Positions 1 to 64,000 of a stretch of 64,000 nucleotides of DNA are shown one piece after another. The translations under genes were made by a program, and so were the position numbers. The stretch's first letter is position 1; each line of letters starts with the position of its first letter. Where the stretch lies: positions 1 to 64,000 of the forward strand of contig JAUSOF010000016.1 in NCBI GenBank assembly GCA_030656145.1. Direction: 5' to 3'. The DNA is from Pseudomonas sp. Lineage in GTDB: Bacteria > Pseudomonadota > Gammaproteobacteria > Pseudomonadales > Pseudomonadaceae. Below the pieces are notes generated by a model. That model ran no database searches and was not told the origin of the DNA. It saw only the letters and a list, made by a program, of their open reading frames with translations.

Positions 1-42
1 GGCGTGACAGGCCGGTATTCTAACCGACTGAACTACCGCTGC
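1..42 (-). tRNA. tRNA-Asp (GTC), truncated by window edge (5' part only)
   Basis: Reverse complement GCAGCGGTAGTTCAGTCGGTTAGAATACCGGCCTGTCAC...; D-arm and GTC anticodon recognisable. Confidence 0.85.
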
Positions 43-62
43 GCGTAACTTCAAAAGCGAGT

Positions 63-138
63 TGGTGGGTGATGACGGGATCGAACCGCCGACCCTCTGC
101 TTGTAAGGCAGATGCTCTCCCAGCTGAGCTAATCACCC
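63..138 (-). tRNA. tRNA-Val (TAC)
   Basis: Reverse complement GGGTGATTAGCTCAGCTGGGAGAGCATCTGCCTTACAAGCAGAGGGTCGGCGGTTCGATCCCGTCATCACCCACCA; complete 76-nt cloverleaf with CCA. Confidence 0.97.
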
Positions 139-441
139 TTCACTCTCGAAGTGGGGCGCATCATAGACAGCGAAACCAACCTTGGCAAGCACTGATTTAA
201 AAATTTTCTATCGACGTGCCAAAGGCTTAGCGCAGGGTTGGCCTCAGGCGCCAAGGGGAGAATAATGCGCGCCTTGGATTAAACGGTATGCTGGGGCAAT
301 AGGCACACCGAACCATTAGCGCCTTTCACGACATACCCGCTTCGCTCATATGTCGCGGCGCGCCACCTTCTCCACGAGGGAGAAGAGCAATCGAGTTGGC
401 GCCGCTTCGCGACTTCACGTTATATGGAGAGTCACCCCCTC

Positions 442-1362
442 ATGTGGTTTCGTAACCTGCTGGTTTATCGCCTCACCCAAGACATCCCCTTTGATAGCGA
501 AGCACTCGAAGCTGCACTGGCCGCCAAACCGGCGCGTCCCTGCGCCAGCCAGGAGCTGACCACTTATGGCTTCATCGCCCCCTTCGGCAAGGGCGGCGAT
601 GCACCATTGGTGCATGTTAGCGGCGACTTTCTGCTGATCGCAGCACGCAAGGAAGACCGCATCCTGCCGGGAAGCGTAGTGCGTGATGCCTTGAAGGAAA
701 AAGTCGACGAGATCGAAGCCGAGCAGATGCGCAAGGTCTACAAGAAAGAACGCGATCAGCTCAAGGACGAAATCGTACAAGCTTTTCTGCCGCGCGCCTT
801 TATCCGCAAGTCGGCGACCTTCGCCGCCATCGCACCCAAGCAGGGCCTGATTCTGGTCAATGCTCCCAGCCCGAAACGTGCAGAAGACCTGCTTTCCACC
901 CTGCGTGAGGCCATCGGTTCACTACCGGTACGCCCGCTGACCGTGAAGATCGCCCCTGGCGCCACCATGACCGAGTGGGTCAAGACCCAGAAAGCCGCCA
1001 ATGACTTCCATGTGCTCGACGAATGCGAGCTGCGTGACACCCACGAAGACGGCGGCGTAGTGCGCTGCAAACGCCAGGACCTGACTGGCGACGAAATCCA
1101 GCTGCACATGACCTCCGGCAAACAGGTCACCCAACTGTCCCTGGCCTGGCAGGACAAGCTGTCGTTCATGCTCGACGACAAACTGGTGATCAAGCGCCTA
1201 CGCTTCGAAGACCTGCTGCAGGATCAGGCCGAACAGGATGGCGGTGACGACGATCTCGGCCAGCAGGACGCCAGCTTCACCCTGATGATGCTGACCTTCG
1301 TCGAGTTTCTCCCCGCGCTGTTCGAAGCCCTGGGCGGTGAAGAGACGCCTGAAGGCATCTAA
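442..1362 (+). CDS. rdgC: Nucleoid-associated/recombination-associated protein RdgC
   Basis: [13 protein letters not shown]...PFGKG N-terminus typical of RdgC, ~306 aa; internal ATG at 442 preferred. Confidence 0.95.
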
Positions 1363-1429
1363 CCCTAAGAGGCTGTATCTACATGATAGAGCCTCGCAAG
1401 GCTGCTTCCAGCGAGGCTGCTTTTCACAG

Positions 1430-1710
1430 CCTCACTGCCAAGACTGCTCGGCACTGATCTCGGTAGTAAGCATTGCCGCCATCGTCGCTGCGATGGTCGC
1501 CGCCAGCCAGGCGAAGGTCTTCGAGTCGGGCCTACTGCTTCGTGGCGATGGTGATTCTGCACAATGGCATCGGCCTCCGGGCTCGTTGCCGCGTTGGCCA
1601 GCGCGCACTTCTGGCCGCTGGCTGCTTTACCTAACGCACTGCTCAGCGCATGGCACATGCCTGTGCCGGATCATTGTTGGCCACGCTTTATCGTCGACCG
1701 GGTCCGGATT
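1430..1710 (+). pseudogene. Degenerate C-terminal remnant of a bile acid:sodium symporter (BASS) family transporter
   Basis: Frame-shifted fragments LISVVSIAAIVAAMVAASQAKVFESGLLL / VAMVILHNGIGL / SGLVAALASAHFWPLAALPNALLSAWH resemble the BASS C-terminal segment (..QNSGLA..A..HF.PLAALP.A.FS.WHN..); no single intact frame. Confidence 0.55.
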
Positions 1711-1797
1711 GCGGAAAAACCCAGACATAAACCAACGACTTCCGTAGGTTCGCAGCACGTTGCCTAGCCCCGCGAAATGTGCAAAATAGTGCACAGC

Positions 1798-1850
1798 ATG
1801 AGGACGACCTCAGCACTCTTCGAGAGACCCAATCCAGGGGACGGCCCCTA
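1798..1850 (+). promoter_or_regulatory. Guanidine-II (mini-ykkC) riboswitch upstream of sugE/gdx
   Basis: Two hairpins with ACGR loops: GAGG-ACGA-CCTC (1800-1811) and GGGG-ACGG-CCCC (1837-1848), followed by an RBS (tgagga) and the SMR-family ATG at 1878. Confidence 0.92.
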
Positions 1851-1877
1851 CCCTTGCCGTTCTTGAGGAAGGTCACC

Positions 1878-2192
1878 ATGTCCTGGATCATTCTGCTGTT
1901 TGCCGGCCTGTTTGAAGTCTGCTGGGCCGTCGGCCTGAAATACACCGATGGCTTTTCGCGGCCGATCCCTACCCTGTTTACCGTCGCTGCGATAATCGTC
2001 AGCCTGGCCCTACTCGGCCTGGCCATGAAGGAATTGCCACTGGGCACTGCTTACGCTATCTGGACAGGGGTAGGCGCGGTCGGCACGGTCGTTGCCGGAA
2101 TCATCCTGTTCGGCGAATCCGTGGCACCGATCCGTCTGGCCAGCGTGGCACTGATCCTCTGCGGCCTGCTCGGCCTGAAACTCAGCCACTGA
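1878..2192 (+). CDS. sugE: SMR-family guanidinium exporter (SugE/Gdx)
   Basis: [29 protein letters not shown]...; preceded by guanidine-II riboswitch. Confidence 0.93.
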
Positions 2193-2347
2193 GCCCCGTG
2201 CGGTGCTCTAGCGGTTGAGGTGACTGCCTGCACGCCTGGATCGATGCTGGCGTACGCAACACCGACACCATAAGCAAAGCCTCGCAACGACCTGACCGTG
2301 ACTCTATGGGGCACGCGCCTGCGAAAAGTTAGCCGGCGTTAAAGAAA

Positions 2348-4363
2348 TCAGACCTGCAACAGGCGCTCGCGCAACTTGTGGATCTCATCTCGCAGCTGTC
2401 CCGCAGCCTCGAATTCCAGATCCCGCGCCAGCTGGTACATTTTTTCTTCCAGTTGACGAATACGCTTGCTGATCTCGCTGGGCGAACGCAGCTCGTTCTC
2501 GTAGCGCGCAATGTCTTCCGCTGCCTGAGCCATGCCTTTGCGTTTTCTGCTACGCGAACCCGGAACAGTAGCGCCTTCGAGGATGTCTTGAACGTCCTTG
2601 ATCACGCCTCTCGGTATGATGCCGTTGGCCTCGTTGAAGGCGATTTGCCTGTTACGGCGCCGATCGGTTTCACCGATTGCCCGCTCCATCGAGCCAGTCA
2701 TGCGGTCTGCATAAAGAATCGCCCGACCGTTGAGATTACGCGCAGCCCGACCGATGGTCTGGATCAGCGAGCGCTCGCTGCGCAGGAATCCTTCTTTGTC
2801 TGCATCGAGAATCGCCACCAGCGACACTTCCGGCATGTCCAGGCCTTCGCGCAGCAGGTTGATACCCACCAGCACATCGAATGCACCGATGCGTAAATCG
2901 CGAATGATCTCGACCCGCTCCACCGTGTCGATATCCGAGTGCAGGTAACGCACCTTGGCGCCATGGTCGGCCAGGTAGTCGGTCAAATCCTCGGCCATGC
3001 GCTTGGTCAGCGTGGTGACCAGCACCCTCTCCCCCACCGCCACGCGCTTGTGGATTTCCGAGAGCAGATCATCGACCTGGGTCAGCGCCGGACGCACCTC
3101 GATCTGCGGGTCAACCAAGCCGGTCGGCCGCACCACCTGCTCGATTACTCGGCCGGCATGCTCTGCCTCGTAGTTGCCGGGCGTAGCCGAGACAAAAATG
3201 GTCTGCGGGCTGGCCGCCTCCCACTCCTCGAAACGCATCGGCCGGTTATCCAGCGCCGAGGGCAGGCGAAAACCGTACTCGACCAGGGTTTCCTTGCGCG
3301 AGCGGTCCCCCTTGTACATGGCCCCGACCTGCGGCACCGAGACGTGGGATTCGTCGATCACCAGCAGCGCTTCATCCGGCAGGTAATCGTAGAGGGTCGG
3401 TGGCGGCTGGCCCGGGCCGCGCCCGGAGAGGTAGCGCGAGTAGTTTTCGATGCCGTTGCAGTAACCCAGTTCCAGGATCATCTCCAGGTCGAAACGCGTG
3501 CGCTGCTCCAGCCGCTGGGCCTCAACCAGCTTGTTGGTGCTGCGCAGGTAGTCCAGGCGCTCGACCAGTTCAACCTTGATCTTCTCCACCGCCTCCAGCA
3601 GCACTTCGCGCGGGGTGACGTAGTGGCTCTTGGGGTAGAAAGTGAAACGCTGCAACTTGCGGATCACCTCGCCGGTCAACGGATCGAACGCTGACAGGCT
3701 CTCCACCTCGTCATCAAACAATTCGATGCGCACGGCTTCCATCTCCGACTCGGCGGGAAACACATCAATCACGTCGCCGCGCACCCGGAAGCTGGCGCGG
3801 GCAAAATCCATGTCGTTGCGCGTGTACTGCAAATCGGCCAGGCGGCGCAGCAATTCACGCTGATCCATCTTGTCGCCGCGATCGACGTGCAACACCATTT
3901 TCAGGTAAGACTCGGGACTGCCCAGGCCGTAGATGCAGGAAACCGTAGTGACAATGATTGCATCCGAGCGTTCCAGCAGCGCCTTGGTCGCGGACAGGCG
4001 CATCTGCTCGATGTGATCGTTGATCGAGGCGTCCTTCTCAATAAAGGTGTCGGACGACGGCACATAGGCTTCAGGCTGGTAGTAGTCGTAATAAGAAACG
4101 AAGTACTCCACCGCGTTGTTCGGGAAGAAGCTCTTGAACTCGCCATATAGCTGCGCGGCCAACGTCTTGTTCGGCGCCAGAATCAAGGTCGGCCGCTGGA
4201 TCTGCGCGATCACATTGGCGATGCTGAAGGTCTTGCCAGAACCCGTCACGCCGAGCAGAGTCTGGTGCGTCAAGCCCGCTTCCAGGCCTTCCACCATTTG
4301 CCGAATGGCCTCCGGCTGATCGCCGGCAGGCTGGAAACGGGTGACCAGTTGGAACTTGGACAT
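2348..4363 (-). CDS. uvrB: Excinuclease ABC subunit B
   Basis: [20 protein letters not shown]...[26 protein letters not shown]-terminal UvrB/UvrC motif. Confidence 0.98.
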
Positions 4364-4537
4364 GACTAACCTCGACAAACGACTGTGACGCGATCTGAAA
4401 GCCTACGTCAAAACAGTTGAAATGCGTGTACTCGCTGTCGCGACGCACGTTACGGGTCGTTATACTACCGGCCCACTTACGCAACCCCTAGCAGGGCGTT
4501 GTAGACATTCTCCATCTTCCTCAGAGCTGCCGCATCC

Positions 4538-5734
4538 ATGAGTCTGTTCTCTGCCGTCGAAATGGCTCCGCGCGACCCCATACTGGGCCTCAACGAAGCA
4601 TTCAACGCCGATACCCGCCCCACCAAGGTCAACCTCGGCGTTGGCGTGTACACCAATGAAGATGGGCGAATTCCGCTGTTGCGGGCCGTGGCAGAAGCTG
4701 AAAATGCGCTGACCGCCACCCACGCCCCCCGCGGCTATTTGCCAATAGAGGGTATCGCAGCTTACGACCAGGCGGTGCAGGCCTTGTTGTTCGGCGCCGA
4801 CTCGACACTCGTGAAGGAAGGCCGGGTAATTACCGCCCAAGCCCTGGGCGGTACCGGCGCACTGAAGATCGGCGCGGACTTCCTCAAGCGCTTGCTGCCC
4901 GATGCAGCTGTCGCCATCAGCGATCCAAGCTGGGAAAACCACCGTGCCCTGTTCGAGGCCGCGGGTTTCCCGGTGCGCAACTACCGCTACTACGATGCCT
5001 TCAGCAATGGCGTGAATCGTGGCGGCCTGTTCGAAGACCTGAAAAACCTGCCCGCCCGCTCGATCGTGGTACTGCACGCCTGCTGCCACAACCCGACCGG
5101 CGTCGACCTGAGCATGGACGACTGGCAGGCCATCCTTGAGATTCTTCGCGAGCGCGAGCACGTACCCTTCCTCGACATCGCCTACCAGGGCTTTGGCGAC
5201 GGCATCGAAGAAGACGCCGCTGCCGTACGCCTGTTCGCCGAGTCCGGTTTGACCTTCTTTGTCTCCAGCTCTTTTTCCAAGTCGTTCTCGCTGTATGGCG
5301 AGCGAGTGGGCGCGCTGTCCATCGTTACTGGCTCGCGAGATGAAACCGGTCGGGTGTTGTCGCAACTCAAACGCGTTATTCGCACCAACTACTCGAACCC
5401 ACCGACCCACGGCGCCAGCGTCGTAGCGGCAGTGCTCAACAACCCGGAACTGCGGGCGATGTGGGAAGCCGAACTGCGCGAAATGCGCGAACGCATTCGC
5501 GCCATGCGCATCGCCATGGTCGAACAACTGACCGCCTTGGGCGCGAAACGTGACTTTAGCTTCGTCGCCCAGCAACGCGGCATGTTCTCCTACTCGGGCC
5601 TCACCACCGAACAGGTGGAACGCTTGAGAAGCGAATTCGGCATTTACGCTGTCGGTACCGGGCGCATCTGCGTGGCGGCACTCAACACGCGCAATTTACC
5701 GGTCGTAACACAAGCCATCGCGCAGGTTCTCTGA
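4538..5734 (+). CDS. Aromatic/aspartate-type amino acid aminotransferase (class I PLP)
   Basis: MSLFSAVEMAPRDPILGLNEAFNADTRPTKVNLGVGVY; SSSFSKSFSLYGERVGAL PLP-lysine region; usual neighbour of uvrB in Pseudomonas. Confidence 0.93.
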   Translation: MSLFSAVEMAPRDPILGLNEAFNADTRPTKVNLGVGVYTNEDGRIPLLRAVAEAENALTATHAPRGYLPIEGIAAYDQAVQALLFGADSTLVKEGRVITAQALGGTGALKIGADFLKRLLPDAAVAISDPSWENHRALFEAAGFPVRNYRYYDAFSNGVNRGGLFEDLKNLPARSIVVLHACCHNPTGVDLSMDDWQAILEILREREHVPFLDIAYQGFGDGIEEDAAAVRLFAESGLTFFVSSSFSKSFSLYGERVGALSIVTGSRDETGRVLSQLKRVIRTNYSNPPTHGASVVAAVLNNPELRAMWEAELREMRERIRAMRIAMVEQLTALGAKRDFSFVAQQRGMFSYSGLTTEQVERLRSEFGIYAVGTGRICVAALNTRNLPVVTQAIAQVL

Positions 5735-5757
5735 GCCCCAGGGGAAGCCCCAGATAC

Positions 5758-5785
5758 TTGACTTCCCCTTTCTAATCAGTAGGAT
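5758..5785 (+). promoter_or_regulatory. Putative sigma70 promoter of tRNA-Asn (TTGACT-N16-TAGGAT)
   Basis: -35 5758-5763 and -10 5780-5785, just upstream of tRNA start at 5798. Confidence 0.5.
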
Positions 5786-5797
5786 ACGCATGATTGT

Positions 5798-5873
5798 TCC
5801 GCGATAGCTCAGTCGGTAGAGCAAATGACTGTTAATCATTGGGTCCCAGGTTCGAGTCCTGGTCGCGGAGCCA
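5798..5873 (+). tRNA. tRNA-Asn (GTT)
   Basis: TCCGCGATAGCTCAGTCGGTAGAGCAAATGACTGTTAATCATTGGGTCCCAGGTTCGAGTCCTGGTCGCGGAGCCA. Confidence 0.97.
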
Positions 5874-6173
5874 AATTCGAAAGCCTCAGTTAATCCTGGG
5901 GCTTTTTTGTGCCCGCCGGACTCTCACCAGGGACTACGTCCCAGGTTATTCGCTTCGCTCACCCCTTCGGGGCCGCGCTGAAGCGCGTTCAGCTAACGCT
6001 GTCGAGTCCTGGTCGCGGAGCCAAATTCGAAAGCCTCGGTTAATCCTGGGGCTTTTTTGTGCCCGCCGGACTCTCACCAGGGACTACGTCCCAGGTTATT
6101 CGCTTCGCTCACCCCTTCGGGGCCGCGCTGAAGCGCGTTCAGCTAACGCTGTCGAGTCCTGGTCGCGGAGCCA
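5852..6173 (+). repeat. 150-bp tandem repeat made of the tRNA-Asn 3' tail + terminator + spacer (2 full units + third tRNA tail)
   Basis: tcgagtcctggtcgcggagcca at 5852, 6002 and 6152; units 5852-6001 and 6002-6151 differ at one base seen by eye (5888 A / 6038 G). Confidence 0.97.
5883..5911 (+). terminator. Rho-independent terminator of tRNA-Asn (repeat unit 1; same structure in unit 2 at about 6033-6061)
   Basis: AGCCTCAG-ttaatc-CTGGGGCT followed by TTTTTT. Confidence 0.8.
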
Positions 6174-6179
6174 AATTGA

Positions 6180-6210
6180 AGAACCCGGCCAGCCAGCCGG
6201 GTTTTTTATG
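6180..6210 (+). terminator. Terminator behind third tRNA-Asn tail copy
   Basis: AACCCGGC-cagcc-AGCCGGGTT followed by TTTTTT. Confidence 0.85.
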
Positions 6211-6212
6211 GC

Positions 6213-6336
6213 TATGTACCAATAGCGTGTTGCGTTCAGTTATCGCCACAGCGTTGAGGTGGTCTGGGTCTGTAGGGTGCGCCGTGCGCACCAGTGTTCG
6301 TTGCCTGCGCTGGTGCGCACGGCCTGGGCGGCCCCG
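6213..6336 (+). repeat. Dispersed ~120-bp intergenic repeat, copy 1
   Basis: tatgtaccaatagcgtgttgcgttcagttatcgccac...tagggtgcgccgtgcgcaccagtg; inverted copy at 21233-21356. Confidence 0.75.
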
Positions 6337-6522
6337 CGTCACTCTACCCGTTGCCAGCTATGCGAAAAGGGCTTAGGCCTGAATCTCCCATGCAACACGA
6401 TATTGGGACAGCGCCTTTTTTTATTGCCTGCGGACTCTCGCCGGGGATATTCGCTCCCTAAGAGGCAGCACTGAAATAATCACCAGGTGCTGCAGGAGTT
6501 CACCCGTACCGAGCGCACATGC

Positions 6523-6548
6523 AAAAAGGCCGGTCAGTGACCGGCCTT
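6523..6548 (-). terminator. Rho-independent terminator of comEA-like gene
   Basis: Minus strand AAGGCCGGTCACTGACCGGCCTTTTT. Confidence 0.85.
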
Positions 6549-6565
6549 ATCTTTCAGCGCCTGGG

Positions 6566-6889
6566 TTAATTGATACTCAGCTTGTCGCGGTTTTTCGCCA
6601 GGATGGACTCACCAATACCCTTGACCTCAAGCAACTCGTCAACCGAGGCGAATGCGCCGTGGGCTTCCCGGTAAGCCACTATCGCCTTGGCCTTGGTCTC
6701 GCCGATACCGCTCAGCTCACGCTGCAGCATCGGCGCATCGGCCGTGTTGAGATTAATTTTACCAACTTCAGCCACTTGCACGGTCGCAGGCTTCGCGGGT
6801 GCGGTATTGGTGGTTTCGGCGGCAGAGATGCTGAGGGTAGCCGCGGTCAGAACCGCACACAGCAGGGATGAGAGATAGCGCTTATGCAT
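6566..6889 (-). CDS. ComEA-family helix-hairpin-helix protein
   Basis: Signal peptide MHKRYLSSLLCAVLTAATLSISAAE; VNLNTADAP..L..L.GIGE.KA.AIV.YR HhH repeat. Confidence 0.9.
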   Translation of the reverse strand: MHKRYLSSLLCAVLTAATLSISAAETTNTAPAKPATVQVAEVGKINLNTADAPMLQRELSGIGETKAKAIVAYREAHGAFASVDELLEVKGIGESILAKNRDKLSIN

Positions 6890-7140
6890 ATTGAAGCTCC
6901 ATTTCAAAAAGCTAAAGTGAACTGCCAGCAGCGCGGGTCTTCCATGCGCCGCGCACTTCAAATTAGCTGCCCACATCGCCTTGTCAAATGTGCAGAAGCA
7001 TATTGCTGGTGTTTCTTTGCAGCTCCGAGCCTAACCATTGCCAAATACTATCAATAGCATTGAAATGGAACATTTCTTCAATCGAGCATGAAGCATTAAC
7101 CTGCCAACCAATCGGTAATAATTCTTATTAGGGGCCAGTC

Positions 7141-7365
7141 ATGCTCAAGACCATCACGTTCACCCTGATGCACTTCTGCATCGCCTTTGGGGTGACCTAT
7201 GCATTGACTGGTAGTGTCGCGGCCAGCGGCTTGGTGGCGGCCATCGAGCCACTGTGCAACTCCGTTGGCTTCTACTTTCACGAGAAGATCTGGCAGCGCC
7301 ACGAAAACCGTTCGAACCCGGAACTCGAACGGCCGAAACATGCCTGGTTACACCACCAGGCGTGA
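7141..7365 (+). CDS. DUF2061-like small membrane protein
   Basis: MLKTITFTLMHFCIAFGVTYALTGS...EPLCNSVGFYFHEKIWQR. Confidence 0.8.
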   Translation: MLKTITFTLMHFCIAFGVTYALTGSVAASGLVAAIEPLCNSVGFYFHEKIWQRHENRSNPELERPKHAWLHHQA

Positions 7366-7526
7366 GCCCCCAGGTATCAGACCTGTCTATTACCTGCGAG
7401 TTGCGCTGGCAGCCTGTTGGACTTTCCACGCTTCGAACGGCCAAGTCTGGCAAGCTCTGCCTGGCCCCTTGCAAGAAGCCTCGGCTGCACTGCATGCTCG
7501 CCCAATCAGCAACTCATGGAGCGACC

Positions 7527-8015
7527 ATGTCCCGTTTACACATACGCAGCGCCCAGCCTGGCGATGTTGCCCTGATTCTTGGGTTCATTCGTGAACTGGC
7601 CGAGTACGAGAAACTGAGCGATCAGGTGGTCGCCGACCCCGCACAAATGACCGAACACCTGTTCGGGCCGCGCCCCTTTGCCGAGGTACTGATCGGCGAA
7701 GTGGAGGGTGAGGCCGCAGGCTTTGCCCTGTTCTTCCATAATTACTCAACCTTCCTGGGTAAACCCGGGATCCACCTTGAGGATCTCTATGTGCGCCCCA
7801 GCGCCCGTGGGACTGGGCTCGGCAGCGCTTTGCTCAGCAAACTGGCGAGTCTGGTCATAGAGCGTGGCTGTGGGCGCCTGGAATGGTCGGTACTTGACTG
7901 GAACGAACCGGCCATCGGTTTCTATCAGCGCCTGGGAGCCGAGCCGTTGGACGGCTGGACCGCGTATCGCCTGATCGGCCCGGCGCTAAATGAGCTGAGC
8001 CAAAAAACAATTTGA
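7527..8015 (+). CDS. GNAT family N-acetyltransferase
   Basis: IRSAQPGDVALILGFIRELAEYEKL...LYVRPSARGTGLGSALLSKL. Confidence 0.93.
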   Translation: MSRLHIRSAQPGDVALILGFIRELAEYEKLSDQVVADPAQMTEHLFGPRPFAEVLIGEVEGEAAGFALFFHNYSTFLGKPGIHLEDLYVRPSARGTGLGSALLSKLASLVIERGCGRLEWSVLDWNEPAIGFYQRLGAEPLDGWTAYRLIGPALNELSQKTI

Positions 8016-8091
8016 CTGGCACTATATGGCGGTTCGACGGTCTGACTTCTTCAACTTGAGCAACTCACTCTCTTTTAAAGGGATTTAACTC

Positions 8092-9390
8092 ATGCCGCTT
8101 GTATACCGCCTCGCTGCTCTGCTGTGCGGCATAACCCTCGGTGGGCCACTGTTGGCAGCCGATATCGACGCGCAAAGCTATGGTTACCCGCTGACCAACC
8201 CGTTCGAAGCGACTATCGCCACCACACCACCTGAGCTGCAACCGCCGCTACCGGCGGATGCCGACATTGACCAGCGGGACTACCAGATCAGACTGCGCCC
8301 CGAGCGCGAGTTCGAATTGCCGGATAATTTTTGGCCGGTGACCAAGATGGGCTATCGCCTGGCCAAGCAAAAAGGCGAGGCGCCGCTGATTTTCATCATC
8401 GCCGGCACCGGCATGCCGTATTCCGGCAGCACGGTGGAATACCTGAAAAAGCTGTTCTACGGCGCCGGTTACCATGTGGTGCAACTGTCCTCGCCGACCA
8501 GCTACGATTTCATGAGTGCTGCCTCGCGCTTCGCCACACCGGGTCTCACCGGTGAAGACGCCGACGATCTCTACCGCGCAATGCAGGCAGTGCGCGCCCA
8601 GCACCCGCGGCTCAAGGTCAGCGCCTACCACTTGACCGGTTACAGCCTGGGCGCCCTGCAAGCGGCATTCGTCAGCCAGCTTGATGAAACCCGCCGCAGT
8701 TTCAACTTCAAGCGCGTGCTGCTGCTCAATCCCCCGGTCAACCTCTACACCTCGACCAGCAACCTGGATCGACTGGTACAAACCCAGGTCGAAGGCATCA
8801 ACAGCAGTACTACTTTCTACGAAACGGTATTGGCCAAGCTGACCCGCTACTTCCAGGAGAAGGGCTACGTCGACCTCAACGATGCCATGCTCTTTGACTT
8901 CCAGCGTTCCAAGGAGCAGCTATCCGACGAGCAGATGGCCATGCTGATTGGTACGGCATTTCGCTTCTCCGCCGCCGACATTGCCTTTACCTCCGACTTG
9001 ATCAACCGGCGCGGCCTGATCACGCCTGCGCGCTACCCGATCAGCGACAGCACCAGCCTGACGCCATTCTTCAAGCGTGCCCTGCAATGCGACTTCGATT
9101 GCTACATCACCGAGCAGCTGATTCCGATGTGGCGGGCTCGCCATGATGGCGGCAGCATTACTCAGATGGTCAACCAGATCAGTCTCTATGCCGTCGAGGA
9201 CTACCTGAAAGACTCCAGCAAGATCGCTGTGATGCACAACGCCGACGACCTCATTCTCGGCCCTGGCGACCTGGGTTTTCTGCGTCGAACCCTGGGCGAT
9301 CGCCTGACTGTCTACCCGTTCGGCGGGCACTGCGGCAACCTCAACTACCACGTCAATAGCGATGCCATGCTGGAGTTCTTCCGTGGTTAA
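8092..9390 (+). CDS. Secreted alpha/beta-hydrolase-like protein upstream of mlaA
   Basis: Signal peptide, LIFIIAGTGMPYSGS, GYSLGALQAA nucleophile-elbow-like motif, 3' overlap with mlaA. Confidence 0.7.
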   Translation: MPLVYRLAALLCGITLGGPLLAADIDAQSYGYPLTNPFEATIATTPPELQPPLPADADIDQRDYQIRLRPEREFELPDNFWPVTKMGYRLAKQKGEAPLIFIIAGTGMPYSGSTVEYLKKLFYGAGYHVVQLSSPTSYDFMSAASRFATPGLTGEDADDLYRAMQAVRAQHPRLKVSAYHLTGYSLGALQAAFVSQLDETRRSFNFKRVLLLNPPVNLYTSTSNLDRLVQTQVEGINSSTTFYETVLAKLTRYFQEKGYVDLNDAMLFDFQRSKEQLSDEQMAMLIGTAFRFSAADIAFTSDLINRRGLITPARYPISDSTSLTPFFKRALQCDFDCYITEQLIPMWRARHDGGSITQMVNQISLYAVEDYLKDSSKIAVMHNADDLILGPGDLGFLRRTLGDRLTVYPFGGHCGNLNYHVNSDAMLEFFRG

Positions 9391-10159
9391 GCCTCTTGCT
9401 ACAACCCTGCTGGTGACCCTGCTGCTGTCCAGCGGACTGACTCAGGCCGAGCATCACGTCGATGAAGATGGCTTCAAGCAGCCGCTGCTAAACCTGCAGT
9501 TCAATCCTGGCCTGGATCAGCGCGAGTTCGAACGTTCAACACTCGGCGCCCTGGCTGTCTATGATCCTCTGGAGTCCTGGAACCGGCGCGTTTACCACTT
9601 CAACTACCGCTTCGATCAGTGGGTATTTCTACCGATAGTCGATGGTTATCGCTATGTCACCCCGACTGTCGTGCAGCACGGCGTGAGCAACTTCTTCAGC
9701 AACCTCGGCGACGTGCCCAACCTGCTTAACAGCTTGCTACAACTCAAAGCCAAGCGCTCGATGGAAACCACCGCCCGCCTGCTGCTCAATACCACTGTTG
9801 GCGTGGCTGGGCTGTGGGACCCGGCAAGCCGCATGGGCCTGCCAAAACAACGCGAAGACTTCGGCCAGACCCTGGGGTTCTATGGCACACCAGCCGGACC
9901 TTACCTGATGCTGCCGCTGCTCGGCCCCTCCAACCTGCGCGACACCGGCGGGCTGGTGGTGGATTTAAGCGCCAAGAGCCAGGTCAACTGGCTTAACGTG
10001 GCCGAAACCAGCCGCAGCCACCCAGAGATATTCTTGCTCGAGACGGTCGACCAGCGTTCCACTGTCAACTTCCGTTACGGCCAGCTTAACTCGCCGTTTG
10101 AGTATGAAAAGATTCGCTACTTCTACAGCGAGTCGCGCAAGCTGATGATTGCCGAATAG
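9383..10159 (+). CDS. mlaA: MlaA/VacJ family protein
   Basis: YDPLESWNRRVYHFNYRFDQWVFLP...NLGDVPNLLNSLLQ...REDFGQTLGFYGTPAGPYLMLPLLGPSNLRD; GTG start at 9383 suggested. Confidence 0.93.
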   Translation: MVKPLATTLLVTLLLSSGLTQAEHHVDEDGFKQPLLNLQFNPGLDQREFERSTLGALAVYDPLESWNRRVYHFNYRFDQWVFLPIVDGYRYVTPTVVQHGVSNFFSNLGDVPNLLNSLLQLKAKRSMETTARLLLNTTVGVAGLWDPASRMGLPKQREDFGQTLGFYGTPAGPYLMLPLLGPSNLRDTGGLVVDLSAKSQVNWLNVAETSRSHPEIFLLETVDQRSTVNFRYGQLNSPFEYEKIRYFYSESRKLMIAE

Positions 10160-10178
10160 GCCGTCTGGCTTGACCAAA

Positions 10179-10213
10179 GGGCCGCCCCAGGCTTTAAACC
10201 TGGCGCGGCCTTA
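10179..10213 (+). terminator. Possible terminator of mlaA
   Basis: GGCCGCcCCAGG-cttta-aCCTGGcGCGGCC stem, weak U-run. Confidence 0.5.
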
Positions 10214-10735
10214 ATCTTGTGCGCGCTGCCCAACGGGCCAAAGCCGCCGCCGTCAGTACGGGTAGGGTGTGCCGTTACACCGATATCGGCTTGCTGCGGC
10301 CCTCGCGTGATCCGCATAACGGCTATCGGCACTCCATCAACGGCGATCCGCCGAGCCTGAGCTTTACACCCGCGCGCGCTTCAGTCTCAACGATGTGCCG
10401 AGTATCCTCGCCCGCGCCGATAGCGGTACCGCGTTCTGCGGAGAAATCCGCAACCTGCTCGGCGAGCACATGCTTGCCCTGCAAGTACCTATAGAAAAGT
10501 GCCAGCGCCTGGCGCTGGTGATGGGCAATGCGCTCAATGAGTGCTGAATGCGCGCCCGATGGCCACACCATCTGCCGCCTGATCGAAGGTGTCGAACTGC
10601 CCGGCGAAACGCTCCGTCACGCCCTGCCCGGCTCAGTAAATATCTAATAATGTGATTGTTATGCTGCGAATTTAGCAACCATCAATCTGATTGATAGGCA
10701 TAGGATGGGCATATTCCAACTTGAGGAGGTGCCCC

Positions 10736-11590
10736 ATGAACCCACTGCGCAGCGTACTCGCCATTCAACCCGGCCAACCCGCATCAGACGGGGCCGGCGT
10801 GCGGCTGAACCGGGTAATAGGTGGGGCCGGGATCGAGCGGTTCGACCCTTTCCTGATGCTCGATGAGTTTGGCTCGGACAATCCAGACGACTATATCGCC
10901 GGTTTCCCGCCGCACCCGCACCGCGGTTTCGAGACCATCACTTACATGCTCGAAGGCCGCATGCGCCACGAGGACCACCTGGGCAATGTCGGCCTGCTGC
11001 AAAGTGGCGACGTACAGTGGATGACCGCTGCCCGCGGGATTATCCACAGCGAGATGCCCGAGCAGCAACAAGGGGTCATGCGCGGCTTCCAGCTGTGGCT
11101 CAACCTGCCGGCCAAGGACAAGCTCGGCGACCCTGCTTACCAGGATATTGCCGCCAGCAAGATCCCACGTCTAAGCACCTCCGGCGGCGTCGAGGTGGTG
11201 GTGATCGCCGGCCAGTTCGACGACGGTAAGGTGCAGCAAAGCGGCGCCGTACAACGCCCCCACACCGACCCACAGTTGTTTGACCTGCGCCTGCCAGCCG
11301 GCAGCCTGGTCGCGCCACGCCTACCCGACGGCTATCGCGCCGTGTTGTATGTCTACGAAGGGGTGCTTGAGTTACCAGGCGCCAGTGCACAGGACGTGCC
11401 AGCAGGACACTTGGTGCGCCTGTCCGATAGTGGCGAACTCCAGCTGAGCAGCCGCAACGGCGCCAAACTGCTGCTAATTGCCGGCAAGCCTTTGGGCGAG
11501 CCGATCGTGCAGTACGGGCCGTTCGTGATGAATACCCGGGAAGAAATCGAGCAGGCGCTGCGCGACTTCCATGATGGCGTGCTGGCCTGA
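10736..11590 (+). CDS. Pirin family protein
   Basis: RFDPFLMLDEFG...FPPHPHRGFETITYMLEG...HEDHLGN...GDVQWMTAARGIIHSEMP. Confidence 0.97.
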   Translation: MNPLRSVLAIQPGQPASDGAGVRLNRVIGGAGIERFDPFLMLDEFGSDNPDDYIAGFPPHPHRGFETITYMLEGRMRHEDHLGNVGLLQSGDVQWMTAARGIIHSEMPEQQQGVMRGFQLWLNLPAKDKLGDPAYQDIAASKIPRLSTSGGVEVVVIAGQFDDGKVQQSGAVQRPHTDPQLFDLRLPAGSLVAPRLPDGYRAVLYVYEGVLELPGASAQDVPAGHLVRLSDSGELQLSSRNGAKLLLIAGKPLGEPIVQYGPFVMNTREEIEQALRDFHDGVLA

Positions 11591-11677
11591 TCGCCGGGCA
11601 AAACCGTAAACCCTGTGTTTATCTGCAAGGCCTGCGATCGGGTAGATCCTATGTTCATATGCAAGGTCTGCGGCATC

Positions 11678-11753
11678 GGGTGGATGACGCTCTATCCATC
11701 CACCAATAGCGATGGTGGATGAAAAAGGCGTCAGCTACGCGCCCCGACCCACC
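11678..11753. repeat. Nested palindromic intergenic element
   Basis: gggtggatgacgc...ccatccacc-aatagc-gatggtggat...ggcgtca...gacccacc. Confidence 0.6.
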
Positions 11754-11854
11754 ATACACCGCTCTGGTAGCCCGGGTGCAATCCGGGAAATTTCCCGACC
11801 CTGGATTATCGCTGGGCTGAAGCAGATCACCGCCCAGCCCGCTCTTCGGCAGCG

Positions 11855-12178
11855 TTACTGCGCGTAGCGCCGGTACAAGCCCGGTGGCACGCCGCCGCTG
11901 TCGGTCGACTGCCACGGCCCTTGTGGATTAGTCGCCCAGCTCCAGCCACTGCTCCAGCGATAGTAGGTGCGCTCGCGGTAATACAGGTCACGCGCGCCAC
12001 CCACCACATAAACGCCCAACCCCGTATCCCAGTGGCTTTGCACACCTGGTGGCGGTGCATAGCGCGGGTGCGACTTGCTCACCACCGGCACTTGGCCGAT
12101 CGGCGCCGTGCCCTGCACCGCGCAGCCAGCCAGGCTCAATGAGCCGATGGCCAGGCCAATCGCCAACCACCGGCTCAT
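11855..12178 (-). CDS. Putative small lipoprotein
   Basis: [19 protein letters not shown] lipobox; [12 protein letters not shown]...[10 protein letters not shown]. Confidence 0.75.
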
Positions 12179-13371
12179 TGCCCTTGGCCGTCCGCCATAT
12201 CGATAGTCAGGTGTTGCGACTCGATAGTGCTACTGGACAACGGCTGGCTACGGCCAATCCATTCGCCGGCGGTGGCATTGCCGCTGCGCGAAATACGCGC
12301 CACCAACTGCACCTCGGCGAATCCGGAAAGTTTCAGTTGCGGCATCATCGCGTCGCTGTCCGACAGGCTAACCTGCGCAGGCAGATCGGCCACGGTCAGG
12401 CGCTTGACCGCCAGCGGCATCGGCGGACCGGACGCAGCACGGGCAAAGATAAACACACTGTCGCTCGGCTCTACCTGATCCTTCAGGGCTGGGGCCAGGT
12501 CGACCATTACGGTCAACTGCGCGGCTGCTGCGGTTGCCGCCGTCGGCGCACCCAGGCGCTCACGGGCACGGTCAATCCCCCCTTGAATAGCTTGGCGCGA
12601 AGGATCCTGCTCGGGCAATACGGCTACCAGCCGCTCCCAGAAGCCAATGGCCTCCTCGAAGCGTCCTTCTTCGTAGGCTGCGATTCCCAGCAGGCCGAGG
12701 CTGGTCACTTCCGCCGGATTGGCTTTCAGCGCTTCATCGGTGAGTGCCTGCAGTCGCTCAGTCCATTGTTTATCGCCCGCAAAATACAAGGCCTGCGCCC
12801 ACTGACCGAGTAACTCCGGCTCGCGTCCGCTGAGATCCACTACCCGCTCGAAGGCAGTGGCCGCATCAGCAGCACGCTCCTGAGCCATGTACGTACGACC
12901 CAGGAAATACCAGCCTTCGGCGGACTTCGGATCAGCCTTCACTGACGCTTCCAGGCGCGCGGTCATCGCTTCGATCGTCTGCGGCTGCCCGGCAAAGTTT
13001 CGCGCACGCTCAACATCGTCGATCGCCCCCCAGTACAGATACAGGCCACAACCTAGCAGTGGCACCAAGAAAGCGGCAATCAGCGGCACTCTGCTACCGA
13101 GCACGCCCACGCGGGCTTTACTCTCGGCACCATCAGTGTCGGCCAACAGTTCGCGGGCCGCTTCATCGCGACCATTTTGCGATTGCTCAGCGCTAAGAGT
13201 GCCGGCCTGACGCTGGTTCTCCAGTTCTTGCAGGCGCTCCTGATAGAGGGTGACATTCAATGCGGTACGGTCTTCTTCGGTCTGGGCTTTACGGCCACGC
13301 AGTACCGGAATCAGCAGAAAACCCAGAGCAGCCAGCAACAGCAGGCCGGCGGACAGCCAGAATTCAATCAT
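12175..13371 (-). CDS. ccmI: c-type cytochrome biogenesis protein CcmI
   Basis: N-terminal two-TM module and TPR region; position in ccm operon. Confidence 0.93.
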
Positions 13372-13868
13372 CAGTCTTTCTTATCCTGAGGCGTTTGAGT
13401 GGTAGACCGTTGGCTGAGCAAAGCAGCCAGGCGTTGCTGCTCATCGGCAGAAAGGTGATGCGTACCTGCGGTTTTTTTGCCCCGGCGACGCAGCACTACT
13501 GCGCCGAGCAGCACAAAGCCACCGACCAATAAACCGGCAGGGCCGTACCAGAGCAGCAGGGTGCGCGCGGTGACCGGCGGCTTGTAGAGCACAAAATCAC
13601 CGTAGCGCGACACCAGAAAATCGATGATCTGCGCGTTACTCTGACCCTCTTCCAGCATGCGATAAACTTCCGCTCGCAGGTCCATGGCAATTGGCGCATC
13701 GGAGTCGGCGATGTTCTGGTTCTGGCACTTGGGACAGCGCAGCTCTTCGACCAGGCTACGATAACGCTGGCGCTCCGCCTCGTCGGCGAACTCATAGGTA
13801 TCGATGGCAGCCTGGGCGCCCAGCGACAGAGTCAGGCCCAACAGGCCCGCCGTCAGCAATCGTTTCAT
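13371..13868 (-). CDS. ccmH: Cytochrome c-type biogenesis protein CcmH
   Basis: [23 protein letters not shown] haem-ligating motif. Confidence 0.97.
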
Positions 13869-14401
13869 CGGCCGGCCTCGTCCATCAGTTCGCGGTACAG
13901 CGGCGCCAACTGCTGGCGCCAGACGGTCTCGTCGATAGCGCCGACATATTTGTGGCGGATGATGCCGTTCTTGTCGATCAGGAAGGTCTCCGGCGCACCA
14001 TAAACCCCGAGGTTGATACCCAGGCTGCCCTGCGGATCTTCGACGTTGAAGCGGTACGGGTTACCCAGCTCGATGAGCCAGCGGCGCGCGGCGTCGCCGT
14101 TGTCCTTGTAGTTGATCCCGTAGACCGCCACGCCCTGTTCGGACAGGAAATTGAGCATCTCGTGCTCGGCGCGGCAGGTCGGGCACCAGGTCGCCCAGAC
14201 GTTGACCAACGCCGGCCCCTCGAAATCTGCGGTACCGAGGGTGCGTGCCGGCTCTTCCAGCGATGGCAGGGCAAACTCTGGTAGCGGTTTGCCGATCATC
14301 GTCGAACCAATGTCGCGCGAGTCGAGGTACAAGCCCTTGTAGAGGAAGCCGGCCAGCACCAGGAAGACGGCCAACGGCAGCAACAGGATCAACCGGTTCA
14401 T
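13865..14401 (-). CDS. ccmG: Thiol:disulfide interchange protein CcmG/DsbE
   Basis: NVWATWCPTCRAEHEML thioredoxin motif. Confidence 0.97.
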   Translation of the reverse strand: MNRLILLLPLAVFLVLAGFLYKGLYLDSRDIGSTMIGKPLPEFALPSLEEPARTLGTADFEGPALVNVWATWCPTCRAEHEMLNFLSEQGVAVYGINYKDNGDAARRWLIELGNPYRFNVEDPQGSLGINLGVYGAPETFLIDKNGIIRHKYVGAIDETVWRQQLAPLYRELMDEAGR

Positions 14402-16371
14402 GCTTGCGCCCCCTTCATACCCATGGCTTCACGCACACGGGTAGTAACTTTCATCCGGTAGCGCTTGTCGGACGCCGAGAGGAAGCCGCCCAGGCCCATC
14501 AACAAGGCGCCTAGCCAGATCCAGCGCACAAACGGCTTGATGTGAACGCGTACGGCCCAGGCACCGTCTTCCAGCGGCTCACCCAGCGCGACGAACAGGT
14601 CGCGAGTAATCCCGGCGTCAATCCCGGCCTCGGTCATCACCGATTGCTGCACGGTATACAGGCGCTTCTCTGGATACAGCACGGCAATCTGCTTGCCATC
14701 TTCGAGAATCCGCACCGTACCTTTGTCCGAGGTGAAGTTCGGCCCCTCGAAGTGCTCCGCACCCTCGAAGATAAACTGGTAGCCGCCCATCTCTACCGAG
14801 TCACCCGGCGCCATGCGCATGTCGCGCTCGAAACTGCCCATGCTGGTCAGGATCACCCCGAGGGCGCACACAGCCATACCCAGGTGGGCCATCTGCATGC
14901 CCCAATAGCTGCGGGTCAGGCTTGGCAAGCCTTTAAGCAGGCCCTTGTGGCGAGTCTTCTCATAAATGTCGCGCACACCAGCCAACACCACCCAACTGGC
15001 TAGCAGACAAACACCCAGCACTGCCCAGCTAAAATCGCCGTGCAGTATGGTCGCCAGCACAGCCAGGACCACGCTGCCGATCAGCACCGGAGCCAGCATA
15101 CCCAGCAGCCAGCGCAACGGCGTGTCCTTCCAGCGCACCAGCACCCCGATCGCCATCATCGCCATCAGCAGGCCCATCAGCGGCACGAACAGTGCGTTGA
15201 AGTAAGGCGGGCCAACCGACAGCTTGGCGCCGGTCATGGAGTCCAGCACCAGCGGATAGAGGGTGCCGAGCAGAATCATCGCCGCCGCCACCACCAGGAT
15301 CAGGTTATTCACGAACAACAGGGTCTCGCGTGACCACAGGGCAAAACCGACCTGGCTTTTGACCACCGGTGCACGAATAGCAAACAGGGTCAGCGAACCA
15401 CCGACCACCAGTAACAGGAAGGCCAGAATAAACACACCACGTTCAGGGTCGGTAGCAAACGCATGCACCGACGTCAGCACCCCGGAGCGAACCAGGAAAG
15501 TGCCCAGCAGGCTCAGGGAGAAAGCGGCAATTGCCAGCAACACCGTCCAACTCTTGAACACGCCGCGCTTTTCAGTCACTGCCAAGGAGTGGATCAGTGC
15601 GGTACCGACCAGCCAGGGCATGAAGGAGGCGTTCTCCACCGGGTCCCAGAACCACCAACCACCCCAGCCAAGCTCGTAATAGGCCCACCAGGAGCCCAGA
15701 GCGATACCTATGCCGAGGAAGGCCCAGGCGACGATGGTCCAGGGCCGCGACCAGCGAGCCCAGGCTGCATCCAGTTTGCCACCGAGCAAGGCGGCGATGG
15801 CGAAGGCGAAGGCCACTGAAAAACCGACATACCCCATGTAAAGCATCGGCGGGTGGACTATCAGACCGAAGTCTTGCAGCAATGGATTGAGGTCGCGGCC
15901 GTCCAAAGGCGTGTTCGGCAGCAGGCGCTCGAACGGATTGGAGGTGACGATCAGGAACAACAGAAAGCCGATGCTGATCATGCCCATCACCCCGAGTACG
16001 CGGGCGAGCATTTCCTCGGGCAACTGACGGGAGAAGATCGAAACGGCGAAGGTCCAGCCCGCCAGGATCAACGCCCAGAGCAGCAGCGAGCCTTCATGGG
16101 CGCCCCACACGGCACTGAACTTGTAGTACCAGGGCAGCGCACTGTTGGAGTTGTTGGCCACATAGGCGACGGAAAAATCATCGACCATGAAGGCATAGGT
16201 CAAGCAGATAAACGCGACCATCAGGAACGCAAACTGGCCCCAGGCAGCAGGTACAGCCAAGCTCATCCACTGCCGGTCGCCGCGCCAGGCGCCAATCATC
16301 GGCAGACTGGCCTGAACCAGGGTCAGGCACAGCGCCAGAATCATCGCCAGGTGGCCGAGTTCGGGGATCAT
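14398..16371 (-). CDS. ccmF: Haem lyase subunit CcmF
   Basis: [22 protein letters not shown] motif. Confidence 0.98.
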
Positions 16372-16835
16372 TGCCCGTACCCCTGTGTGGCCGCGTCATG
16401 TTTTTGCTTCATCGCACTTTGCTCCAATGCCTGCATGACTTCCGGCGGCATGTAATTTTCATCATGCTTGGCCAGCACTTGGTCGGCGATCAACACGCCA
16501 TCGGCATTGACCTTGCCCATGGCCACGATGCCCTGACCTTCGCGAAACAGATCCGGCAGGATGCCGCTGTAACGAATGGTCACGCTTTGCGCACCGTCGG
16601 TCACCACGAAGTCGGTATCCAGCGTGTCGCTGGAGCGCTTGACCGAGCCCTCCTCCACCAGTCCGCCAGCGCGAATGCGCGTGTCTAGCGGCGCTTCGCC
16701 GTTGGCGATCTGGGTCGGGGAATAGAACAGGTTAATGTTCTGTTGCAGCGCACTCAGCGCCAAGCTCACGGCGATAGCTACACCCGTGAGGATCGCCATG
16801 ATGATCAACAGGCGCTTCTTGCGGACAGGGTTCAT
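16368..16835 (-). CDS. ccmE: Haem chaperone CcmE
   Basis: [16 protein letters not shown]...[10 protein letters not shown]. Confidence 0.96.
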
Positions 16836-17008
16836 TGCGACTCCTCCCGGCGCAAACGACGCGCCTCGTCTTGCAGATAACGGCGGCGTGCCAGCAGCGG
16901 CAGCACGACATTCAGTGCCAACACTCCCAGGCTGATGCCGAAGGACAACCATACATAAACACCATGAGTACCCATGGCGAGAAACTCGGCAAACGAGGTA
17001 AAACTCAT
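16832..17008 (-). CDS. ccmD: CcmD
   Basis: 58-aa [61 protein letters not shown] between ccmC and ccmE (not in supplied ORF list). Confidence 0.9.
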
Positions 17009-17775
17009 AGGTTTTTCTCCACTTGAGCGTTGACCTCAGCCTTGGCCCAGCTGCTGCGTGCCTCGCGCTTAAGCACCTCAAGGCGCATGCGCAACAGCAG
17101 TACGGCGCCAAAGAAACAGTAGAAACCAAGCACCATGATCAGCAGTGGCAGCCACATTTCCGCCGGCATTGCTGGCTTCTCGATCACGCTGAACGTGGCC
17201 GGCTGGTGCAGGGTATTCCACCACTCCACCGAGTATTTGATGATCGGAATATTGATCACCCCGACAATGGCCAGTACCGCGCAGGCCTTGGCCGCGCTGT
17301 CGCGGTTGCTGATGGCTTGACCGAGGGCGATCACGCCGAAATACAGAAACAGCAGGATAAGCATCGAGGTCAGGCGCGCATCCCAGACCCAGTAGGTGCC
17401 CCAGGTCGGCTTGCCCCAGATGGCGCCAGTCACCAGCGCTATCACCGTCATCCAGGCGCCAATCGGGGCGGCCTGTTGCAAGGCGACATCGGCGAGTTTC
17501 ATTTTCCACACCAACCCAACCACACCGGCCACAGCCAGCATGACGTACACCGACTGGGCCAGAAACGCTGCTGGTACGTGAATATAAATAATGCGGAAGC
17601 TATTGCCTTGTTGGTAGTCAGGCGGCGCAAAAGCCAGGCTCCAGACCAACCCGACCGTCAGTAACAATGCCGCGGCAGCGCTCAGCCAGGGCAGCAAGCG
17701 ACCGCTGATCTGGTAAAACCACTTGGGCGAGCCCAGCTTGTGAAACCACGTCCAGTTCATCAGATTTCTCATCAT
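17005..17775 (-). CDS. ccmC: Haem exporter CcmC
   Basis: [26 protein letters not shown]...HVPAAF; exact start uncertain. Confidence 0.95.
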
Positions 17776-17825
17776 TCTCCGAGGTAATGACCGCACTTGG
17801 TCGTCCTCGGTAGCACGGTTATAGA

Positions 17826-18497
17826 TCACTCGCCGACGCTAATCGTCAAACCCGCGGCAATCGCAAAAGGTGTCAAGGTCACCGCCAACGCGGTAAGGCT
17901 GGCCAGCCACAACAGGTGGCCAACCGCCGGCAATCCTTGCAGGCTGGCTTGCAACGCCCCACTGCCAAGAATCAACACCGGGATATACAGCGGCAGAATC
18001 AGCAGTGCCAGCAGCAAGCCGCCACGCTTGAGACCCACTGTCAACGCCGCACCAACCGCGCCAAGCAGGCTCAGCACCGGCGTGCCGAGTAGCAACGATA
18101 ACAGCAGCACCGGCAGGCAGCGCCCGGGCAAACCGAGCATCAAGGCCAATAAGGGTGCCAGCAGCACCAGAGCCAAGCCGGAGAACAGCCAGTTTGCCAG
18201 TACCTTGGCCAATACCAGAAGAGGCAAGGGGTGCGGCGAAAGGACCCACTGCTCCAGCGAGCCATCCTCGAAGTCGCTGCGAAACAGGCCGTCCAGTGAA
18301 AGCAGCACGGCCAACAATGCCGCCACCCACACCAGCCCTGGCGACAGGGTTTGCAACAGCTGCGTCTGCGGCCCGACGGCCAACGGAAACAGGGCGATAA
18401 CAATGGCGAAGAACACCAACGGATTAGCCAACTCGGCAGGCCGGCGAAATAACAGCCGCGCTTCGCGTGCGACCAGCAAACCGAACACATTACTCAT
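17826..18497 (-). CDS. ccmB: Haem exporter permease CcmB
   Basis: [40 protein letters not shown]. Confidence 0.96.
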
Positions 18498-19129
18498 ACG
18501 TTGCGCTGCCCCAGATCAAGCTCGCGGTAACCGGCGGGCTTGACCGTCAGCGTGTGGTGAGTGGTAAGCAGCACCAACCCGCCCTGCTCGCAATGCCGGG
18601 CCAGATGGTTTTCCAACTGCGCCACGGCAAGCTTGTCGAGCGCAGTGAAGGGTTCATCGAGGATCCACAGCGGCGGCCCATCCAGGTACAGACGGGCCAG
18701 CGCGACACGACGCTGCTGACCGGCCGACAGGGTATGGCAAGGCACATCCTCGAAACCGCGCAGTCCAGCGGCCTCGAGTGCTTGCCAGATGGCCGTGCGT
18801 TCGGCCGGACGATGCAGCGCACACAACCAGGCTAGATTTTCTTCGGCAGTGAGCAGGCCCTTGATCCCGGCGGCATGACCAATCCACAACAAGTTGCGTG
18901 CCAACTCGCTACGCTGTGCGCCTAACGGCAGGCCATTCAAGCGCACTTCGCCAGCTGTTGGCTGCATCAGCCCGGCGAGCAAACGCAGCAGACTGGTCTT
19001 GCCACTGCCATTAGGACCGGAAACCTGCAGCATCTCGCCGGACGCCAAACGCAGGTCGAGCCGTTCGAAAAGCATGCGCCAGTCCCGCTCACAAGCGAGC
19101 GCCACGGCTTCAAGAAGAGGACTGGTCAC
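18494..19129 (-). CDS. ccmA: Cytochrome c biogenesis ATPase CcmA
   Basis: Walker [13 protein letters not shown], signature [17 protein letters not shown] start at 19129 suggested. Confidence 0.95.
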
Positions 19130-19281
19130 GGCATATATACCTAAAAAGCGGTTCAAGTCGGCAGTGTCCCGGCCGCTATACTGACGCAAGTTAAATGCGC
19201 AGCCGACCCAGACGGGGCGCGATTATACATGCCATGCCCTGCCCCCCGCAGTGGGCATTTTCGACAGGGTGTAACCCGCTA

Positions 19282-20820
19282 ATGAGCGAAATCAGCAGCT
19301 CCCGTCCGATAGCGCCAACGCCACCGAGCAGCCGTGCCAGTGCCCCGCCCAGCGATATGGCGCTTAAACTGCTGCAGCCGCTGCAAGGCCTGCTGGCCAG
19401 TGGTGAAACGGCAAAAGCCGAAGTGCTCGCCCTTAAAGAAGTGGCGCAAAATTTCCAGCTGCTGCTCAAACTGACCCTGGACAATGGCCGCCAAGCCACC
19501 CTGCAGGCCAGCAGCCCGCGCCCGCTTGCCCAGGGCAGCTCACTGCTGGTCACCGCGTTGTCGGAAAGCCGCCTGAGCGTTGCCCTGCTAGCAGGCGGTG
19601 AGAAGGCCCTGACCAGCCTGAACCTCAAACAACTGCCGGTCGGCACCTTGCTGCAAGGCAAGGTTGTGGCACGTGAACAGCTGACCCAGAGCAATGCACA
19701 ACAGGCACTCTACAAAGTGATAGTGAACCTGCTCAATACCCCGCTAGCCGGCAGTAAATTATCACTGGAAACACCTCTGGCGCTCCCCGTCGGCAGCCTG
19801 CTCAGCGCTCAAGTGCAAGGCAGTCAGGCCCTGAACTTCTTGCCCCTCAGCGGCCGCCTCGACCAACTTGAGTTAAGCCAGCAACTGGCCAGCCAACACA
19901 ACCGCCAAGGCTCACTGGAAGGGCTGTTCAAAGCCCTGCAAGGAGCAGGAGGCAAGTTGCCTGAGGGCCTGCGCAGCAGCATCGACAAACTGTTCAACGC
20001 TCTGCCCGATGCCGCCCAACTCAGTACCGGAAAAGGCTTGAGTCAGGCAATGGCAAACAGCGGCTTGTTCCTTGAAAGCAAACTACTTGGCGGCCAGGGC
20101 CACGCCCTGCCAGCGGACATGAAAGCCAACCTGCTGCGCCTGATCAGCCAACTGCTGCCCACCCTGGCAGGCGGAGCACCGCTGGCCACGGCCAACGCCA
20201 GCGCCGCCATGGCCCAAGCGATGCCAGCATTCGCCCGCGACATACTCGGTTCCCTCGCCCAATCAGGCGCACGCCAACAGGCCTTGCGCTTCCCTCTGCC
20301 ATCACGACTCCTGCAGTCGATGGAGGGTGAAGCCGATCTGCAAACCCTGCTGAAACTGGCAGCCGCCGCCGTCTCGCGCCTGCAAACCCACCAATTGTCC
20401 AGCCTGGCGCAGAGCCAGGTCGGTCCGGACGGCAATCTGCTGACCACCTGGCAACTGGAACTGCCCATGCGCGACCAGCGCGAATTGGTGCCCCTGCAGG
20501 TAAAAATACAGCACGAAGAACCGCAGAAATCGCCGGGCAAGGACGCTAAAGAAGCGCTATGGAAAGTCGAACTAGCCTTCGACCTGGAGCCACTGGGGCC
20601 ACTGCAAGTCCAGGCAAAACTGGCGCGGGGCACCCTGTCCAGTCAGCTATGGGCCGAGCGCCCGCGCACCGCCAGCCTGATCGACGCCGAACTGAACACC
20701 CTGCGTGAACGCATGACTGCCGCCGGCCTGAATGTTGGCGAGTTGGTATGCAGTCAAGGCACGCCACCCCAGGGGCCAAAGACCAGCCTGGAACAACGCT
20801 GGGTTGACGAAACCGCATGA
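19282..20820 (+). CDS. FliK-like flagellar hook-length control family protein (orphan)
   Basis: Gln/Leu-rich body and C-terminal FliK-like ELPMRDQRELVPLQVKIQHE...; sits between ccmA and an FlhB-C-domain gene. Confidence 0.75.
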   Translation: MSEISSSRPIAPTPPSSRASAPPSDMALKLLQPLQGLLASGETAKAEVLALKEVAQNFQLLLKLTLDNGRQATLQASSPRPLAQGSSLLVTALSESRLSVALLAGGEKALTSLNLKQLPVGTLLQGKVVAREQLTQSNAQQALYKVIVNLLNTPLAGSKLSLETPLALPVGSLLSAQVQGSQALNFLPLSGRLDQLELSQQLASQHNRQGSLEGLFKALQGAGGKLPEGLRSSIDKLFNALPDAAQLSTGKGLSQAMANSGLFLESKLLGGQGHALPADMKANLLRLISQLLPTLAGGAPLATANASAAMAQAMPAFARDILGSLAQSGARQQALRFPLPSRLLQSMEGEADLQTLLKLAAAAVSRLQTHQLSSLAQSQVGPDGNLLTTWQLELPMRDQRELVPLQVKIQHEEPQKSPGKDAKEALWKVELAFDLEPLGPLQVQAKLARGTLSSQLWAERPRTASLIDAELNTLRERMTAAGLNVGELVCSQGTPPQGPKTSLEQRWVDETA

Positions 20821-21152
20821 AAAAATCAGCACCACGCCAAGCCATCGCCCTGACCTATGACGGGCATAACGCGCCCACCCTCAGCGCCAAGGGTGATGAC
20901 GAGCTCGCCGAAGCGATTCTGGCAATCGCCCGTGAATATGAAGTCCCCATCTACGAGAATGCCGATCTGGTGCGCCTGCTGGCACGCCTGGAACTGGGCG
21001 AAGCGATCCCAGAGCAGCTGTATCGCTGTATTGCCGAAATCATCGCGTTTGCCTGGCACTTGAAAGGCAAGTGCCCGCCGGGCTTCCAAAGCGACAAGCC
21101 CGACAACGACATCACCCCGCCGCTGGCGCTGCTCGATGGCCCGCACCGCTAG
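20817..21152 (+). CDS. Stand-alone FlhB C-terminal domain protein
   Basis: QAIALTYDGHNAPTLSAKGDDELAEAILAIAREYEVPIYENADLVRLLARLELGEAIPEQLYRCIAEIIAF; 4-bp overlap with FliK-like gene. Confidence 0.9.
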   Translation: MKKSAPRQAIALTYDGHNAPTLSAKGDDELAEAILAIAREYEVPIYENADLVRLLARLELGEAIPEQLYRCIAEIIAFAWHLKGKCPPGFQSDKPDNDITPPLALLDGPHR

Positions 21153-21232
21153 CAGGCCATTGAAAATGGCTCTGCCCCAATGCTGTGTTGCATGACTGGG
21201 CAGACCTGAGGCCGTCTGCAAATGTGGCAATA

Positions 21233-21356
21233 GGTCGGGTGCGCCATGCGCACCGACGCAGGCGGCGAACCACTGGTGCGCACGGCGCACCCTAAGGCCC
21301 CAGGCCATCTCGAGCTCAGTGGCGATAACTGAACGCAACACGCCATTGATACATAC
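21233..21356 (-). repeat. Dispersed ~120-bp intergenic repeat, copy 2 (inverted relative to 6213)
   Basis: Reverse complement tatgtatcaatggcgtgttgcgttcagttatcgccac...tagggtgcgccgtgcgcaccagtg. Confidence 0.75.
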
Positions 21357-21522
21357 CCAGTCAAAGCGCTCATTTACAACAGGTAAACTGCGCTGCGTTT
21401 CGACCAATTTCGCCTTGCCTAGCCGTCGCTCGCTGCATTTTTCATCGGCCTGCTAGGCACAAAGCAGCGCCTACAGTCCGGTGGTAATCCGGGGCTACAC
21501 AAGCGCTTCGGCGAATTGGCGA

Positions 21523-21921
21523 CTAACGATTTTTCGGCTGGTTGAGTTTGCTGATCAGCTCGGCCTCGGCCTTGCTCAACCCGCAGGACTGGGTCAGGTC
21601 ATCGACACTGGCGCCCAAACCAACCAGGCGCGCGGCCTGGGTAAACGACAGGCTGCTGGGGTCACGCTGCTCGATCTGGCTGAGCTTGTCCGGCAGCGGC
21701 GCAACGATCTGCCGCAGCTCGTGCAATTCTTCGCCCATGCGCACGCTACCGGCCAAGTAGATATCCAGGCGCTTACCCAGCTCCTTGATCCGCAGATCGC
21801 GCGCAACATCGCGTTCGGCTTGCAGCAGCGACAAATGGCGCTGCTGCATGATCAGCCAAACACAGGTGCCAACCAACCCCAGGCATACCAGCCCGAGCAG
21901 GATCAGCGCGATCTCGGACAA
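21523..21921 (-). CDS. DUF2802 domain-containing protein
   Basis: Single TM plus coiled coil, C-terminal ARLVGLGASVDDLTQSCGLSKAEAELISKL; downstream of cheW. Confidence 0.8.
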   Translation of the reverse strand: MSEIALILLGLVCLGLVGTCVWLIMQQRHLSLLQAERDVARDLRIKELGKRLDIYLAGSVRMGEELHELRQIVAPLPDKLSQIEQRDPSSLSFTQAARLVGLGASVDDLTQSCGLSKAEAELISKLNQPKNR

Positions 21922-21922
21922 C

Positions 21923-22402
21923 TCAGATACTCTCCAGCTCGGACCACTCTTCTTCGCTCATCATCTTGTCCAGCTCGACCAGAATCAGCAGTTCGCCGTT
22001 CTTGTTGCACACGCCCTGGATGAACTTGGCCGACTCGTCATTGCCGACATTGGGCGCGGTTTCCACTTCGGACTGACGCAGATAGACCACCTCGGCCACG
22101 CTGTCGACCATGATGCCGACTACTTGCTTGTCTGCCTCGATAATCACGATACGGGTGTTATCAGTCACCGGGGCCGAATCCAGGCCAAAGCGCTGGCGGG
22201 TATCGATTACCGTGACCACATTGCCACGCAAGTTGATGATCCCCAGGACATAGCTCGGGGCACCCGGTACCGGAGCAATCTCGGTGTAGCGCAGCACTTC
22301 CTGAACCTGCATCACATTGATGCCGTAGGTTTCGTTGTCCAGGCGGAAGGTCACCCATTGCAGGATGGGATCTTCAGCGCCCTGTGCAGAATTTTTCTTC
22401 AT
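21923..22402 (-). CDS. cheW: Chemotaxis protein CheW
   Basis: WVTFRLDNETYGINVMQVQEVLRYTEIAPVPGAPSYVLGIINLRG. Confidence 0.96.
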   Translation of the reverse strand: MKKNSAQGAEDPILQWVTFRLDNETYGINVMQVQEVLRYTEIAPVPGAPSYVLGIINLRGNVVTVIDTRQRFGLDSAPVTDNTRIVIIEADKQVVGIMVDSVAEVVYLRQSEVETAPNVGNDESAKFIQGVCNKNGELLILVELDKMMSEEEWSELESI

Positions 22403-22505
22403 ATCCCTAGCCTCGTCGTAAGCCGCACTGCGCGGCGTGCGCGGTTCAAACCGCGGGTCATAATGCATAGAGCCTGCCGCTGGGGCGAGCCCGCCATAAG
22501 TTCAA

Positions 22506-23309
22506 TCAATGAATCTGACCATTCGCCATACGCTTGGCCGCACCACTGGCGATCAGCTCAGCCAAGGCCGCCACATCCAGCAAAGCACACATGTGCTCGA
22601 TCACTGTACCCGCCAGCCAGGGCCTCAGCGTGCGCTGGGTACGCCACTTGATCTCGCTTGGGTCAAGACGAATAGAACGACTGACCTGATGCACGGCCAG
22701 CCCCCATTCGTAGCCCTCAACTGAAATCACATACTGCAGGCCCTGACGAAAATCATCACGGTAACGGTCAGGCATGACCCAGCGCGCAGTATCCAGAACT
22801 TTCAAGTTACCGGCCTGGCACGGCAGTATGCCGAGAAACCAATCCGGCTGGCCAAATAATGGCGTCAATTCCTGCCCTTCCAAGGGAAATATAGAGCCCA
22901 GGCACACCAGCGGCACAGCCAACGTCAGGCCGGCAACATCGAATAACAGGCATTCGAATGGCTCTTGCGCCCAGTCCGGCCGCTCGCCCGGTTGCAAACC
23001 GGACACGGGCAACTGCACGTCGAGCACCGCCTCGATCGACACCGACGGAGTGGCGACAACGGGTGCCAGTTCGATCACCGGCACCCCGACAGGCGCGGAC
23101 TCGACCCGCGCTTGCACTGGCAAAGGCATTGGCACCGGCACAGCGCAGAGCAGGCTGGCATCGCGAACCTGTTCCTCCAGCACCGCGGCCTCAAACTCGT
23201 CCAGGCTGCTGCTCTCGGCCAACTCGACCGCAGCTTCCTGCAACAAGCTGTCCAGGTAGGACTGCAAGGCCAACTGGGGGCGCGTAGCGGTGGCGACGGG
23301 ACGGCTCAT
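22506..23309 (-). CDS. CheW-domain protein, ParP-like
   Basis: C-terminal CheW-like fold (LLFDVAGLTLAVPLVCLGSIFPLEG) with extended N-terminus; adjacent to ParA-like ParC and cheW. Confidence 0.85.
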   Translation of the reverse strand: MSRPVATATRPQLALQSYLDSLLQEAAVELAESSSLDEFEAAVLEEQVRDASLLCAVPVPMPLPVQARVESAPVGVPVIELAPVVATPSVSIEAVLDVQLPVSGLQPGERPDWAQEPFECLLFDVAGLTLAVPLVCLGSIFPLEGQELTPLFGQPDWFLGILPCQAGNLKVLDTARWVMPDRYRDDFRQGLQYVISVEGYEWGLAVHQVSRSIRLDPSEIKWRTQRTLRPWLAGTVIEHMCALLDVAALAELIASGAAKRMANGQIH

Positions 23310-23396
23310 AGATGGAATCCGCAAAGAATATCTGTAAAACCTATCGGCCGCAGGGCCGGCATACTTGAGCACTTCGACTCAACATAAACCATCACC

Positions 23397-24185
23397 TCAA
23401 GCCACCTGTGCTGCCAACTGCTGCGCCAACAAGTGCTTGAGTAGCGCCCGATAAGCCAGCACACCACGACTGTTGGGATCGAACTGCGAGGGCGTGCGCC
23501 CTGCGCGACTGGCATCGCGCAGGCGCGTATCGATCGGAATATAGGCTGGCCACAGGTGTTCAGGATAGCTGTCACGCAGCAGACGCAAGGTGCTCAGCGA
23601 GGCCTGGGTACGCCGGTCGAACAGCGTCGGCACGATGCTGTAGGGCAAGGCCTGCTTGCGCGACCGGTTGATCATCGCCAGGGTACTGACCATGCGCTCC
23701 AGCCCCTTGACCGCGAGAAACTCGGTCTGCACCGGAATTACCAACTGCTGACTGGCCGCTAACGCATTGACCATCAGCACGCCCAGCAGCGGCGGACTGT
23801 CGATCACCGCATGGTCATAGCTCTGCCACAACTGCGCCAGACTCTTGGCAATGACCAGGCCCAAGCCACTTTGCCCAGGTGATTGACGCTCAAGGGTGGC
23901 CAATGCGGTACTCGATGGCAACAGGGCGATGCGCTCGTGACTGGTGGACAGCAGCAGCTGCTCTGGCAGCCCCTGAGGCACCACGCCCTGATGCAGAAAC
24001 AGGTCGAAACAGCTGTGCTCCAGCGCATCTGGATCGTGGCCAAAATAACTGGTCATCGACCCATGGGGATCAAGATCGACCACCACCACGCGCTTGCCGG
24101 CATCGGCCAGCAAACCGGCCAAGGCGATGGCAGTGGTGGTCTTGCCAACACCGCCCTTTTGATTGGCTACTGCCCAGACTCTCAT
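23397..24185 (-). CDS. ParA-family ATPase (ParC-like, chemotaxis array positioning)
   Basis: MRVWAVANQKGGVGKTTTAIALAGLLADAGKRVVVVDLDPHGS. Confidence 0.93.
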   Translation of the reverse strand: MRVWAVANQKGGVGKTTTAIALAGLLADAGKRVVVVDLDPHGSMTSYFGHDPDALEHSCFDLFLHQGVVPQGLPEQLLLSTSHERIALLPSSTALATLERQSPGQSGLGLVIAKSLAQLWQSYDHAVIDSPPLLGVLMVNALAASQQLVIPVQTEFLAVKGLERMVSTLAMINRSRKQALPYSIVPTLFDRRTQASLSTLRLLRDSYPEHLWPAYIPIDTRLRDASRAGRTPSQFDPNSRGVLAYRALLKHLLAQQLAAQVA

Positions 24186-24236
24186 CTTGTTTGTCCTCCC
24201 GGCATGATTCAGACCCTACCGAGAACAGGCGTCGCC

Positions 24237-25109
24237 CTAAGGGGCAAACGACGGAGGATTGACGGCACCCGCTGGCGGGGCCTGTGCTGCAGGCGTTGCT
24301 GCAGGTTGCGTGCCAGCCCGCTGCAAGGCGCTATCAGGGCGTGCATTGGCACTGCCCACGCCGCTCACGCTGCGCCGCACATCCAGATTGCGCGAGACCA
24401 CCAGCACCACACGCCGATTACGCGCCCGGCCATCGGCCGTCGCGTTGTCCGCCACCGGTTGAAACTCACCATAACCTACCGACGCCAGCCGCCCGGGGTT
24501 GACCCCATCCATTGCAAGCATACGCACGATGCTTGCTGCCCGGGCAGTAGACAATTCCCAGTTAGTTGGATACTGCGCCGTTCTAATCGGTAGGTTGTCG
24601 GTAAAACCCTCGACATGCACCGGGTTCTCATAGGGCGCCAGAATTTTGGCAATCTTCTCGATAAGGTCAAATGCAGTATCGTTCGGCAGGGCATCGCCAC
24701 TGGGGAACAACAGGCTGGAACTGAGCTCGATCTCGATCCACAACTCATTGCCACTCACCTTCAGTTGCTTGGCGTCAATCAACCCGGCGAAGGCCTGGCG
24801 CATGCTATCGGCAATGTCCTGCAAAGAGTCCGCGGGCTGACTGGCCTGCCCATCCTCATCGACCGGCGCGAGATCCGGCTCGGTGGTTCGTGGGCGCAGG
24901 TCACCCACGGGTATAGGCTTGATCGCCCGATCCGGCTGGTTGAACACCCCGGTCAGGCTATCCGAAAGAATCTTGTATTTGCCCTCGTTGACCGAGGACA
25001 TCGAGTACATCACCACGAAAAAAGCAAACAGCAGGGTAATAAAGTCCGCGTAGGAGACCAGCCAACGCTCATGGTTTTCGTGCTCCTCGTGGCGCCTGCG
25101 ACGAGCCAT
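24237..25109 (-). CDS. motD: Flagellar motor protein MotD (MotB-like, OmpA C-terminal)
   Basis: HENHERWLVSYADFITLLFAFFVVMYSMS; peptidoglycan-binding OmpA region. Confidence 0.95.
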   Translation of the reverse strand: MARRRRHEEHENHERWLVSYADFITLLFAFFVVMYSMSSVNEGKYKILSDSLTGVFNQPDRAIKPIPVGDLRPRTTEPDLAPVDEDGQASQPADSLQDIADSMRQAFAGLIDAKQLKVSGNELWIEIELSSSLLFPSGDALPNDTAFDLIEKIAKILAPYENPVHVEGFTDNLPIRTAQYPTNWELSTARAASIVRMLAMDGVNPGRLASVGYGEFQPVADNATADGRARNRRVVLVVSRNLDVRRSVSGVGSANARPDSALQRAGTQPAATPAAQAPPAGAVNPPSFAP

Positions 25110-25111
25110 GA

Positions 25112-25852
25112 CTACTCCATGAAGCCTTGCAGCTTCAACTCGATGGAGCGTGGGTTTTCGCCCTCGGCGATCGACAGAATGCCCTCCAGCAACATCTCGC
25201 GGTAGCATGACTGACGCAGGGCGACGGCTTTGAGCTTGTTGCCAATCGGCAGCAACAACAGGTTGGCAATTCCCACGCCGTAGATGGTTGCGACAAAGGC
25301 CACAGCAATGCCGCTGCCGAGCTTGCTCGGGTCAGCCAGATTACCCATCACGTGGATCAAGCCCATCACCGCACCAATGATGCCGATGGTCGGTGCGTAA
25401 CCGCCCATGCTTTCGTACACCTTGGCCGCCTGGATATCGCGTCCTTCCTGGGTATACAGGTCGACCTCAAGGATGCTGCGGATAGCTTCGGGTTCGGCGC
25501 CATCGACCAGCAACTGCAGGCCTTTACGCGCGTAGGGATCAAGCTCGGCATCGGCCACGGCCTCAAGACCGAGCAGGCCTTCCTTGCGTGCAGTCATGCT
25601 CCAGCCGACGACATGCTCGATGCCTGCGGCCAGATCGATACGTGGCGGGAAGAATATCCAGCGCAGAATTACCAGGGAGCGCTTAAATACACTCACGGGG
25701 GCTTGCAGAAAAGCAGCCCCCAAGGTGCCGCCAATCACAATCAACGCCGCCGGGCCGTTGAGCAGAGCCGCCACGTGCCCGCCCTCCAGATAGTTGCCAC
25801 CCAGAATGGCGACGAACGCCAGGATGACTCCGATCAGGCTCAGCACATCCAT
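25112..25852 (-). CDS. motC: Flagellar motor protein MotC (MotA-like)
   Basis: [25 protein letters not shown]...PTIGIIGAVMGLIHVM. Confidence 0.96.
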   Translation of the reverse strand: MDVLSLIGVILAFVAILGGNYLEGGHVAALLNGPAALIVIGGTLGAAFLQAPVSVFKRSLVILRWIFFPPRIDLAAGIEHVVGWSMTARKEGLLGLEAVADAELDPYARKGLQLLVDGAEPEAIRSILEVDLYTQEGRDIQAAKVYESMGGYAPTIGIIGAVMGLIHVMGNLADPSKLGSGIAVAFVATIYGVGIANLLLLPIGNKLKAVALRQSCYREMLLEGILSIAEGENPRSIELKLQGFME

Positions 25853-26976
25853 TACACACAGGCCTCGACCAGATGCCGCCCGATGTCGTCGAGACTATAG
25901 GTGGCATCCGCCAGATTGGCCTTGACCACCGCCATCGGCATGCCATAGATCACGCAACTGGCCTCATCCTGCGCCCACACCTGACTGCCCTCCTGCTTGA
26001 GCAGGCGCGCGCCCTCGCGACCATCGGCCCCCATCCCGGTCAGTACCACTGCCAGAACCTTGTCGCGAAAGGACTTGGCTGCCGAGCCAAACGTAATGTC
26101 GACACAGGGTTTGTAGTTCAAACGCTCGTCACCCGGCAGAATCCTCACCGCACCACGACTGTCGATCATCATCTGCTTGCCGCCAGGGGCCAGCAGCGCC
26201 AACCCCGGACGCAGCAGATCACCATCCTCAGCTTCCTTGACGTTGATCTGGCACAGTTTGTCCAACCGCTCGGCAAATGCCTTGGTGAATGCCGCGGGCA
26301 TGTGCTGGATCAGTACCAGAGGTGCCGGGAAGTTGGCCGGCAACTGGGTCAATACGCGCTGCAGCGCCACAGGGCCGCCGGTGGAGGTGCCAATAGCCAC
26401 CAGTTTGTAGGATTTACGCTTGGGTGCACTGACGCGCGCAGTAACCGACGCAGGAGCGGGCGCTGGCACTGGCACTGGCACGGCCGTACTTACGCTAGGG
26501 CGGGCATAATTACTGGGCGCTGTCGGCTTTCCCGGCGTGCTGATACTCGGTGCGGGCGCGGAGCTCAAACTGCGGCGGTTACTGCGCGCGACTGTGTGAA
26601 TTCTTTCGCAGAGCAGTTGCTTGACCTTCTCCGGATTGCGCGAGATATCCTCGAAATTCTTCGGCAGAAAATCTGCTGCGCCGGCATCCAGCGCATCGAG
26701 GGTGACACGGGCGCCTTCGTGGGTCAGCGAAGAGAACATAAGTACTGCCGTCGGGCAGCGCTGCATGATGTTTTTTACTGCAGTGATGCCGTCCATCATC
26801 GGCATCTCGTAGTCCATGGTGATCACATCGGGCTTGAGCGCCAGCGCTTGATCGATGGCTTCGCGGCCATTGGTCGCTGTCCCTACCACCTGAATATTCG
26901 GATCACTCGAAAGAATCTCCGAAACGCGCCGGCGAAAAAAGCCGGAGTCGTCCACCACCAACACCTTGACCACCAT
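25852..26976 (-). CDS. cheB: Chemotaxis response regulator protein-glutamate methylesterase CheB
   Basis: Receiver domain [16 protein letters not shown]; methylesterase [21 protein letters not shown]. Confidence 0.97.
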
Positions 26977-27019
26977 AAAAACTCCTAAACGGCGCGGCCT
27001 GAGCCGGCGCCGCGAACAA

Positions 27020-29179
27020 TCAGATGCGCCGTGCGTAGCGCTTGAGCATGCTCGGCACGTCGAGAATCAAGGCGATACGCCCATCACCAGTAATGGTCGC
27101 ACCGGACATACCCGGGGTGCCCTGGAGCATTTTGCCCAACGGCTTGATCACCACTTCCTCCTGACCGACCAGTTGATCAACGACGAAACCAATGCGCTGG
27201 TTACCGACGGTAAGGATCACCACATGGCCCTCGCCCTGCTCCTCATGAGCCGCGCTGCGGACTAACCAGCGCTTGAGGTAGAACAGCGGCAAGGCCTTAT
27301 CACGCACGATCACCACTTCCTGGCCATCGACCACGTTGGTACGCGACAGGTCGAGGTGGAATATCTCGTTGACGTTGACCAGCGGGAAAGCAAATGCCTG
27401 GTTACCCAGCATCACCATCAGCGTCGGCATGATCGCCAGGGTCAGCGGCACCTTGATGATGATTTTCGACCCCTGGCCCTTGACCGAGAACACGTTGACC
27501 GTGCCGTTGAGCTGGGAAATCTTGGTCTTCACCACGTCCATGCCGACCCCGCGACCGGACACATCAGAGATCTCGGTCTTGGTCGAGAAACCTGGGGCGA
27601 AGATCAGGTTGTAGCACTCGAACTCGTTGAGTCGATCGGCTGCGTCCTTGTCCAGCAGCCCCTTCTCTACGGCCTTGGCACGCAGCACATCGGCGTCCAT
27701 GCCTTTGCCATCATCGGAGATCGACAACAGGATGTGATCACCTTCCTGCTCGGCCGACAACACCACCTTGCCGCCACGCGACTTACCAGAAGCTTCGCGT
27801 TCTTCAGGGGTTTCGATGCCATGGTCGACGGCATTACGCACCAAGTGCACCAGCGGATCGGCCAGGGCCTCGACCAGGTTCTTGTCCAGATCGGTTTCTT
27901 CGCCGACCAGTTCAAGGTTGATCTCTTTCTTCAGGCTGCGGGCCAAGTCCCGAACCAGGCGTGGAAAGCGGCCGAAGACTTTCTTGATCGGCTGCATGCG
28001 CGTCTTCATTACCGCTGTTTGCAGATCAGCGGTCACCACGTCGAGGTTGGACACGGCTTTAGCCATGGCCTCATCGCCGCTGTTGGAGCCCAGCCGAACC
28101 AGACGGTTACGCACCAGCACCAACTCGCCGACCATGTTCATGATTTCGTCCAGGCGCGCAGTGTCTACCCGCACCGTGGTTTCTGCCTCACTCGGCGCTT
28201 GTGCCTTATCGGGGACGGCAGCAACCGGTGCTTTGGGTGCAACGCTCTTGGCCTCGGGTTGTTTAGCCGGCGCAACAGGTGCAGCCGCGACCGCTACGGG
28301 CGGCTTGACGACCGCGGCAGGCTCAACAAACTTGCCTTTGCCATGCAACTGATCAAGCAATGCCTCGAACTCATCGTCGCTAATATCATTGCCTGCCGCT
28401 GGTGCGGCGGGTGCGGCCACCGGGGCCTGCACAACAGCAACGGGAGGCTCTGCGGGTGCGGCGAACTGGCCCTTGCCATGCAACTGATCAAGCAGCGCTT
28501 CGAATTCATCGTCACTGATCTCGTCGCCAGCGGCAGCTACAACGGGCGCGGCGACCGGTGCCGATACCACAGCCGCGGCAGGCGCAGCGAACTGCCCCTT
28601 GCCATGCAACTCATCAAGCAGCGATTCGAACTCGTCATCACTGATCTCGTCACCGCCCACGCTTTTACTCACAGCCTGGACAGCGGGCTCGGCCATGGCG
28701 TCGAGCAACTGCTCGAACTCGTTGTCGATAATGTCGACCACGACCTCAGCAACAACTTCGGCGATAGGCTGCTCGACCGCAACAGCCGCCGCCGGTTCGG
28801 CAAAGCGCGTCAGCGCCGCTAGCAGTTCGCGAGTAGCGGGCGTCGGGGGGACGCGCTCACGCACTTCGGTGAACATGCCGTTGACCGCATCGAGCGCTTC
28901 CAACACTACATCCATTAACTCGGAGTCGACGCGCCGCTCACCCTTGCGCAGGATGTCGAAGACGTTTTCTGCGATATGACAGCATTCCACCAGCTCATTG
29001 AGCTGGAGAAAACCGGCGCCACCTTTGACGGTATGAAAACCGCGAAAAATAGCGTTCAGCAGATTCATGTCATCCGGGCGGCTCTCAAGTTCCACCAACT
29101 GCTCGGACAATAATTCAAGAATCTCGCCGGCCTCAACCAGGAAGTCCTGGAGGATTTCTTCATCGGCGCCGAAGCTCAT
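27020..29179 (-). CDS. cheA: Chemotaxis sensor kinase CheA
   Basis: [24 protein letters not shown] HPt ([10 protein letters not shown]), H-ATPase NAVDHGIE, CheW-like C-terminus. Confidence 0.97.
28318..28736 (-). repeat. In-gene repeat encoding (G)[21 protein letters not shown] x3 plus a degenerate fourth copy
   Basis: ccatgcaactgatcaagcagcgcttcgaa-like blocks at 28341, 28476 and 28602. Confidence 0.9.
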
Positions 29180-29189
29180 AGACGTGCTC

Positions 29190-29978
29190 CTAAAATCCCA
29201 GGCTGGAAAGCAGATCGTCGACATCATCCTGATTGGATGCGACGTCTTCACGCTTATCGGCATGAATCTGCGGACCTTCACCGTGGGAAGGCTCTTTTTG
29301 TTGTTTTTGTTCCTCACGCAACACGGCGTGGTCATGCTCGATGCCGGCAAAACGGTCAACCTGGCTGGCCATCAGCACCAGCTTGAGCAGGTTGCTTTCA
29401 ACTTCGGTGACCAATTGCGTCACCCGCTTGATCACCTGGCCAGTCAAATCCTGGTAATCCTGAGCGAGCAGAATATCGTTGAGGTGAGCAGACACCTGGA
29501 GGCTGTCGCGCTCACTGCTGGCCAGGAATAGCTCAATACGCTTGGCCAGGTCACGGAAACCCTCCGCGTCCATTTCCCGGCGCATGAAGCGCCCCCAATC
29601 GCCACTCAGACTATGCGCCTCAGTTGCAATACCGCTGCTCAGCGGGGAACTCAGCTCAACCAGGTCCATGGTGCGATTGGCCGCGTTCTCGGTCATCGTC
29701 ACCACATAGTTCAGCCGTTCGGTCGCGTCGGTAATTTGCGACACTTCCTTGGCGTGGGGTACCCGGGGGTCGAGCTGGAAATTGACGATGGCGTTATGCA
29801 GCTCGCGCGTCAGCTTACCAACTTCGTGATACAGACCACGGTCGCGAACCTTGTTGATATCGTTGATCAGTTGCACCGCTTCGCCAAAATTGCCCTGTTC
29901 CAGGCTATCTACCAATTGGCGAGCGTGTATTTTCAGGGTCGACTTGAAGTCACCCTGAGCGGAATCATCGTTTTGCAT
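29190..29978 (-). CDS. cheZ: Protein phosphatase CheZ
   Basis: ILLAQDYQDLTGQVIKRV CheZ active-site region; between cheY and cheA. Confidence 0.96.
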   Translation of the reverse strand: MQNDDSAQGDFKSTLKIHARQLVDSLEQGNFGEAVQLINDINKVRDRGLYHEVGKLTRELHNAIVNFQLDPRVPHAKEVSQITDATERLNYVVTMTENAANRTMDLVELSSPLSSGIATEAHSLSGDWGRFMRREMDAEGFRDLAKRIELFLASSERDSLQVSAHLNDILLAQDYQDLTGQVIKRVTQLVTEVESNLLKLVLMASQVDRFAGIEHDHAVLREEQKQQKEPSHGEGPQIHADKREDVASNQDDVDDLLSSLGF

Positions 29979-29997
29979 AGTGCCCTCGCGGCAGACA

Positions 29998-30372
29998 TCA
30001 GCCGTTGACCCGCTCAAAGATTTTTTCAATCTTTTCCTTCAGCACCTGGGCTGTGAATGGCTTAACCACATAGCCATTCACCCCGGCTTGTGCAGCCTCG
30101 ATGATCTGATCGCGCTTCGCTTCAGCGGTCACCATTAACACCGGCAGGTGCTTCAGGCGTTCGTCTGCGCGTACCGCACGCAACAGATCGATCCCGGTCA
30201 TGCCTGGCATATTCCAGTCAGTCACCAGAAAATCGAAACTGCCGCTGTGCAGCATTGGCAATGCAGTGGTGCCGTCGTCAGCCTCTGCGGTATTGGTGAA
30301 TCCCAAGTCGCGCAAAAGGTTCTTGATGATCCGGCGCATCGTTGAAAAGTCATCAACGATGAGGATTTTCAT
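29998..30372 (-). CDS. cheY: Chemotaxis response regulator CheY
   Basis: [27 protein letters not shown]. Confidence 0.98.
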
Positions 30373-30514
30373 GTTTTTGTCCAAGTCGACCTCCGTACAG
30401 TCCCAAACGAACCCAGCACCTGAGCACGCTTTTAATCGTGAAACCGGCCTGACAGGTCGTTGCAAAACCACTGAACGCGCCAGTTTTTTTGTAACGGCCT
30501 GCTGATTTAACTGC

Positions 30515-31237
30515 TTATCTTGCGCGCCATTCCACCAATCGTGCGCGCAGACGTGCGGCACACTGGCTATGTAACTGGCTGACACGCGACTCGCTAACCC
30601 CCAGAACCTCACCAATTTCCTTGAGGTTCAGTTCTTCGTCGTAATACAACGCCAGCACCAACCGCTCCCGCTCGGGCAGGTGGCTGATAGCATCAGCCAA
30701 TGCCGCCTGGAAGCGCTCGTCTTCCAGCTCTCCCGAGGGTTCTGAGTGACTGGAGCTGGCATCTTCACGCAACCCGCCATGTTCGCCGTCCTGCATCAGA
30801 TCGTCGAAACTGAACAGCCGGCTGCCCAAAGTGTCGCCAAGAATGCCGTAGTAATCATCGAGACTCAATTGGAGTTCGGCCGCAACCTCTTGATCTTTAG
30901 CATCACGACCGGTTCTGGCCTCAATTACTCGAATTGCGTCACTGACCATCCGGCTGTTGCGATGCACCGAGCGCGGCGCCCAATCGCCTTTACGCACCTC
31001 ATCAAGCATCGAGCCGCGAATGCGAATGCCGGCAAATGTTTCGAAACTTGCACCTTTACTGGAGTCGTATTTTTTCGAGGCTTCGAGCAGGCCAATCATC
31101 CCGGCCTGAATCAAGTCGTCCACCTGCACATTGGCGGGCAAGCGCGCCAACATGTGATAGGCAATCCGTTTGACCAAGGGCGCATAGCGCTCGATCAACT
31201 GGTGCTGGGCGTCCTGCGTCTGAGCTTTGCTGTACAT
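30515..31237 (-). CDS. fliA: RNA polymerase sigma-28 factor FliA
   Basis: [40 protein letters not shown]. Confidence 0.97.
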
Positions 31238-31257
31238 ACGGAGTCCAGAAGCTGCTG

Positions 31258-32088
31258 TCATATGGCCGTATCCGCAGTCGGCTGCTGCACCAGGCGTTCG
31301 ACAAAAAACTCCAGATGGCCGCGCGGGTTGGCCGGTAACGGCCAGGCATCGACTCGTTGAGCTATTGCTTTGAACGCCAGGGAACACTTCGAACGCGGGA
31401 AAGCTTCGTAGACCGCACGCTGTTTCTGCACGGCCTTGCGTACCGATTCATCGTAAGGCACCGCGCCAACATATTGCAGCGCGACGTCGAGGAAGCGGTC
31501 GGTAACCTTGGTCAGCTTAGCAAACAGGTTGCGACCTTCCTGTGGGCTATGCGCCATGTTGGCCAGAACCCGGAAACGGTTCATGCCATGGTCGCGATTG
31601 AGCAGCTTTATCAGTGCATAGGCGTCCGTGATCGAGGTCGGCTCGTCACACACCACTACCAGCACTTCCTGGGCTGCGCGGACGAAGCTGACCACCGAAT
31701 CACCGATACCGGCAGCGGTATCGACGATCAGGACATCAAGGTTGTCACTGATGTCGCTGAAGGCCTGGATCAGGCCAGCATGCTGCATCGGCGAGAGTTG
31801 CACCATGCTTTGCGTACCGGAAGCAGCCGGCACCACACGAATACCGCCGGGGCCTTGCAGCACCACATCGCGCAACTCGCACTCGCCACTGATTACATCG
31901 GCCAGCGTGCGTTTGGCCGTGAGGCCCAGCAACACGTCGATGTTGGCCAGCCCCAGGTCGGCGTCCATCACCATCACCCGCCGACCAAGGTCAGCCAGCG
32001 CCAGCGCCAGATTCACCGACACATTGGTCTTGCCGACGCCACCCTTGCCGCCGGTCACCGCAATCACCTGTACGGGATGCATACCCAT
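31258..32088 (-). CDS. fleN: Flagellar number regulator FleN (FlhG)
   Basis: MGMHPVQVIAVTGGKGGVGKTNVSVNLALALADLGRRV. Confidence 0.96.
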   Translation of the reverse strand: MGMHPVQVIAVTGGKGGVGKTNVSVNLALALADLGRRVMVMDADLGLANIDVLLGLTAKRTLADVISGECELRDVVLQGPGGIRVVPAASGTQSMVQLSPMQHAGLIQAFSDISDNLDVLIVDTAAGIGDSVVSFVRAAQEVLVVVCDEPTSITDAYALIKLLNRDHGMNRFRVLANMAHSPQEGRNLFAKLTKVTDRFLDVALQYVGAVPYDESVRKAVQKQRAVYEAFPRSKCSLAFKAIAQRVDAWPLPANPRGHLEFFVERLVQQPTADTAI

Positions 32089-32205
32089 GTTATCTATACA
32101 CCTTGTCTGACTTCGACTGGAACCATGTGGCTGCTGGTAATCCGCCAAACCACTGCCGGGCGCCACGCATTGCCGCATATCGCTGAATCATTACTGCTGT
32201 GGCCA

Positions 32206-33507
32206 TTAGCCGGCGCGCCGTGCCGGATGCTGATAAAGCCCGGCAAACATCTCGGCCATTGTATCTTCGCTCGGGTCTTCCGCGCTTTGCAGTCCCACCG
32301 CACGACTCACCAGTTGATGGCTGCGCGGCACCTGCAAATCGTCCGGAATCCGTGGCCCATCTGTCAGATAGGCTACCGGTAGACGCTGGCCAATAGCCAG
32401 ACCTAAAACTTCACCCAGGCTGGTCGCCTCATCCAGCTTGGTCAGGATGCAGCCGGAAAGGCCACAGCGCTTGTAGCTATGGTAAGCCGCTTTGAGCACC
32501 TGGCTCTGGCTGGTTGCGGCCAGTACCAGATAATTCTTGGCCTTGACGCCGCGACTGGCCAGGGTTTCCAGCTGCATACGCAGGGCGGGGTCACTGGCCG
32601 GCAGGCCGGCACTGTCGATCAACACCACCCGCTTGCGTGCCAATGGGGCCAGGGCCTGGGTCAACGACTGCCCCGGATCGACCAGGGTCACTGGCACATT
32701 GAGAATACGCCCCAGAGTCTTCAATTGTTCCTGGGCACCAATCCGATAGCTGTCCAGGCTGACCAGAGCGACATGCTGGGCGCCGTACTTGAGTACATAA
32801 CGGGCGGCCAGCTTGGCCAGGGTGGTGGTTTTACCCATGCCGGCAGGGCCGACCAAGGCAATCACACCGCCATCTTCCAGCGGCTCCTGCTTAGGCACCT
32901 GGATCGCATGTGCCAGGTGAGCGAGCAACATGCCCCAGGCCTGGCGCGGCTCGGCCACATTCGCCACACGCTCCAGCAATACCCGCGACAGCTCCGCAGG
33001 CAGGCCCATGCGCTGTAGGCGCCGCCAGAGGTTGGCCTGCTGTGGACGACGCGTCTGCATCTGCCCCCAGGCCATGGAACCCAACTGCCCTTCGAGCAAC
33101 TCACGCAAGCCATGCAGCTCCGAGCGCATGGCCTCGATTGCACCCTGGTCACTGGCCGTCATGGGCGCCGGGGCTGCCATGCGCAGCGCGGTGTCCAGGT
33201 TATCGTGTGGTGCCGCCGGCTCTTCAGCAAACAGCTGGCGATCCTTGCTGGCATCGGCTTGAGTACGCGTAACCAGTTCAGCCTGAGCCGAGGCGATACG
33301 CGCCTGGGTCTGGCGCAACTCGGCTTCCAGCGCCGCATTGGGTTGGCGGGCAGGGGCAGCGGGAATCTGGTAGTCCAGTGCGGCAGTCAACTCAACACCA
33401 CCGGCAACCCGGCGGTTACCGATGATCGAGGCGTCCGCGCCCAGCTCATCGCGAACCAGCTTCATGGCTTGGCGCATATCGGCAGCGAAAAAGCGTTTGA
33501 CCTGCAT
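32206..33507 (-). CDS. flhF: Flagellar biosynthesis GTPase FlhF
   Basis: MQVKRFFAADMRQAMKLVRDELGADASI; GPAGMGKTTTLAKLAAR. Confidence 0.97.
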   Translation of the reverse strand: MQVKRFFAADMRQAMKLVRDELGADASIIGNRRVAGGVELTAALDYQIPAAPARQPNAALEAELRQTQARIASAQAELVTRTQADASKDRQLFAEEPAAPHDNLDTALRMAAPAPMTASDQGAIEAMRSELHGLRELLEGQLGSMAWGQMQTRRPQQANLWRRLQRMGLPAELSRVLLERVANVAEPRQAWGMLLAHLAHAIQVPKQEPLEDGGVIALVGPAGMGKTTTLAKLAARYVLKYGAQHVALVSLDSYRIGAQEQLKTLGRILNVPVTLVDPGQSLTQALAPLARKRVVLIDSAGLPASDPALRMQLETLASRGVKAKNYLVLAATSQSQVLKAAYHSYKRCGLSGCILTKLDEATSLGEVLGLAIGQRLPVAYLTDGPRIPDDLQVPRSHQLVSRAVGLQSAEDPSEDTMAEMFAGLYQHPARRAG

Positions 33508-33522
33508 GGCCTGTTACCTCGG

Positions 33523-35652
33523 TTAATTCTGCCCCACCGTAGCGACGATGGTGACCTGCTTGTTGTCCGGGATTTCCTGGTACGCCAGCACATGCACACT
33601 CGGCACTGCCAACCTTGCAAACCGCGAGAGCATCGCCCGAACCGGTCCGGCTACCAGCAGGATCACTGGCTTGCCGAGCATTTCCTGGCGCTGCGCTGCT
33701 TCCACCAGGGAACGCTGCAGCTTCTCGGCCATGCCAGGTTCCAGGAGGATGCCCTCCTCGGAGCCTTGACCGGCCTTCTGTAGACTGTTTAGCAATATCT
33801 GTTCCAACCTTGGCTCAAGGGTGATCACAGGCAGCTCCAGCTCTAGTCCCACGATGCTTTGCACGATTGCGCGAGCCAGGGCGACCCGAACTACCGCGAC
33901 CATCGCGGCGGGATCTTGACTCTTCGGCGCCACGTTGGCGATGGCTTCGGCAATGGTGCGAATGTCGCGCACCGGTACCTGCTCCTGCAGCAGCGCCTGC
34001 AACACCTTGAGCAGGGTCGACAACGACACCAGACCCGGCACCAGTTCCTCGGCCAACTTGGGCGAGCTTTTCGCCAGTTGCTGCATCAGTTGCTGCACTT
34101 CTTCATGGCCAAGCAGCTCGTGGGCGTGCTTGTGCAAGACCTGATTGAGGTGAGTGGCGACCACGGTGCTGGCATCGACCACGGTATAGCCAAGCGATTG
34201 CGCCTGATCACGCTGACCAGGGTCGATCCAGACTGCCTCCAGACCGAACGCCGGATCTTTGGCGGCAATCCCGTTGAGGGTGCCGAATACCTGGCCCGGA
34301 TTGATCGCCAACTCGCGATCCGGGTAGACCTCGGCTTCCGCCACGCTGACGCCCATCAGGGTCAGACGGTAGGCGCTAGGCTGCAGATCGAGGTTGTCGC
34401 GGATGTGCACGGAAGGCATGAGAAACCCCATCTCTTGCGAGAGCTTCTTGCGCACGCCCTTGATCCGCGCGAGCAGTTGCCCACCCTGGTTACGATCCAC
34501 CAGCGGAATCAGCCGGTAGCCGACTTCCAGGCCGACCATGTCCACCGGCATCACGTCATCCCAACCAAGCTCCTTGACCTCCTGGGCGCGCTGGGCCGGT
34601 AACAGCTCCTGCTGACGCTTGACCTCATGCACCTCCTCTTCCTTGACCTTGCGCTGCTTGTTGGCAATCCAGTAGGCGCCGCCGGCGGCGACCAGGCCGA
34701 GACTGATAAAGGAAAAGTGTGGCATGCCGGGCACCAGGCCCATGGCAATCATGATCGCCGCCGCCACGGCCAGGGCACGCGGCGAGGCGAACATCTGCCG
34801 ATTGACCTGGGCGCCCATGTCTTCCGAGCTGGAGACGCGGGTGACCATGATCGCCGCCGCGGTCGACAGCAGCAGCGAGGGGATCTGGGCAACCAGGCCG
34901 TCACCGATGGTCAGCAGGGTGTAGACCTTGCTGGCGTCGGCGAAGCTCAGGTCGTGCTGGAAGATGCCGATGGCGATACCGCCAATCAGGTTGATGAACA
35001 GAATCAGCAGACCGGCAATGGCGTCGCCGCGGACAAACTTGCTGGCACCGTCCATCGAACCGTAGAAGTCGGCCTCCTGGGAGACCTCTGCGCGACGTGT
35101 CTTGGCTTCCGATTGCTCGATCAAGCCGGCATTCAGATCCGCGTCGATCGCCATTTGCTTGCCGGGCATGGCATCCAGGGTAAAACGCGCGCTGACCTCG
35201 GAAATCCGCCCGGCGCCCTTGGTCACCACCACGAAGTTGATGATCATGAGGATGGCGAACACCACGATACCAACCACATAGTTGCCGCCGATCACCACCT
35301 CACCGAAAGCCTGGATCACCTGCCCCGCCGCGCCATCGCCTTCATGACCGTTAAGCAGCACCACGCGGGTGGAGGCGACGTTCAGCGCCAGGCGGAGCAA
35401 GGTCGCCGCCAGCAGGATGGTCGGGAATACCGCGAAATCCAGCGGACGCAAGGCGTAGATGCCAACCAGCAGTACCACGATCGACAGGGCGATGCTGAAG
35501 GTGAACAGCACGTCGAGCAGGAACGGCGGAATCGGCAGCATGACCATGCCGAGCATGACCAGGAGCATCAACGGAATGCCCAGATTGCCCTCGCGCAACC
35601 CGGACAGGTTGCTGCGCACGTTACCGACCATTTGTGAGCGATCTACTGCCAC
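33523..35652 (-). CDS. flhA: Flagellar export protein FlhA
   Basis: GKQMAIDADLNAGLIEQSEAKTRRAEVSQEADFYGSMDGASKFVRGDA. Confidence 0.98.
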   Translation of the reverse strand: MAVDRSQMVGNVRSNLSGLREGNLGIPLMLLVMLGMVMLPIPPFLLDVLFTFSIALSIVVLLVGIYALRPLDFAVFPTILLAATLLRLALNVASTRVVLLNGHEGDGAAGQVIQAFGEVVIGGNYVVGIVVFAILMIINFVVVTKGAGRISEVSARFTLDAMPGKQMAIDADLNAGLIEQSEAKTRRAEVSQEADFYGSMDGASKFVRGDAIAGLLILFINLIGGIAIGIFQHDLSFADASKVYTLLTIGDGLVAQIPSLLLSTAAAIMVTRVSSSEDMGAQVNRQMFASPRALAVAAAIMIAMGLVPGMPHFSFISLGLVAAGGAYWIANKQRKVKEEEVHEVKRQQELLPAQRAQEVKELGWDDVMPVDMVGLEVGYRLIPLVDRNQGGQLLARIKGVRKKLSQEMGFLMPSVHIRDNLDLQPSAYRLTLMGVSVAEAEVYPDRELAINPGQVFGTLNGIAAKDPAFGLEAVWIDPGQRDQAQSLGYTVVDASTVVATHLNQVLHKHAHELLGHEEVQQLMQQLAKSSPKLAEELVPGLVSLSTLLKVLQALLQEQVPVRDIRTIAEAIANVAPKSQDPAAMVAVVRVALARAIVQSIVGLELELPVITLEPRLEQILLNSLQKAGQGSEEGILLEPGMAEKLQRSLVEAAQRQEMLGKPVILLVAGPVRAMLSRFARLAVPSVHVLAYQEIPDNKQVTIVATVGQN

Positions 35653-35710
35653 ATCCCTACCCCAGCTGATTCAATCTTTTGACGCTAACCGCGCCTTTGC
35701 CAAGGGGTTT

Positions 35711-35724
35711 GCAAGAAGCTGTCC
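35711..35724 (-). promoter_or_regulatory. Putative sigma54 promoter of flhA
   Basis: Minus strand TTGGACAGCTTCTTGCAA (GG-N10-GC). Confidence 0.7.
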
Positions 35725-35761
35725 AACTTTGCCTGCGCGGGTTAAGGGATGAAGGGATGAG

Positions 35762-36125
35762 CAAGCCCCGTAGGATGGGTCGGGGCGCGCAGGTTAGCCG
35801 CCAAGCCGATATTCGCTCAGGACCGCTGGTTGGGCGCGGCGTAACCCATCGCGGCGCCGGGCCTGCTGACGCCATGTCGGGTTACGCGGCGCTCGCAGGG
35901 CTTGGCTAGCGGTAATCCGGCGGTCAGCGCCGCTAACCCGACCTACACGCTAGGCGGGAGAGTAGTCGGCAGACATCAATAGCTCGATGGGTATCGCTAC
36001 GCTCATCACCATCCTACGAACTGTTCCGGCCCCCGTAGGATGGGTTAGCCGCTGAGCCGATTTCGGCCAATACAGCTGTTTGGGCGCGGCGTAACCCATC
36101 GCGGCGTCGGGCCTGCTGACGCCAC
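35762..36125. repeat. Cluster of GATGGGTTA/TAACCCATC hairpin elements (flhA-flhB spacer)
   Basis: Well-formed copy 36039-36100: gatgggttagccgctgag...gcgcggcgtaacccatc. Confidence 0.85.
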
Positions 36126-36126
36126 C

Positions 36127-37263
36127 CTACTCGTCGCGGCGCAAGTCCGCAGGAATCGGCAGGTCTGGCAGCGGCACCGGGCGCTTGCCCTTGCCGGCCT
36201 GGTACTGGCGAATCTGGTAGACGTAAGCCAGTACCTGAGCGACCGCCAGATAGAGGCCGGCGGGAATTTCCTGGTCCAGTTCGGTGGAATAGAACACCGC
36301 CCGCGCCAGGGCTGGCGACTCAAGCAGCATGACCTTGTGTTCCTGGGCGATCTCGCGAATCTTCAACGCAGTAAAATCGCCGCCCTTGGCCAACAACACC
36401 GGTGCATGGCCTTTGGCCGGATCGTATTTCAAGGCGACGGCGAAATGGGTCGGGTTGGTGATCACCACATCCGCCTGCGGCACGGCCTGCATCATGCGGC
36501 GCTCGGCCATCTCACGCTGCAACTGACGAATGCGCTGCTTGACCTCGGGCTTGCCCTCGCTGTCCTTGTACTCGTCGCGCACTTCCTGCTTGGTCATCAT
36601 CATCTTTTGCTTGTTGTCCCAGAGCTGGAACGGCACATCCACCGCCGCAATCAGCACCAGCCCGCAAGCCATCCACAGGGCGCTCCAGCCGACCACCTGG
36701 GCGGCATGCAGGATGGCCATCTCCAACGGCTCATGGGCCATCGCCAGCAAATCGTCGACATTAGCCGACAGCACGGCCAGCGCCACCGCAAGTATCAGGG
36801 TGAATTTGGCCAGCGCCTTGAGCAGCTCGACCAGCGACTTGGCCGAGAACATCCGTTTGAGGCCGGCAAACGGATTCATTCGGCTCATTTTGGGCGCCAT
36901 CGCCTTGGCCGAGAATAGCCAACCACCCAATGAAATCGGGCCGACAATCGAGGCGATCAGCAATGCCAGAAACAACGGCACCAGGGCATCCACCGCTACT
37001 TTGCCGGAGGCCAGCAGCCAGATCATCATGGAGCGTTCATCCATGACCACTTCTCGTGACAGGGAGAAATTACCGCTCATGATCGACATCAGGGCACTGC
37101 CCAGGCTGCCGCCAATGGCCAGCAAACCACCCGCGCCAGCCAGCATGATCGCCAGGGTATTGAGCTCACGGGAGCGGGCAGTCTGGCCTTTTTCACGGGA
37201 CTCACGAATCCGTTTCTCCGTGGGTTCCTCGCTTTTGTCGGCACCGCTTTCCGATTCGGCCAT
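36127..37263 (-). CDS. flhB: Flagellar export protein FlhB
   Basis: SEEPTEKRIRESREKGQTARSREL; VVITNPTHFAVALKYD autocleavage site. Confidence 0.98.
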   Translation of the reverse strand: MAESESGADKSEEPTEKRIRESREKGQTARSRELNTLAIMLAGAGGLLAIGGSLGSALMSIMSGNFSLSREVVMDERSMMIWLLASGKVAVDALVPLFLALLIASIVGPISLGGWLFSAKAMAPKMSRMNPFAGLKRMFSAKSLVELLKALAKFTLILAVALAVLSANVDDLLAMAHEPLEMAILHAAQVVGWSALWMACGLVLIAAVDVPFQLWDNKQKMMMTKQEVRDEYKDSEGKPEVKQRIRQLQREMAERRMMQAVPQADVVITNPTHFAVALKYDPAKGHAPVLLAKGGDFTALKIREIAQEHKVMLLESPALARAVFYSTELDQEIPAGLYLAVAQVLAYVYQIRQYQAGKGKRPVPLPDLPIPADLRRDE

Positions 37264-37266
37264 GGC

Positions 37267-38043
37267 TTAGCTCGCCCGCGCCATTTCACGCAACAGTTGC
37301 AGGGCTTCGCTGGCGAAGTCCTGGTACTGCGCGAGGATATCGGCCATGCCAATCCAGAGAATCACCAAGCCCATGACCAGTGTCAGCGGAAAACCGATAG
37401 AGAAAATATTCAGCTGTGGCGCTGCGCGAGTCATCACCCCGAATGCCAGGTTGACCACCAGCAACGCGGTGATCGCCGGCAGCACCAGAATCAGCGCCGC
37501 GCCTATTACCCAGCCCAGCTTATTGGCCAGGTGCCAATAGTGCTCGACCAGAAAACCACCCCCCACCGGCAGCGTCACGAAGCTCTCGGCCAGCACCTCA
37601 AAGACCACCAGATGGCCGTTCATGGCGAGAAACAGCAAGGTCACTAGCATCAGCAGAAACTGCCCGATTACCGCCACCGAGATACCGTTGGCCGGGTCGA
37701 CCATGGAGGCAAAACCCAGGCCCATCTGCGTCGCCACGATCTGCCCGGCGATAACGAACGCATGGAAGAACAGCTGCAGAATAAACCCCAGCATCACCCC
37801 GATCAGCACCTCCTGGGCGATCAGAATAAACGTCGACAGGCTCAGCGCATCGACCTGCGGCATCGGCGGCAGGTTGGGCATCAGCACCACACAAATCGCC
37901 AGTGACAAGTACAAACGCACGCGCATCGGCACCAACTGCGTGCCAATGATCGGCATCACCATCAACAGCGCCGCGATACGAAACAGCGGCAGCAGGAAAG
38001 AACCCACCCAGCCACCGATCTGCGCCTCAGTCAGCTCCAGCAT
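37267..38043 (-). CDS. fliR: Flagellar export protein FliR
   Basis: MLELTEAQIGGWVGSFLLPLFRIAALLMVMPIIG. Confidence 0.97.
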   Translation of the reverse strand: MLELTEAQIGGWVGSFLLPLFRIAALLMVMPIIGTQLVPMRVRLYLSLAICVVLMPNLPPMPQVDALSLSTFILIAQEVLIGVMLGFILQLFFHAFVIAGQIVATQMGLGFASMVDPANGISVAVIGQFLLMLVTLLFLAMNGHLVVFEVLAESFVTLPVGGGFLVEHYWHLANKLGWVIGAALILVLPAITALLVVNLAFGVMTRAAPQLNIFSIGFPLTLVMGLVILWIGMADILAQYQDFASEALQLLREMARAS

Positions 38044-38099
38044 GGCAAAGCCCAATACCGAGACCAAGAAGAGCGCACAGTCGATTTAGGCATGGCCGT

Positions 38100-38369
38100 T
38101 CAGCCGATCAACATGGGAATGTTCATGATCAAGTTCTGCGTGTACTCCATCAACTGCTGAGCCAGCCAGGGCCCGGCAACGATCAGGGTGACCAGAATCA
38201 CCAGCAAGCGCGGCAGAAAGCTCAGGGTCTGCTCGTTGATCTGGGTCGCAGCCTGGAACATGGCGACCATCAAGCCGACCAGCAGACTGGGCACCACGAC
38301 GGTTGCGACTATCACTGCAGTCAGCCACAGCGCCTCGCGAAACAGGTCAACGGCTACCTCGGGCGTCAT
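38100..38369 (-). CDS. fliQ: Flagellar export protein FliQ
   Basis: MTPEVAVDLFREALWLTAVIVATVVVPSLLVGL. Confidence 0.97.
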   Translation of the reverse strand: MTPEVAVDLFREALWLTAVIVATVVVPSLLVGLMVAMFQAATQINEQTLSFLPRLLVILVTLIVAGPWLAQQLMEYTQNLIMNIPMLIG

Positions 38370-38371
38370 GC

Positions 38372-39145
38372 TCAGGTTCCTCCGAAGCTAGCGGCAAGGG
38401 TGCCCATGATCAGCGCCCAGCCATCGATCAGAACGAACAACATGATTTTGAACGGCAGGGAAATGATCAGCGGCGAGAGCATCATCATACCCATGGCCAT
38501 GAGAATACTGGCCACCACCAGATCAATCACCAGGAACGGGATGAAGATCATGAAACCGATCTGAAACGCGGTTTTCAGCTCGGAGGTGACAAACGCCGGC
38601 ACCAGGATAACCAGCGGTGCATCTTCCGGGCTGGCGATGTCGGTACGCTTGGACAAGCGTACGAACAACTCCAGATCACTCTCGCGCGTCTGCGCCAGCA
38701 TGAAGTTCTTCAGTGGTACCTCGGCCCGGGCAATCGCCTCCTGAGCCGGCAATTGCTCATTGAGATAGGGTTGCAAGGCATCCTCATTAATCTTCTCGAA
38801 CACCGGCGCCATGATGAACAGGGTAAGAAACAACGCCAGTCCGACCAGAATCTGGTTGGACGGCGTCTGCTGCAAGCCCAGCGCCTGACGCAGGATGGAG
38901 AACACGATGATGATGCGGGTGAAGCTGGTCATCAACATAACGAAGGCTGGGATGAAGCTCAGCGCCGTCATGATCAACAGGATCTGCAGGCTAACCGAGT
39001 ACTCCTGCTGGCCTTCGGTGTCAGTACTCAGGGTGATCGCCGGGATCGACAACGGGCTGTCGGCAGCAAACACCTGGCCCGCGAAGACCATGGGCCCGAG
39101 CAGCGTGACCAGTACAACCAGCAGCAGGCGCAACGTACTCATCAA
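38372..39145 (-). CDS. fliP: Flagellar export protein FliP
   Basis: [37 protein letters not shown]. Confidence 0.98.
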
Positions 39146-39576
39146 GACTTGTCCTTCTGATCCTTGGCCAGCAACCCCATCAGGCGCTGGGCGAACTCGC
39201 TAGAGGCCGGCTCGCCGTCAGGCGAATGCACCGGATCTTTCAGCACATGCAGGGGCGCAATGCGTCCCGGCGTCAGCCCCAGGAGGACCTGCTCACCGCC
39301 GACCTGAACCAGCACCAGCCGATCACGCGGGCTGAGCGCCTGGCTGGCGACTATCTTGATCACCTGCTGGCCACCCCGCGGACCGAACTGCTGCACGCGA
39401 CGCATCAGCCAGGCGAGCAGGAAAATCAGGCCAATAACCAATAACAAGCCAAGCAGCAACTGCAGCAGTTGCCCGGCGATGCCGCTGCTGGCAATAGGCG
39501 CGACCGCTTGCGCCGCCGGTTCAGCGGCCAAAGCAGTGAGCGGCAGGAGCAAGGAAACGCCGAACAATTTGTGCAT
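39142..39576 (-). CDS. fliO: Flagellar protein FliO
   Basis: [50 protein letters not shown]. Confidence 0.94.
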
Positions 39577-39651
39577 AGTCGGACTCTATCGGCACATTAA
39601 CAGGCCGTTGAAAAACTACTACATTGGCAAAAGTGCGTTAAAAATGGTTGG

Positions 39652-40122
39652 TTAACGCAGCTTCTTGATCCGCTCGCTGGGGCTGATCACGTCGGTCAGG
39701 CGGATGCCGAACTTCTCGTTGACCACCACCACTTCACCGTGGGCGATCAGAGTGCCGTTGACCAATACGTCCAGCGGCTCGCCAGCGAGACGATCGAGTT
39801 CGATCACCGAGCCCTGATTGAGCTGCAGCAAGTTACGGATGGTGATATCGGTGTTGCCGACTTCCATGGAGATCGATACCGGAATATCGAGAATCACATC
39901 GAGGTTCGGCCCTTCCAGATTGACCGGAAGATTGCCCCTGGGCGCGCTGCCAAACTCTTCCATGGGTGCGCGTGGCGCACTCGGCGCAGCAGCGCCACCA
40001 ACGGCGAGCATGGCATCGATATCATCCTGATTGGCGTCGTCGCCGGACTCGGAAAGGGCAGCTGCCCACTCATCGGCCAGGGCCTGCTCCTCGGGGGAGG
40101 TCTGTTCGTCTTCGTCTGCCAT
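39652..40122 (-). CDS. fliN: Flagellar motor switch protein FliN
   Basis: ILDIPVSISMEVGNTDITIRNLLQLNQGSVIELDRLAGEPLDVLVNGTLIAHGEVVVVNEKFGIRLTD. Confidence 0.98.
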   Translation of the reverse strand: MADEDEQTSPEEQALADEWAAALSESGDDANQDDIDAMLAVGGAAAPSAPRAPMEEFGSAPRGNLPVNLEGPNLDVILDIPVSISMEVGNTDITIRNLLQLNQGSVIELDRLAGEPLDVLVNGTLIAHGEVVVVNEKFGIRLTDVISPSERIKKLR

Positions 40123-40184
40123 CGTCTGTCCTCGGCTGGCTTGTAGCGGATTGGGCGAGCACTACGCTGTTCAATGACAGCCTG

Positions 40185-41156
40185 TCAGCGCTGGCGGTCG
40201 ATGGGTTCTAACACTTGCAGCGCCAGATTACCTTTGTGCGCGCCAAGCTTGACCTTGAAGGCCGGCACACCATTGGCACACAGGATTACATGCTCGGGAA
40301 TATCCACCGGGATCACATCGCCCGGCTGCATATGAAGGATGTCGCGCAGCTTTAACTGACGCCTGGCCACAGTAGCGCCGAGGGGCACGCTGACATCCAT
40401 GATGTCTTCGCGCAGGGACTTGACCCAGCGCTCGTCCTGATCGTCGACATCGGACTGGAAACCGGCATCGAGCATCTCGCGAATCGGCTCGATCATCGAA
40501 TAGGGCATGGTGATGTGCAGATCGCCGCCACCGCCATCCAGTTCGATATGGAAGGTCGACACCACAATGACCTCACTCGGACTGACGATGTTGGCCAGGG
40601 CCGGGTTGACTTCCGAGTTGACGTACTCGAAGTTGATATCCAGCACCGCGTGCCAGGCCTCGCGCAGGTCGATAAACGCCTGATCGAGCACCATGCGCAC
40701 CACCCGCAGTTCGGTCGGGGTAAATTCACGCCCTTCGATTTTCGCGTGACGGCCATCACCGCCGAAAAAATTGTCGACCAGCTTGAACACCAGCTTGGCA
40801 TCCAGGATAAACAGGCCGGTGCCACGCAGCGGCTTCATCTTCACCAGATTAAGGCTGGTCGGCACATACAGCGAATGCACGTACTCGCCGAACTTCATCA
40901 CCTGCACACCACCCACCGCCACGTCTGCCGAGCGGCGTAGCAGATTGAACATGCTGACGCGGGTGTAGCGGGCAAAACGCTCGTTGATCATTTCCAGGGT
41001 CGGCATGCGCCCACGAACGATGCGGTCCTGGCTGGTCAGGTCATATTGCTTGACGCTCCCGGGTTCGACTTCGTCCTCGGCATCGACCAGCCCGTCATCG
41101 ACGCCGTGCAGCAGCGCATCGATTTCATCCTGGGAAAGCAGGTCTTGCACAGCCAT
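40185..41156 (-). CDS. fliM: Flagellar motor switch protein FliM
   Basis: LLSQDEIDALLHGVDDG...YDLTSQDRIVRGRMPTLEMINERFAR. Confidence 0.98.
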   Translation of the reverse strand: MAVQDLLSQDEIDALLHGVDDGLVDAEDEVEPGSVKQYDLTSQDRIVRGRMPTLEMINERFARYTRVSMFNLLRRSADVAVGGVQVMKFGEYVHSLYVPTSLNLVKMKPLRGTGLFILDAKLVFKLVDNFFGGDGRHAKIEGREFTPTELRVVRMVLDQAFIDLREAWHAVLDINFEYVNSEVNPALANIVSPSEVIVVSTFHIELDGGGGDLHITMPYSMIEPIREMLDAGFQSDVDDQDERWVKSLREDIMDVSVPLGATVARRQLKLRDILHMQPGDVIPVDIPEHVILCANGVPAFKVKLGAHKGNLALQVLEPIDRQR

Positions 41157-41214
41157 GTGGAGCTCCCCTGTAGGGTCTTGTAAGACAGTTCACGCTGGCG
41201 CGGCGAACATGCCC

Positions 41215-41736
41215 TTATTGCAGAACCAGGTTGGTGAACAGCACTTGCTCGACGGTCAACTTTCCCGTCTCCTGCTGCGCCAGTTCCTGCACGCTGGCCG
41301 TAGCCTGCTGACGCAACATTTCCTTGCCCACCGGGGTAATCAACGTCTCGAAATCCTGACCGGAGAACAGCATCACCAGCCGATTGCGCAACACCGGCAT
41401 ATGCACCTTGAGCGCATCGAGCGCCGCCTGATCGCGTACCAGCAAGGCAACGCTGACCTGCATATAACGCGCTCGCCCGTTATGGGTGAAGTTGACCACA
41501 AACGCCGGCACCAGCTCTTCGTAAATCGCCGCTTGCTTAACGGGCACTGCGGGTTCTGCAGACGCGGTCTCGGCGTCACTCTTGGGCGCGTCTTTATTGA
41601 GGAAGTACAAGGTGCCACCCACCGAGAGACCCACCGCCAGAAGCACGACCACGACAATCACGATGATGAGCTTCAACTTGCCGCCAGGTTTGCCCTCTGC
41701 GGGGGCCGAGTCTTGAGCCGCGTCTTTCTTAGCCAT
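41215..41736 (-). CDS. fliL: Flagellar basal body protein FliL
   Basis: Single TM; VRDQAALDALKVHMPVLRNRLVMLFSGQDFETL. Confidence 0.95.
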   Translation of the reverse strand: MAKKDAAQDSAPAEGKPGGKLKLIIVIVVVVLLAVGLSVGGTLYFLNKDAPKSDAETASAEPAVPVKQAAIYEELVPAFVVNFTHNGRARYMQVSVALLVRDQAALDALKVHMPVLRNRLVMLFSGQDFETLITPVGKEMLRQQATASVQELAQQETGKLTVEQVLFTNLVLQ

Positions 41737-41787
41737 GCCAATTATCCGTCACTAATCGGAGTTCAATCCGTGTTCAAAGGGTTGAGA

Positions 41788-41801
41788 GCAAGTGTTATGC
41801 C
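41788..41801 (-). promoter_or_regulatory. Putative sigma54 promoter of fliL operon
   Basis: Minus strand CTGGCATAACACTTGCTC (GG-N10-GC). Confidence 0.75.
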
Positions 41802-41996
41802 AGATTGCAACTGCCCGCAGTTGATCGGGCACCGGCCATGCGACACAGCCAGACAATCGCGTACGCATGAGCAATCGCGCTTCGACTCAACAATGGCCAG
41901 CGGGTATACCAGTCTCGCCCCTTGCTGTCACCCGAAAACGCCTGCTCGACCCGATTGCGGGGCCAGGCGGCTATCGGTTCGGTGCTCAGGGCGAGG

Positions 41997-42202
41997 CTTT
42001 TGCAGGAAGAGGCGGGCCGCGGGGCTTGAGCGCAGCGATGCCCATCGACCGGTTGCGCCGCCGGGTTTTATTGATTGGCCGCAGATCGTCGTGATGGGTA
42101 TCGCTGCGCTCAACACCATCCTACGGATGGATGGCCGCAGCGTTTTTGCAGGAAGCGGCGGGCCGCGTAGGCTTGAGCATAGCGATACCCATCGACCGGT
42201 TG
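41997..42202. repeat. Direct/inverted repeat cluster (fliL-fliK spacer)
   Basis: tgcaggaag(a/c)ggcgggccgcg...gcttgagc.(c/t)agcgat.cccatcgaccggttg at 41997-42055 and 42141-42202; inverted arm gatgggtatcgctgcgctcaacaccatcctacgg. Confidence 0.8.
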
Positions 42203-42232
42203 CTCAAGCGAGACGCGAGACTACTCGGCCCA

Positions 42233-43510
42233 TCAGGCGTAGTAGTCGACCATGCCGCGCCCACTGCCGGACAAGCTGCCATTAGACTCTAAACCCAGGG
42301 GCGCAAGCTCCTCCTCACCCCCACCCAGCAGGTCATTGTCGCTCCCGTCACGCCCCCGGCCATCCCCGCCCTGCTCCTGACCCTGCCAGCCGCGATTGAG
42401 CGACTGATCAGAAACGTTCACATCGAGCAGGTTCATGCCTTGCTGGGCGAACATCTCGCGCAGCCGGTGCATCTGCCCTTCGAGGGCTTCACGCACCCCG
42501 GCATGGGCGCTGGCGAAGGTCACCTGGGTCTGCTCCTGATTGACACTGATGCGCACTTCGAGGCGCCCCAGTTCGGCCGGATCAAGCTGGATCTCGGCAG
42601 ACTTGAGGTTCTGGCTGGAGAGCAACATCACCCGATCCACTACCGCCTCACTCCAGCCGGCCTGCTGCATGGGTACCGGCTGGCCAGCCATTAGCCCGGC
42701 GCGGGGTGCTTGCGCGGTCTGCTGGGCAACTGCCTGACTCAGCGCACTAAGCCTGGCGACGAAGTTCTCCGGACGGGTATCGGCGGCGCTTTCCTTGAGC
42801 GCCTCCAGCCCCTGCGTGGTCAGTTCAAGCGCCGGCAGTTCAGCCTCAGGCTCTGCCTGCTGAGCGCCCATGGCCGCGATGGCGCTGGCAAAACTTTGCC
42901 CGGCGCTTTGTGCCGTTTGCGTCGCAACGCCGGCCGGGGTGCCCTGCTCGGCCACTGCAGCCTTGGCTTTGGCGCCCAATTCCAAGGCCATACGCACGGC
43001 AGGCAGTTGCTCCAGAGCATCCAGCTCGGGATCGCCGTTGGCAGCCGGCAACTGGGTCAGCGGCGACCAGGCACCCGGCAGTGCTGCAGTCATCAGTGGT
43101 TGCGTCTCGCCAGCGAGGCCCAAGCCTGCAGTCTCGTCGTCCAGCGGTTGCTGGCCGAGCATACCCAACGCAAGCAACGGATCGAGGGCAGGATCATCCA
43201 CGCCAGTCTCGCTCGGCAAAAGCTTGCCGCTATCGGCAAACTGCGACGGCTGGCTAGCCGTCGCAACCCCCGGTGTTGGCGAATTTTGCGCATCCTGCGC
43301 TGCCGGTTTCGCGTCGCGATTGGGCTTGGCAGACGTATCGCTGCGCTCTGCAGCTTTGGCCTGACGCTCCTTGGCAAATACCTGAGCAAAACTGGAAGCC
43401 TCGTTCCTGCGGGGCTCGGCCGGTTTTTCCGGGGCTTTGCCTGCAGACGTCTTCGGCTTTATTTGCGGTGTCGACCGGAGGAGTGGATCGGGGGCGACGG
43501 CCATGGGCAT
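42233..43510 (-). CDS. fliK: Flagellar hook-length control protein FliK
   Basis: C-terminal SAEIQLDPAELGRLEVRISVNQEQTQVTFASAHAGVREALEGQMHRLREMFAQQGMNLLDVNV. Confidence 0.95.
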   Translation of the reverse strand: MPMAVAPDPLLRSTPQIKPKTSAGKAPEKPAEPRRNEASSFAQVFAKERQAKAAERSDTSAKPNRDAKPAAQDAQNSPTPGVATASQPSQFADSGKLLPSETGVDDPALDPLLALGMLGQQPLDDETAGLGLAGETQPLMTAALPGAWSPLTQLPAANGDPELDALEQLPAVRMALELGAKAKAAVAEQGTPAGVATQTAQSAGQSFASAIAAMGAQQAEPEAELPALELTTQGLEALKESAADTRPENFVARLSALSQAVAQQTAQAPRAGLMAGQPVPMQQAGWSEAVVDRVMLLSSQNLKSAEIQLDPAELGRLEVRISVNQEQTQVTFASAHAGVREALEGQMHRLREMFAQQGMNLLDVNVSDQSLNRGWQGQEQGGDGRGRDGSDNDLLGGGEEELAPLGLESNGSLSGSGRGMVDYYA

Positions 43511-43543
43511 TCTCCATTCAAATGGGGGCGTGCCATAGCTTTA

Positions 43544-43557
43544 GCAAAGGCCGGGCC
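43544..43557 (-). promoter_or_regulatory. Putative sigma54 promoter of fliK
   Basis: Minus strand TTGGCCCGGCCTTTGCTAA (GG-N10-GC). Confidence 0.65.
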
Positions 43558-43612
43558 AAGTTACTGGCAGCGGGGCATGAACAATGGACAAGCGGCCCCT
43601 TGAGCGCCGTCT

Positions 43613-43966
43613 TTACGCCGTATAACGCTGACGCTCGGACTTGAACAAAATGCGCACGATGGCAAATTCACGCTCGATCTGCTCGATCAGCTCGGGCGCC
43701 TCGGCCAACAGCTCGCGCCGGCCGACTTCTTCGAGTTGCTTGCACAAACCGGCAAGTATGGGCGCCCCCATGTTGCTACAACTGCCTTTGAAGCAGTGCG
43801 CGGCCAGACGCAGGCTGTGCGCGTCGGCCTTACTCATGGCTTGACGCAACAAGCGCAGGCGCTCTTCGGAATCAGTCAGGTAGGTATCCAGCAACACCGG
43901 ATACTCATCTTCCATGACATCCTGCAACGCGGTCAGTACCGCGCTATCGAGATGAAGATCTGACAT
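43613..43966 (-). CDS. Hpt (histidine phosphotransfer) domain protein, HptB-like
   Basis: LRLAAHCFKGSCSNMGAPILAGLCKQLEE. Confidence 0.88.
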   Translation of the reverse strand: MSDLHLDSAVLTALQDVMEDEYPVLLDTYLTDSEERLRLLRQAMSKADAHSLRLAAHCFKGSCSNMGAPILAGLCKQLEEVGRRELLAEAPELIEQIEREFAIVRILFKSERQRYTA

Positions 43967-43996
43967 ATGCTCGCTCCCTGATCATCAGCCAGGGGA

Positions 43997-45694
43997 TTAT
44001 GCCCCAGCCAACCAGGAAAACTCCACGCTGACACCCCGGCCATCCTCTGCCCAGGAGCAACGCTCGCTCAACTGGCGAACCAGCATCAGGCCGCGCCCAC
44101 ACAGACGGTCGACGCGCAGTTTATCCTCAAGGACCGCCTGCACATCGAACCCCGCACCACTGTCTTCGACCCGCACAGTCAGACGCCCACCGCCAGGCTC
44201 GGGAACCAGTTGCAGATGGAAGCGCACATAACCCTGGTGCAACTCGGCCAGTTTTGCGCTGCGCTGCTGGTAATACTCGGCAAAGCCTTCGACATCGCAC
44301 TTCAAGCTCGAATCCAGGCCCAGCACTCCATGCTCCAAGGCATTCGAGTAAAGCTCGGCCAGCACGCTGTACAACGCGCCGCCCTGGGGCCGCAAGCCTT
44401 CAACCTCGAGCAACAATTGCAGCAGCAACGGCAACGGATTGAAACGGCGTAGGGTTTCGCCACGGAACTCGAAGCTCGCCGACCAATCCAGCGGGCTGTT
44501 CTGACCACTGCCGGTGAAGGTCAGCGGCCCACGATTCAGGCTGCCCTCCTCGACCATGCTGACTTCAACCAGGCTGACGTCGTCCTGTTGTTCGCCACGA
44601 AAACTCAGCAGCGCCTGCTGCATTTCCGCGAACAGCTGTGACGGCTGTCGATTGGCGGCGAACACCCGCAGCAAGCGCATCTCGCCGAACAGCTCGCCCT
44701 GTTGATTGGACGCCTCCATTACGCCATCGGTCATCAGGAAAACCCGGTCACCCACCTCCAGCGGGAATACCTCATAACGATCATTGAACGCCGTAGGCTC
44801 CAAAATCCCCAACGGCAAATGACGCGACACCAGGGGTACCCGCTCACCGCCATTGGCGCGCAGCAGATAACCATCCGGCAAGCCGCCGCTCCACACCTCG
44901 ACAACCCGGCGCTGGAAGCTGATATTGAGCAGGGTGGCACAACAGAACACACCCAGCGGCAGGATGCGTTTGAGCTTGGCGTTGATCTCGCGCACGATCT
45001 CCGGCAGCGAATAACCCTTGGCCGTCATGCCATAGAACACCTCGGCCAGCGGCATGGCGCCAATCGCCGCCGGCAGGCCATGGCCGGTAAAATCGCCGAG
45101 CAGCACGTGCATGCCACCGGAAGGTTTGAATGCTGCGAGCAGCAGGTCGCCATTGAACAGGGCAAAAGGCGATTGCAGGTAGCGGATATTCGGTGCGGCG
45201 AGGCAGCCGGAATGCGCCACCTTGTCGAACACCGCCTTGGCCACGCGCTGCTCGTTGAGCAGGTACTCGTTGTGCCGGGCTATCAGGTCGCGCTGTTGCC
45301 GCACGGTATCCTGCAGGCGACGCAAGCGGTCCATGGCATTGATTTTTGCTTCCAGGATCACCCGGTTGTAGGGTTTGGCGAGAAAGTCATCGCCGCCCGC
45401 CTCCAGGCAACGCACCAGCGCTTCGCCTTCGGTCAAGGAGGTCAGAAAGATGATCGGCACCAGCTCATCGCCGGCTGCCTGCTTGATCCGCCGCGCTGCC
45501 TCGAAGCCGTCCATGACCGGCATCAGCGCATCCATCAACACCAATTGCGGGCGCTCCTGCTCGAACAGCGCAACCGCTTCCAAGCCATTGCTGGCTGTCA
45601 GGCTGCGATGCCCCTGACGGCTGACAATGGTCGACAACAGCATGCGGTCAGCAGCATTGTCCTCGGCAATCAGAATCGACAGACGCGGGGGCAT
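43997..45694 (-). CDS. Response regulator with PP2C-type phosphatase and C-terminal ATPase-like domain (HsbR-like)
   Basis: Receiver ILIAEDNAADRMLLSTIV; SpoIIE/PP2C GDFTGHGLPAAIGAMPLAEVFYGM; C-terminal HATPase-like LYSNALEHGVLGLD. Confidence 0.9.
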   Translation of the reverse strand: MPPRLSILIAEDNAADRMLLSTIVSRQGHRSLTASNGLEAVALFEQERPQLVLMDALMPVMDGFEAARRIKQAAGDELVPIIFLTSLTEGEALVRCLEAGGDDFLAKPYNRVILEAKINAMDRLRRLQDTVRQQRDLIARHNEYLLNEQRVAKAVFDKVAHSGCLAAPNIRYLQSPFALFNGDLLLAAFKPSGGMHVLLGDFTGHGLPAAIGAMPLAEVFYGMTAKGYSLPEIVREINAKLKRILPLGVFCCATLLNISFQRRVVEVWSGGLPDGYLLRANGGERVPLVSRHLPLGILEPTAFNDRYEVFPLEVGDRVFLMTDGVMEASNQQGELFGEMRLLRVFAANRQPSQLFAEMQQALLSFRGEQQDDVSLVEVSMVEEGSLNRGPLTFTGSGQNSPLDWSASFEFRGETLRRFNPLPLLLQLLLEVEGLRPQGGALYSVLAELYSNALEHGVLGLDSSLKCDVEGFAEYYQQRSAKLAELHQGYVRFHLQLVPEPGGGRLTVRVEDSGAGFDVQAVLEDKLRVDRLCGRGLMLVRQLSERCSWAEDGRGVSVEFSWLAGA

Positions 45695-45709
45695 AGTTCA
45701 AAACTCTGG

Positions 45710-46015
45710 TTAAGAGATCTGGAACAGCTGTTCGAAATTGGAGATGGAGAGGATTTTGCGAACGTCAGGATTGCAGTTGAGCAAACGGATTTGCGCACGA
45801 TCACCACCCGCATGATCACGCAATAACAGCAACATCCCCAGCGCCGAACTGTCTAGATAGGTCGTCCCCTTGAGGTCCACCACATAGCGCTTGGGGCTGA
45901 AATCGACGCGTTCGTAAGCATCACGAAATTCCTGGTGCGCGCCGAAATCGAAACGTCCCTGAATCACAATGGTCAACTCTTGCCCATCAGGCGAAGGCAG
46001 CGAGGTAATGGCCAT
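45710..46015 (-). CDS. STAS-domain anti-sigma factor antagonist (HsbA-like)
   Basis: LTIVIQGRFDFGAHQEFRDAYERVDFSPKRYVVDLKGTTYLDSSALGMLLLLRDHAGG. Confidence 0.92.
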   Translation of the reverse strand: MAITSLPSPDGQELTIVIQGRFDFGAHQEFRDAYERVDFSPKRYVVDLKGTTYLDSSALGMLLLLRDHAGGDRAQIRLLNCNPDVRKILSISNFEQLFQIS

Positions 46016-46154
46016 GCATAACTCCTTAATCCAGCAGAACAGTCGATCGTACCCCAGGCACCGCTGCACGATTGTTATCGCGCCTGATCAAGCCTGAGAG
46101 CACAACCCTTATAAAGCAGATGTAGCACTCGCCAGCGCCTGCGGCAACAAACAA

Positions 46155-46604
46155 TCAAGCCGAATCATCTCGGCGTATGCGTTGTGATAGTTCATCGAGG
46201 AGTTTTTGTTCGCGTTTATCAGCACTCAAACGTGCTTCTTCCTGATAGCGCTTCACCAACTTGCGTAGGCCTTCGAGGCGAGCGTAACGCTGCTGCCAAA
46301 CCTCGCGCACCTTATGCAGATTGTTGTCATGCCAGGCCAAGGTCTGGCGCTGCTGGCCGATGGCGGTTTCCAGTTGGGAAAGAAATCGCTGATAGTTCAT
46401 CAACCACTGCCCGGAGACCCCACGCTGACCTTCAGTAATCCACTGCTGCTGATAATCGCCGCGGTAATGCTCCAACTCGCCCAGCTTGACCTGCGCCTGA
46501 TTCAGCAACCCCTGACAGTGCCCAAGCTGCATGGCAGCCTCTCGCTCGGCCCGCTCGGCCATGACGATAACCGGCGCCAGACGCGCAGCGCGGCTGTTCG
46601 ACAC
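46155..46604 (-). CDS. fliJ: Flagellar export chaperone FliJ
   Basis: Coiled coil protein immediately downstream of fliI. Confidence 0.93.
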   Translation of the reverse strand: MSNSRAARLAPVIVMAERAEREAAMQLGHCQGLLNQAQVKLGELEHYRGDYQQQWITEGQRGVSGQWLMNYQRFLSQLETAIGQQRQTLAWHDNNLHKVREVWQQRYARLEGLRKLVKRYQEEARLSADKREQKLLDELSQRIRRDDSA

Positions 46605-47969
46605 TTAGCGGCCCGGCGCGATATTGGGATTGAAGGACGCCGCCAGCAGCGCGCTGCTGCGTTCCAGGCTCTCGCTTTCACCTAAGCCCTGGCGCAGATA
46701 GCTGACCATCGCCGGCTGCCGGGCAATGGCCAGATCGGTATCGGCATCGCCACCGGGCACATAGGCGCCGACGCTGATCAAGTCACGGCTCTGCTGATAG
46801 CGCGCCCACAACTGCTTGAAGCGCTGCGCGCTGCGCTGATGCTCGCTGGTCACCACTTGCGGCATGACCCGACTGATCGAGGCTTCGATATCGATAGCCG
46901 GGTAATGCCCCTCTTCCGCCAGGCGCCGCGACAGCACGATATGGCCGTCGAGTACGCCGCGCGCAGCATCGGCAATCGGGTCCTGCTGATCGTCACCTTC
47001 ACTCAAAACCGTATAAAACGCCGTGATCGAACCGCCGCCCTCCTCGGCATTACCGGCACGTTCGACCAGTCTCGGCAGCTTGGCAAACACCGACGGCGGA
47101 TAGCCCTTGGTCGCCGGCGGCTCGCCAATGGCCAGGGCAATCTCGCGCTGGGCCTGGGCGAAACGGGTCAGCGAATCCATCAACAACAAGACGTTCTTGC
47201 CCTTGTCGCGAAAGTATTCGGCGATACGCGTGCAATACATCGCCGCCCGCAAACGCATCAACGGCGCATCGTCCGCAGGCGAGGCGACCACCACAGAGCG
47301 CTTGATACCCTCAGTACCGAGAATTTCGTCGATGAACTCCTTGACCTCGCGACCACGCTCGCCAATCAGACCGACCACGATGATATCGGCCTCGGTAAAA
47401 CGCGTCATCATGCCCAACAGCACGCTCTTGCCCACGCCAGTACCGGCGAACAGGCCAATACGCTGGCCGCGGCCGACCGTGAGCAGGCCATTGATACTGC
47501 GAATCCCGACATCCAGTGGCTGGCTGATCGGGTGGCGCTTCAGCGGGTTGATCGTCGGCCCATCCATCGGCACCCAGTCTTCAGCCTTCATCCCGCCCTT
47601 GCCGTCCAGTGCGCGCCCGGTGCCGTCAAGTACCCGGCCCAGCATCGACTTGCCCATCGGCAGGCGCCCGCTGTCGGGTAGCGGCACCACCCGCGCCCCT
47701 GGCGCGATACCGGCCAGGCTGCCGACCGGCATCAGGTAACTCTTGCCGTTGGAGAAACCCATCACCTCGGCCTCGACCTGCACCGGGTGGTAACTGTCAT
47801 CGTTGATCACCAGGCAGCGGCTGCCAAGAGCGGCGCGCAGGCCTTCGGCTTCCATGGTCAGGCCGACCATACGCTGCAAGCGCCCCTCGACCACGGGCTG
47901 GCTGGGCAACTGCACCACATCGCTGTAGCCGGCCAGACGCTTGGCGAAACTGGTGCGTTCAAGGCGCAT
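46605..47969 (-). CDS. fliI: Flagellar export ATPase FliI
   Basis: [42 protein letters not shown]; start at 47969 ([15 protein letters not shown]). Confidence 0.97.
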
Positions 47970-48765
47970 GTACGGGCGCCTCGACCGCATCGAGATCAAG
48001 CTGAATGTCTGCAGGAACGGGGGTTGTGACTTGCTCGCGCTGCTGCTCGAACAACTGCTGCAGCGCCTGGCTGAGGCGCGTCTCGATGCTCGCATCAATA
48101 CGACTGTGCTCAGTCTCGACCCGACAACCGCCGGGCAACAGAGCTTCGTCCTCGACAATCCGCCAGGTCTCCTCGTGGCGCTCACGCAGGGCCTTGACCA
48201 TCTCGAAGTCCTGCGGGTTTAGCTGAATACGTACATTGCTGGCGCCCATGGGCAGCAACTTGAGGGCCTCGCGCAAAACCTGACGAATCTGGCTGGAATC
48301 GATGCTCAGTTCGCGCTGGATCACCTCGCGGGCCATGTGGCTGACCAGATTCACCAGCGCCACTTCAAGCTGTTGATCCTGCTCGGCAATGGGCTCGAAC
48401 AGCTGCTGCATCAACTGCTCCACCGCAAGCATTTTGCTGGCCAGTGCAACATCGGCTTCCTGCTTGGCCTTCAGCTGACCGCCGTGATAGCCGTCCTTCT
48501 CGCCCGCAGCGAAGCCTTCGTTGTAGGCGTCCTGGCGAATTGCTTCCAGCTCATCCAGCGTCAACGGTTTGACATCTTCCAGGGCCACGTCTTCGGACTC
48601 GACTGACAGCCCCTGGGCGCCGGCGTCCTCGGCGGCACCGGCCGCGCTCGCTGGATCAGCCGCGGCATCCTCGACATGCGGGTCGAAACTGGGCAAGGCC
48701 CAGCGGTCGATAACGCTGATGTCCTGGGCGCGAATCAACTCGCTGGGCGCTTCCTTGGGGGTCAT
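47959..48765 (-). CDS. fliH: Flagellar assembly protein FliH
   Basis: [23 protein letters not shown]...; between fliG and fliI. Confidence 0.95.
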
Positions 48766-48780
48766 GCCGATCTTCTCCGG

Positions 48781-49803
48781 TTAAACCATCTCTTCGCCAC
48801 CCTTGCCACCAAGGACAATTTCCCCAGCTTCGGCCATGCGCCGGGCAATGGTGAGAATTTCTTTCTGCGCCGTTTCCACGTCGCTGACCCGCACCGGGCC
48901 CTTGGCTTCCAGATCGTCGCGCAGCAACTCGGCGGCACGCTTGGACATGTTCTTGAAGACCTTTTCCTTGATTGCCTCGTCCGCCCCCTTGAGTGCCAAC
49001 ACCAACACATCGGAAGAAACCTCGCGCATCAACGCCTGGATACCGCGGTCGTCGACCTCGGCGAGGTTGTCGAAGACAAACATCAGGTCTTCGATCTGCG
49101 ACGACAGGTCTTCGTCGACCTCGCGGATCGAGTCCATCAACTGGCCTTCGATCGAGCTGTCGAGGTAGTTCATGATGTCGGCGGCGCGCTTGACTCCACC
49201 CATGGTGGCGCGAGTGCTGCTGGAGTTGCCGGAGAATTGCTTCTCGAGAATCAGATTGAGTTCCTTGAGCGCCGCCGGCTGCACGGTATTCAACGAGGAC
49301 ACACGCAAAACGATATCCAGCCGCACCTTGTGATCGAAATGCCCAAGCACTTCACCAGCCTGATCGGGGTCGAGGTAGGCGACCACAATGGCCTGAATTT
49401 GCGGATGCTCGTAACGAATCACGTCGGCCACCGCACGCGGTTCCATCCACTTCAGGCTGTCCAGGCCGCTGGTACTGCCGCCGAGCAGAATACGGTCGAT
49501 CAGGTTGCCGGCTTTGTCTTCGCCCAACGCCTGGGTCAGCATCTTGCGGATATAACCGTCAGCACCTACGCCCAAGCTGGTCTGGTCGCCGACGATCTCG
49601 ACGAACTCACCCATCACCTGCTCGACCTGCTCGCGGTGCACGTTGCGCATGCCGGCCATGGCCACGCCGACCCGCTGCACTTCCTTCGGCCCAAGGTGGC
49701 GCAGCACCTGCGCGGCATCGGTTTCACCGAGCGACAGCAAGAGGATCGCGGCCTTCTCGACCTTGTTCAATTTGGCAGCTGTTCGGTTATCACTCATCGG
49801 CAT
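48781..49803 (-). CDS. fliG: Flagellar motor switch protein FliG
   Basis: KAAILLLSLGETDAAQVLRHLGPKEVQRVGVAMAG. Confidence 0.98.
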   Translation of the reverse strand: MPMSDNRTAAKLNKVEKAAILLLSLGETDAAQVLRHLGPKEVQRVGVAMAGMRNVHREQVEQVMGEFVEIVGDQTSLGVGADGYIRKMLTQALGEDKAGNLIDRILLGGSTSGLDSLKWMEPRAVADVIRYEHPQIQAIVVAYLDPDQAGEVLGHFDHKVRLDIVLRVSSLNTVQPAALKELNLILEKQFSGNSSSTRATMGGVKRAADIMNYLDSSIEGQLMDSIREVDEDLSSQIEDLMFVFDNLAEVDDRGIQALMREVSSDVLVLALKGADEAIKEKVFKNMSKRAAELLRDDLEAKGPVRVSDVETAQKEILTIARRMAEAGEIVLGGKGGEEMV

Positions 49804-51583
49804 TGATCCACTCTTTGACCACCTGGGCGACCCGACCTGGATCTTCCGCTACCAGGCTCTTGATTGCATTCAGCTGTGCATCATACCCCTCGCTCGGGCT
49901 CGGCAGGAGGATGCTTTGCGAGCCACCGAGACTGACCCGATCGGCCGCCAGCTCGCTGTCCAGGCCACCCATCTCGCCCAGATCGACATCGCCATTGCGA
50001 CCGCCAGCCGAAAGCTCCCGACCTTTACCACCGTTGGTGATGTTGTTCAGCACCGGGCGCAACACGCCGAAGACCAACACCAGGATGAACAACACGCCGA
50101 GCACTTGCTTGACCACGTCCCAGAACCAGGGCTGGGTATAGAACGGAATCTCGATGATTTCCTCACCAAGAACCGCAGTGAACGGCGTATTGATCACGCT
50201 CACACTATCGCCGCGGCTAGCGTCAAAGCCGACCGAATCCTGTACCAGCCGGGTGAAGCGCGCCAGTTCGTCGACAGTCCAGGGCGCACGGCTGACTTCG
50301 CCGGTTGCTGCGTCCAACTTGAACTGATCGTCGACCACCACCGCTACCGACAAACGGCGCAGACGGCCCTGCTGCTGCTTGGTGTAGCTGATCGAACGAT
50401 CCAGCTCAAAGTTACGGGTCGACTGCTCGCGCTTGTCCGCCGGGAAAGGCGCCAGCATCGGCTGACCGGTTACGGGGTCCATAACCTGCTGGCCATTGAC
50501 GTCCACCAGCGGTTGACCCGCGGCAATCGCTCCGCCAGCCGCGCCAGCACCGCCAGCCTGCTCAGGCGCTGCAGCTGCGCCTGGCGGCTGATTGGCAAGC
50601 GCGCCCGGCACACCCTGCGGTGACAGGCCGCTGGTACGCTGCTCGTTGACCTGTTGTTCGCTGCGCAGCGCCGGCTGATCAGGGTTGAACATTTCCGAGG
50701 TCGACTCGACCGCACTGAAGTCGACATCGGCCGACACTTCGGCCTTGTAGCGCCCAGCACCGAGCACCGGCTGCAGGATATTGTGCACCCGCTGAGTGAG
50801 CATGCCCTCCATCCGCCGGCTGTAGTCGAACTGCTTGCCGGCCATGCTCAGCGCTGACATCTCCTGCTGATCGGACAGCAGGTTGCCTTTCTGATCGACC
50901 ACCGTGACCTGGCCTTTATCCAGTTCAGGCACGCTGGTAGCCACCAGATTGATAATGGCCATCACCTGGCTCGGGTCCAGGCCGCGACCGGAATACAGCT
51001 CGACCAGCACCGAGGCACTGGGCTTGCGTTCGTCACGCACGAACACCGAGCTCTTAGGAATGGCCAGATGCACCCGCGCAGCCTTGACGTTATTGAGGCT
51101 GGACACGGTGCGCGCCAATTCGCCTTCCAGGCCACGGCGATAGCGGGTGGCTTCCATGAACTGGCTGGTGCCGAGGCCCTGCTCCTTGTCGAGAATTTCA
51201 AAACCGATGGTGTTATCACTTGGCGCCACACCGGCAGCAGCCAAACGCATCCGTGCCCGCCCCAGATCACTGGCCTTGACCAGCAGGGCACCTGAACTCG
51301 GCTCCACGGTGTAGCTGATATCGGCGGCGCCCAGGGTCTGCATGACCTGGGACGCATCCATCCCCTCCAGGCTGCCATACAGCGGACGATAGTCCGGCTG
51401 CTGCGACCAGAGCACCACAGCAAAACCAATCGCCACGCTGGCAGCCAGTCCGACCAGCAGGCCCAGCTGGCGCAGCATCGACATATCCGAGAGATTTTCC
51501 AGAAACGCCAAGCCGAATAGCGGCTTGCCCGAATCATCGCGAGCGGTAGTGGCGGGAACGTTTGTGGCGAGTGCGTCGGCCAT
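49790..51583 (-). CDS. fliF: Flagellar MS-ring protein FliF
   Basis: YRPLYGSLEGMDASQVMQTLGAADISYTVEPSSGALLVKASDLGRARMRLAAAG. Confidence 0.98.
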   Translation of the reverse strand: MADALATNVPATTARDDSGKPLFGLAFLENLSDMSMLRQLGLLVGLAASVAIGFAVVLWSQQPDYRPLYGSLEGMDASQVMQTLGAADISYTVEPSSGALLVKASDLGRARMRLAAAGVAPSDNTIGFEILDKEQGLGTSQFMEATRYRRGLEGELARTVSSLNNVKAARVHLAIPKSSVFVRDERKPSASVLVELYSGRGLDPSQVMAIINLVATSVPELDKGQVTVVDQKGNLLSDQQEMSALSMAGKQFDYSRRMEGMLTQRVHNILQPVLGAGRYKAEVSADVDFSAVESTSEMFNPDQPALRSEQQVNEQRTSGLSPQGVPGALANQPPGAAAAPEQAGGAGAAGGAIAAGQPLVDVNGQQVMDPVTGQPMLAPFPADKREQSTRNFELDRSISYTKQQQGRLRRLSVAVVVDDQFKLDAATGEVSRAPWTVDELARFTRLVQDSVGFDASRGDSVSVINTPFTAVLGEEIIEIPFYTQPWFWDVVKQVLGVLFILVLVFGVLRPVLNNITNGGKGRELSAGGRNGDVDLGEMGGLDSELAADRVSLGGSQSILLPSPSEGYDAQLNAIKSLVAEDPGRVAQVVKEWINADE

Positions 51584-51599
51584 GATTTAGAACCTACCC

Positions 51600-51929
51600 T
51601 TAAACCGGCATCTGCATGATGTCTTGATATGCCTGAACCAGCTTGTTGCGCACCTGGGTCATGGCCTGGAAAGACACACTGGCTTTCTGTGAGGCGATCA
51701 TCACGTCGCTCAAGTCCACGCCACTCTTGCCCATTTCAAAAGCCGTGGCCAGTTGGTTGGAGGCCTGCTGGGTTTCGTTGACCTTGTTCACCGCCTGGCC
51801 GAGCATATCCGAGAAACTCGGCGCACCGACCTCCGGAGCACTGGCGACCGGCTTCTGCCGCGCCATCGCCTCGGTCTGCATGGAACGCATTTCCAGCATC
51901 AAGCGATTGAATTCAATACCCTGGCTCAT
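51600..51929 (-). CDS. fliE: Flagellar hook-basal body protein FliE
   Basis: [71 protein letters not shown]. Confidence 0.98.
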
Positions 51930-51987
51930 GACCTACCTCCGCTGGCCGCGGTTTTTTGACACTACGCGGCTCTTGCCAAGGGAGGTT

Positions 51988-52001
51988 GCAACAAAGGTGC
52001 C
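51988..52001 (-). promoter_or_regulatory. Putative sigma54 promoter of fliE operon
   Basis: Minus strand CTGGCACCTTTGTTGCAA (near-consensus TGGCAC-N5-TTGC). Confidence 0.85.
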
Positions 52002-52039
52002 AGATAGCAGCAGCTACACGCTTTAAGCCCTATACGTCC

Positions 52040-52345
52040 GTAGGCTGGTGCTGAGCACAGCCCGCCGCGAAACCCAACACCGCGCCAGCAGCGCACGGCG
52101 CATTCCCGGATTCCAGCCAAATCCGTAGGCTGGGTTAGCGGCGCACGCCGATCTCAAGCACACCTCAAAGCCAACCCGCCGCGTAACCCAACACCGCGAC
52201 AATAGGCACAGTGCAATCACGGATTCCGGCCAAATCCGTAGGTTGGGTTAGCGGCGCATGCCGATCTCAAGCACACCTCAACGCCAACCCGCCGCGTAAC
52301 CCAACACCGCGCCAGCAGGCACGGCGCATTCCCGGATTCCGCTGG
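52040..52345. repeat. Tandem intergenic repeat (~113-bp period) in fliE-fleR spacer
   Basis: aatccgtagg(c/t)tgggttagcggcgca(c/t)gccgatctcaagcacacctcaa.gccaacccgccgcgtaacccaacaccgcg starting about 52120 and 52233. Confidence 0.9.
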
Positions 52346-52442
52346 CGCTTATCCAGGCTACGAACGGTCCACCCCGGCGAATACGGCATAACGCTGTCAC
52401 GGCCTGGCTTCGGCTCTTACTGGCCGCTTGTGGCTGCCAGCA

Positions 52443-53846
52443 CTAACTGGCAAACAGATACGCCTCCACATCCATACCGGCATCGCGCATCTGCGCCAGC
52501 TTGTAACGCAGGGTGCGCGGGCTGATGCCCAGGCGCTCGGCGGCTTCTTTGCGCCGCCCACGCTCGGCACGCAGGATATCGATGATCATCTGAAACTCAT
52601 GCCGGCGCAGGTCTTCACCCAGGGCGCCCGCCTCGGCCGCAACAACTTCCGGCACCACCGGCATGCTCGCCGGCACCACCGCCAGCAACGGCCTGGGCGC
52701 AGGCGCGAGACTGCCAACCGTCGCCGTCAGGCACAGATCCTGCGGCTGGATCAAGCCGCCCTGCTGCAGGATCAGCGCGCGCTGAATGGCGTTATCCAGC
52801 TCACGCACATTACCCGGCCAGGCATGGCCCACCAGACTCGCCTGCGCCTGCGGCGACAGACGAATAGGTGCGTGATTCATTTTTTTGACGTGCTTGGCCA
52901 GCAGCCGCTCGGCCAGCGGCAAAATATCAGCCGGGCGCTCGCGCAACGGCTGCCAGGCCAGCGGGAACACCGACAGGCGATAGTAAAGGTCTTCCCGGAA
53001 GCGCCCCGCCGCCACTTCACCGGCCAGGTCGCGGTTACTGGTGGCCAGCACCCGAATATCCAGGCTGATCGGCTTGCGCCCACCGACCCGCTCCACTTCA
53101 CGCTCCTGCAGCACGCGCAACAACTTGGCCTGCAAGCCTTGCGGCATTTCAGAAATCTCATCGAGCAAAATGGTGCCGCCCTCGGCCAGCTCGAACTTGC
53201 CCGGCGCGCTGGCAATGGCGCCGGTGAACGACCCCTTCTCATGACCGAACAGGGTGGCCTCGAGCATGTTGTCGGGGATCGCCGCGCAGTTGATCGCAAT
53301 GAACGGTTTCGCCGCCCGTGGCGACTGCTGGTGAATGAACCGCGCCAACACTTCCTTGCCGGTACCGGACTCGCCGGTGATCAACACCGTCGAATCGCTC
53401 TGCGCCACCCGCGTCGCCAGCTCGAGCAATTGCACGCTGGACGGCTCCAGGGCCACCGGACCGTCCTGCTCGGCTGCCGACACACGCCCAAGGGCATGGC
53501 GGTCAACCAGGGCCAGCAGGGTTTTCGGCTCGAACGGCTTGACCAGATAATCCGCCGCACCCTGGCGTATCGCATCCACCGCACGTTCGACCGCCGCGAA
53601 TGCAGTCATCAGCAGCACCGGCAGTTGCGGCTGGCGCTGACGAATCAGAGCCAACAACTGGTGACCGTCCATGCCCGGCATATTTACGTCACTGATCACC
53701 AGACCAAAGGGCTCCTGGGTCAAGGCCACCAATGCCGCCTCGGCACAATCCACCGCACGGTAATCGTGACCGCCCAGCGCCAGGGTATCGGCCAGGGCTT
53801 CGCGCAGGGAGCGGTCGTCTTCGACCAGCAGAACTTTGGCAGCCAT
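52443..53846 (-). CDS. fleR: Sigma54-dependent response regulator FleR
   Basis: Receiver + [18 protein letters not shown]+ + HTH RRKEAAERLGISPRTLRYKLAQMR. Confidence 0.97.
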   Translation of the reverse strand: MAAKVLLVEDDRSLREALADTLALGGHDYRAVDCAEAALVALTQEPFGLVISDVNMPGMDGHQLLALIRQRQPQLPVLLMTAFAAVERAVDAIRQGAADYLVKPFEPKTLLALVDRHALGRVSAAEQDGPVALEPSSVQLLELATRVAQSDSTVLITGESGTGKEVLARFIHQQSPRAAKPFIAINCAAIPDNMLEATLFGHEKGSFTGAIASAPGKFELAEGGTILLDEISEMPQGLQAKLLRVLQEREVERVGGRKPISLDIRVLATSNRDLAGEVAAGRFREDLYYRLSVFPLAWQPLRERPADILPLAERLLAKHVKKMNHAPIRLSPQAQASLVGHAWPGNVRELDNAIQRALILQQGGLIQPQDLCLTATVGSLAPAPRPLLAVVPASMPVVPEVVAAEAGALGEDLRRHEFQMIIDILRAERGRRKEAAERLGISPRTLRYKLAQMRDAGMDVEAYLFAS

Positions 53847-53850
53847 GGTG

Positions 53851-55068
53851 CTACTCCTGAATCAAGGGTTGTGCCGCGGGAATCAACGGCAAAATCAATA
53901 AGGCACAGGTACCGCGCGCAATCCGCGAGCGCATCTGCAGTTCGCCCTGATGGGCGCGCGCCACGGCCTTGACCACGGCCAGGCCGAGGCCGGTACCGGT
54001 GGTCTTGGTGGTAAAGAAAGGTTCGCCCAGACGCGCCAGGGTGACGCGATCAATGCCCGGACCGCTGTCGCTGACAGACAGGCGCAGGCTGTTGCCGCGC
54101 TGGTACAGGTGAATCTTCAAGCGCACCTTGCGGCCGGCAGCCTGGATCGAATTCTCGATCAGGTTCAGCACGGTGCCGACCAGGGTGTCGCGGTTGCACA
54201 GCAACTCGCCGTCACGGCTGTCGCATTGCCAGCGCACGTTCATGCCGCGCACATGAGGCTCAGCTGCCGCCTGCAGCGCCTCGAACAATGCCTTGGGCGT
54301 CAGGCGATCCGGCAGCGGCAGATCGCCACGGGCGAAGATCAGCATGTCGCGTACCTGATGCTCCAGCTCATGCAGGCGCTCTTTCAAACGCCCGGCGAAG
54401 CGCTGCTGCTGCTCGACCGGCAACACCTGCTCGGTCAAATGGCTGGCATACAGCAATGCCGCCGACAACGGCGTACGAATCTGATGCGCCAGGGACGCAA
54501 CCATGCGCCCCAGCGCAGACAAGCGCTCATGCCGCGCCAGCTGATCCTGCAGGCGCCGGGTTTCTGTCAGGTCGGTGAGCAGCACCAACTGACCCGGCTC
54601 GCCTTGCAACGAACGAGTGGCAATCGACAGGCGTCGACCGTCTTTCAGGGAAATCTCGTGGCCATCGTCCTCACGCGGGGCGAAGTTGCGCGCAATAATC
54701 TGCCGCCAGAGCATGCCGAGCAGCGGCAAACCGAGCAGACTGCGCGCCACCGGATTGGCTTCACGCACCACGCCCTGCCCGTCAATCACGATCACCCCAC
54801 CCGGCAGCAGATCCAGCAGACTTTGCAGGCGGTAGGCCAGGCGTTCCTTCTCGGCCAGCTCCTGCATGCGCTGGGCGCTGACCAGGGCCAACTGCCCCTT
54901 CAACTCGGCAACCCGATCCTCCAGCATGCTGTAGGACTCGCTGAACTGAGTCGACATCTGGTTGAACCGCGCAAAAGCCTGCTCCAGGCTCGCGCGATTG
55001 GTCAGCTCCTGCGGGGCGGCAGGCTCGAGTTCAGCATGTGGGGTGGGTTGAGCGTTGGGCTTCATCAT
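53851..55068 (-). CDS. fleS: Sensor histidine kinase FleS
   Basis: PAS; GRMVASLAHQIRTPLSAALLYASHL; GTGLGLAVVKAVARAHQGEL. Confidence 0.96.
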   Translation of the reverse strand: MMKPNAQPTPHAELEPAAPQELTNRASLEQAFARFNQMSTQFSESYSMLEDRVAELKGQLALVSAQRMQELAEKERLAYRLQSLLDLLPGGVIVIDGQGVVREANPVARSLLGLPLLGMLWRQIIARNFAPREDDGHEISLKDGRRLSIATRSLQGEPGQLVLLTDLTETRRLQDQLARHERLSALGRMVASLAHQIRTPLSAALLYASHLTEQVLPVEQQQRFAGRLKERLHELEHQVRDMLIFARGDLPLPDRLTPKALFEALQAAAEPHVRGMNVRWQCDSRDGELLCNRDTLVGTVLNLIENSIQAAGRKVRLKIHLYQRGNSLRLSVSDSGPGIDRVTLARLGEPFFTTKTTGTGLGLAVVKAVARAHQGELQMRSRIARGTCALLILPLIPAAQPLIQE

Positions 55069-55118
55069 TTTCTCTCGCCTGGCGAGCCGTCATAAGACAG
55101 TCAGTTAGCAGAGAGTTA

Positions 55119-55132
55119 GCAATACCCGTGCC
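55119..55132 (-). promoter_or_regulatory. Putative sigma54 promoter of fleSR
   Basis: Minus strand TAGGCACGGGTATTGCTAA (GG-N10-GC). Confidence 0.8.
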
Positions 55133-55349
55133 TAAAAATAATTCGTTTGTATTCAATGACTTGAAAAACAAGCCAGCAAAATACGTCAAAGCCCCGGCTG
55201 TATTGAACCCAGCAGCGCCAAGACCCTGACTCGGCGAGCGCGGGCTGACGTCAGCCTGGAATATCCAGTCGCGGACAAGTCCCCTCCCACAAGAGCAGCG
55301 CCGTAGGAGGGGCCTTGGCCGCGAACCGTGGCGAGGGCAACATCCAGAC

Positions 55350-56005
55350 CCGTAGGATGGGTTAGCCGCCACAGAGCATTGATCAAGGCCGCGTTTTGCG
55401 TGCGGCGTAACCCATCAGCTGCGGCGTACCGGCTGACGCCATGTTGGGTTACGCGGCGGTTCAAGGCTGTATTTGATTGAGGAAAGATGCCCGCCGCTAA
55501 CCCAACCTACGGGCTGCGGGCTTGCGATCGAAGCAGATCCGTAGACGGACTGCAGGCTTACGGCCGAAGCAGATCCGTAGGATGGGTTAGCCGCCACAGC
55601 GCTTTGATCAAGGCCGCGTTTTGCGTGCGGCGTAACCCATCAGCTGCGGCGTGCCGGCCGACGCTATGTTGGGTTACGCGGCGACTCAAGACTGCATTTG
55701 ATTCAAAAAAGGTGCCCGCCGCTAACCCAACCTACGGACTGCGCACTCTCGGCTCTTGTGGGAGGGGTCGGCAGGCGTTCCGAGGTTTTGCTGGATGGCT
55801 GGGCTGCGCAGGTCGAAGTTCGTAGGATGTGTTGAGCGAAGCGATACCCATCGAGCGATCTCTGCCTGTACCTGCTGGCAGAGCGCCACGAAACCCAACA
55901 CAGCGGCAGCACACTCAAGACCTTTGTCGGGTTACGCCGCGACAAGACTGCGGCGATACGCACGATACTGCGTCGCCGCTAACCCAACGGACTGTGGCCG
56001 GCCCT
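55350..56005. repeat. Repeat-dense fleS-fleQ spacer; 225-bp tandem duplication of paired hairpin elements
   Basis: gatgggttagccgccacag..c.ttgatcaaggccgcgttttgcgtgcggcgtaacccatcagctgcggcgt at 55356-55416 and 55581-55641, each followed by gttgggttacgcggcg...cgccgctaacccaac. Confidence 0.92.
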
Positions 56006-56011
56006 AAGGCA

Positions 56012-57484
56012 TCAGTCTTCCAGCAGCTCGTCTTCGCGGCGGCTCATGCCGTACTTGCGCATTTTTTCGACCAGGGTGGTGCGGCGAATGCGCAAGCGTT
56101 CTGCGGCACGGGCAACCACACCGTTGGCGTCGTCGAGCGCCTGCTGGATCAAGCCCTGTTCGAGGCTGCCCAGGTAGTCCTTCAGATCAAGGCCTTCGGC
56201 TGGCAGCATGGCAGGCGTATTGACCCCCGGCAGCCCGGCGATGATGGCCGCACGCTCTTCCAGGTCTTCACGCAGGCTGGCGGTCAAATCCTCGTCTTCG
56301 TCGTCGACATGGCGGAATTTCTTCGGCAGCTCACCCACGCCGATCACCCCATAGGGGTGCATGATCGCCATGCGCTCGACCAGGTTGGCCAGCTCGCGCA
56401 CGTTGCCCGCCCAGTCGTGGCGACACAGCGACATGATCGCCGCGGAGTTGAAGCGAATCGAGCCGCGCTTCTCGTGCTCCATGCGCGAGATCAGCTCGTT
56501 CATCAACAGAGGGATATCTTCGATACGCTCGCGCAGCGGCGCCATCTCGATGGGGAATACATTCAGCCGGTAGTAGAGATCCTCGCGGAAACTGCCCGCC
56601 TCGATCATCTCTTCCAGATTCTTATGGGTCGCCGCGATGATGCGCACGTCCGCATTTTGCGTCTTGTTGCCGCCGACCCGCTCGTAGGTGCGTTCTTGCA
56701 GCACACGCAGCAGCTTGACCTGCATCGACAGGGGCATGTCGCCAATTTCATCGAGAAACAGAGTGCCGCCATTGGCCAACTCGAAACGCCCGGCGCGGCT
56801 GGTGATCGCCCCGGTAAAGGCGCCCTTCTCATGGCCAAACAGTTCGCTTTCCAGCAACTCCGCGGGGATCGCGCCACAGTTGATCGGCACGAACGGTCCG
56901 TCACGACGCTTGGAGTGATAGTGCAGGTTGCGCGCCACCACCTCTTTCCCGGTGCCCGACTCGCCGAGGATCAGCACGCTGGCCTCGGTATCGGCTACCT
57001 GCTGCATCATCTGCCGCACCTGCTGAATCGCACGACTGGTGCCTACCAGGCTGCGGAACAGATTCGGCTCACGCTGGCGACCGCGCTCGCGCGCCTGGTC
57101 GTACATCTCGCGATAGACCTGCGCACGGTGCAGGGAATCCAGCAATTTGTTGTAGCTAAGCGGCATCTCCAGAGTCGCCAGCACGCGGCGACGGGAGTCT
57201 TCTGGCCACTCGGCAGGCGCATGCTCGTCAATCAGCAGGGTCGGCAAAAACTCGTCCCAGCCAGCCGTTTGCTTGAGCATCTCAAGAACACCGCCCTTGG
57301 CCTGTACGTCACCAAGCACCAGGCTGAGCACCTCTCGACTGGAGGCCAGCTGAGCGACCGCATCCTTCCAGTCGTGGCTACCACACGCGAGATGATCTTC
57401 ACCCAGGAAATTCAGGATCACCGTCAAATCACGACGACGCTCGCTGTCATCATCAATCAGCAGAATTTTCGTTTCACGCCACAT
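56012..57484 (-). CDS. fleQ: Flagellar master regulator FleQ
   Basis: [33 protein letters not shown]+ [15 protein letters not shown]; Fis-type [21 protein letters not shown]. Confidence 0.97.
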
Positions 57485-57663
57485 AATTTTGATTTGATCC
57501 TGGGAGCGAACAGAAGCGCACTTTGTCGAATATGACAATTACGCTGGCAATTGGCCGCTAGTAAAGTCAATTCCGCGCGAATAGTCAATTTTATGGCGTG
57601 CTTTTTTTGAGTTGCCCGACCAATTGACTGAGCGATGGTTTGCAAAAAGGGGGACATCAGCTT

Positions 57664-57985
57664 TGCATAAATCGCTCGATGGGTATCGCTGCGCTCATCC
57701 TACGCGGCCCGCACATCCTACGAACTGTACCTACTCCGTAGGATGGGTTAGCCGCCAAGTAGCTTCGATCAGGCCGCGACGTACCTGCAGCGTAACCCAT
57801 CGGCCTGCCGACACATTTGCCAAGGGTTGGTCTGCGGGCATAAATCGCTCGATGGGTATCGCTACGCTCATCCTACGCGGCCCGCACATCCTACGAACTG
57901 TACCTACTCCGTAGGATGGGTTAGCCGCCAGATAGCTTCGATCAAGGCTGCGCATTACCTGCGGCGTAACCCATCGAGTGCGGCA
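57664..57985. repeat. 174-bp tandem duplication with hairpin elements (upstream of fleQ)
   Basis: gcataaatcgctcgatgggtatcgct(g/a)cgctcatcctacgcggcccgcacatcctacgaactgtacctactccgtaggatgggttagccgcca at 57664 and 57838. Confidence 0.95.
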
Positions 57986-58025
57986 GACCGGCTGGCGACA
58001 AACCCGGCAAGCCACTGCTACCCCA

Positions 58026-58322
58026 TCAACCGAACAGCTGGTAAACCTTGGCCCCTTGCTGGGCCTGGTTCAGTTGCTTGAGCTCGCCGGCTAGGCGCCG
58101 CTGCTCCGACTGGCAGACATCAACCAGCTCGCGATACAGGTCAAGTAACTCCTGCATGCGCGCACGCAACAGGTCTTCGTCCTGCACGACCTCAACCATG
58201 GCTTCGTCAACGGCTTGGCGGCACTGTACATCCAGTTCGCCGATGGCCGCCCAATCCTGGGCAGCCAGGGCGTCGCGCAAGGCGCTCCCCGTCTTTTCCA
58301 AGCGCTGGACAGATGAACTCAT
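58026..58322 (-). CDS. FliT/FleP-like flagellar chaperone
   Basis: MSSSVQRLEKTGSALRDALAAQDWAAIGELDVQCRQAVDEA; position after fliS. Confidence 0.8.
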   Translation of the reverse strand: MSSSVQRLEKTGSALRDALAAQDWAAIGELDVQCRQAVDEAMVEVVQDEDLLRARMQELLDLYRELVDVCQSEQRRLAGELKQLNQAQQGAKVYQLFG

Positions 58323-58351
58323 TAACGTGCTCCTTAAAGCGTCGGCCACTA

Positions 58352-58732
58352 TCACTGACCGATCGCGTCCCAGCCTGTTTTTACATCACGCAACAGCCCC
58401 GCCACTTCATCAAGCTGCGCGGCGTCGTTTTTCACATTCGCCTCAAGCAGACGAGAAACCATGTACTGGTACAAACGATCCAGATTAGCTGCCAACTCGC
58501 CGCCCTGTTGCAAATTCAGGCTTGCGCGCAGGCCACCGATAATGCCGATGGCTTTACCGATCAGCTCGCCCTTCATTGCCGTCTGCTGACGCTCCATGGC
58601 ACCACGCGCCTGAGCGATACGGGTAAGACCGCCTTCCATCAACATCTGGATCAACCGATGGGGGCTGGCGTCCACGGCCTGGGCCTGGGTGTTGACGCTT
58701 TGATACTGCTTCATGGCCGACATCGCGTTCAT
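58352..58732 (-). CDS. fliS: Flagellar export chaperone FliS (copy 1)
   Basis: MKQYQSVNTQAQAVDASPHRLIQMLMEGGLTRIAQARGAMERQ. Confidence 0.96.
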   Translation of the reverse strand: MNAMSAMKQYQSVNTQAQAVDASPHRLIQMLMEGGLTRIAQARGAMERQQTAMKGELIGKAIGIIGGLRASLNLQQGGELAANLDRLYQYMVSRLLEANVKNDAAQLDEVAGLLRDVKTGWDAIGQ

Positions 58733-58891
58733 GCTGAATGTACTCCGGGGTAGTGCGGGAATACTTCATGTATCGGCAGTTCCGGCAGCAGCTTTAGGGC
58801 TATGTGGAAATAACGTAATCAATTGATTTAAATCGTTAAACAGCGCGCAGATCGACCACGCATACCGATTGCAGGCCTGGCACGGCGCACC

Positions 58892-59275
58892 CTACAGTGC
58901 GGGCTCGACTTCAGGCCCGATCGCGCTCCAGGCATCGCGTATCTGCACCAGCAAGCCCTGCACTTCTTCCAGGCTCTGCGCCGTCTTGTCCAACGCCACA
59001 CCGGCCAGGCGCCGGGTCATGTAGTCGTACAACGAATCGAGGTTTTCTGCCAGTTCGCCGCCGAGCTGTTTGTCCAGGCTGCCCTGCAGAATACCGATGA
59101 TCGACAGCGTGGTGCCTACCGCCTCGCCACGTACACCCGGGTTACCTTGTGCTTGCGCCAGCAATGCCTGGGCAATACGCTCCAGCGCGCCATCGAGCAA
59201 CAATTGCACGGCATGGTAAGGGCTGACTTCCTGGCTGACTTTAACGGCCTTGTAAGTATCGATTGGTTTGTTCAC
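58892..59275 (-). CDS. FliS paralogue (copy 2)
   Basis: [45 protein letters not shown]; FliS-like fold, adjacent to fliD. Confidence 0.9.
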
Positions 59276-59278
59276 GGT

Positions 59279-60688
59279 TTACTTATCCTTTCTCACGACG
59301 CCGGGCAGATTATCAAGGGCACTGCTCAGCCAGCCGCTAGTAGTGGTCAATTGAGCTACCAACGAGTCCATGGCATTGAATTGCGAATATAAACGAGCTT
59401 GTAGCTGATCAACCCGACGGGTGAGCGTTTCGCGCTGTTCATCGATACTGCTAACAGTTTTTTGCAGGCCGCTCACGCGCTGATCGAGCACGCCACCGGA
59501 TTTGGCAAAACTATCGACACGCTTATCAAGACGCTTCATCAGCCCCTCATCACCCGCAAAGAACACCCCGACAGCGTCGTAGTTATCTGCTAGGGCAGTG
59601 GCCAACTTGGCATCATCAATTTTCAGGGTGCCGTCTCTTTGCGTGGTAATGCCCAGATCAGTCAGCATGCGCACGCCATCGGGGCCAAGCGGTGAGGTCA
59701 ACTCACTGCGCATGTTAGCCAGTACGTTGCGCACACTGGCATCGCCCACCAAACCACCGGTCACCGGCGGTTTGCCGTCACCCACCGGGATGATACCGGT
59801 CAAGGTATTGGTGGTGCCGATCAGCGAATTGTAGGCCTCGACGAACTTCTTGATATTGTTTGTAACCCCGGTGCGATCCTGGGCCACGGTCACGGTTACC
59901 GTCTTGTCCGTGTCGGCAGCCAGAAGATTGAACGTAACATCGGGAATGGCATCCGTGATGGTATTGGTTGCACTCTGCAACTGCAGGCCATCAATGCTGA
60001 ACACCGCGTTGGCCGAAGACTCCAGCACACCACTTTGGTCGGCAAAGTCAGGTGCGTCTTTGTCCAGCATGACGCTGCCTATCTCGAGACTTTCCAAGCC
60101 CACGCCTGCACTGATCTGCACATTTTTATCAGCACCGGTATTGCTTGAGGTCATCACCAGACGCGCCTTGCCGTCCACCGGATTGGTCACCAAATTGGCG
60201 CTGATACCGCTGTCTTTCAGGCCGGCATTCAAGGCGTCGCGCACTTCACTCAGGCTAGCACCGGCCTTGATCGCCACCTCAATACCCGCATCGTCTGCAC
60301 CGAGCTTGACCGTCAAGGAGCCAGCCGACCCGGTAATAAAACTACCCTCCAGCGCGCGACTGGCGGTTTTACTGCCGCTGGCCAGGCTTTCAATTTTTAC
60401 GCTGTAGCTACCTGCTTGGGCAGTTTTTGCCGCGCTGACACTTAACAGCGTGTTGTTGGACGATTTAGCCGAGCGGTTTTCGAATTGGCCGATATCGCTC
60501 AAGCCTTTCAGGGCAGTCTGGAAACTGCTCAGCGCACCGCGCAGTTGACCCAGGGCAGATATCTGGGTGGTGGTGGTTTTTTCCAGGCGGGCGAGTTGCG
60601 CTGCTTTCGGCGCCCTCTCCGCATTGACCAAGGCACCGACAATCGCGTCGATGTCCATGCCGGAACCAATACCCGTTATACCTGCCAT
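59279..60688 (-). CDS. fliD: Flagellar cap protein FliD
   Basis: MAGITGIGSGMDIDAIVGALVNAERAPK. Confidence 0.97.
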   Translation of the reverse strand: MAGITGIGSGMDIDAIVGALVNAERAPKAAQLARLEKTTTTQISALGQLRGALSSFQTALKGLSDIGQFENRSAKSSNNTLLSVSAAKTAQAGSYSVKIESLASGSKTASRALEGSFITGSAGSLTVKLGADDAGIEVAIKAGASLSEVRDALNAGLKDSGISANLVTNPVDGKARLVMTSSNTGADKNVQISAGVGLESLEIGSVMLDKDAPDFADQSGVLESSANAVFSIDGLQLQSATNTITDAIPDVTFNLLAADTDKTVTVTVAQDRTGVTNNIKKFVEAYNSLIGTTNTLTGIIPVGDGKPPVTGGLVGDASVRNVLANMRSELTSPLGPDGVRMLTDLGITTQRDGTLKIDDAKLATALADNYDAVGVFFAGDEGLMKRLDKRVDSFAKSGGVLDQRVSGLQKTVSSIDEQRETLTRRVDQLQARLYSQFNAMDSLVAQLTTTSGWLSSALDNLPGVVRKDK

Positions 60689-60767
60689 GTTGCCCACCTC
60701 GTCAGGGGTTTGGCGTTTACGCCGTTAGCCCAACACGTAATCAAGAAGCATGCCACTGCATACACAA

Positions 60768-61142
60768 TCAGGCTTCAGCCTTGAATAACAGGCTGCGTAC
60801 CTCTTCCAGACTTTCGGCCAGGCGCAGCGCCTCTTCAGAGGGCATCTGCCGGATCACGTCGCCGGAGACGCTATCCGTCACCTTGATCACCACCCGGCCA
60901 CTGGAGTCATCCAGACTGAAGTTCAGATCGCGACGAATGCTTTGCACAAACCCCTCGATACTGGAAACCGCCTTCTGCAAGGACTCGCGCTCAGCCTCGG
61001 CTGGCGCCACGGTTGGCAACGCTGCGCCAGCGCGAGGCTGCTCATGCTCAAGCAGCTCGCCAGCTGCAACAGGTGCTGCAGCTGGCGCCAGCTCACGCCC
61101 TTTAGGCACGGCAGCCGGTAGCGCGTTATTAAATGCAATATC
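60768..61142 (-). CDS. flaG: FlaG family protein
   Basis: IEGFVQSIRRDLNFSLDDSSGRVVIKVTDSVSGDVIRQMPSEEALRLAESLEE. Confidence 0.95.
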   Translation of the reverse strand, partial: DIAFNNALPAAVPKGRELAPAAAPVAAGELLEHEQPRAGAALPTVAPAEAERESLQKAVSSIEGFVQSIRRDLNFSLDDSSGRVVIKVTDSVSGDVIRQMPSEEALRLAESLEEVRSLLFKAEA

Positions 61143-61169
61143 CATCTCATCACCTCTCAATGGCAAAAC

Positions 61170-61196
61170 GGGGGAAAGTGCCAAGCACTTCCCCCC
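61170..61196 (-). terminator. Terminator-like hairpin downstream of fliC
   Basis: gggggaaagtgc-caa-gcacttccccc inverted repeat in fliC-flaG spacer, followed on minus strand by GTTTTG. Confidence 0.6.
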
Positions 61197-61225
61197 GCAG
61201 CCTATTGCAGACCTTGCTGGTCAGT

Positions 61226-62893
61226 TTAACCGAGGAGGCTGAGAACCGCCTGCGGCAGCTGGTTGGCCTGGGCCAGGATCGCGGTACCGGCCTGCTGCAG
61301 AATCTGGTTCTTGCTCAGGCTAGCAGTTTCCGCGGCGTAGTCGGTGTCCATGATCCGGCCACGGGAAGCCGAAGTGTTTTCCGAGACGTTCTGCAGGTTG
61401 CTGATGGTCGACTCGAAGCGATTTTGCACCGCACCCAGCGAGGCACGAGTGGTGTCCACTTCCGACAGGGCTGCATCGATAGTGGCGATTGCATTCTGGG
61501 CACCAGTAACCGTGGTGATGTCAATCAGCTCTACCGATTGGGTGGCGTTCGCACCCGCTGCCGCTCCGACTCCATTGGCCCCATCGACAAAACCAAGGTT
61601 AGTAAGACCAGTATTGTCGGCCACCGCGCTCAAGGTGATGGAGGCATCCGCACCCTGCTCCTTGGAAACGAACTGCAGCCTGCCTTCGCTGACAGTGGCA
61701 CGAACTTCACCTTTCAGATCAGCGTTAAGCGCAAGCTTCTGATTGATGTTGTCAGCCAGCGACTCCAGCGTAGTGTAGTTGCCAGCGTCGATGGCGATGG
61801 TCTGCGCAGCCTCACCGTTTACCGCGATCTGGAACGAGCTGTTGCTGCTGGCCGCGACTGCCGGGACTTCTGGGACTTCTGGGACTTCTGGGACTTCCGG
61901 GACTTCCGCCGTGGTTGCAGCACCTAGGGCGTTGCCACCGGTGCCTGCAACCGTAGCGCCACCAATACCACCCAGCGAGAGCGCCAACCCGGCAAAGTCA
62001 CCACCCACAGCCTGCTCAGTCAAAATCAGTTGGCCACCGGCGCCCAGGGTTGCAAGCGCATTGATCCCAGCATCGGTCAAGGCGTCGTTGATCAGAAGCA
62101 GGTTCGCGGTAGCATCAACACCATTGGCGTTTATGGCAAGGGTATCATCGGTGCCGTCGCCGATGGTGAAGGATACGGGTCCTCCGGACAGATCGGTAGA
62201 AAGGTCCGTGCCACCAACAGCAGTGAACACCGAAGCACTACCGGCGTTAGCCGGTACAGCAGGAACCGCCGGTACAGCCGGAACCGCCGGAACCGCTGGA
62301 ACCGCCGCAGTTGTACCAATGGTCAGGCTGGTGTGCGCGGCGGTTGCAGTTGCCTTGGCGGTGGTAGCATCACGGCTGGCACTGGTACCCATTGCGGTGG
62401 TGCGGAAGCTACCAATGGAAACACTGATCGTTTCGTTGGCATTGGCGCCTACCTGCACGTTTTCGGCGAAGCCACCATCGAACAGCGACTTGCTACCGAA
62501 ACGGGTGGTGGTGGCGATGCGGTCCAGCTCGCTTTTCAGCTGCACCACTTCGTCGTTAAGCGCCTTGCGCTCGGTCAGGCCATTACCGCCGTTAGCCGAC
62601 TGCAGGGACAGGTCACGCATACGCTGCAGGATGTTGGTGGTTTGCTGCAGCGAGCCTTCAGCCGTTTGCGCGATGGAGATGCCGTCGTTGGCGTTACGCA
62701 CGGCAACACCCAGGCCATTGATCTGGCTGGTCATCTTGTTGGAAATTTGCAGACCTGCCGCGTCGTCCTTGGCGCCGTTGATGCGGCTACCGGTGGACAA
62801 ACGCTGCATGGTGGTCGCCAGCGCATTGGAAGAGCCGTTCAGGTTGCGCTGAGTGTTGAGCGACGCGACGTTGGTATTGACGGTAAGGGCCAT
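61226..62893 (-). CDS. fliC: Flagellin FliC (555 aa) with two repeat-linked central domains
   Basis: [55 protein letters not shown]-terminal [18 protein letters not shown]. Confidence 0.98.
61863..61907 (-). repeat. 9-bp x5 tandem repeat in fliC (Val-Pro-Glu units)
   Basis: gggacttct x3, gggacttcc x2 on + strand; encodes [15 protein letters not shown]. Confidence 0.98.
62251..62304 (-). repeat. 9-bp x6 tandem repeat in fliC (Val-Pro-Ala units)
   Basis: ccggtacag/ccggaaccg-type units; encodes [19 protein letters not shown]. Confidence 0.98.
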
Positions 62894-62993
62894 GGTGTTT
62901 GCCTCCAATGGGCTGGTACTAAAGGTATCCGGGTAGTGCGAGCTTGGTTGGTGGCCTTGCTCAGGCACCCCAGTTACTTCGCATTCGTAATCT

Positions 62994-63020
62994 TTATCGG
63001 CGCCAAGCCGGGATGCTTTA
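62994..63020 (-). promoter_or_regulatory. Sigma28 (FliA) promoter of fliC
   Basis: Minus strand TAAAGCAT-CCCGGCTTGGC-GCCGATAA; matches TAAA-N15-GCCGATAA. Confidence 0.92.
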
Positions 63021-63105
63021 GGAGTTTTTTGTCTTATCCAACAAAAAATTTTCCGTGAGAGGCAACAATCGATTAGCCCAAACGGGAGTGTCACCTGTCG
63101 CAGGT

Positions 63106-63165
63106 GATGGGTTACGCCGCACGCACAACGCGCCTTGCTCAAAGCGCTGTGGCGGCTAACCCATC
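63106..63165. repeat. GATGGGTTA hairpin element (inverted orientation vs 55356 copy)
   Basis: gatgggttacgccgcacgcacaacgcgccttgctcaaagcgctgtggcggctaacccatc. Confidence 0.92.
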
Positions 63166-63254
63166 CTACGGGCCTGCTTCGGTCGCAAAACCGCAAACCC
63201 GTAGGTTAGCCGCGAGCACTTGCACAAGTCCCATAGCGGGACTAGACTCCACCC

Positions 63255-63557
63255 ATGAGAATTATCGCCATCAGCCAACTGAAAGCCTTCTGGGAGCAAT
63301 ACCCGGACGCTGAACAGTCCTTCCTGGCCTGGATAGATGAGGCCAGGAAGGCCAACTGGTCCAGCCCGGCTGAAATTAAGGAGCAGTTCCGCAGCGCGAG
63401 CATTCTCAAAAGCCGCAGGGTTGTTTTCAACATCAAGGGTAACGACTATAGGCTGGTGACGGCTGTCGCCTACCGCTTCGGTGCCATTTACATCAAGTTC
63501 GTCGGCACTCATCGGCAGTACGACGCAATTGATGCCAACACAGTCGAAATGGGGTAA
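63255..63557 (+). CDS. higB: HigB-like type II toxin
   Basis: MRIIAISQLKAFWEQYPDAEQSFLAWIDEARKANWSSPAEIKEQFRSASILKSRRVVFNIKGNDYRLVTAVAYRFGAIYIKFVGTHRQYD. Confidence 0.93.
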   Translation: MRIIAISQLKAFWEQYPDAEQSFLAWIDEARKANWSSPAEIKEQFRSASILKSRRVVFNIKGNDYRLVTAVAYRFGAIYIKFVGTHRQYDAIDANTVEMG

Positions 63558-63562
63558 CCACC

Positions 63563-63952
63563 ATGATCATTCGTCCGATTCGTACCGACAACGACTACCG
63601 GGAAGCCCTCAAGGACGTGTCCACTCTGTTTGATAACGAGCCAGCGCCGGGCACCGCCGAAGGCGACAGCTTCGAGGTGATGATCACTCTCATCGAAGCC
63701 TATGAAGCCAAAAACTTCCCCGTTGACCTGCCAAACCCCATCGATGCAATCAAATTCCGCATGGAGCAATCCGGCCTGACAGCAGCCGACCTGGCCCCTG
63801 CCATCGGTAGAACAAATCGTGTTTACGAGGTGCTCAACGGCAAGCGCGCGCTCACGCTGCCGATGATCTGGAAGCTGCACGCCATGTTCGGCATCCCAGC
63901 GGAAAGTCTTATAAAGCCCACAAGTGACAGAGACTGTAGCGTTCGTGGCTAA
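63563..63952 (+). CDS. higA: HigA-like antitoxin (HTH)
   Basis: IDAIKFRMEQSGLTAADLAPAIGRTNRVYEVLNGKRALTLPMIWKLHAMFGIPAESLI; 5 bp downstream of higB. Confidence 0.93.
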   Translation: MIIRPIRTDNDYREALKDVSTLFDNEPAPGTAEGDSFEVMITLIEAYEAKNFPVDLPNPIDAIKFRMEQSGLTAADLAPAIGRTNRVYEVLNGKRALTLPMIWKLHAMFGIPAESLIKPTSDRDCSVRG

Positions 63953-63963
63953 AACGATACGCT

Positions 63964-63992
63964 GCAGGTGATGGGTTACGCCGCACGCACAA
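63964..63992 (+). repeat. 29-bp direct repeat identical to 63100-63128, bracketing higBA
   Basis: gcaggtgatgggttacgccgcacgcacaa at both positions. Confidence 0.95.
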
Positions 63993-64000
63993 TGTTGCTT

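Follow-up and report, generated by a model that had tools for sequence, protein, structure and literature searches.

The tyrT operon of Escherichia coli carries the RtT repeats, which to our knowledge have long been without an explanation and have so far been regarded as a curiosity of one operon. The repeat holds tpr, a small protamine-like open reading frame. RtT itself has been described as an RNA released from tRNA operon transcripts (PMC4986893). At E. coli tyrV we located copies of the tRNA 3' tail at +156, +334 and +512, a spacing of 178 nt, and each repeat contains an antisense T-arm (GGGGAAGGATGAGAAGCTTCGACC), the 5' half of the T-arm (AAGGTTCGACT), hairpins and the tail. The annotation of rttR runs up to the CCA of one of these tails, and the predicted fold of the E. 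coli repeat is closed on the tail and includes a hairpin similar to the one termed P2 below.

We describe here an element of this kind in a 64-kb window, by which we mean positions 1-64,000 of the forward strand of contig JAUSOF010000016.1 from Pseudomonas sp. GCA_030656145.1. The element is a tandem array 3' of a tRNA-Asn gene, and every unit ends with a copy of the tRNA 3' end (Table 1). An earlier note on this DNA had reported that the tRNA-Asn tail recurs at 150-bp spacing, that the two full units differ at one base, that terminators follow the tails, the third being of a different type, and that the spacer holds a GGGAC-tac-GTCCC hairpin and an echo of the T-arm, GTCCCAGGTT; all of these features were confirmed. 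The tail, TCGAGTCCTGGTCGCGGAGCCAAATT, is present as 26 identical nt at 5852, 6002 and 6152 and extends 4 nt beyond CCA, and the direct repeat D1 (5852-6001 and 6002-6151; 150 nt each, 99% identical) differs only at A5889 versus G6039. We additionally found an antisense T-arm 5' of GTCCCAGGTT, a module of GC hairpins that precedes the tail, and the decayed remains of a fourth unit.

Table 1. Features of the tRNA-Asn locus and its array, in window coordinates.
Feature	Position	Strand	Remarks
Sigma-70-like promoter match TTGACT-16-TAGGAT, 5' of tRNA-Asn	5758..5785	+	consensus match only
tRNA-Asn (GTT), host gene of the array	5798..5873	+	
Tail copy 1, the tRNA-Asn's own 3' end plus AATT after CCA	5852..5877	+	
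Terminator 1, AAAGCCTCAG-TTAATC-CTGGGGCTTTTTT	5880..5908	+	
Unit 1 segment a, antisense T-arm GGACTCTCACCAGGGAC	5918..5934	+	5' strands of P1 and P2
Unit 1 segment c, T-arm 5' half GTCCCAGGTT	5938..5947	+	P2 3' strand
Unit 1 GC hairpin module	5948..6001	+	P3 5962-5972, P4 5974-5987, P5 5990-6001
Tail copy 2, segment e of unit 1	6002..6027	+	P1 3' strand 6004-6009
Terminator 2	6030..6058	+	
Unit 2 segment a (antisense T-arm)	6068..6084	+	
Unit 2 segment c	6088..6097	+	
Unit 2 GC hairpin module	6098..6151	+	
Tail copy 3	6152..6177	+	
Terminator 3, AACCCGGC type	6182..6208	+	
Decayed remnant of a further (fourth) unit: T-run, ATTGCCTGCGGACTCTCGCCGGGGA, TATTCGCTCC / TATTCGCT	~6411..6462	+	

Each unit thus runs from tail through terminator, antisense T-arm (segment a), T-arm 5' half (segment c) and GC hairpin module to the next tail (segment e), with the consensus tail, terminator, GGACTC-TC-ACCaGGGAC (a), TRC, GTCCCaGGTT (c), ATTCGC...GCTG module, tail. 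Segment a agrees with the T-arm's reverse complement at all but two loop bases, to which the window adds one T-stem base; its complementarity is 14/17 with the window's tRNA-Asn and 15/17 in most relatives. No promoter was found inside the array units. A 128-aa open reading frame (5839-6225) was rejected as coding because most species have unit lengths that 3 does not divide (only 24/102 lengths are divisible), so that no frame is kept through the array.

The genes flanking the array encode RdgC, SugE, UvrB, an aminotransferase and ComEA. At the start of the SugE-type SMR transporter frame (1779-2192, + strand) lies a guanidine-II riboswitch match (1796-1849; 33.6 bits, gathering 32), an ordinary pairing; since the listed start overlaps the aptamer, the true start is probably downstream. 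Contigs C85 and C88 of the assembly both begin with a tRNA-Val gene at an identical position (63-138, - strand, in the window), and the contig therefore probably breaks in a tRNA repeat.

Comparison with RtT/rttR of E. coli tyrT-tyrV (RF00391) revealed the same plan: units repeated in tandem 3' of a tRNA, every one carrying the 3' tail of its host; the order antisense T-arm, T-arm 5' half, GC hairpin module, tail; and a closing stem formed with the tail. The parallel with tyrT drawn in the earlier note is therefore true, and it reaches further than proposed, into the internal order of the unit and to similar arrays at other tRNAs. The two systems differ in host gene and unit length (tRNA-Tyr and 178 nt in E. 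coli, tRNA-Asn and 150 nt in Pseudomonas), in the intrinsic terminator that every Asn unit carries and without which the tyrV/rttR order matches, and in that the Asn array has no conserved open reading frame where the E. coli repeat has a protamine-like one. RF00391 recovered its E. coli control but gave no match at 5780-6220 of the window at E<=5 and none in any of four carrier genomes. The Asn array is a new variant of the RtT kind that lies outside the Rfam RtT model.

RF00391 matched in 64 of 369 gammaproteobacterial genomes, and most of the loci examined consisted of a tRNA-Tyr, -Gln, -Ser or -Arg gene followed by its own tails, up to five in tandem. Such RtT-type arrays (L214-L259; five tails in L253) occur in many gammaproteobacterial genera. 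A search of other tRNA loci for tail repeats, as suggested earlier, found no similar array in the window's own genome, where the remaining tail repeats are complete tandem tRNA genes. Like the Asn array, RtT-type arrays have their own tails in tandem, the module and then the tail, and an antisense T-arm near +46 to +60 followed by GGTTCGAC; some also share a terminator after each tail (L245 and L254 at Ser, L251 at Arg). They differ from the Asn array in isotype and lineage, in matching RF00391 and in the strand of the module. R1, a covariance model of the unit core, gave only weak matches at RtT loci, and those in L213 and L214 lay on the opposite strand, an observation that led to a test of module orientation. 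The motif CCCGNAGGG is on the - strand in 92/108 Asn units and on the + strand in 36/37 RtT-type units, which were picked out by a model that itself includes the motif; the reverse was never seen. The module is thus common to both kinds of unit but inverted.

The hairpin module is also found in dispersed, MITE-like Pseudomonas repeats (L138-L157; for example L138:260-560), and L138 shares ~45 identical nt with the array's central module. These repeats have CAGGCCGTTGAAAAAC / GTTTTTCAACGGCCTG or CTCTAAAAAC ends, and the module occurs in other contexts as well (L156, L008). Apart from the central module shared by the CAGGCCGTTGAAAAAC..GTTTTTCAACGGCCTG repeats, they are unlike the array: they do not lie beside tRNAs, they lack the tRNA tail and antisense T-arm, and their ends are different.

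Segment a can pair with c (P2) and with the tail e (P1). In the resulting structure model a copy of the T-arm has its T-loop opened to take in the module, and both halves of this copy are tied up by a. Across 79 sequences, 97.4% of cells in the hand-drawn structure were paired, versus 29-40% when it was slid. One P5 pair occurs as A-U (38), G-C (24) and U-A (17) with no broken case; compensatory changes are few overall (three pairs, one strong). The RNAalifold consensus on A1 is a different, weak fold, so that the case for P1 and P2 comes mainly from conservation and from the parallel with E. coli. The predicted fold of the L245 Ser unit has no P1 to the tail, so the closing stem is not universal. 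The 113-nt core of a single sequence is modestly more stable than its shuffles (z -1.96); for the 413-nt tRNA-plus-array sequence z is -7.6, a value that includes the tRNA and the terminators.

Scanning a single genome of each species for pairs of tails separated by 110-140 nt, we obtained 69 loci, all in Pseudomonas or Stutzerimonas except one record labelled only as a gammaproteobacterial MAG. The comparison of related Pseudomonas that the earlier note had called for thus yielded arrays in at least 69 genomes, each with one tRNA-Asn and 1-3 extra tails (2-4 in total), mostly at 142-160 nt spacing. Wherever the flanks of a carrier were long enough, the upstream gene was the same aminotransferase with uvrB behind it, which indicates a single orthologous locus. 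Strong R1 matches were confined to tRNA-Asn arrays; matches of any score were found in 41/300 genomes of the genus, and R1 matched 63/199 genomes of the family, in 8/19 sampled genera of Pseudomonadaceae. In P. aeruginosa the gene content of the locus is the same, but there is no array, just one tail and a terminator. In the aminotransferase tree (in which row L055 is misplaced, its contig having no aminotransferase), P. aeruginosa and other non-carriers fall among the carriers, so the array has likely been lost there; such repeated losses, P. aeruginosa included, indicate that it is not essential. We found no description of a Pseudomonas tRNA-Asn array in the openly accessible literature searched.

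Conservation of the unit was assessed in 1711 species pairs. First-unit P1/P2 identity was 0.89-0.91 (0.94 in the closest pairs), and identity at four-fold sites of the aminotransferase dropped to 0.47, where 0.41 is expected by chance. Because P1/P2 identity stays high where four-fold sites are near saturation, the proximal unit is under purifying selection and is conserved well past the neutral expectation. Exchange between species could account for part of the flatness of unit identity across divergence bins. Terminators were present after 68/70 first, 31/32 middle and 50/68 last tails (17/1400 in random windows), with 55 distinct stem pairs. The proximal array is thus maintained, and decay affects the distal ends. 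In the core, first units match the consensus only slightly better than last units do (identity 0.899 versus 0.875), with the first unit favoured in 11/21 arrays and the last in 7/21. The array is widespread, real and under selection, contrary to the possibility of a neutral one-off duplication that the earlier note had kept in view.

The best-supported function, judging from sequence, is production of an RtT-like RNA by terminator read-through. Most tRNA-Asn transcripts would end at terminator 1; a read-through RNA would enter the unit, fold compactly and stop at the next terminator, and the following tail would then be processed at its CCA like a tRNA 3' end, releasing a stable RtT-like RNA. 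With a terminator ahead of each unit, little unit RNA may be made. The array would be both a fail-safe end of the tRNA-Asn transcript and a source of tRNA-tail small RNA, and unequal exchange between tails would shift copy number and hold the tails to the tRNA's own sequence as distal units decay. We give an even chance to this reading as a whole, that is, an ancient, selected RtT-type element on the tRNA-Asn of Pseudomonadaceae whose read-through RNA is processed to an RtT-like RNA and which also serves as a fail-safe end.

Fail-safe termination could instead be the only function, with stacked intrinsic terminators separating a highly transcribed tRNA from a convergent comEA, and unit RNA as a by-product. 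Consistent with this, nearly every proximal tail is followed by a terminator despite differing stem sequences, and comEA is convergent 3' of the array in many carriers. However, comEA was not detected downstream in many others, many RtT-type arrays at other tRNAs have no strict terminator (first tail 13/35), and it is P1/P2 that is most conserved rather than the terminator, whose identity is 0.61-0.67 in all but the closest pairs. We therefore consider termination alone to be rather unlikely.

Tails and segment a also track the adjacent tRNA. At a variable T-stem base the tail agrees with the adjacent tRNA in 101/102 copies (83 A/A, 18 T/T, one exception), and in G165 and G329, whose tRNA-Asn copies differ from each other, the array matches the adjacent gene and not the second one. 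Segment a changed along with the tRNA in all three independent comparisons, which is not significant (p 0.25). Of 50 first units from species with the A-type base, 41 have a segment a perfectly complementary to tRNA nt 46-54, and 49 have a mismatch in a:c. Across isotypes, the host's own tRNA is strictly the best match of the antisense T-arm in only 15/39 loci, because T-arms are alike. Customisation of the antisense T-arm to the host tRNA is thus suggested rather than proved. The complementarity and co-change of segment a would fit regulation in cis, in which segment a of the read-through RNA invades the upstream tRNA-Asn T-arm or is kept away from it by c and e, making maturation depend on termination efficiency. 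Against such regulation, the independent events number only three, the window is an exception (a T-type tRNA-Asn with an A-type segment a), and in the structure model a pairs inside its own unit; we give it a slim chance.

Variable copy number, decay of distal units and repeated losses are what a neutral tandem duplication sustained by slippage and unequal crossing over would produce, but within-genome homogenisation cannot yield first-unit conservation between species near synonymous saturation, and internal terminators are retained with diverse stems, which makes this origin highly improbable. Least credible of all are integrase attachment-site remnants, raised as attB-like duplications in the earlier note, or a minimal mobile element integrating in the tRNA-Asn T-loop: the repeats do start in the T-loop and extend past CCA, like the direct repeats attL/attR of tRNA-targeting integrases, and the hairpin module is common to dispersed repeats, but a phage or attachment-site origin was rejected since 40 genomes held no stray tails (their other exact tails were the single one expected for a second tRNA-Asn), the unit is absent from phage and plasmid records, tails on viral contigs belong to complete tRNA genes, no recombinase was found among named neighbours and no recombinase gene or cargo between tails (spacers of ~125 nt without genes), no array at other sites or att copy elsewhere was found in relatives, and the array occupies one orthologous locus in all carriers with checkable flanks and has been under long-term constraint.

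Returning to the RtT-type reading, a broader and more tentative proposal, which we regard as possible though doubtful, is that tRNA-tail arrays are a general gammaproteobacterial RNA class customised to the host tRNA (Tyr, Gln, Ser, Arg, Asn), in which a mobile hairpin module was opened into a T-arm copy and an antisense T-arm co-evolving in cis would control tRNA maturation or a tRNA-tail small RNA. The Asn array defines an RNA element that is missing from Rfam. With the RtT architecture present on tRNA-Asn, selected across Pseudomonadaceae, and on four more isotypes elsewhere, its function becomes testable by comparison, and that comparison singles out the antisense T-arm, the stem closed on the tail and the terminators as the important parts.
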